This document shows, one piece after another, positions 1 through 32,883 of a DNA stretch of 32,883 nucleotides. The stretch lies in NCBI GenBank assembly GCA_026709535.1, contig JAPOST010000131.1, positions 1 to 32,883 on the forward strand, given 5' to 3'. How positions within the stretch are numbered: position 1 is the stretch's first letter; each line of letters opens with the position of its first letter. The translations under genes were made by a program, and so were the position numbers. Origin of the DNA: Rhodospirillaceae bacterium. Its GTDB lineage: Bacteria; Pseudomonadota; Alphaproteobacteria; Bin65. Under the pieces are notes generated by a model. That model did no database searches and was not told the DNA's origin. It was given only the letters and a program-made list of their open reading frames with translations.

Positions 1-377
1 TCAATCACTCATGCGGCAGACCCTGACATCACCCGCGACTGCAGGAACAGATACTCAGGGCGTCGTCGCAAAACCGCAAAATCCTGTGTCGCACCTTGTT
101 CCTTTGTCGGGATATGCCCATTCCGGCGGCTTCCGCCTGACATAACGCTGACACGCGGGCTTACCCGCCCGCTTCCCGGCCTTCCGGCGTCAGCCTCGAA
201 CGCCTGTCCCATCAGGTTTCCGCTCCCGGGCGCACTGACGGGCCGTCAGTTGAGCCGGAAAACGGGCGTCTCGCAGGGCAAGGGAAAAGGGCGATCCGAA
301 GACCGTTACGGCTACGGGCCGCTGGCGATCCGTTTAGGCGCTTCCGCCGCCCCTGTCAATCCGGGCCGTCCTGGTCC
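1..377. other. Gap with no intact gene; possible integrase debris
   Basis: No convincing gene is visible. On the minus strand at about 186-256, two adjacent frames give pieces (LTARQCARERK, then LMGQAFEADA) that resemble the stretch following the first strands of the arm-binding domain of P4-type integrases (pattern L-T-x-x-Q-A-R-x-x-A ... G-x-A-x-x-D-P). If real, this is the continuation of the integrase fragment at 1425-1560, pushed away by the insertion sequence between them, but the match is short and frameshifted. A 17-base inverted repeat with 8-base arms and a single central base lies at 234-250. The other open frames here have no recognisable content. Confidence 0.35.
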
Positions 378-1421
378 TGTCTCCAGCCGCTGATATGTCG
401 GGTTCAGGCCGCCCGTGCGTTGTCCGATCTGGTGTCTCCCTGAGGAGGTGCCGAGATGAACTGGACACCGTGGCTTCGGGAGCGCAGGATGAAGACGTTC
501 AAGGATGTGCCGGAACGCCTCGAGACGCCGCAGCGTTGCCGGGGATGGCGCTGGCGACACCGTCATGAGGAAGAGGGGCTGGGGGGTCTGTTCGACCGCA
601 AGGGTTCCGGTGGACCGGATCGCGGGGAGGCCCGAAATGTATCGCACCCACTCCATGGGCTGGACCGTGAAGCCTTTCCACGAGCATCTGCAGGCGCGTG
701 ACGACGCCCCCTCGAGCGACACCTGGACCAAGACCGCCCCGACGCGGCGCACACGCGCAAGATCCCTTCGGCCCTCCCGGTTGCCGAAGAGGGCACGGCG
801 TCGACCTTCCGGGGTGTTCACGTGCCACGGTCTGCACGGCTCGCGGCAGCCACTCCTTCCAGGCTCCGGAAGCAGGCGGCCTCGCGCCCCTTGCCGCCTG
901 CTCCCCCAAAGCGAGGGGCGCTCCGAGCGCGCCTTCGGCACAGTGCAGGATCGCCTGGTCAAGGAACGCGCCCTGGCCGACATCACCACCCTCAAGTCCG
1001 CCCACCGCTTCATCAGGGACCACCATCTGCCGGACCACAACCATCGTTTCGCAGTCCCGCCCGAACGCGAGGACAAGGCCTTCGTGTCGCTGGTCCAACC
1101 CGACAGGATCGACGAGACCCTCTGCTGCCGCGCCGCAGCGCCATCACGACGTCAAGGCGCGGGTTCGGGAGCACGAAGACCCGCACGGCACCCGCGCCGT
1201 CTTCCACGGCCCACGCGGCCGCGCCCGCTACCGGAGCAACGCAGAACCGATCGAAACACCCACCGGGAAGGCCGCGTGAACCCCTGCGATGCGACCGAAC
1301 CCACCCCTGGGGACAAGGGAACAGCCGTCCTGCGCCTGACCACGTCACCACAGGGGCAACAACAACAGAAGCGGACAATTGATGGGCTGCCTGAACCGCA
1401 CATATCTAATTGCTAGCGACA
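378..1421 (+). mobile_element. Decayed ISNCY-type insertion sequence
   Basis: The left part (about 378-437) and the reverse complement of the right part (about 1360-1421) match well: both contain GATATGT, then GGTTCAGGC, GCCC and TTGTCCG in the same order and spacing, and both outer ends read TGTC...GACA. This is an imperfect terminal inverted repeat of about 55 bases. Between the ends lies a broken transposase of the ISNCY type. The element is about 1.04 kb, much shorter than a working member of that group, so there are internal deletions as well as frameshifts. No clear target-site duplication is visible outside the ends. It cannot move on its own. The exact outer ends are uncertain by a few bases. 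Confidence 0.7.
456..1279 (+). pseudogene. ISNCY-family transposase remnant (frameshifted, deleted)
   Basis: Family-like pieces occur in order but in different frames. An N-terminal helix-turn-helix-like stretch starts near 487. A piece at about 633-735 reads YRTHSMGWTVKPFHEHL followed by TWTK, like the Y-R-x-x-Y-x-G-F-N-V-R-H-F-H-E-x-L and Y-T-W-x-K segment of ISNCY transposases. At about 910-1130 come RSERAFGTVQDRLVKE and LPDHNHRFAVPP, the hallmark end of the catalytic domain. A third frame at about 1142-1231 gives VREHEDPHGTRAVFHGPR, the usual C-terminal tail. The segment between the last two pieces, which normally carries the N-D-N-T-V motif, is missing, as is most of the central catalytic core. 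A GAGGAG ribosome-binding site precedes the ATG at 456. Clearly non-functional. Confidence 0.72.
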
Positions 1422-1424
1422 TCA

Positions 1425-1560
1425 AGATCGTCGGGCGAGGGCGAAGCTGCGCGCGCCGGAGGGTAAAGACGCGCAGGGAAAGGCCGGGGATCGCGTCGTC
1501 GCGGATGTCGTGGCGCTTCCCGCCGCGCACGCGCCGAGCGAAGGTGGATTTTTCGATCAT
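1425..1560 (-). pseudogene. N-terminal fragment of a tyrosine integrase
   Basis: Reading leftward from an ATG at 1560, the first 40 or so residues (MIEKSTFARRVRGGKRHDIRDDAIPGLSLRVFT in two overlapping pieces) match the start of P4/phage-type tyrosine integrases, whose arm-binding (DUF4102) domain begins with a K-R-Y-D-x-x-D-x-x-x-P-G-F-x-L-R-V pattern. The match ends where the right end of the decayed ISNCY element begins, so the gene appears to have been interrupted by it. No catalytic R-H-R-Y region is present in the window. The family call rests on one short but characteristic motif. It implies a former genomic island or prophage, although no adjacent tRNA or attachment site can be seen. 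Confidence 0.6.
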
Positions 1561-1848
1561 GCTCACGGCTCCCTGTTCGGGCCGCGCGGCGGCACGGGAA
1601 GCGGCGGGCCTTAAGGCCTTGTAGTCACGGGGCTTTTCTCCGGTCCATGCGACGGCGGGCGGAAGCAGGAATTGCATCAACGATGCGTGGGGTGTATATC
1701 GGGATACAAACACGGGACGCTGGCGGCCCCCAATGCGGATTCAGGGTCTCCGCGCGCTGCGTCTTCCGATGCTTGGGCCCCGGGCGATGCCTCTTCCGTC
1801 GACCGCATCGCAAGCCGTATTCATGCTTTGAACAATCCTGTTCCTCCG
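1561..1848. other. Non-coding gap between integrase fragment and regulator gene
   Basis: Together with the promoter region this makes about 350 bases without a supported gene. Open frames cross it on both strands, but none has a ribosome-binding site, a family motif or convincing codon use. No tRNA-like cloverleaf or attachment repeat was seen. Confidence 0.5.
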
Positions 1849-1876
1849 TTGACTCAAACATCGGTTTCAGTAGGTT
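1849..1876 (+). promoter_or_regulatory. Possible sigma-70 promoter of the regulator-crotonase-Nudix operon
   Basis: TTGACT at 1849-1854 is followed after 16 bases by TAGGTT at 1871-1876. The first hexamer is close to the consensus, the second is weaker. It lies 32 bases before the regulator start codon, a sensible leader length. This is pattern matching only. Confidence 0.35.
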
Positions 1877-1907
1877 CTGTCAGGATCGACATGCGGAGAG
1901 ATCGGGA

Positions 1908-2474
1908 ATGGACATCTCACCCGTAATGCAAGCCTACATCCTCCATTGGGGAGAAATGGGAACATGCTGGGGCGTCAATCGCACGGTCGCTCAGATTCAT
2001 GCGCTGCTTTATCTCGTCGGACGTCCGCTGCCGGCCGACGAAATTGCTGCCACGCTGAAGGTGGCGCGCTCGAATGTCAGTACCAGCATACGCGAGCTAC
2101 AGGCCCAGAAACTGATCAACCGCACCCACGTACTGGGCGATCGCCGTGATCATTTCGAGGCAGAAACCGACTTGTGGACCATGATGGCGAGGATCTTGGA
2201 TGAGCGGAAAAAGCGCGAGATCGACCCGACGCTAACAATGCTGCGAAAATGCCTGTTGGATGCACGCAATGACCCGGTAGTTGATGAAGAGATCGTCGGT
2301 CGAATCAAAACCATGCACGATTTCCTGGAAAGCGCGGATGACTGGTACGATGATGTCCGCGACTTACCGCGATCTACATTAGAGACCCTGATGAAGATGG
2401 GTGGCAAGGTTGCGCGCCTGACCACGCATTCCAAGAAATCGAAGAAGAAAAAGACAAGGCTTGAGAGAATCTGA
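1908..2474 (+). CDS. GbsR/MarR-like transcriptional regulator
   Basis: A 188-residue DNA-binding protein. The start at 1908 is preceded by GGAGAG at 1895-1900, and residues from there fit the GbsR type of MarR-like winged-helix proteins: an early aromatic-rich helix (about 8-25, with WGEMG and WGVNRT), a helix-turn-helix at about 40-75 (LPADEIAATLKVARSNVS, then IRELQ), and a wing containing GDRRDHFEAE. The C-terminus is basic (K-S-K-K-K-K-T-R). GbsR proteins in other bacteria repress osmolyte uptake or synthesis genes; here the neighbours are a crotonase and a Nudix hydrolase, so the target and ligand are unknown. The stop codon overlaps the next start by one base (TGATG), so the pair is probably translated together, and it likely regulates this operon. 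Confidence 0.8.
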   Translation: MDISPVMQAYILHWGEMGTCWGVNRTVAQIHALLYLVGRPLPADEIAATLKVARSNVSTSIRELQAQKLINRTHVLGDRRDHFEAETDLWTMMARILDERKKREIDPTLTMLRKCLLDARNDPVVDEEIVGRIKTMHDFLESADDWYDDVRDLPRSTLETLMKMGGKVARLTTHSKKSKKKKTRLERI

Positions 2475-3256
2475 TGTCAGAATCGCCAACCGTTCTGATG
2501 GAAACCCGAGGCCGGATTAGTATCGTTACGATCAACCGGCCGGAAGTTCGCAATGCTGTCAACCCTGCCACAGCGGACGCGCTGCGAGATGGGTTCGTGG
2601 CGTTCGATAAGAATGACGAGGTTGATGTTGCCGTGTTGGTTGGCGCTGCCGACGCTTTCTGCGCTGGCTACGACCTGAAAGCCCTTTCCGCCTCCGGGGG
2701 CAATATTCCCTGCGAGCCGGAAGGCGTGGGACCCATGGGACCATCCCGTCTGCTTCTGGACAAGCCGGTAATCGCGGCGGTGGAGGGGCCGGCCGTGGCC
2801 GGCGGCCTTGAACTGGCCTTGTGGTGCGACCTGCGTGTGGCGGCTGAAGATGCGGTTTTCGGAGTCTATTGCCGGCGCTGGGGCGTTCCACTGATTGATG
2901 GCGGCACCGTCCGCCTGCCGCGTCTGATCGGGCACGGCCGCGCCATGGACATGATCCTGACTGGCCGCCCGGTTGGCGGCCAGGAAGCCCTCGATTTCGG
3001 CTTGGTAAACCGGCTCGTGCCGACCGGAATGGCTCTGAAAACAGCTGTTGCGCTGGCCGAAGAACTGACTCGCTTCCCGCAGGTTTGCATGCAGACAGAT
3101 CGCATGAGCGCCATCCGGCAATGGACAATGTCGATCGAAGACGCTCTGCGCCATGAGAGCCGCGAAGGCGTTACGCCGTTCCGCGACGAGGCAGTTGCCG
3201 GCGCCGAAAGGTTCGCTAGCGGCAGGGGCCGCGGCGGCGATTTTGACAATATTTGA
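2474..3256 (+). CDS. Crotonase/enoyl-CoA hydratase family protein
   Basis: A 260-residue single-domain crotonase-fold protein, the normal family length. Visible motifs are NRPEVRNA (21-28), the oxyanion-hole segment AFCAGYDLKAL (61-71), GPAVAGGLELAL (105-116) with the second oxyanion glycine and Glu113, and DGGTVRLPRLIG further on. Glu113 aligns with the first catalytic glutamate of rat enoyl-CoA hydratase (Glu144), but the position of the second (Glu164, normally Q-P-E) is occupied by Cys133 in VYCRRWGVP. Simple hydratase activity is therefore doubtful; isomerase, thioester hydrolase or another crotonase reaction on an acyl-CoA is possible. It starts inside the regulator's stop codon and its own stop overlaps the possible TTG start of the Nudix gene. 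Confidence 0.88.
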   Translation: MSESPTVLMETRGRISIVTINRPEVRNAVNPATADALRDGFVAFDKNDEVDVAVLVGAADAFCAGYDLKALSASGGNIPCEPEGVGPMGPSRLLLDKPVIAAVEGPAVAGGLELALWCDLRVAAEDAVFGVYCRRWGVPLIDGGTVRLPRLIGHGRAMDMILTGRPVGGQEALDFGLVNRLVPTGMALKTAVALAEELTRFPQVCMQTDRMSAIRQWTMSIEDALRHESREGVTPFRDEAVAGAERFASGRGRGGDFDNI

Positions 3257-3996
3257 CTCCAGAACGAAGACCGGACACCGTGGCGGCCAAGACTCAGAAT
3301 TTCACCCTGTCCCGACGGCTTGGCCATCCGCGCGAACGTCATCGGGGACGGCCGGTAACGCCGAAGGATGCGGCAACGCTGATTGTCTTGCGCCACAGTA
3401 ACGTCGGCCCGGAAATCCTGATGGGCCAGCGGTCCTCGCGTGCAAAGTTTGTTCCAGGCTCCTACGTATTTCCGGGTGGGCGTCTGGACTCGCATGATTG
3501 GGACGCCCTGCCTGGCTCACCGCTTGCCGCGCCAGCAGAAAAGATGGGCATCCGACGCAACGACGCCAAGGCCCGCGCCTTGGGGATGGCAGCAATCCGG
3601 GAGACTTACGAGGAAACGGGTCTGCTGATTGCGGTAGATGGTGACATTGGCAATGCCGACGACCAGACTTGGCGCGACTTGCGCAGGTTGGGCAAGGCGC
3701 CAGACTTAGCTCGTCTGACCTATATCGCGCGGGCCATCACCTCGCCCTACAGTCCGATTCGGTTTCATGCTCGATTCTTCATGGCGACTTATCGGCTGGA
3801 AGACGGTGATCTGGGTGGCTCCGGCGAGTTGTCGGATCTGCAGTGGATTCCGCTCGACCGAGCAAATGATTACACGATTCTGGATGTTACCGAATTCATG
3901 CTGGGCGAGGTCCGGCGACGGCTGAAGGAGCCGAGCACCACCTCGACACCGCTGTTTGCCTACCGGTTGGATCGACCGTTCGTCCGCTATGACTGA
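3253..3996 (+). CDS. Nudix hydrolase with an insertion in the Nudix box
   Basis: A 247-residue protein if the TTG at 3253 (overlapping the crotonase stop as TTGA) is used; a GTG at 3280 is an alternative start giving 238 residues, and neither has a strong ribosome-binding site. YVFPGGRLD (71-79) and AAIRETYEETGLL (113-125) are the two halves of the Nudix signature, with the metal-binding glutamates in R-E-x-x-E-E. They are about 27 residues further apart than in the standard 23-residue box, as in NUDT19-like proteins, some of which cleave CoA or acyl-CoA diphosphates. The pairing with an acyl-CoA enzyme makes a CoA-type substrate attractive, but this is inference. ADP-ribose or nucleotide sugars are not excluded. 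Confidence 0.82.
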   Translation: MTPERRPDTVAAKTQNFTLSRRLGHPRERHRGRPVTPKDAATLIVLRHSNVGPEILMGQRSSRAKFVPGSYVFPGGRLDSHDWDALPGSPLAAPAEKMGIRRNDAKARALGMAAIRETYEETGLLIAVDGDIGNADDQTWRDLRRLGKAPDLARLTYIARAITSPYSPIRFHARFFMATYRLEDGDLGGSGELSDLQWIPLDRANDYTILDVTEFMLGEVRRRLKEPSTTSTPLFAYRLDRPFVRYD

Positions 3997-4340
3997 CCGC
4001 TGATGAATCATCATGTCGACCGGACAAGGAAAGCCGCTATGTGCAACCTGTTCCAGATCTTCCGCATCGCCGCCCGCCCGGAACGGCCGTCGATCAGCGG
4101 TAAGTCAAGTTGCCGGGAATTGTTGCGCCACGCCAACAAGGATTGCAGACCATGACGCAGACTGTTTTTCAGATCGACGAAACCGCCCGCCGCCAAGGGT
4201 CTACCTCTTCGACCCGCTATCGACGTGCTGGGTTTCGTGGGCGTCACCAAGGTCAAGACCACCGCCACTGGCAGATCCGCACATCACGCCGGGCTCGGGC
4301 TGGGAAGCGATGGATGGTCGCGCCGCCCGACCGGCCAAGG
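3997..4340. other. Gap with no recognisable gene
   Basis: About 385 bases lie between the Nudix gene and the convergent monooxygenase gene. A 38-codon frame at 4039-4155 begins MCNLFQ, faintly like the start of SOS-response (SRAP) proteins, but the rest does not match. A minus-strand frame at 4011-4268 has no known motif. I treat the stretch as non-coding or decayed. Confidence 0.4.
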
Positions 4341-4370
4341 CCCGCCCCGCCCGGCGCCCGGCGGGGCGGG
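4341..4370 (-). terminator. GC-rich hairpin downstream of the flavin monooxygenase gene
   Basis: An 11-base arm (CCCGCCCCGCC, 4341-4351) is perfectly complementary to 4360-4370, with an 8-base loop. It sits 11 bases beyond the stop of the minus-strand monooxygenase gene, so it most likely ends or protects that transcript. There is no run of T after it on the minus strand, so it may act with Rho or as a 3'-end stabiliser. Confidence 0.6.
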
Positions 4371-4381
4371 AGATGACTTTG

Positions 4382-5566
4382 CTAGGCCGCTTTCTCCGCG
4401 CGCTTCTCGACCTCGCTGGCATACTGGGCTTGCATGGTCTCGACGGCCTTCGCATGCTTCTCAGCCAGTTCGGGCCGTAACTTCTCGGCCCGCGCCGAAG
4501 CATCCATCGTCGGCCCGTAATGACCCTGAAAATGCGGCATGACGTGACGCGCAATCAGCTCATAGGATTTCAGCGTCGCCACCGGATCGGCCCAGTTATG
4601 CGCCAGCATCAGATAGGCGCCGAAGCCGCCGTTGGACTGCTTCTGCAAACGCTCGATCTGGGCAATCGCCATGTCCGGCGTACCGATGGCTCCAAACCCG
4701 CTTTCATTCACGAACTCGATCATCTCCTTGACGTTGTTGCCGGGTACCGCCATCTGCGGGAAAGCCGCAACTTCCTGGAAATAGTGGAACCAATGCTCTA
4801 TCCCGTATTCGACGTCGCGATAGGCCTGTTCCATCGTGTCGGCGATATGTACCAAGCCCACCAGCCGCCACTTGCTGCGGTCGACCGACTTGTCATGCGC
4901 AGCAGCTTCGGTCTTGATCACGTCCCAATGCAGCGCCAGCGCATCGAAGCCGGCCGCCGTCGTCGCTCCGATTGACAACAGCCCGGTGCCGTGCCGGCCG
5001 GCAAGCCGCGGCCCGGCGGGCGAGGCCACCGCCGCTGTGGCGATGTCGAAGAGCGGGTTGGAATAGGGGCGCAGATGCAGCCGCGCCTCACGCAGATCCC
5101 AGCGGTCGTTCTTGAAAGTAAGCGGCTCGTCACTAGTCAGCAGGTGCATGATGCAGCCGAGGCTGTCCTCCAGGAGGCCGCGGGTCTGCGACGGTTCAAT
5201 CCCTATCATCTTGGCATCGGTCGGCAGCGCGCCGGGGCCCACCCCCAGCATCACCCGCCCACGCGTCAAGTGATCGAGCTGCACGATGCGTTCGGTCACC
5301 CAAAGCGGGTTGTGATAGCTCAGCGACACGACCCCGGTGCCCAGCCGGATATGGCGTGTCCGTTCCGCCGCCGCCATGATGAAGATCTCGGGGCTAGCGA
5401 TGATCTCGGACCCGGCCGAATGATGCTCGCCGATCCAGGCCTCGTCATAGCTGCAGCGATCAAGATGCTGGATCAGCTCCAGATCGGTTTGCAGCGCCAG
5501 CGTGGGGTTGATCCCCGGCGTATGGAACGGCGCCAGAAAAATACCGAAACGCAATCTATCGGTCAT
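4382..5566 (-). CDS. LLM-class flavin-dependent oxidoreductase (luciferase-like monooxygenase)
   Basis: A 394-residue TIM-barrel flavin monooxygenase. The start at 5566 is fixed by GGAGGAG at 5574-5580, seven bases upstream; an upstream in-frame ATG lacks such a site. Motifs: FGIFLAPFH near the N-terminus, EAWIGEHHSAG (42-52), RLGTGVVSLSYHNP (74-87) and RGRVMLGVGPGALPTDA (102-118), typical of the bacterial luciferase-like family and closest in style to the limonene 1,2-monooxygenase-type branch. Such enzymes use reduced FMN supplied by a separate reductase and oxygen to hydroxylate, epoxidise or cleave an organic substrate; no reductase gene is adjacent. It stands alone on the minus strand and ends in a strong hairpin. 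The substrate cannot be read from the sequence. Confidence 0.88.
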   Translation of the reverse strand: MTDRLRFGIFLAPFHTPGINPTLALQTDLELIQHLDRCSYDEAWIGEHHSAGSEIIASPEIFIMAAAERTRHIRLGTGVVSLSYHNPLWVTERIVQLDHLTRGRVMLGVGPGALPTDAKMIGIEPSQTRGLLEDSLGCIMHLLTSDEPLTFKNDRWDLREARLHLRPYSNPLFDIATAAVASPAGPRLAGRHGTGLLSIGATTAAGFDALALHWDVIKTEAAAHDKSVDRSKWRLVGLVHIADTMEQAYRDVEYGIEHWFHYFQEVAAFPQMAVPGNNVKEMIEFVNESGFGAIGTPDMAIAQIERLQKQSNGGFGAYLMLAHNWADPVATLKSYELIARHVMPHFQGHYGPTMDASARAEKLRPELAEKHAKAVETMQAQYASEVEKRAEKAA

Positions 5567-5573
5567 GAATGGT

Positions 5574-5580
5574 CTCCTCC
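5574..5580 (-). promoter_or_regulatory. Strong ribosome-binding site of the flavin monooxygenase gene
   Basis: GGAGGAG on the minus strand, seven bases before the ATG at 5566. It decides between this start and an in-frame ATG 57 bases upstream at 5623. Confidence 0.8.
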
Positions 5581-6332
5581 CTTGATATCGGTCCAGGACA
5601 GGACGGCTACACAAGCCGAGCATATGTCGGCGATTCCCGCAAAATCAGGTTTATGTGGGGTCAGGAACCGGCAAGTTCCTGCCTTCCCGGTCCGGGCTTT
5701 GCCATCGCCGCCGCAGGTTGTCTTGTGATTTATCCATAAAGATCACGCGCAACATGCCCCGTCAACTGATTGTAGAGGATACGCCCCGCTTTCTCGTGAT
5801 CATGATGGTCGTCTTCATCCTCGCCTTCGTCGGACCGGAGATTCTGATGAAGATGGACGGCGTCTCTGTTCGGTCTTGCCAGCGGCGGGCTGGAGCTTGT
5901 GACCTTTGCCCTTTTCGCGCGCCGAGTGCAGGAGATCCTCGATCTCGACCGAGACGAACTGATCGTGCGCCGCTGCTTGCCCTTCCGCTACAGTCGTGTC
6001 CTGCACCGTATACACGAGCCTGTTCATACGCGCCTCGACACAATCCTCGGCAAGGAGGGGCGGCGGATGACACGCCCGGCGTTCCGGGCCCGGGCATGAG
6101 CGCAGGCGAGAATCCGATTGTCGAGGCCTAGGCCAACTCGGCCGGTCATGAACGGACAGTGGACGCAATCAAGGCCTGACTTCAGGCCGCCCGCGCATAA
6201 ACGCGCTCGCCGCACCCTATGCACCAACTTCCTGTGGGAAGCGCCGGGATCGTGAAGCCTCGCGGCGCGTGATCGGTCATGAGGACCGTTTCGCGCAGCA
6301 ACTGGTATAGGGGGGAGTGGTTTTGACGACCC
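5581..6332. other. Gap with no recognisable intact gene
   Basis: Several frames are open on both strands, but none has a convincing start and none matches a family I know. A 7-base-arm hairpin (5662-5681) lies about 90 bases upstream of the monooxygenase gene and could be an operator. A plus-strand frame from 5755 encodes a short hydrophobic stretch (FLVIMMVVFILAFVGPEIL) that could be a leftover membrane helix. The minus-strand frame from about 6028 down to 5815 starts MNRLVYTVQDTTVAEGQ and has no identifiable relative. Decayed accessory genes are the likeliest content. Confidence 0.4.
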
Positions 6333-6560
6333 ATGGCGAATACAGCCTCAAGATCTGTGGTCATCTCCATCCCAGGGCAGGAATCGGGAGCGGCCAGTGG
6401 CGCATTACTCGATCTTGTTCGCCCTCGGGTTCTTATACTGGCGCTGCACCCAGCGATTGCTGCCCTGTTTCCAGGCACTCTCACGGAATGGCTCATTGGC
6501 AACGACGTGGCTTACGCTTTAGCTTCAGACCAAGCGTGGTTCCTGCCTTTCGGAGGTTGA
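6333..6560 (+). CDS. Small hypothetical protein (doubtful)
   Basis: A 75-codon frame starting ATG at 6333 and ending in TGA. It is rich in alanine, leucine and small hydrophobics and contains LVRPRVLILALHPAIAALFP, a possible membrane-associated helix, then a hydrophobic, aromatic C-terminus (AWFLPFGG). A GGGGGGAG run lies about 15 bases upstream, further than usual for a ribosome-binding site. Third-position GC is only moderate compared with neighbouring genes. I recognise no family. It could be a real small protein, a fragment, or chance. Confidence 0.22.
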   Translation: MANTASRSVVISIPGQESGAASGALLDLVRPRVLILALHPAIAALFPGTLTEWLIGNDVAYALASDQAWFLPFGG

Positions 6561-6685
6561 ATTTGTTTCCGGATTCCCGTTGCCCAGTCGGGCGCAGCCA
6601 TGCGTTCCGGTCGTGGGTCCATGCGACGGTGGGGATGTCCGGGCCGGTTGAAGCCTGCTAGGAAAGACTACCGAACTTTCCGATC
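6561..6685. other. Short gap upstream of the MFS transporter gene
   Basis: No promoter with good hexamers is evident. In-frame ATG codons at 6600 and 6621 could extend the transporter upstream, but the resulting arginine/proline-rich leader does not look like a transporter N-terminus. Confidence 0.4.
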
Positions 6686-6690
6686 GAGGA
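6686..6690 (+). promoter_or_regulatory. Ribosome-binding site of the MFS gene
   Basis: GAGGA eight bases before the TTG at 6699. It supports that codon as the start instead of the upstream ATG at 6600. Confidence 0.55.
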
Positions 6691-6698
6691 TTTGCCTT

Positions 6699-7937
6699 TT
6701 GGCCGAAAACGCCGACCCGATTGCGTCTGTCAGTGCTGCGTCGGCTGGCCGCGACGGCGCGGTGATCGGGCTGGTCTGTACGGCACATTTCTTCAGCCAT
6801 TTCTATATTTTTGCGATTCCTCCCATGCTGCCGCTGATCAAGGCCGATCTGGAGGTCAGCTACACTGAAATGGGCCTGCTTATTACCCTGTTTAGTTTGT
6901 CATCAGGCGCGGCGCAGTATTTCATGGGCGTGCTGGTCGACCGGGTCGGCGCGCGCCGGGTGCTGGCCGGCGGCATGGCGCTGCTGGCTACTGCCATCGC
7001 TATGATGGGCGTTGTACCGATTTACGGCGCGCTGGCGGTCTTCGCGCTGGCGGCGGGGCTGGGCAACAGCGTGTTCCATCCTGCGGACTACACGATTCTG
7101 AGCGCGCGGGTGCGGCCCGGTCGGGTGGGCCGTGCCTTCAGCCTGCACACCTTTTCGGGCATGGCCGGCTTTGCCACGGCACCGCTTGCCATGACATTCT
7201 TGGCGACCGCCTGGGATTGGCGCACAGCCTTCGTTACCGTTGGCGTGGCCGGCCTGGCGACCGTCGTGGTATTGCTGAGCCAGATGCATCTGCTGGACGA
7301 AGGGCAGAGTACGGGGTCGGCGCTGGCGAAAACATCGGCCAACTTCGGCCTGCATACCGTGTTGTCACCACCAATCCTGTTCATGTTCATCTTCTTCTTC
7401 GTCGTCGCCATGGTAACATTGGGGATGAGCGGATTCATGCCGGCCGCACTCAAGACCCGGTTTGGCATGAGCCTGGTCGATGCCAATCTTGTCCTGACCG
7501 GTTTTCTGGCGGCCTCGGGAGTCGGCGTGCTGTTCGGCGGCTTCGTGGCGGACCGGCTGCAGCGGCTGGATATCATCGCCAGCGTCGGCTTTGCTGCTGC
7601 CGCCGCAGTATTGATGCTGGTGGCGCTGACGCGGCTGCCCTATCCGGCCATTCTGGCGGTCTTCCTGTTCGCCGGTTTCATGGTCGGCATGATCTCCCCT
7701 TCGCGGGACATGATGGTGCGCAACGTCTCACCCCCCGGCGCTAGCGGCCGGGTCTTCGGCTTCGTCAGTATTGGCCTGGACGTGGGCGGCGTGGCCGCAC
7801 CAGTCTTTTTCGGCTGGCTAATGGACCGCGGTCAGCCTGAGGGTGTGTTTATCGGAGCTGCTGCGGTCCTGCTGCTGGCCATCCTCGCCGGCTTTGGCGC
7901 CAACCGATATGCTCCATGTCCCGCCGCGACCAAATAG
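6699..7937 (+). CDS. MFS transporter
   Basis: A 412-residue inner-membrane transporter with about 12 hydrophobic helices. The TTG at 6699, with GAGGA just upstream, gives the usual short cytoplasmic N-terminus before helix 1 (AVIGLVCTAHFFSHFYIFAIPP). The loop after helix 2 has GVLVDRVGARRVL, the major-facilitator motif A (G-x-x-x-D-R-x-G-x-R-R), and the equivalent loop in the second half has GGFVADRLQRLD. FHPADYTILS in helix 4-5 and the H-F-F-S-H-F-Y start are shared with a branch of MFS proteins of unknown substrate that includes fosmidomycin-resistance-like transporters. No regulator or enzyme gene is directly linked, so the substrate is open; uptake and efflux are both possible. Confidence 0.88.
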   Translation: MAENADPIASVSAASAGRDGAVIGLVCTAHFFSHFYIFAIPPMLPLIKADLEVSYTEMGLLITLFSLSSGAAQYFMGVLVDRVGARRVLAGGMALLATAIAMMGVVPIYGALAVFALAAGLGNSVFHPADYTILSARVRPGRVGRAFSLHTFSGMAGFATAPLAMTFLATAWDWRTAFVTVGVAGLATVVVLLSQMHLLDEGQSTGSALAKTSANFGLHTVLSPPILFMFIFFFVVAMVTLGMSGFMPAALKTRFGMSLVDANLVLTGFLAASGVGVLFGGFVADRLQRLDIIASVGFAAAAAVLMLVALTRLPYPAILAVFLFAGFMVGMISPSRDMMVRNVSPPGASGRVFGFVSIGLDVGGVAAPVFFGWLMDRGQPEGVFIGAAAVLLLAILAGFGANRYAPCPAATK

Positions 7938-8256
7938 ACCGGCAACGCGGGTGTCCCGGGGTTGTCCGGCGTGCTTTCGAAGCTGCGCAGCACGGAGCCG
8001 GGAATAAAGCCGCCATGATATCGTTCAGAGCCGCATTGGCCGAGTTGCAACGCCCAGCCGCAGAACGGCACGCACCTTCTTGCAGCGATCGTGCAAGGCG
8101 GAGACCACCTCCGGACGCGGCATGAAAGCATCCGCGATGGTAGCGAGGCAGCAAGGGCGCAGCCGGATTGTTTCGGCGCGATCCGCTGAAGGGTGTCGGA
8201 CACCGGTTCGACCAAAAGTATTGCCTGGAGGAGCAAGCTGAAACGGAATACCCGGG
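7938..8256. other. Convergent gap with no gene
   Basis: The 319 bases lie between the ends of the MFS gene (+) and the glutamate-synthase-like gene (-). Frames are open on both strands, but codon use is poor, there is no ribosome-binding site and no known motif. A minus-strand frame at about 8025-8180 has some protein-like character (DAFMPRPEVVSALHDRCKKV) and may be a gene remnant. No clear terminator hairpin was found. Confidence 0.4.
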
Positions 8257-9777
8257 CTACAGATCGTGGCGCACTGGAGCCGGCACATCCGGATATATTT
8301 TCTCGAACGGCATTGTCGCGCCGTTCTCGGTCACGATGCGGCAATGCTGGCGACCCAGCATCCGCGGATCGTGCACGCCGCAGGAGTGCGCTATGATTCC
8401 GACCTCCTTTTCGACGCCCCGGTGATAGCGCCAGACCCGTTCCGCCTTGTCAGCAGGATCAAGACCGCGCTGCAGGCGCCTCTGATGAGTAGTAATCCCG
8501 GTGGGACAGGTATTGCGGTTGCATTGCAGCGCTTGGATACAGCCTAGCGCGAACATGAACCCTCGGGCGCTGGCAACGAAGTCGGCGCCAGCCGCAAGCG
8601 CCCAGGCAACCGGTCCGGGGGTAATCAGCTTCCCTGAAGCGATCACCCTGATCCGGTGTCGCAGTCCGAATTCGTTGAGCTTGTCGACAACCCGGGGCAG
8701 GCTTTCCTGAATCGGCAGCCCCAGATAGTCGATCAGCGGCAAGGGCGCGGCGCCAGTGCCGCCGTCGGCGCTGTCGACTGTAATGAAGTCCGGAGCGCAG
8801 CCCTCGCCCCGTTTGACGATCGTTTCGAAAAACCGGTCGAGCCAGCGTGGCTCGCCGATCACCGTCTTCAAGCCGACCGGCTTGCCGGTAAGGTCGCGGA
8901 CTCGGTTAATCGTGTCGATCAGCTGGTTGTCGTTGGCAATGTCCAGATGACGGTTCGGGCTGATCGAATCCTGGCCAACCGGGATGCCGCGGATCCCGGC
9001 TATTTCCTCGGTCACCTTCGCACCGGGAAGGATGCCGCCCTTACCGGGCTTGGCGCCTTGGGCAAGCTTGATTTCGAACATACGCACCTGGTCGTGGGCG
9101 GCCAGTTCGGTCAATCTTGCCGGATTCAGGTTGCCGTCTTCGGTGCGGCAGCCGTATTTCGCCGTGCCGATCTGGAAGACGATGTCGCAATCGCCGTCCA
9201 CATGCCACGGTGACAGGCCGCCCTCGCCGGTGTTCAGCCAGCAACCAGCCAGGGCAGCGCCTCTGGAAAGCGCGCTGACCGCCGGCCGCGAGATTGCACC
9301 ATAACTCATGCCGGAAATGTTGAAAAAGCTCAAGGCCGCGAAGGGCCGACGGCATCCAGCGCCAATCACCATCGGCGCGGCGTCGGCGCCATAGAGATCA
9401 GGATCCGGATAGGCGGCGTTGGCGAACAGGATGGTGCCCTGAGGCTGAAGGCTGCGGGTCGAGCCGAAGGGTACGGTATTGTCGGCGCCGGCCGCCGCCC
9501 GGTAGACCCAGTTGCGCAGTTCCCGGTTGAAGGGCATCTCCTCCCGGTCCATGGCGAAGAAATACTGTCGAAAGAATTTGCCGAGTTCGCTGAAGAAGTG
9601 GCGCAAACGGCCGATTACCGGGAAATTCCGCCTGATGGCGTCCTTGCGCTGGGTCACATCGGAAATGAAGACCATCACCAGCGCCAGGAAGACGAGGCCA
9701 ATCACGAAGATGAACAGAAACGCTGCGCCGGCGAAGAAGTCGAAAAGCCAGCTACTGCTGTCGAAAAAATCGGCCAT
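8257..9777 (-). CDS. FMN-binding glutamate synthase family protein, membrane-anchored
   Basis: A 506-residue protein resembling the FMN/synthase domain of glutamate synthase large subunit. A hydrophobic helix at about 13-38 should anchor it in the inner membrane. The catalytic barrel follows: FFNISGMSYGAIS (151-163), NTGEGGLSPWH (182-192), QGAKPGKGGILPG (240-252), ISPNRHLDI (272-280), VDSADGGTGAAP (334-345), and the cysteine cluster C413, C419, C424 that in glutamate synthases binds a 3Fe-4S centre. The glutamine amidotransferase and GXGXG domains of full GltB are absent, and no gltD is nearby, so it cannot make glutamate from glutamine by itself. Such stand-alone forms are common and mostly uncharacterised. 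The start at 9777 has no strong ribosome-binding site. Confidence 0.88.
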   Translation of the reverse strand: MADFFDSSSWLFDFFAGAAFLFIFVIGLVFLALVMVFISDVTQRKDAIRRNFPVIGRLRHFFSELGKFFRQYFFAMDREEMPFNRELRNWVYRAAAGADNTVPFGSTRSLQPQGTILFANAAYPDPDLYGADAAPMVIGAGCRRPFAALSFFNISGMSYGAISRPAVSALSRGAALAGCWLNTGEGGLSPWHVDGDCDIVFQIGTAKYGCRTEDGNLNPARLTELAAHDQVRMFEIKLAQGAKPGKGGILPGAKVTEEIAGIRGIPVGQDSISPNRHLDIANDNQLIDTINRVRDLTGKPVGLKTVIGEPRWLDRFFETIVKRGEGCAPDFITVDSADGGTGAAPLPLIDYLGLPIQESLPRVVDKLNEFGLRHRIRVIASGKLITPGPVAWALAAGADFVASARGFMFALGCIQALQCNRNTCPTGITTHQRRLQRGLDPADKAERVWRYHRGVEKEVGIIAHSCGVHDPRMLGRQHCRIVTENGATMPFEKIYPDVPAPVRHDL

Positions 9778-10123
9778 GATCGGAAAATCCAGAATACCAA
9801 GTCCTGAAATCTAGGGCTGGCAGGCCGGAGGCGCTATACCTACTTGTGGCGGTTCGCGAAAAATACAGGACCGACCTTCTTGAAGGGCGAAAACAGCTAT
9901 CAGGCGCGAAGTGGGGAATGCATCGACTTGTCCGGGTTGAACACCACGAACTGCAGGACGACCGCATGACTTCTTGTGAAAGCCCTGTGCATGATTGGAA
10001 GGGCTGCTTTTGTCTGGCCGCTGGCGGTGGTATGGTTTTGGCGGTTTTTGGGTGTGTGTCTTGATGGCCCTGTGTGTTGCGTGAAGGGTCAGCCCGGCTC
10101 GGGTCTGTGATCTTCTGGTTCTG
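9778..10123. other. Gap; may include the left part of the IS5-type remnant
   Basis: No gene is supported. The stretch 10001-10060 (CTGCTTTTGTCTGGCCGCTGG and a T/G-rich run after it) shares the core TTTTGTC and a nearby CTGG with the reverse complement of 10505-10530 (ending GGGGGTTTTGTCGG), so these may be the worn inverted ends of the insertion sequence whose transposase ruins lie between them. Confidence 0.4.
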
Positions 10124-10505
10124 TTGCCGTGCCTGCTGATCGGGCAATGGCACGGGTTGCGCGCGCTGAAGCTGAAGGAGGCCGCCGCGGCGATCGTCGA
10201 TGCGCGGTGGGTGAAGAAGGGATCAAGATCCACGTCGGGTGACAGGGCCTTGGCACGAAGCGATGAAGAAGGCTTTGTCGACAAGGTTCACACGATGCCT
10301 GCCAACCGGGCTGTAAAGTCCCGCGTTCCGCACCCTGATCGAAGGAGCGAAGGCATCATCGCGCAACCGACCCCTGCGACCCTGCGGGAAGCGCTTTGGC
10401 AGACTGATCGCGAAACGCCGGTTTCGGATCAGGCGCTTCTTCGGGCTGCATCGCGCCCGATTCTCCAGACTGGCCGGGACCCATGCCCGACCGGCCATCG
10501 CATGA
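10124..10505 (+). pseudogene. IS5-family transposase remnant
   Basis: Two frames together give ordered IS5-type transposase pieces. In the first, LKLKEAAAAIVDA (around the first catalytic aspartate) runs straight into RWVKKG and then DEEGFVDKVHTMPANRA, the usual D-E-x-G-F-V-D-K-V-H-T-T-P-A-N block. The frame then shifts. From about 10326, a second frame reads FRTLIEGAK, then GKRFGRLIAKRRFRI and FFGLHRARFSRLAGTHAR, ending at TGA 10503-10505. These are the C-terminal pieces that follow the second aspartate and include the helix near the catalytic glutamate. The segment with A-D-K-A-Y is missing and several short deletions are evident. Non-functional. The intact-family comparison is from memory, but the order and identity of the motifs are strong. 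Confidence 0.7.
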
Positions 10506-10617
10506 ACCAGAACCGACAAAACCCCCGGGCCCGCTCAAGGGGCAGCAGACCAGACAGAATGGGCAAATCCGGCACACCACCAGAAAATCATGCCCATCAG
10601 ATAGAGGTCTTATTCTG
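10506..10617. other. Short non-coding stretch
   Basis: Sequence between the IS5 remnant and the end of the small minus-strand hypothetical gene. It includes the possible right end of the IS at about 10505-10530. No terminator with a T run is visible. Confidence 0.4.
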
Positions 10618-10917
10618 CTACATCAACTTCGGCGACCGCCGTGCCGGTGGAATCGACGCGACACCCGTGTCTTCACGCTTGGCAATAGTCACGACGCGAC
10701 CGATTTTTCGCCCCGTACCGCCATCATCGGGTTCGACGACCTGGACATCCGACAGAACCCATTGACCGCTCAGGCGGAAAACCGGGCGCCCCGACCGCAG
10801 TTCGGTCACGTTGCGGTTTCTTGATGTCGTCAGCTTCGACGCCAGCGAATTGATCTTCCATGACGCTTCAGCCGCCGTCGAAGGCGTCCGACCCAAACCA
10901 TCCGAAACGGCCGCCAT
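10618..10917 (-). CDS. Small hypothetical protein downstream of the MBL-fold gene
   Basis: A 99-residue frame starting ATG at 10917, thirteen bases after the MBL-fold stop, on the same strand. Codon use resembles the neighbouring genes, with mostly G or C in third positions, which argues for a real gene. The central part (RSGRPVFRLSGQWVLSDVQVVEPDDGGTG in two pieces, then KIGRVVTIAKRED) looks like a small beta-rich domain; no signal peptide, membrane helix or known family motif is seen. No strong ribosome-binding site precedes the ATG, so it may be translated by coupling to the upstream gene. It ends close to the IS5 ruins, so its C-terminus could have been altered by that insertion. Confidence 0.45.
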   Translation of the reverse strand: MAAVSDGLGRTPSTAAEASWKINSLASKLTTSRNRNVTELRSGRPVFRLSGQWVLSDVQVVEPDDGGTGRKIGRVVTIAKREDTGVASIPPARRSPKLM

Positions 10918-10930
10918 CGGCGCGGATCGG

Positions 10931-11836
10931 TCAAGGCAGTCGGAAGGTCGTTTCGATACCCAGATCGCCCTCGGCAAGGACCTGCTCCTTCTGGACCAGC
11001 CATACCAGTTGGGCGAGGATCGACCGCGCAGCAGCTGGATACATCGCTGGCGGGATATCATTGGCATACATTTGCGGTACCATCTCGTCAATCGTGGTCA
11101 GACCGTCTTTCAGACACTGCAGAATCTGATTTTCCCGGCCGAGGCGATGCAACTTGATCGCCGGCACGAACGTTTCCGGATCGCGGATCGGGGCCCCATG
11201 AGTCGGCCAATAAATGTCGTCTCTCCGGTCGATCAGCTTGTCCAGACTGGCGATATAGTTCTTCATGTCTCCGTCAGGTGGGGAAACGATAGTGGTGGAC
11301 CAGCCCATAACGTGGTCACCGCTAAACAGGGCATTCTCTTCCTTCAGATGGAAGCAGAGATGATTGGAGGTGTGGCCCGGCGTGTGAACCGCCTCCACCG
11401 TCCATCCGGCGCCTTCGATGACATCGCCGTCGGTTGTCACCACGTCCGGCATGAAGGAATCGTCTCCCCCTGCTTCAACCACGGCGCCAGCTTCGATCCT
11501 GCCGCCGCCATGCGGCCCGAAACCGTAGGTTGGCGCTGACCATTCCTGCTTCAGCGGCGCCGCCGCCGGCGAATGATCCCGATGGGTGTGAGTAATCAGG
11601 ATGTGGGTGATCGTCTCTCCGCGCAAAGCGTTCTTCAGCGCTTTGATATGAGAGGTCAACAACGGTCCGGGATCGACCACCGCAACCTTGCCCCGGCCGA
11701 CTACATAGGTGCCAGTGCCGTGAAAGGTGAACGGACCGCCATTCGGAGCGATGACACGGCGGATCAATGGAGACACAGCCTCCACTTGGCCATATTCGAA
11801 GTCCAGAGAGCGGTCGAAAGGGATTCCGTCGGCCAT
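10931..11836 (-). CDS. MBL-fold metallo-hydrolase (LACTB2-like)
   Basis: A 301-residue metallo-beta-lactamase-fold protein. The metal ligands are all visible: HTHRDH (83-88, with His83, His85, Asp87, His88), His155 in TPGHTSNH, Asp174 in FSGDH and His213 in WPTHGAP, so it should bind two zinc ions. GTGTYVVGRGKVAVVDPGP (40-58) precedes the metal site. After the catalytic fold, the C-terminal 80 residues (IKLHRLGRENQILQCLKDG ... MVPQMYA ... LVWLVQKEQV) form the winged-helix-like tail of the LACTB2 type. Human LACTB2 is an RNase, but bacterial relatives include thioester and other hydrolases; the substrate is not determinable. It runs with a small hypothetical gene behind it. The start at 11836 lacks a strong ribosome-binding site. 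Confidence 0.88.
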   Translation of the reverse strand: MADGIPFDRSLDFEYGQVEAVSPLIRRVIAPNGGPFTFHGTGTYVVGRGKVAVVDPGPLLTSHIKALKNALRGETITHILITHTHRDHSPAAAPLKQEWSAPTYGFGPHGGGRIEAGAVVEAGGDDSFMPDVVTTDGDVIEGAGWTVEAVHTPGHTSNHLCFHLKEENALFSGDHVMGWSTTIVSPPDGDMKNYIASLDKLIDRRDDIYWPTHGAPIRDPETFVPAIKLHRLGRENQILQCLKDGLTTIDEMVPQMYANDIPPAMYPAAARSILAQLVWLVQKEQVLAEGDLGIETTFRLP

Positions 11837-12411
11837 CAGTTTCAGGCAAGTCTGCAGTCAGAGAATGATGGCTGAACCCTAACCGGACAAAGGCCTCGGG
11901 ACAAGGGCGGAGAAGGCCATCATGGAGTGGGTAGCGCCCAGGACCGCCCCTATCGTTCGAAAATGGAAGGCGATCGGCTGCGCTGGAATCCAATGCCACG
12001 TCGTCGCAGCCCAATCGGTTTTCTCACAAGGTTGCTTCGGCCACGACGCCAATTGCAGTGTCTTTGCTGTGGCCGGTCCTGAACTGATCAACGGCCAGTT
12101 CCCCAGTTCGGTCAACGCCTTACCCTGTTCCCGCAAACGAGCCTTCACGCTGTCTTGATCATCGTGTGCGAGCAACTGCCTGATCCGGCGGCATTTGGAG
12201 ATCGAACCGGAGGCTTCCAACCCGTAACGACGCCATTTAAAGTGTTTCGCCGACCAGAACATTCTGCGCGCGAAAGCCATCCGAAGAAACCGCGAGGCCG
12301 AGAAAGGTGCGGGCCATGGCGGTGAAGTCTTGACGAACGCCGTACCGGACGACAGGCTCATGCTGAGCCGGGCTTGAGGCGCTTGGATGGGCGGGCTGAC
12401 CGACCGGAAGG
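11837..12411. other. Gap with possible decayed coding sequence
   Basis: About 575 bases between the MBL-fold gene and metH. On the minus strand, a piece at about 12360-12237 (VRYGVRQDFTAMARTF, then LGLAVSSDGFRAQNVLVGETL) has very gene-like codon use and ends in TAA, but its apparent start lies inside metH. A second minus-strand frame to 11879 (RLREQGKALTELGNWPL and onward) is open to the left and moderately gene-like. They may be two frames of one broken gene. I recognise no family. A weak hairpin at 12396-12415 overlaps the metH stop and could act in termination. Confidence 0.35.
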
Positions 12412-15099
12412 TCAGGCAGCTTGGCGCGCCGTCTCGTAACCCAGATTGGCGGCCAGCCACTGCTCTGCTTCCTCCAGAGTCCAACCCTTGCGGGCGGCAT
12501 AGTCTGCAACCTGGTCCCGGCCGATCTTGCCAACGCCAAAATAGCTGGCATCCGGATGGCTGAAATACCAGCCGCTGACCGTCGCCGCCGGCAGCATCGC
12601 GCAGTTCTCGGTCAGGGCGACGCCGGTATTGGGCTCAGCATCCAGCAACGCAAACAGACGGCGCTTTTCGGTATGCTCAGGGCAGGCGGGATAGCCCGGA
12701 GCCGGACGGATACCGCAGTATTTCTCGCGGATCAGATCTTGATTGCTCCATGTTTCGTCGGCGGCGTAACCCCAAAATTCTCTGCGCACCTTTTCGTGTA
12801 GCCACTCGGCAAAGGCTTCAGCCAGTCGGTCGCCCAAGGCCTTGGTGAGGATAGCATTGTAGTCGTCGTTCTCCGCCTCGAAGTCGGTGGCGACTTGGTC
12901 GATACCCTGCCCGGCCGTCACGACGAAAGCGCCAACCCAGTCATCACGAACGCTTTCCTTCGGCGCAACGAAATCAGCCAGGCAGTAGTTGGCGCGACCC
13001 GATTTGGCGGTCTGTTGTCGAAGCATCCGAAGGGTGTCGCGGACCGAGGAACGGCTTTCGTCCTCGTAGAGTTCGATATCGTCTCCGACAGCGGCAGCGG
13101 CCCAGAAACCTGCCCGGCCCTTGGGCCGGGTCCAGTCTTCATCGGCCATTCTTTGCAGCATCACCTGCGCATCATCGTAGATGCCTCGGGCAGTTTCGCC
13201 AACAACCGGGTCATCAAGGATGCGAGGAAAGGCGCCGGCCAGTTCCCAGGTTCTGAAAAACGGTGTCCAGTCTATTCTGTCCAATAACTCGTCAATGGCG
13301 GCATCCTGCTGAAAAACATCTCCCGGCTTCATCGGTCTGGGCGGCACATAAACCGACCAGTCAATCCGGTGCCGGTTTTTCCTTGCGATTTCCAGACTGG
13401 TTTGTACGCCCTCCCGGCGGCCACGGGCATGGCTCTGCCGCAAGGCGGCATAGGTCTCCCGGACATCCGATACGAACGTCGCCTTCTTCTCCAGTGACAG
13501 CAGCGAACTGGCCACGCCGACTGCCCGACTGGCGTCGGTCACGTGAACTACCGGCCCGTCGCAGAAGGGTTCGATCCTTACGGCGGTGTGCATCCGGCTG
13601 GTCGTAGCGCCCCCGATCAGTAGCGGCGTTCTCATTCCCCGTCGGCTCATGGCGGCGCCGACGCGGCACATCTCCTCCAGGCTGGGGGTGATCAGACCGC
13701 TCAGACCGATCAGGTCCGCACCTTCCTTCTCGGCCGTATCCAGGATGCGTTCCGCCGGTGCCATCACGCCGAGGTCGATCACTTCGTATCCGTTGCAGCG
13801 CAGGACAACGCCGACAATATTCTTGCCGATGTCGTGCACGTCGCCCTTCACCGTCGCAATGACGATCTTGCCTGCAGTCTTCAATTCTTGAGCCTTCTCC
13901 GCCTCCATGAAAGGCTCGAGCCAGGCCACCGCCTTCTTCATCACACGGGCGCTTTTCACGACCTGGGGCAAAAACATCTTGCCTGCGCCGAAAAGGTCGC
14001 CAACAGTCGACATGCCATCCATCAGGGGACCTTCGATCACCGCCAGAGGCTTGCCGAACTTCACGCGGGCCTCTTCGGCGTCAGCTTCGGCGTGGTCCGC
14101 GATACCGTGGACCAAGGCGTGGATCAGGCGGTCTTCCACCTTGTTGGCGCGCCAGCCGTCGTCCTTGATTTGTCGCAGCGCAAGTCCCCGGTGGTCGTCA
14201 GCGATTTCCAAGAGCCGATCCGTCGCGTCCGGTCGGCGGTTGAGGATCACATCCTCCACCCGCTTCCTCAGATTTGGCTCAATGTCGTCGTATACGTCCA
14301 ATTGCCCGGCATTGATGATCGCCATATCCAGGCCGGCCGGGATAGCATGGTACAGGAAGACGGAATGCATCGCCCGGCGAACCGACTCGTTCCCCCGGAA
14401 GGAGAAGGACAGGTTGGACAGGCCGCCCGAAACGTAACAGTGGGGCAGCATCTGCTTGATCCGCTGCGTGGCCTCAATGAAGGCGACGCCATAGCTGTCA
14501 TGCTCCTCAATCCCGGTCGCGACGGCGAAGATGTTGGGATCGAAGATGATGTTCTGAGGCATCACCCCGGCCGTTCCGGTCAGCAGGCGATAGGCTCGGG
14601 CGCAAATCTCCACCTTGCGGTCGACGGTATCCGCCTGACCTGCTTCATCGAAGGCCATCACGACCATCGCGGCGCCGTAGCGGCGGATACGGCGCGCTTG
14701 CCGAAGAAAAGCTTCCTCGCCATCCTTCAGACTGATCGAATTAACGACGGCTTTGCCCTGCACGCATTTCAGGCCGGCTTCAATCACGTCCCATTTTGAC
14801 GAATCGATCATGATCGGCACGCGGGCGATATCGGGTTCCGATGCGATCAGATTCAGGAAGCGTGCCATTGCCGCTTCCGAATCGAGCATCGCCTCGTCCA
14901 TATTCACGTCGATGATCTGGGCGCCGTTCTCGACTTGCTGGCGCGCAACGCCCAGCGCCGCCTCGAAATCGTCGTCGACGATCAATTTCCTGAATTTCGC
15001 CGATCCCGTAACGTTCGTGCGTTCTCCAATCATGACAAAACGCTGCGCAGCCGTCAGCGCCGGCGATTGATCCGGTTCGAGAGACTGTGACCTGGTCAT
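12412..15099 (-). CDS. metH: Methionine synthase, folate/cobalamin/activation part
   Basis: An 895-residue protein equal to the last three of the four modules of cobalamin-dependent methionine synthase. Residues about 20-280 are the methyl-tetrahydrofolate (pterin) domain, with [16 protein letters not shown] at 21-36. About 315-410 is the cap and helical part of the cobalamin module. DVHDIG (420-425) carries His422, the lower ligand of cobalt in the D-x-H-x-x-G motif, followed by [11 protein letters not shown]. The C-terminal 300 residues are the S-adenosylmethionine-binding reactivation domain, with [12 protein letters not shown] and [13 protein letters not shown]. It transfers the methyl group from methyl-THF to homocysteine with the separately encoded homocysteine domain just upstream (32 bases apart, different frame). 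Split metH genes are known in alphaproteobacteria. Confidence 0.96.
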
Positions 15100-15131
15100 G
15101 GCGCGATCGCGATCAGAGGATTTCGGCGTTA

Positions 15132-16211
15132 TCAGGCCGCCAGATGGAATGCTTCGAGCCCCGATAGCGACAGGCTGGTCGGCGCCGCCGGAACCTGCCG
15201 TGGCGCAACGCCATCAATGGCCTCCCTGATCGCCGCGATATGCGCCGGCGTCGTCCCACAACAGCCGCCGACGATATTGACCAAGCCCTCGGAGGCCCAT
15301 CTTCCAAGAAAACTGGCGGTCGTCTCGGCTGTTTCGTCATAGTCGCCAAAGGCATTCGGCAGTCCGGCGTTTGGATGAACGCTCAGGCGGGTCGCCGCCA
15401 CGCGGGACAGGTCCGCGACTAACGGCGTCAGTTGCTTGGCGCCCAGCGCGCAATTGAGGCCGATGGCGAACGGCCGGATGTGCTGCACCGACGCCCAGAA
15501 CGCTTCAACTGTCTGCCCCGAGAGCGTCCGGCCCGACCGGTCTGTGACGGTACCGGAGACGATCACAGGCAGGGCATAGCCCATGGTTTCAAAGGTTTCG
15601 TCCAAGGCGAACAGCGCAGCTTTCGCATTCAGTGTATCGAATACCGTTTCGAGCAAGACAATGTCCGCGCCGCCCTTGATCACCGCATCCGCATTCTCGC
15701 GATAGATCCCCACCAGTTCGTCGAACGTCACGTTGCGGTAGCCCGGGTCGTTGACATCCGGCGAGATCGAGGCGGTGCGGTTGGTGGGTCCCAGAACGCC
15801 GGCAACAAAGCGCGGCAGGTCGGGATTTACCGTCATCGCGGTGTCCGCCGCATCGCGCGCGATACGCGCGCCAGCGTGGGCAATCTCCCACGCATGATGG
15901 GCCACTGCGTAGTCTGCCTGCGATATGGCGTTGGCATTGAAGGTATTGGTCTTCAGAATGTCCGCTCCGGCCGCCAAGTTGGCATCGTGGATGCCCCTGA
16001 TGATGTCCGGCCGGGTCAAATTCAGGATGTCGTTGTTGCCCCGGAGATCCTGGTCATGCATGACGAATGCCTCACCCCGGAAATCGTGTTCCGTGGGCGC
16101 GATCGCCTGGATCATCGTGCCCATCGCACCGTCCATCACCAGAATCCGCCGGGCAGCAAGCACTTCCAGGGTTTCGGAAACGGTGCGATGATGTCGATCG
16201 GATATCGTCAT
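15132..16211 (-). CDS. metH: Methionine synthase, homocysteine S-methyltransferase part
   Basis: A 359-residue TIM-barrel homocysteine methyltransferase that corresponds to the first module of Met[10 protein letters not shown] is at 27-35; the zinc ligands are Cys254 ([10 protein letters not shown]) and the pair Cys317-Cys318 in [11 protein letters not shown]. The ATG at 16211 is chosen because it lies two bases after the metF stop and the homology begins there; in-frame upstream codons would run back into metF. AGGGCAG eight bases upstream is a plausible ribosome-binding site. The neighbouring downstream gene supplies the folate, cobalamin and reactivation domains, and the two lengths together match a one-piece MetH. 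It could also be labelled a BHMT-like methyltransferase, but the context favours MetH. Confidence 0.95.
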
Positions 16212-16213
16212 GA

Positions 16214-17080
16214 TCAAGCTGCCCTTTCTAGGGAAGATCGAATACCGAGGTGACGGCATATCGCGGTCGTCACCGCAGGTCGGTTGAGGGTATAGAAATG
16301 GAAGGCCGAAACGCCCTCGGCTTGAAGCTGTCGGCACAACTCGGTCGCCTGGGCAGCAGCTACCAACGAACGGATCTCCGGATCGTCGTCCAGACCATCA
16401 TACAGTTCGGCCAGCCAGGCGGGTAAGGCTGCGCCGCAGGACTCGGCAAAGCGAACCGCACGGGAAAAATTGGTGATCGGCAAGATTCCTGGAATGATCG
16501 GCGCGTCGATCCCGGCAGCGCGCGCCCGCTCTACAAAGTTCAGATAGGTCGCCGATTCGAAGAAGAACTGTGTAATTGCCCTTGAGGCGCCAGCATCCAG
16601 CTTGCGTTTCAGGTTATCCAGGTCGGCCGTCACTGACGGCGATTCTGGATGGGTTTCAGGATAAGCGGCGACGGTGATGTCGAAATCCGCAATCCTTCGC
16701 AGACCCGCCACCAGTGCAGCGGCATTCTCATACCCGTCCGGATGCGGCTCGTATCGCCCAGCGCCCCGGGGCGGGTCGCCGCGCAACGCCACCAGATAAC
16801 GAATGCCGGAGTCCCACCAACCCCGGGCGATCTCGTCGATCTCGTCGCGGGCTGCGCCTACGCAGGTCAGATGGGCTGCCGGCTCCAGACCCATCTTTGT
16901 CTTGATGTAGCGAACCACGTGATCCGTACGCGCGCGCGTCGAGCCCCCTGCACCATAGGTTACAGATACGAACTGCGGTCGGAATGGCGCCAGCGCCTTG
17001 GCGGTCCGCCAGAGCGCTGCTTCATCCTTTTCCGTTTTAGGCGGGAAGAACTCGAAACTCAGAGTCAGGCCAGGGCTCAC
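16214..17080 (-). CDS. metF: 5,10-methylenetetrahydrofolate reductase
   Basis: A 288-residue flavoprotein that reduces methylene-THF to methyl-THF, the methyl donor for the MetH genes that follow. SFEFFPPKT (8-16) has the conserved catalytic glutamate Glu10. VTYGAGGSTR (40-49), ALRGDPP, and AYPETHPES (the loop that binds folate and flavin) follow, then ITQFFF and GILPITN. The length is that of bacterial MetF without a regulatory C-terminal domain. The start is GTG at 17080, overlapping the TGA of the upstream regulator gene as GTGA, so the two are translationally coupled. It is the second gene of the regulator-metF-metH-metH operon. Confidence 0.96.
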   Translation of the reverse strand: MSPGLTLSFEFFPPKTEKDEAALWRTAKALAPFRPQFVSVTYGAGGSTRARTDHVVRYIKTKMGLEPAAHLTCVGAARDEIDEIARGWWDSGIRYLVALRGDPPRGAGRYEPHPDGYENAAALVAGLRRIADFDITVAAYPETHPESPSVTADLDNLKRKLDAGASRAITQFFFESATYLNFVERARAAGIDAPIIPGILPITNFSRAVRFAESCGAALPAWLAELYDGLDDDPEIRSLVAAAQATELCRQLQAEGVSAFHFYTLNRPAVTTAICRHLGIRSSLERAA

Positions 17081-18078
17081 GAGACCGCCCTCCCTTCAAT
17101 CTTCTGCGTGGAGTCGTTGGCGGCGCAGCTCGCGGCCCAAAGCATCACCGTCAATGGATCACCGTGCAGCCGTACTGGCATCTCCGGCGACAGCTTGGCC
17201 ACTCGGAACCAGCGATTGACGTCATCGTCGTCGAAGCCTGGCCAGCGATGCGCATGCTGGTCGAGCAAGGTCGTCATGCCGTGCGGAGCGAAGTCGACGA
17301 TCACCAGCCGACCACCAGGCTCCAGCACCCGGGCGGCTTCCGACACCACCTGGCCCGGATCTTCGGAATAGTGCAGCACCATGTGAAGGGTGACGGCGTC
17401 AAACCGCTTGCGCGGAAACGGCAACTGGTACATGTCGGCATGGCGCACTTGGCAATGGCGCAGATCCGCCTTGTCGAGATTATGTCGGGCGACTGCAAGC
17501 ATCTCTCGGCTGAGGTCCACCCCGATCGCGCTTGATACATCCGGCGCCACCAGTTCCAGAACCCGGCCTGTACCCGTGCCGATGTCCAGCAGGTTCTCGA
17601 CGGGCTGGCGCAGCACCACTTCCCGCAAGGCGGCGTCCACTTTGGCTGGGTCGACATGCAGGGCACGAACTTTGGACCAGCTCGCCGCATTGGCGCGGAA
17701 ATAGTCGGCCGCAACCCGCGCCCGCTCGTCCTTGATGTCCTCAAGACGGCTCAGGTCGAGCACCTGTGTCTCGTCATTTTCGGGAATCAGGTCGATCAGG
17801 TGCCGGGCGAGCTCGGCATTGCGCGCTCCCCCATGCCCTATGATTGAACCGTCATTGCCGGTTTCCGCCAGTCGGTACCAGGCCCAGTTGCCTTCCTGGT
17901 GGCGCTCCAGCAAGCCAGCCTCCACAAGCAATCTGAGATGCCGCGAGACCCTGGGCTGAGACTGACCCAGCACCCGCGTCAGATCCGAAACCGTCAGCTC
18001 GCCATGCGCGCAAAGGCTCAGAATCCGCAACCGCGTCTTTTCGCCTGCTGCCTTCATACCCTGCAGGATTTGTTCCAT
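17077..18078 (-). CDS. ArsR-family regulator fused to a SAM-dependent methyltransferase
   Basis: A 333-residue two-domain protein. The ATG at 18078 has AAAGG upstream and begins at the domain boundary. Residues 1-75 form an ArsR/SmtB winged helix (TRLRILSLC, ELTVSDLTRVLGQSQPRVSRHLRLL, GNWAWYRL). No metal-binding E-L-C-V-C-D motif is present, so it is unlikely to be a metal sensor. From about residue 120 a class I methyltransferase fold follows, with LLDIGTGTGRVLEL (163-176) as the SAM-binding loop and DAVTLHMVLHY and ARVLEPGGRLVIVDF later. The link to metF and metH suggests it senses SAM or S-adenosylhomocysteine through this domain and controls the operon, like SahR-type regulators. That role is inferred from fusion and position. 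Whether it also methylates anything is unknown. Confidence 0.9.
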   Translation of the reverse strand: MEQILQGMKAAGEKTRLRILSLCAHGELTVSDLTRVLGQSQPRVSRHLRLLVEAGLLERHQEGNWAWYRLAETGNDGSIIGHGGARNAELARHLIDLIPENDETQVLDLSRLEDIKDERARVAADYFRANAASWSKVRALHVDPAKVDAALREVVLRQPVENLLDIGTGTGRVLELVAPDVSSAIGVDLSREMLAVARHNLDKADLRHCQVRHADMYQLPFPRKRFDAVTLHMVLHYSEDPGQVVSEAARVLEPGGRLVIVDFAPHGMTTLLDQHAHRWPGFDDDDVNRWFRVAKLSPEMPVRLHGDPLTVMLWAASCAANDSTQKIEGRAVS

Positions 18079-18434
18079 CGCACGGCCTTTCGATGCGGAA
18101 CCAGCCCAACAAGTAGACCGTAACAATCAATAGATTGATATAAACATATCATTATGTTGTAAAGATGCAAGTGCAGCGGTCTTGGCCCTGTCATCGCCGG
18201 CCATTTCAAGCGAGTGTCGGACTTGCGCCAGACGACCACGGATTCCTGGCGCTGTCTGGAAGATCATCGATGCGGCAAGCGCTATGAAGCCGTAGATGCG
18301 ACTCCTCGGCGAAGAGCGATTGACCGGCGCCGGAACGCTCCCTATCCTTGGAGACGAAGACAGCGCGGGTAATATCTGGGAATGCAAGGGGAATTGCCGC
18401 CAGCGTTGCATGTCCTAACCGGCTGGCGGAGCTT
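18079..18434. other. Divergent promoter region between the met operon and the cell-division cluster
   Basis: A 356-base region. The part next to the met operon (18121-18165) is strikingly AT-rich and holds the palindromes listed separately. The part from 18170 to 18434 is of normal composition; a TTG-initiated upward extension of the DUF4164 frame from 18348 is possible but not favoured. I tested it by eye for a 6S RNA-like or riboswitch-like structure and saw none that was convincing. Confidence 0.5.
18126..18157. promoter_or_regulatory. Nested palindromes, probable operator of the met operon regulator
   Basis: Three overlapping inverted repeats: ATCAAT-AG-ATTGAT at 18126-18139, TGATAT-AAAC-ATATCA at 18136-18151 and ACATA-TCAT-TATGT at 18144-18157, all with perfect arms. 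They begin 48 bases upstream of the ArsR-methyltransferase start. ArsR-family repressors bind AT-rich 12-2-12-type palindromes, so this is the obvious site for self-regulation of the operon; it may overlap the promoter, whose hexamers I cannot separate from the repeats. Confidence 0.6.
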
Positions 18435-18713
18435 ATGTCCCGAATAAAGAAGGCCCGGGAACGTCTGGAACGCGCAGTCACGAGGCTGGAACGCTCTCAG
18501 CGCGGTCAGAACGATGAGATAGTCCGGTTGAAGGAAGCGCACAACGCAAGTCCGGATCCTGCAGAGATAGACAGGCTGGGCCGGGCGCTGGACGAAACGA
18601 AGCGCAAGAATGCAGCCTTGACTGCCGAACGAGAAGCAATAGCCGATCGTATGGATATCACTATCGACCGGTTGCGCGCCGTTGCCGGGATGGATAGCGC
18701 CGAGGATCGGTAG
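18435..18713 (+). CDS. DUF4164-type coiled-coil protein
   Basis: A 92-residue, highly charged helical protein. The ATG at 18435 with GGAG just upstream (short spacing) fits the small size of this family; a longer version from a TTG at 18348 is unlikely. Residues 5-75 are almost continuous heptad-like helix (RIKKARERLERAVTRLE, then DEIVRLKEAH, IDRLGRALDETKRKNAALTAER in two pieces), so it should form a coiled coil. Such genes commonly precede zapA in alphaproteobacteria, and the next start is only two bases after this stop. A role near the division machinery is plausible by context; no biochemical function is known to me. Confidence 0.75.
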   Translation: MSRIKKARERLERAVTRLERSQRGQNDEIVRLKEAHNASPDPAEIDRLGRALDETKRKNAALTAEREAIADRMDITIDRLRAVAGMDSAEDR

Positions 18714-18715
18714 GG

Positions 18716-19078
18716 ATGAGCGACGTTACGGTCACAATCAATCGCCGCACTTATCAGATCGCCTGCGACGAAGGGCAGGAAGAGCGTCTACATGATCTGG
18801 CGCAACTTGTCGACAAACGGGTCGAGGAACTTGCTACGGCCAATGGTCAGATCGGCGATCAGCGTCTGCTGGTGATGGCCAGCCTGTTGCTGGCGGACGA
18901 AGTCGAGGATATGCGCCAGAACCTTCAGGACACGAGGAAGAAGCTGGATGGGCTGGCCGCAGTAGCCATGACCGAAAATCAGCTCGCAGAGGTAATCGAG
19001 GAAATGGCGGCGAAGATTGAGGCACTCGATAGCCAGATCGAAAAAGACCGGGGGCCGGTTGGCCGGTTCTATCGCTGA
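18716..19078 (+). CDS. zapA: Cell division protein ZapA
   Basis: A 120-residue ZapA, which binds FtsZ and promotes bundling of its protofilaments at the division site. The N-terminal globular part has VTVTINRRTYQIACDEGQEE (4-23), then RLHDLAQLVDKRVEEL, the usual ZapA pattern; QRLLVMASLLLADEVEDM (48-65) and the following long helix (to about 105) form the dimerising coiled coil. Position after the DUF4164 gene and before the 5-formyl-THF cyclo-ligase gene is the standard proteobacterial order. Confidence 0.92.
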   Translation: MSDVTVTINRRTYQIACDEGQEERLHDLAQLVDKRVEELATANGQIGDQRLLVMASLLLADEVEDMRQNLQDTRKKLDGLAAVAMTENQLAEVIEEMAAKIEALDSQIEKDRGPVGRFYR

Positions 19079-19637
19079 CACGAAACGGATATTGCGGCGG
19101 GAAGCGCTAGCGCGGCGGGAAACACAACCGAACCCGGGGAGCGCTGCACGAAAGGCTCGAGGTCGTCTGCAGTCGGTGCTGACGCCTGCCACAGGACAGG
19201 TTGTCTCTGGCTATGTTGCCATGCGGGGAGAACTGGACCCAGGTCCGGCCCTGCTCGCGCTGGAAAATGAGGGGTGCCGGATCGCGCTTCCCTATACGGT
19301 CGGCAAGGGCCGGCCGCTGAAGTTTCTGGCGGCGCCCGGGGCCCGCGCCGACGCCTGGGACGCCTACGGCATCAAGGCGCCGCCGGTCGAGGTCGAGGCT
19401 CTGGTTCCGGATATACTGATCGTGCCGCTTGCCGCGTTTGACCGGGAAGGCTACCGATTGGGCTATGGTGGCGGATTCTATGACGCAGCCATGGCACATT
19501 TGCGGTCGACAAAGCCTCTCATCGCGGTCGGATTGGCCTTTGCGGTACAAGAGGTCGGTACCATTCCGCGGCAACCGCACGATGCCCGGCTGGACTGGAT
19601 TGTCACCGAACGGGAAGCCATCTACATCTCGCGCTGA
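19059..19637 (+). CDS. ygfA: 5-formyltetrahydrofolate cyclo-ligase
   Basis: A 192-residue enzyme that converts 5-formyl-THF to 5,10-methenyl-THF with ATP. Homology starts around TKRILRREALARRE, so the true start must be near the end of zapA; a TTG at 19059 with GGGGG a few bases upstream is the best candidate and would overlap the last 20 bases of zapA. Other in-frame choices are TTG 19017 and TTG 19092. SGYVAMRGELDP (56-67) and the ATP-binding LGYGGGFYDAAM near residue 138 are family hallmarks, as is DILIVPLAAFD before it. It belongs to the same one-carbon theme as metF and metH but is transcribed in the other direction with zapA. Confidence 0.88.
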   Translation: MAGSIADTKRILRREALARRETQPNPGSAARKARGRLQSVLTPATGQVVSGYVAMRGELDPGPALLALENEGCRIALPYTVGKGRPLKFLAAPGARADAWDAYGIKAPPVEVEALVPDILIVPLAAFDREGYRLGYGGGFYDAAMAHLRSTKPLIAVGLAFAVQEVGTIPRQPHDARLDWIVTEREAIYISR

Positions 19638-19661
19638 CCTTCCCGAAAGACGGCTTTATCC

Positions 19662-20486
19662 ATGCGAATTCTGTATTGCGGTGACATTGTCGGCCGGTCC
19701 GGCCGCGATGCGGTAATCAAACACCTGCCCGACCTGCGGGATCGCTTGTCCCTGGATTTCGTTGCCGTCAATGGAGAAAACGCGGCCCATGGTTTCGGAA
19801 TCACAGCAGACATCTGCAAGCAGGTCTACAATGCTGGGGCAGATTGTATCTTGCTGGGCAATCATGCCTGGGACCAGCGCGAGATCATCGGCTATATCGA
19901 CAGCGACCCGCGCCTGATCAGGCCGATCAACTACCCGCCCGGCACACCCGGTCGGGGAGAGACCCTGATCGACATCGGGTGCGGCCGGAAGGTTTATGTC
20001 CTGCAAGTGATGGCCCGCCTTTTCATGGATCCGCTGGACGACCCGTTCGCCGCCGCCGCCGCCGCCCTGGCCACAAACAGGCTGAAACAAGAGGCGGACG
20101 CCATCCTCGTCGACATGCATGGCGAAGCTACCAGCGAAAAGATGTCATTCGGTCATTTCCTTGATGGCCGGGCATCGCTGGTGGCAGGCACCCATACCCA
20201 CGTGCCGACGGCGGACGCGCAGATACTGGATGGCGGCACCGCCTACATCACCGATGTCGGGATGTGCGGCGACTATGATTCGGTGATCGGCATGAAGAAG
20301 GCAGCGCCGATCGACCGATTCCGGCGCAAGATGCCGGGCGAGCGTCTTGGACCAGCGACCGGTGATGGCACCCTGTGCGCCGTCTATGTCGAAACCGACG
20401 ACGCGACGGGCTTGGCAGCCCGGATTGCGCCGGTTCGCGTCGGCCCCCGACTGGCCAACGCCATGCCGGATGTCGCCGCCGCTTGA
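19662..20486 (+). CDS. ymdB: YmdB-type metallophosphoesterase
   Basis: A 274-residue protein of the YmdB (TIGR00282) family. The metal-binding residues are recognisable: Asp8 in LYCGDIVGRSGR (4-15), VNGENAAHG (36-44), LGNHAWDQ (65-72), and the histidines of VDMHGEATSEK and AGTHTHVPTAD near the middle. TDVGMCGDYDSVIGM later is also typical. Relatives from Bacillus and Mycoplasma hydrolyse 2',3'-cyclic nucleotides or cAMP and influence motility and biofilm decisions; the role in alphaproteobacteria is not established. It starts 24 bases after the cyclo-ligase stop and is probably in the same transcript. Confidence 0.9.
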   Translation: MRILYCGDIVGRSGRDAVIKHLPDLRDRLSLDFVAVNGENAAHGFGITADICKQVYNAGADCILLGNHAWDQREIIGYIDSDPRLIRPINYPPGTPGRGETLIDIGCGRKVYVLQVMARLFMDPLDDPFAAAAAALATNRLKQEADAILVDMHGEATSEKMSFGHFLDGRASLVAGTHTHVPTADAQILDGGTAYITDVGMCGDYDSVIGMKKAAPIDRFRRKMPGERLGPATGDGTLCAVYVETDDATGLAARIAPVRVGPRLANAMPDVAAA

Positions 20487-20616
20487 CTCGGGTCAAGACC
20501 TGACCGAAAGAAACCCGAACAAAAAATGCCCCAAAGGCACAATATGTTGTATAGTTCAAGGTGTTGAGAGGGCTTATCTGCTCCTGCTGGAAAACCGACA
20601 AGGATCGCCATCAGTC
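20487..20616 (+). promoter_or_regulatory. Intergenic leader with possible promoter of yebC-ruvCAB
   Basis: A 130-base gap, the largest between the cyclo-ligase gene and tolB, so a separate promoter for yebC-ruvCAB is likely. A small hairpin (CTTGAC/GTCAAG arms, 20482-20497) overlaps the ymdB stop. TATAGT occurs at about 20553, a passable -10, but I see no good -35 in front of it. Treat the promoter as inferred. Confidence 0.3.
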
Positions 20617-21363
20617 ATGGCAGGTCATTCCAAGTTCAAGAACATCATGCACCGCAAGGGCGCGCAGGATGCGAAGCGCGCCAAGATCTTCGCCCGGCAC
20701 GCCAAGGAAATCATGGTGGCGGCGCGCGACGGTGACGACCCGGACATGAACGCTCGCCTGCGCGCGGCCATTGCTGCAGCCAAAGCGCAGAACATGCCCA
20801 ATGACAAGATAGACCGCGCCGTCAGGAAAGGCAGCGGTGGCGGCGAAGCGGACGCTTACGAGGAAATCCGCTACGAGGGTTACGGCCCCGGCGGCATCGC
20901 CATGATCGTCGATGTGCTTACTGACAATCGGAACCGCGCCGCATCCGACATTCGCGCCACCTTCAGCAAACATGGCGGAAACCTGGGCGAAACCAACAGT
21001 GTTGCCTTCATGTTCGACCGGGTCGGACAGATCCAGTACCCAACCGATGCGGCAAGCGCTGACGACATGTTCGAAGCTGCTCTGGAAGCTGGCGCTTCGG
21101 ACGTTGAATCCAGCCAGGACAGGCACGAAATCACTTGCGATCCTGATGAGATGAATGTCGTGCGGGAGGCCCTTGAAGACCGATTCGGCGGTCCGGCAGT
21201 GGCGGCCCTTGTCTGGAAACCGAAGAACACTGTCGACGTGGACGAAAGCAAGGCAGCCAGCTTGTTCAAGCTGCTGCACGCCTTGGACGATAACGACTAT
21301 GTGCAGAACGTTTCCGCGAATTTCGACGTGCCCGAAGAAGTCATGGCGAAGCTGAACAGCTAG
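20617..21363 (+). CDS. yebC: YebC/PmpR-family protein
   Basis: A 248-residue YebC-type protein. It starts MAGHSKFKNIMHRKGAQDAKRAKIF (in pieces), the invariant family N-terminus, which fixes the ATG at 20617; AAGGA lies twelve bases upstream. Three domains follow, with NMPNDKIDRAVRKGSG (about 61-76), YEGYGPGG (about 86-93), and NRNRAASDIRATFSKHGGNLGE. Members have been described as transcriptional regulators (PmpR) and, more recently, as helping ribosomes through proline stretches; which applies here cannot be told from the sequence. It is usually found just before ruvC, as here (5 bases apart). Confidence 0.94.
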   Translation: MAGHSKFKNIMHRKGAQDAKRAKIFARHAKEIMVAARDGDDPDMNARLRAAIAAAKAQNMPNDKIDRAVRKGSGGGEADAYEEIRYEGYGPGGIAMIVDVLTDNRNRAASDIRATFSKHGGNLGETNSVAFMFDRVGQIQYPTDAASADDMFEAALEAGASDVESSQDRHEITCDPDEMNVVREALEDRFGGPAVAALVWKPKNTVDVDESKAASLFKLLHALDDNDYVQNVSANFDVPEEVMAKLNS

Positions 21364-21368
21364 AGGAC

Positions 21369-21887
21369 ATGAGCACGCCCTTCCGAATCCTCGGCCTGGA
21401 TCCCGGCTTGCGCCGCACCGGCTGGGGCGTGATCGAATCCTGCGATCACCATCTGCGCCACATTGCCAGTGGCGTTGTCAGTCCAGATAACCGTCTGGAG
21501 ATGCCAGCCCGTCTGAACCTTCTGTACGAAGGCATAACCAGTCTCGTCGACGCGTGGTCGCCGGATGAAGCGGCCGTCGAGGAAATCTTTGTCAGCAAGA
21601 ATCCCTTATCGACGCTGCGCCTCGGCCAGGCCCGGGGGGTTGTCCTGCTGGCTCCGGCCCGAGCCAGTCTGACGGTATACGAATATGCCGCCAACGTCAT
21701 CAAGAAATCCGTGGTGGGCGCTGGCCATGCCGACAAGTCCCAGATGCAGGCAATGGTCCGGATGTTGCTGCCGACCGCTGATCCGCAATCCATTGATGCT
21801 GCCGACGCCCTGGCCGTCGCCATCTGCCACGCTCACCATACCGCGACCCAGCGCGCTTGGCAGCATCAGAAAGCAACTGCCGGATGA
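21369..21887 (+). CDS. ruvC: Holliday junction endonuclease RuvC
   Basis: A 172-residue RNase H-fold nuclease that cuts four-way DNA junctions. Catalytic acids line up with the E. coli enzyme: Asp11 in ILGLDPGLRRTGWG, Glu71 in AAVEEIF, and Asp143 and Asp146 in SIDAADALAVA. NPLSTLRLGQARG (78-90) and EYAANVIKKSVVG (105-117) are conserved DNA-contact segments. Its stop overlaps the ruvA start as ATGA, so the two are coupled. Confidence 0.96.
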   Translation: MSTPFRILGLDPGLRRTGWGVIESCDHHLRHIASGVVSPDNRLEMPARLNLLYEGITSLVDAWSPDEAAVEEIFVSKNPLSTLRLGQARGVVLLAPARASLTVYEYAANVIKKSVVGAGHADKSQMQAMVRMLLPTADPQSIDAADALAVAICHAHHTATQRAWQHQKATAG

Positions 21888-22504
21888 TCGGGTCTCTCAC
21901 CGGCATCATCGATACGATCGGCCAGCACGAAGCTGTTATCAATGTCGGCGGCGTCGGTTACCTGATCTATGCTTCGGGGCGAACCCTGGCGACACTGGCC
22001 AACGGTGAAGCGGTCAAATTGCTGATCGAAACCCATGTCCGCGAGGACCACATTCACCTGTACGGCTTTGCCGACCGCACTGAACGTGATTGTTTTCGGT
22101 TGCTGACTACCGTTCAGGGCGTGGGCGCGCGGGTGGCGCTGGCGCTGCTGACCGTTCTCACAACGGATGCTCTGGCGACCGCCATCGCCGCGCAAGACAG
22201 AGCCGCGATAAGCCAGGCAGATGGCGTTGGCCCCAAACTGGCGGCCCGGATCGTGAGTGAATTGAAGGACAAGGCCGGTTTGGTCGGCCGCGACCCGGTT
22301 GTCGCAGCCTTCACGGCGGGTTCCGACGGTGCTGGAAACGGCGCACCCGGAAGCGCGATGGCAGACGCCATTTCAGCGCTCGTCAATCTGGGATATTCCC
22401 GCAGCGATGCATTCAACGTCCTGAGCAGCATCGCACCCGCCGCCAGCGAGGAGGCGACGGTGGAACAGTTGATCCCGCTAGCGCTTCAGAAACTTTCGGC
22501 GTGA
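21884..22504 (+). CDS. ruvA: Holliday junction branch migration protein RuvA
   Basis: A 206-residue DNA junction-binding protein that recruits RuvB. The ATG at 21884 overlaps the ruvC stop; the upstream in-frame extension into ruvC is not used. MIGSLTGII and GGVGYLIY begin the N-terminal OB fold, [13 protein letters not shown] (49-61) follows, then the helix-hairpin-helix pair [17 protein letters not shown] and [19 protein letters not shown], then a flexible linker rich in Gly and Ala (about 135-155). The last 50 residues are the RuvB-binding domain ([16 protein letters not shown]). All expected parts are present. Confidence 0.96.
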
Positions 22505-22514
22505 TACGATTGCA

Positions 22515-23588
22515 ATGACCGACGATCCCGATACCGGCGTGCTGTCCGGCGAGCCAGCCGAAGGTGAGCGAGATGACCCGTCCCTGCGCCCCCAGCAGTT
22601 GGACGATTTCATTGGTCAGCGCCAGTTGCGCGTCAATTTGCGAGTCTTTGTCAAGGCCGCCCGGGCACGCAAGGAAGCCTTGGACCATGTGCTGTTCCAC
22701 GGGCCGCCAGGCCTCGGCAAGACAACCCTGTCACAAATTGTGGCGCGGGAATTGAGGGTCGGTTTTCGCGCTACATCCGGACCAGTGATCGCCAAGGCTG
22801 GCGACTTGGCCGCGATCCTCACCAACCTGCAGCCGCGCGACGTTCTGTTTATTGACGAGATCCACCGTCTGAACCCGGCAGTCGAGGAAATCCTGTACCC
22901 CGCCATGGAAGATTTTCAACTTGATCTGATGATCGGCGAAGGACCAGCTGCGCGGTCGGTTCGGATCGACCTGCAGCGCTTTACGCTGGTAGGCGCAACG
23001 ACCCGGGCAGGCCTGCTGACCACGCCGTTGCGGGAGCGGTTCGGCATCCCTCTGAGGCTGGACTTCTATGATATCGACGATCTGACCATCATTGTGACCC
23101 GGGCGGCAGCATTGCTGGACATGAACCTGGCCCCTGACGGCGCGAGAGAGATTGCTGCCCGATCCCGCGGAACTCCGCGGGTTGCGTCCCGCCTGTTGCG
23201 CCGGGTCCGGGATTTTGCCGCCGTCGACGGCAATGCCAGGGTCGGTGCGCGCGAAGCGGATGCCGCCTTGGAGCAGCTTGATGTCGACAAGTCCGGCCTG
23301 GATCGCATGGACCATCGCTACCTGACCTGCATCGCCGAAAAATACGGCGGCGGCCCGGTTGGCGTCGAGACAATCGCTGCTGTTCTCTCCGAACAGCGCG
23401 ACGCCATCGAGGATGTGATCGAACCCTATCTGATTCGTCAGGGCTTGATCCAGCGCACCCCGCGCGGACGCATGCTGGCCAATGACGGCTGGAAGGCGCT
23501 GGGGAAAGTCCCGCCACAGTGCCCAGACAGATCGGACCAGTTCGATCTTCTGACGGAGCCGGCCTGGGACGGAGCCGGCGATGACTGA
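22515..23588 (+). CDS. ruvB: Holliday junction branch migration ATPase RuvB
   Basis: A 357-residue AAA+ motor that drives branch migration with RuvA. Walker A is GPPGLGKT (63-70), Walker B LFIDEIH (111-117), sensor 1 [12 protein letters not shown], the arginine finger region [12 protein letters not shown], and the C-terminal winged helix includes [18 protein letters not shown] and RTPRGRMLA. The C-terminal tail after the winged helix is slightly longer than in E. coli. The end overlaps the ybgC start by eight bases, linking DNA repair and tol-pal genes in one transcript, an arrangement common in alphaproteobacteria. Confidence 0.97.
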
Positions 23589-24111
23589 CCTGGATGCGAT
23601 GCCGACCGGCAACCAGCCTCGTGAGGCCGGACACCGGCACGTCTGGCCGGTCCGCATCTACTACGAAGACACGGATGCCGGTGGGATCGTGTATTACGTG
23701 AACTATCTCAAATTCGCCGAGCGCGCCCGGACCGAGATGCTGCGCCTGACCGGACACGAACAATTCGACATGCTGCGTGACGAGGGAATCAGCTTTGCCG
23801 TGCGCTTCTGCCAAGCGGATTACCTTGCCCCCGCATACCTGGATGATGCGCTTGAAGTCCACAGCACTGTCAACGAAGTGCAAGGTGCCAGCATGCGCAT
23901 AAGCCAGCAGATCTACCGGGCAGATCAAATGCTGTGCGACCTTCGGTTCCGGATCGCTGTCATGAACCGCGGCGGCCGGCCGGCCCGTATGCCAAAAGGG
24001 ATCCGAAACGCGCTGGCGCGGCATGTCGTGCCTGCGGGACTGACCTCGACGCATTCGCCGGCCTCCGCACCCATAGCCTCGCCGGACCAGTTTGCCGCAG
24101 GATCGCCATAG
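23581..24111 (+). CDS. ybgC: Tol-Pal-associated acyl-CoA thioesterase YbgC
   Basis: A 176-residue hotdog-fold thioesterase. [21 protein letters not shown] in the first third contains the catalytic aspartate of the 4-hydroxybenzoyl-CoA thioesterase type (Y-x-D-T-D-x-x-G-x-V-Y-x-x-x-Y), followed by RARTEMLR. About 20 residues precede the domain, and the last 25 residues (rich in Ser, Ala, Pro) extend beyond it. It hydrolyses short or long acyl-CoAs in other bacteria and travels with tol-pal genes, perhaps linking phospholipid metabolism to envelope constriction. The start overlaps the ruvB end. Confidence 0.93.
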
Positions 24112-24156
24112 TTCCCGGATTGACTGGAGCAGAGCGCAAAAGAAGCACGAGAAAAA

Positions 24157-25077
24157 ATGGACGTTTCTCCTCTCACCGACCTGACCACGCTGCTGGATGT
24201 CCTGGTCGCGGCCGACTTGCAACTTGCGGCCGATGAACCTGCCCGCACCGACCCTGCGCCGACCCAGACAATGTCTCCGGACGCGCGCGAGCCGGAGACG
24301 AACGGGGCGGAAGACACAACGGACGCCGGCACCGCCAACCCCGGCGCTGAGCGGAAAGTCATTGAAACGGACCTGTCGGGGAACGAGTCGGGCGCCGAAG
24401 ATTTTTCGATTCCGGCGCTGATCGCCCGGGCTGACTGGGTCGTGAAAGGCGTCCTCGTAATCCTGGTCATCGCATCAGTTTGGTCATGGGCGGTGATCTT
24501 CGAGAAGCTACTGTTGCTTCGGCGCATCAACAGCCGCGCCACCCGTTTCGAAAACCGCTTCTGGTCTGGCGGGTCGGTGGAGGAACTCTATGCCGCTATC
24601 AAGCAGAAACCAGACAATCCAATGGCCTCCGTCTTCGTTGCCGCCATGCGGGAGTGGCAACGCTCCACAGGCGAGGACGCCGGACGACGGCCGTTGCGAG
24701 CCAGTCTGGGCGATCGGATCGACCGGGTCATGCAGGTGACGCTCACCCGGGAAATGACGCGTAGCGAGCGCTTCCTCGGCTCTCTTGCTACCATCGGTGC
24801 CACGGCCCCGTTCGTCGGTCTGTTCGGTACGGTTTGGGGCATCATGCGAGCTTTCCAAGACATCGCCATACAGAAGAATACGAATCTGGCAACCGTCGCA
24901 CCCGGGATTGCCGAAGCGCTGTTTGCCACGGCTCTGGGCCTTGTCGCCGCGATTCCAGCCGTCGTTGCGTACAATAAACTATCGGGCGATCTGGACCGCT
25001 ATGCGCATCGTCTGGAAGGATTTTCTGGCGAATTCAGCGCGATCGTCTCGCGCGAACTGGACAACAGTGGAGACTGA
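24157..25077 (+). CDS. tolQ: Tol-Pal proton channel protein TolQ, with a long N-terminal extension
   Basis: A 306-residue inner-membrane protein; TolQ is normally about 230. The extra part is an acidic, Pro/Thr/Ala-rich leader of about 65-80 residues before DFSIPALIARADWVVK. Three membrane helices follow: about 96-117 (VVKGVLVILVIASVWSWAVIF), one near GATAPFVGLFGTVWGIM, the proton-path signature, and one near IAEALFATALGLVAAIPAVVAY. With TolR it uses the proton gradient to energise TolA. The ATG at 24157 has a weak upstream site (GAGAAAAA); an ATG at 24271 would still leave about 40 extra residues. Confidence 0.93.
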   Translation: MDVSPLTDLTTLLDVLVAADLQLAADEPARTDPAPTQTMSPDAREPETNGAEDTTDAGTANPGAERKVIETDLSGNESGAEDFSIPALIARADWVVKGVLVILVIASVWSWAVIFEKLLLLRRINSRATRFENRFWSGGSVEELYAAIKQKPDNPMASVFVAAMREWQRSTGEDAGRRPLRASLGDRIDRVMQVTLTREMTRSERFLGSLATIGATAPFVGLFGTVWGIMRAFQDIAIQKNTNLATVAPGIAEALFATALGLVAAIPAVVAYNKLSGDLDRYAHRLEGFSGEFSAIVSRELDNSGD

Positions 25078-25080
25078 GAG

Positions 25081-25515
25081 ATGGCGATGCACATCGCCGG
25101 ACGCAGGTCGGAAAATGGCAGGCGCCGTGGCTACCGACCCATGTCGGAAATCAACGTCACGCCTTTTGTAGACGTGATGCTGGTCCTGCTGGTCATCTTC
25201 ATGGTGACGGCGCCGTTGCTGACTGTGGCGGTGCCCGTCGATCTGCCCAAGGCCAAGGCCGCAGCCGTCGGCAAACCGGAAAAACCGCTCATCATCAGTT
25301 TACAGGCTGACGGCAGGATCTATCTCCAGGAAACGGCACTGAATACCAAGACTCTGATTGCCCGCCTGAAGGCCATTGCCAAGGCGCGCAACAATCCGCG
25401 AATCTTCGTGCGGGGCGACAAGACCGTGCCCTACGGTCGGGTGATGCAGGTGATGAGTTCAATTTCCAGTGCCGGGTTTCCGAAAGTGGCCCTGGTAGCA
25501 GAAGACGGCGACTAG
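25081..25515 (+). CDS. tolR: Tol-Pal protein TolR
   Basis: A 144-residue ExbD/TolR protein. A short basic N-terminus (RRSENGRRRGYRPMSEINVTPFVDVML in pieces) leads into a single membrane helix at about 29-48 with the protonatable Asp in F-V-D-V-M, then a periplasmic domain to the C-terminus (LIISLQADGRIYLQE, then VRGDKTVPYGRVMQVM). It works with TolQ as the stator/ion channel that drives TolA. It starts three bases after the tolQ stop, so coupling is likely. Confidence 0.95.
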   Translation: MAMHIAGRRSENGRRRGYRPMSEINVTPFVDVMLVLLVIFMVTAPLLTVAVPVDLPKAKAAAVGKPEKPLIISLQADGRIYLQETALNTKTLIARLKAIAKARNNPRIFVRGDKTVPYGRVMQVMSSISSAGFPKVALVAEDGD

Positions 25516-25533
25516 GCGAACCGGCAGGATACA

Positions 25534-26646
25534 ATGCGCGGCGTCATCATCTCGGTCGTGTTTCATGCGATGGTCGTTCTGGCCGTCGCAACAGTTCCGC
25601 AGTGGTTCGAAAAGCCGCCCCGGCAAACCGCCCGTCCGGTAACGGTAGATGTCGTGCGCCTCGCCGAGATCACCCAAGCCAACAGGGGAGAGAAACCCAG
25701 GCCAAAGCCGGAGAAAAAACCCGATTCCGACCAGGATACGACCCGCGACCAGGTTGCCAGGGATCAGACGGCAAGGCCGAAAATTGCGCCCTCTCCCGAG
25801 CCCGACGATCAAAAGAGCGCTGAGCAAGAGTACGTACCGGTCGATACGGACATCGCGCCGCCCGAGCCCGACGATCAAAGACGCGTTGAGCAAAATCCGG
25901 CGCCTGAAACGCCAGCCGCGTCCAAACCGGTCGAGAGCAAACCTGATGCCGACGATCGGCAAAGGGTCGAAATTGATCCTCGGGCGTTGGAACGGAGTAA
26001 CCCCGCAGGGCCCGATCCCGGGAAGCCAGTCAAGAAGAAGCTACAGCCGGATACACAGAAAGCCGAGGAACCTGAAAAGTCCGATCGTCCGAAGATCACG
26101 TCCAAACCGCGCCTGCGTCCCCGATTCGTGAAAAAACCCGATACTGAACGCCGCCCGAAGACACAAGTGGCCGCGAAACCCAAGCCTAAACGGGCCGAAG
26201 CCGAAAATACCCTGGCCTCAGTGTTGAAGTCCGTAGGGCAGATGAAACAGACCGCCCGGCGCGAATCGGACAAAAACCGTACTGCGGCGCGGAAACCGAA
26301 AGGCCAGAAGTCGGCGACCCGCAGCCGACCCATGACGTTGTCAGAGATCGACGCCGTGCGCCAGCAAATCAAGCCTTGCTGGAATTTTCCGACCGGAGCC
26401 CGCAACGCAGAAGCGTTGCGGGTCCTGATCAGGGTCTGGCTCAATCGCGACGGCACTGTCAACAAGACTCAGGTCCTGGACCGAGACCGCATGAGCAGTG
26501 ATGACTACTTCCGGGCCGCAGCTGAAGCCGGTCGCCGCGCCATCGAAAACCCGAGATGCAGTCCGTTGCAACTGCCAATGGATAAGTATGACCAGTGGAA
26601 GTTTCTGGAAATCGATTTCGACCCGTCCAAGTTGAGCACTGGATAG
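25534..26646 (+). CDS. tolA: Tol-Pal protein TolA
   Basis: A 370-residue protein with an N-terminal membrane helix (about 3-22, [19 protein letters not shown]), a long charged, Pro/Lys/Glu-rich periplasmic stalk (about 30-265) and a C-terminal globular TolA/TonB-like domain (about 270-365, with [18 protein letters not shown] and [17 protein letters not shown]). The stalk is predicted disordered and proline-rich, unlike the long alanine-rich helix of E. coli TolA; it contains an imperfect repeat (PEPDDQ-x-x-x-E-Q, twice, 22 codons apart, and a third weaker copy). It links the TolQR motor to Pal and TolB across the periplasm. The domain call rests on position plus the C-terminal motif. Confidence 0.9.
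25795..25974 (+). repeat. Imperfect tandem repeat in the TolA stalk
   Basis: The sequence encoding PEPDDQ is repeated at 25795 and 25861 (66 bases, 22 codons apart, with 16 or more identical bases) and a diverged third copy ([10 protein letters not shown]) begins at 25942. It lies wholly within the tolA frame and keeps it, so length can change without breaking the gene. Confidence 0.6.
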
Positions 26647-26648
26647 CC

Positions 26649-27980
26649 ATGATCATCCGTATAAAGACGTTGGCGGCCGACCGCCGCCATTTCCTAGCTG
26701 GTTTGGGAGCCCTGGCCTTTCCGGCTGCAGCGCAGGCACAGTTAACCATCCGGATCGAAGACCCGGACTTCAGACCCTTGCCGATCGCAATCGCGGCGCT
26801 GCAGGGGAAAACTGCGGAAGAGCGTGCGACTGCCGATCAAATCGGCGCCGTCATGACAGAAAACCTCAGGAATTCGGGTTTGTTCCGGCCGATTGATCCG
26901 AACGCCTTTATCCAGCGAGATGGATCCGAAGTAAACGCGCCGCGTTTCAACGACTGGAAAGGCATTGGCGCGGATGCTCTGGTGACCGGCAGCGTCTTCC
27001 ATCGCACCAACGGCGATATCCGAATAGAATTCCGGCTCTGGGACGTTACCGCCGGCGTGCAACTGGTCGGGCGGGCGCTGGAGACCCTCGAGACCAACTG
27101 GCGGCGACTGGCTCACAAGATGTCGGACGTTGTCTATCAGCGCCTGACCGGAGAGCAGGGTTATTTCGATACCCGGATCGTTTATGTCGCTGAAGAGGGA
27201 ACGGCGCTCGCGCGGGTCAAACGTCTGGCCATCATGGACCAGGACGGCGCCAACCATCGGTTTCTGACCAGTGGAAAGAACCTGGTATTGACACCCCGTT
27301 TCTCACCGTCAGCCCAGGAAATCACCTATTTGGAGTATGTCAGCAAGAAGCCGCGGGTCTACATTCTGAATATTGATACCGGCCGCCGCGAGATCGTTGG
27401 CGACTTCGCCGGGATGACGTTCTCGCCACGATTCTCTCCCGACGGCAACAAAATCATCATGTCCCTGACGCGCGATGGAAATTCCGAAATTTTCATCATG
27501 GACCTGCGCACACGGGAAAGGCAGCGGCTGACCAACCATCAGGCCATCGACACATCACCATCCTACCGGCCGGACGGCTCCGAGATCACTTTCAATTCGG
27601 ACCGCAGCGGAAGACAGAAAATCTATGTGATGAACGCTGACGGCAGTAGCGTACGCAGGATCAGCAACCGCGCCGGACGATACGCCACGCCGGTCTGGTC
27701 GCCGCGCGGAGACCTGATCGCGTTCACAAAGATCGAGCAAGGGACCTTCTATATCGGCGTCATGCGGCCGGATGGTGAAGGCGAGCGTATCCTGGCTCGT
27801 GGCTTCTTGGCGGAAGGACCGACCTGGGCTCCGAACGGGCGGGTGCTGATGTTCTTCAAGAAACCGCGCGGGGGGCTGGCTAAACTGTATTCGATCGACC
27901 TGACCGGCCGTAACGAGCGTCAAGTGGAGACACCGCTTTCGGCGTCTGACCCCGCTTGGTCGCCTTTGCTGAAAGATTAG
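26649..27980 (+). CDS. tolB: Tol-Pal protein TolB
   Basis: A 443-residue periplasmic protein. The ATG at 26649 is two bases after the tolA stop. The signal sequence reads [22 protein letters not shown] with R12-R13-H-F-L, a twin-arginine-like motif, and a likely cut after Ala30. An N-terminal alpha/beta domain (about 31-165) is followed by a six-bladed propeller with repeating [18 protein letters not shown]-type turns (for example [46 protein letters not shown]). TolB binds Pal and TolA and controls how Pal attaches to peptidoglycan. Confidence 0.95.
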
Positions 27981-28139
27981 TTTCTTGGCTTATGTTGCAC
28001 CTGAATCTGCGTCAAATACTCTCTATTCCTGCCTTTTTCAGCATGCATGCTGGGTCTTGAACCGGATTGGGAAACAACGCAAATCGATCCAACGCAGTCT
28101 TGATTGCGACTGGATCCAAATCAGTTGGGGACGTATAAC
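27981..28139 (+). promoter_or_regulatory. tolB-pal intergenic region with a perfect palindrome
   Basis: A 159-base gap, unusual within this otherwise tight operon, so pal probably has its own promoter (a TTGCAC...TACTCT pair with a 16-base spacer near 27996-28023 is a weak candidate). CAGCATGCATGCTG at 28039-28052 is a perfect 14-base palindrome and could be a protein-binding site. A five-base-arm hairpin (CAGTC/GACTG) occurs near 28095. Confidence 0.35.
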
Positions 28140-28646
28140 ATGAAATTGAAAACAGCGTTGGTCGTGCTGGCCGTCGGGCTAGCAACCGTTGGTTGCAGCG
28201 CCAATTCCAAGGACGGTGTCGATGGCGGTCGCACCGCGGCAACGGCCACGGAGCGCCCGGATGCCGGCACCTCTTGGCAGAACTATACCGCGGAAGAAAA
28301 CAACGGGTATAGTGATCGTGTATTCTTTGCGTACGATCGTTTCGATCTGGACGACGACGCGCGGTCCACGATCCGTGCGTGGGCGTCTTGGCTGCGTGCC
28401 CATCCGGATGCGCGCATCCTCGTTGAAGGCCATACCGACGAGCGCGGAACTCGGGAATATAACCTGGGCCTTGGCGCAAAACGCGCGGCGGCGGTCCGCG
28501 ATCAACTCATAGCGCTGGGTGTCGATGCAGCACGGATCCAGACTATCTCCTATGGCAAGGAGCGACCGGCTGTCGCGGGTGAAAATGAGTCGGCCTACCA
28601 GCAAAACCGACGCGGTGTGGCGCGGCCCAGTGGTGGTGGCGCCTAG
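28140..28646 (+). CDS. pal: Peptidoglycan-associated lipoprotein Pal
   Basis: A 168-residue outer-membrane lipoprotein. The ATG at 28140 has GGGGA about eight bases upstream and gives a standard lipoprotein signal (MKLKTALVVLAVGLATVGC), with Cys19 as the lipidated residue. After a flexible linker, the OmpA-like domain starts near VFFAYDRFDLDDDA and has EGHTDERGTREYNLGLG (about 99-115), the peptidoglycan-binding motif with the conserved Asp and Arg. It tethers the outer membrane to the wall and is moved by TolB and TolA during division. Confidence 0.96.
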   Translation: MKLKTALVVLAVGLATVGCSANSKDGVDGGRTAATATERPDAGTSWQNYTAEENNGYSDRVFFAYDRFDLDDDARSTIRAWASWLRAHPDARILVEGHTDERGTREYNLGLGAKRAAAVRDQLIALGVDAARIQTISYGKERPAVAGENESAYQQNRRGVARPSGGGA

Positions 28647-28653
28647 CGCCACC
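28635..28653 (+). terminator. Hairpin across the pal stop codon
   Basis: GGTGGCGC (28635-28642) pairs perfectly with GCGCCACC (28646-28653), with a three-base loop, spanning the pal stop. There is no T run, so it is more likely a partial terminator or RNA-stability hairpin setting the ratio of pal to cpoB than a full stop. Confidence 0.4.
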
Positions 28654-28681
28654 CGCAAGGGACAACACCGGCGGGGGAGCG

Positions 28682-29578
28682 ATGACGAAGGTTAACATTC
28701 TCACCTCCTGGACAATGCTGGTTGCTGTTGCCGCGGTCACCATGATGCTGGGCACCGCGGCGGTAATGACGCCGGTCTCTGCCCAGGTCCTGAATTCGGA
28801 TCTTGACGACCTGCGCTATCGCCTGCGCCAATTGGAACGGCAGTTCAAGTCGATGACGGGCGGTAGCGGCGATTTCCCGTTGTCACTGGCCGTACGGTTC
28901 CAGAACCGGCTGAATCAGATGGAACGCGCTCTTGAACAACTGACATCCGAGGTCGAAGATCTGGGGTACCGGATCAGCGAGATCAATAAAGAGAACCAGA
29001 GCTTCAAGGCTGATGTAGATTATCGCCTGGGCTTGCTGGAAAAGAATGGCGACAGGACCGTCAAGCGAACGGCAGAAGGTCGAGCGAGAGCCGAGGCCGA
29101 CGCCCGACAGGCTGCCGGGCTGCCGGCAGACAACCGTCCGAAAACGGCCAACCCTGAGCACCAAACCGGCCAGGCGATACTGCCGCCGGGCAAGGAAATC
29201 GATCAGTACAACTTCGCGATCGGCGAATTGCGCAAGGCACGCTACGACAAGGCTGCCCGCGCCTTCCGGGAATTTTTGGAAAAGCACCCGGACGGACAGC
29301 AGGCCGGCAATGCCTACTACTGGCTGGGCGAAACCTACTTGGCACAAAAAAAGTATCGCGAAGCAGCGATCCGATTCGCCGACGGCTATCAAAAGTTTCC
29401 CAAGCACCCGAAGGCACCTGACAATCTACTGAAACTGGGCCTGACAATGGCCAAGCTCAACAAGTCGCGGGAAGCTTGTGCGAGTTGGGCGGAACTCCGG
29501 CGGCGCTATCCTGAAGCGCCCGGCTATGTCAAGCGCAGGATCAGCCGGGAATGGAAGAAGCTTGGCTGCCGGGCCTGA
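28682..29578 (+). CDS. cpoB: Cell division coordinator CpoB (YbgF)
   Basis: A 298-residue periplasmic protein. GGGGGAG lies a few bases before the ATG at 28682. Signal peptide about 1-34 (cut after VSA), then a coiled coil (about 36-115, DLDDLRYRLRQLERQF ... RLNQMERALEQL), a linker, and TPR repeats (about 177-295, with YNFAIGELRKARYDKAARAFREF in pieces, AYYWLGETYLAQKKYREAAIRF, and LKLGLTMAKLNKSREACA). In E. coli it couples peptidoglycan synthesis by PBP1B with the Tol machine. Last gene of the tol-pal set; its end overlaps the probable tilS start. Confidence 0.93.
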   Translation: MTKVNILTSWTMLVAVAAVTMMLGTAAVMTPVSAQVLNSDLDDLRYRLRQLERQFKSMTGGSGDFPLSLAVRFQNRLNQMERALEQLTSEVEDLGYRISEINKENQSFKADVDYRLGLLEKNGDRTVKRTAEGRARAEADARQAAGLPADNRPKTANPEHQTGQAILPPGKEIDQYNFAIGELRKARYDKAARAFREFLEKHPDGQQAGNAYYWLGETYLAQKKYREAAIRFADGYQKFPKHPKAPDNLLKLGLTMAKLNKSREACASWAELRRRYPEAPGYVKRRISREWKKLGCRA

Positions 29579-30608
29579 GCCCCTGAAGGCGGCGGAATTC
29601 GCCGCACTGATCCAGCCATTCTGTCCGTTTGAGCCGACGCCCCACTGTGCCGTCGCAGTCTCTGGTGGACGCGACAGCCTCTGTCTTCTACGACTGACCC
29701 AGCGGTGGGCAACCAGCCGCGGCGGTCGGGTAACCGCCTTGATTGTCGACCACGGATTGCGGTCGGAATCTGCGCGTGACGCGGAAAAAACGGTGAAACT
29801 CGCTAAAGGATTTGGTGCCGAGGCAGTCGTCCTGAAGGCCAACGGCACGGTGTGTGGCAACCAACAGGACTGGGCACGGCGCGCGCGATACCGCCTGTTG
29901 ACGAGATGGTGCGCGAGCCATTTCGTCCTGCACCTCTTCATTGCCCATCACCGAGACGACCAAGCCGAAACGGTTCTCGCGAATCGTGAGCGCGGCATTG
30001 ACGCACGCAGTCTGTCGGGAATGGCCGCGGTGCGTCATGACCCTGCCTGCAGGATCATCCGACCACTGCTGGGCATCTCTCGCGACCGTCTGACGGCGAC
30101 GCTGGGTGCTGCTCAGATACCTTGGATCGACGATCCCTCCAATCAGGACCGCCGGTTCCGCAGGGTCCGACTGCGCGAGGTGCTGGACGCCTCCGGCAAG
30201 CGCCGCCAAGTTGCTGTTGCAGCGATGGAGGCCGGCAAGGCACGACACATCAACGAGCGGCAACTGGCGGACTTCATGGCAACCACTGTGCGCCTAGACC
30301 GCCGCGGCGTATCCCTGTCGCCTGACGACCTGACTGCTGCCAGCCCGGCACTGGCAGCAGATGTCATGGCCTCGGTGATCCGCGCGGTCGGATGGTCAAC
30401 AAGGCCGCTTCGCACTGCTCCACTGACGGCGCTCGTCGCTTCCCTCCGAAGCCCTCGCGACACAGGTATCCGTCGTCTGGGAGGTTGCACCATCACGTGG
30501 AACGGGACTGATGTGCAGGTCGAGGCAACACCTGATCCCCGAGTGCGCCGGTCGACATATCCGATTCCACTGGCATCGGCTGCCTTTTACCCCTTTTCCG
30601 TGTCCTAA
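29562..30608 (+). CDS. tilS: tRNA(Ile)-lysidine synthase
   Basis: A 348-residue enzyme that puts lysine on the wobble cytidine of the AUA-reading tRNA-Ile. [10 protein letters not shown] (31-40) is the ATP-binding PP-loop (S-G-G-x-D-S), VDHGLR follows near residue 65, and [14 protein letters not shown] later is the second signature. The TTG at 29562 with GGAAG just upstream is the best start; it overlaps cpoB by 17 bases. The protein is short: the substrate-binding C-terminal domains of longer TilS proteins are reduced or absent, as in some other alphaproteobacteria. HHRDDQ has Arg where Leu or Thr is more common. TilS is essential in most bacteria, so function is presumably retained. Confidence 0.9.
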
Positions 30609-30653
30609 TGACGGCGGACCGGTCGTCACAGCCGGATTTGCTTGTTGCCCGGA

Positions 30654-30681
30654 CTGGAATATCGCCCACACTCACCTATCT
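30654..30681 (+). promoter_or_regulatory. Possible RpoH-type promoter of ftsH
   Basis: CTGG at 30654-30657, then a 17-base spacer, then CCTATCT at 30675-30681. The second element fits the alphaproteobacterial heat-shock -10 pattern C-Y-T-A-T-n-T, and the first is one base from CTTG. It lies about 70 bases before the ftsH start in the 142-base tilS-ftsH gap. FtsH is heat-shock controlled in many bacteria, which makes this plausible but not proven. Confidence 0.3.
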
Positions 30682-30750
30682 CTTCGTAAAGGCTATCAGG
30701 CGCAGGTGTTGCGCCGGGTGCATGCCCACTCTCGAAAAGGGCGCGTTTTC

Positions 30751-32685
<1,935 letters not shown>

Positions 32686-32883
32686 GAAGCGACGCCGGGC
32701 CTAGAATTCCGCGAGCATCACCCCCTTGAATCGCTCGGTCGGCAATCGCGCCGGATCTTAATGAGGTGCAAGATTCCCAGCACCAAGCGCACATCCAAGG
32801 TCTGGATATCGTCACGATTGATCAAACCTCTGTCGGGGGTGCGCTTGACCGTGACCATGAACTAAAATAGAACGAGCGCGGGT
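32686..32883. other. Downstream of ftsH, no gene visible to the window end
   Basis: About 200 bases with no supported gene. A 34-codon frame from 32762 (MRCKIPSTK...) has no recognisable content. The usual downstream neighbours of ftsH (folP or glmM) are not seen before the edge. No strong terminator follows the ftsH stop. Confidence 0.5.

Follow-up and report, generated by a model that had tools for sequence, protein, structure and literature searches.

A GbsR-type regulator, a crotonase and a Nudix hydrolase in a probable autorepressed operon of one alphaproteobacterial family

Introduction

Do three adjacent genes on an alphaproteobacterial contig, encoding a GbsR/MarR-like regulator, a crotonase and a Nudix hydrolase, form one regulated unit, and if so, is acyl-CoA what connects them? 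A preliminary description of this DNA had taken the genes to overlap stop to start and so to behave as one unit, in which a self-regulating repressor would sense acyl-CoAs that the crotonase and a Nudix enzyme of CoA-diphosphatase type would then clear. We analyzed the locus within the window (the whole stretch of 32,883 nucleotides), its source genome G000 (203 contigs totalling 3.67 Mb, in which the regulator occurs once and the Nudix gene has a single strong copy) and genomes of the same genus, family and class. The open-licence literature contained no paper whose title or opening of the abstract describes a Nudix/crotonase/MarR trio, and no description of this branch of regulators or of its operator beyond CydE.

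Results

Gene calls and gene order

The features of the locus are presented in Table 1. All three proteins scored above the cut-off of the respective Pfam model, with 38.6 bits for the regulator (MarR_2, cut-off 27), 144.9 bits for the crotonase (ECH_1, cut-off 27) and 29.1 bits for the Nudix protein (NUDIX, cut-off 21.1).

Table 1. Positions in the window of the trio, its putative control elements and two flanking features.
Feature	Position	Strand	Basis
ISNCY-family transposase fragment	505-1413	+	NF033594, 78 of 368 positions, E 1e-20
Putative -35 element TTGACT of operon promoter	1849-1854	+	conserved in 8/8 aligned upstream regions
Candidate operator TTTCAG-TAGGTT-CTGTCA	1865-1882	+	2 mismatches to family palindrome TTTCWG-N6-CWGAAA
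GbsR-type MarR regulator, 188 aa	1908-2474	+	open reading frame; MarR_2 domain; fold match 1ku9
Crotonase, PRK08259/EchA5 subfamily, 260 aa	2474-3256	+	open reading frame; NF006108; alignment with two paralogues
Nudix hydrolase, split Nudix box, 238 aa	3280-3996	+	PF00293; start corrected from TTG 3253 to GTG 3280
MBL-fold hydrolase	10931-11836	-	

One of the two stop-to-start overlaps that had been described was found, the stop codon of the regulator gene and the start codon of the crotonase gene sharing the sequence TGATG. The other, between the crotonase and Nudix genes, depends on the upstream TTG as start codon and probably does not exist. In each of the six genus relatives the Nudix gene starts with an ATG which aligns with the GTG of the window (for four of the six also in the alignment), and the would-be N-terminal extension is interrupted by an in-frame stop in three of them (G001, G002, G003); the start was therefore placed at the GTG, which leaves a gap of approximately 23 nt and no overlap in the window. 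The corresponding gaps in all six relatives are 53-60 nt between regulator and crotonase and 48-62 nt between crotonase and Nudix gene, and the regulator-crotonase gap in G007, a genome of the same family, is approximately 11 nt. The conserved feature of the trio is gene order, not stop-to-start overlap.

This order was contiguous in all seven genomes of the genus (G000-G006), the relatives having 68-71% identity to the window for the regulator, 78-81% for the crotonase and 73-76% for the Nudix protein. Elsewhere in the family the regulator gene of G007 adjoins the crotonase gene at a contig end and its Nudix gene lies at the terminus of a different contig; in G009 the crotonase gene adjoins the Nudix gene, with the regulator on another contig. 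G008 and G010 have the regulator and no close Nudix gene, nor any close crotonase except for a 54% fragment at a contig end of G010. We then searched 289 sampled genomes of the class with thresholds of E <= 1e-50 for the crotonase and E <= 1e-20 for both the Nudix protein and the regulator, giving matches in 53, 98 and 27 genomes, respectively; outside the genus the full trio was found in none of the 289. Among the places listed for this sample, which were read by eye, no regulator gene outside the genus adjoined either enzyme gene, and G017 was the one genome there with the crotonase and Nudix genes adjacent, in divergent orientation. Co-conservation, which the preliminary description had proposed as a check, thus held throughout the genus and was confined to a narrow branch.

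The surroundings of the trio have changed. The transposase fragment lies upstream in the window and may be the cause of the altered flank there, and downstream the MBL-fold hydrolase gene, which comes after the Nudix gene in relatives and lies close to it in three of 27 other Nudix regions (L106 7193-8110, L126 9300-10205, L137, L149 and L157), is displaced by 7 kb that encode a luciferase-like monooxygenase, an MFS transporter and a glutamate-synthase-domain protein. Given this fragment and this displacement, the trio stayed intact while its flanks moved. In G003 a HepT-like/nucleotidyltransferase pair of the toxin-antitoxin type (L108 7373-8019) is inserted between the Nudix and MBL genes, at the same junction as the extra genes of the window, so that this junction looks like an insertion hotspot.

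Since the trio is confined to one family, its conserved order could partly reflect recent descent. It could even be argued that the three genes are mere neighbours by descent, without any shared function, as an arrangement present in a single bacterial family would allow; we consider this very improbable in view of the retention of the trio in 7/7 genus genomes while the flanks changed, the short gaps and the common promoter region.

The regulator and its relatives

The regulator is a GbsR-type MarR protein with a confidently predicted winged-helix MarR/Mj223 fold, as the preliminary description had recognized. Its best sequence match in the PDB was Mj223 (1ku9, E 7.6e-11), which was also the top Foldseek match (E 3.5e-9) of an AlphaFold2 model built from 36 sequences (pLDDT 88.4). 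A second structure comparison with this model gave 4nb5 (Z 15.6), 1ku9 (Z 15.3 over 147 residues, rmsd 3.7) and 5jbr (Z 14.4), the next match having a Z of 10.7. With 61.9 of the 218 bits set as cut-off for the NCBIfam equivalog model of the choline regulator CudC, the protein is not the choline regulator. All eight trio regulators carry a lysine-rich C-terminal tail, for example KKSKKKK (window 2420-2471; L106-L112).

The genomic contexts of the regulator were compared at 101 loci, eight of the trio type and 93 others, counting neighbours within 5 kb downstream on the same strand. The most frequent were a TIGR01777-like SDR (Epimerase and DUF1731; 42 loci) and a DCC1-like protein (36), followed by a DUF805-type membrane/polyketide-cyclase-like protein (21), cydA (11), two DUF2071 markers (9 and 9) and DUF4166 (9). 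Pfam confirmed DCC1-like, Epimerase/DUF1731, DUF4166, DUF2071 and cytochrome bd among these neighbours; the names DUF805, DoxX, SDR39U1 and TIGR01777 are those which we take to apply. The crotonase gene was downstream in the eight trio-type loci only, and neither it nor the Nudix gene was found downstream at any of the 93 non-trio loci.

In a tree of the 101 regulators the eight from trio loci formed one clade (100/97), nested among alphaproteobacterial rows which head DUF clusters or lie in other contexts, and the 11 heads of bd-oxidase operons formed a separate clade (100/100) which excludes the trio regulators. Since elsewhere the regulator heads DCC1/SDR/DUF or cytochrome bd operons, it was probably recruited once into the trio. 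Five records titled Akkermansia muciniphila or Klebsiella pneumoniae (L021, L022, L025, L041, L086) carry regulators that group with those of verrucomicrobial MAGs, some of them identical, and these titles may be wrong assignments.

A palindrome upstream of the regulator gene

A palindrome scan of the 130 nt upstream of the regulator genes revealed the pattern TTTCWG-N6-CWGAAA. Within 110 nt upstream of the gene it occurred exactly at 61 of 100 loci and with at most one mismatch at 91, counted on the same loci from which it had been derived and many of which are closely related. Control patterns (reversed, 4-nt spacer, 8-nt spacer, swapped halves) gave no exact occurrence, and with at most one mismatch they gave 0, 0, 0 and 1. 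Support independent of these loci comes from the footprinted site of the repressor CydE, which includes the pattern without mismatch. Elsewhere in the same loci (923 kb) the exact pattern occurred 16 times, mostly just after the regulator gene. A second copy with at most one mismatch lies between the regulator and the next gene at 31 of 89 non-trio loci (without mismatch at 13; none with the reversed control), approximately 540-650 nt after the regulator start (L019-L098 and others); it was absent from the trio (best 4-6 mismatches, 8/8 rows) and from 11/11 bd-oxidase loci.

On the trio branch the operator had at most one mismatch in five of the six genus relatives, two in G002 and the window, and three in G007; in the palindrome scan the upstream region of G004 gave 8 of 9 pairs. 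The candidate in the window scored best within the 110 nt that precede the regulator gene. An equally good site was found in 20 of 2000 shuffles and, among 4652 other 110-nt stretches taken from the window, in 95, a chance of about 0.01-0.02. It lies behind TTGACT, which is invariant in all eight aligned upstream regions (window, six genus relatives and G007), and overlaps the expected -10 region. As a simple sigma-70 scan of the upstream region found no promoter above threshold, conservation is the basis on which we put TTGACT forward as the -35 element. Upstream of the crotonase-Nudix pair of G009, which has no regulator gene beside it, no operator was found (best 5 mismatches). Self-regulation, which had been proposed for this gene, is thus in keeping with the operator class upstream of the regulator genes, and autorepression is the best-supported function that the sequences suggest for the regulator, the window's own copy of the operator being weak. 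A wider regulon was sought in the source genome with the looser pattern TTTCNG-N6-CNGAAA, which gave seven places against five for the reversed control; the 13 regions inspected had sites partly inside genes and no convincing second target common across the genus.

The earlier reading as a single unit agrees with the conserved gene order and with the operator class in front of the regulator gene, and we conclude that the trio is probably one autorepressed operon, whose genes would be transcribed together.

The two enzymes

The crotonase belongs to the PRK08259/EchA5 subfamily (NF006108, 386.5 bits, cut-off 273). Enoyl-CoA hydratases use a pair of catalytic glutamates, 144 and 164 in rat numbering, the roles of which are described in the available part of PMC13126182. 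The equivalent of Glu144 is kept (E113), and that of Glu164 is Cys in 9/9 EchA5-like rows (C133 in the trio crotonase); nine residues further along, these rows have a conserved Asp. Four other crotonases in the same alignment, two paralogues from the genus of the window and two from other families, have Glu in this column in three cases, the fourth, from another family, having it one column off. As judged from this alignment, the crotonase is without the second catalytic Glu and thus falls outside the canonical enoyl-CoA hydratases; its reaction is probably one of the crotonase reactions other than hydration, with an acyl-CoA as substrate.

The Nudix protein combines its Pfam match with the metal-binding RExxEE and is a Nudix-domain protein. 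The sequence RExxEExG (R107, E108, E111, E112) was invariant in all 16 rows of the alignment, and the box is interrupted by an insertion; we assume this split box to resemble that of NUDT19. The protein scored 17.5 bits with the CoA pyrophosphatase model (NF007980/PRK10707), for which the cut-off is 134, and a separate protein of its own genome passed with 142.3 bits, as did a separate protein in seven other family genomes searched (G001-G007). With its start corrected it had no NCBIfam match at E <= 1e-5. We therefore rejected it as the CoA pyrophosphatase of this genome in the sense of family membership, though it may act on CoA compounds, and the clearing by a CoA diphosphatase that had been suggested is hypothetical.

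A profile of the Nudix family searched against the PDB gave 3qsj as its sole strong match (E 2.9e-23), an Alicyclobacillus Nudix hydrolase whose activity is given as 'undetermined' in the available part of PMC5389931. Weak matches were obtained to Nudix hydrolase 11 (E 0.0015) and NUDT7 (E 0.0096), and because of these a CoA-type substrate is possible for the Nudix protein, judged by sequence. It probably hydrolyzes a nucleoside-diphosphate compound, derived from CoA or otherwise. An AlphaFold2 model of the protein made without an alignment had a mean pLDDT of 33.7 and was not used.

From more than 100 places with a Nudix match outside the family we fetched 27 regions. Seventeen of the 27 lay near topA/rnr/DUF983 or pleD/divK with no link to acyl-CoA in view, three near an MBL-fold hydrolase related to that of the window, and in three a distant crotonase (30-34% identity) lay no more than a few kb away. 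In class genomes two members of the Nudix family are also found in tandem, in many cases flanked by rnr/DUF983 and an MFS gene close to pleD/divK (L135, L136, L138, L139, L148, L154, L165 and others).

Discussion

That the regulator senses acyl-CoAs, and that the crotonase and a CoA-diphosphatase Nudix protein clear them, was the reading put forward in the preliminary description. It can draw on a crotonase family that acts on acyl-CoAs, on the two weak PDB matches of the Nudix profile and on the linkage of both enzyme genes, seen in the genus and G009 and, in divergent orientation, in G017. We nevertheless regard it as rather unlikely, with the CoA pyrophosphatase model failed by the Nudix protein and passed by another protein of the genome, most of the sampled Nudix regions outside the family at topA/rnr/DUF983 or pleD/divK loci, and neither enzyme downstream at the 93 non-trio regulator loci examined. 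The sensing part fared no better: the relatives of the regulator head operons unrelated to acyl-CoA, the inducers reported for characterized relatives are others (sulfate for CydE, zinc and iron for CioR, in the available parts of the two reports cited below), and matches of the regulator to acyl-CoA- or CoA-linked MarR proteins were weak or low (FabT E 0.081, CouR E 0.05, Foldseek FabT E 6.6e-4 with TM 0.29). We rejected acyl-CoA sensing, having seen no positive evidence for it in families, structures or contexts. The presence of a crotonase gene next to a Nudix gene is by itself insufficient to infer a CoA-clearing module.

Starting from the predicted genes, their order, the operator class, the regulator clade and the lost glutamate, all read in the sequences, we propose that the regulator is a winged-helix repressor of GbsR/CydE type, acting as a dimer, which would bind the palindrome located after the promoter and ahead of the ribosome-binding site of the regulator gene and repress that gene. 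An inducer would lift the regulator off the DNA, and regulator, crotonase and Nudix hydrolase would then be made together. In a rival reading the regulator would keep a respiration, sulfur or metal signal of its whole family, with the two enzymes repairing or removing metabolites made under that stress. Cytochrome bd operons and operons of the DCC1-like thiol-disulfide oxidoreductase are headed by operators of this class too, and the inducers reported for CydE and CioR point the same way, but the trio regulator falls outside the bd-oxidase clade, and we hold this reading to be possible and somewhat doubtful.

As to history, the crotonase-Nudix pair is probably older than its control by the regulator. 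The simplest account would be that the common ancestor of two genera recruited the regulator once, because the pair lives without the regulator in one genus and the nearest kin of the regulator head other operons. Alternatively, the regulator may have been lost in G009 rather than gained elsewhere.

Taken alone, the trio is a modest, family-restricted operon, and the operator common to this branch of regulators is the more useful result. GbsR-branch regulators of several phyla have the same operator as a relative with a footprinted site. This makes autoregulation and regulon membership predictable from sequence, and the signal sensed by the branch becomes testable by comparing operons with very different cargo. 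We offer, as an unlikely but wider conjecture, that a GbsR branch so far without a name, which record titles place in at least five phyla and which is defined by TTTCWG-N6-CWGAAA, might respond to one common signal related to redox, sulfur or metals. It would have been re-used for cytochrome bd, for the DCC1-like thiol oxidoreductase with SDR39U1/DUF4166/DUF2071, and for the crotonase-Nudix pair, which, under such stress, would repair CoA or nucleotide metabolites that have been damaged.

Among known systems, NUDT7/NUDT19-type CoA diphosphatases are likened to the trio Nudix protein by the NUDT7 match, which is weak, and differ from it in that the trio protein failed the CoA pyrophosphatase model. 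The EchA5 (PRK08259) crotonases, for example PDB 3r9q and 3qka, share subfamily and the CRRWGVPLIDGGT motif with the trio crotonase and differ in operon context. GbsR/OpuAR of Bacillus has the Mj223-like MarR fold in common with the trio regulator; it has osmostress cargo and an aromatic cage for choline and betaines (PMC6207618, available part), and the trio regulator misses the CudC model. The closest parallels are CydE of Alishewanella sp. WH16-1 and CioR of Chromobacterium violaceum, for both of which autorepression is experimental and the cargo is cytochrome bd, according to the available parts of PMC6096048 and PMC11837568. CydE is a GbsR-type repressor of its own operon whose footprinted site 1, TATTTCAGAAATTTCTGAAAGTTCA, contains an exact match to the palindrome (TTTCAG-N6-CTGAAA), with sulfate as its reported inducer (PMC6096048, same part); CioR is a protein whose DNA binding is disrupted by zinc and iron in vitro (PMC11837568, same part). 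The trio regulator, likened to CydE by operator and description, is alike in being a GbsR-type, probable regulator of its own operon from a family with this palindrome upstream, and differs in standing outside the clade of the 11 bd-oxidase heads examined and in having a crotonase downstream instead of cydAB. The trio is thus probably of a known kind, the autoregulated operon of GbsR/CydE type, here with a crotonase-Nudix pair as its cargo.
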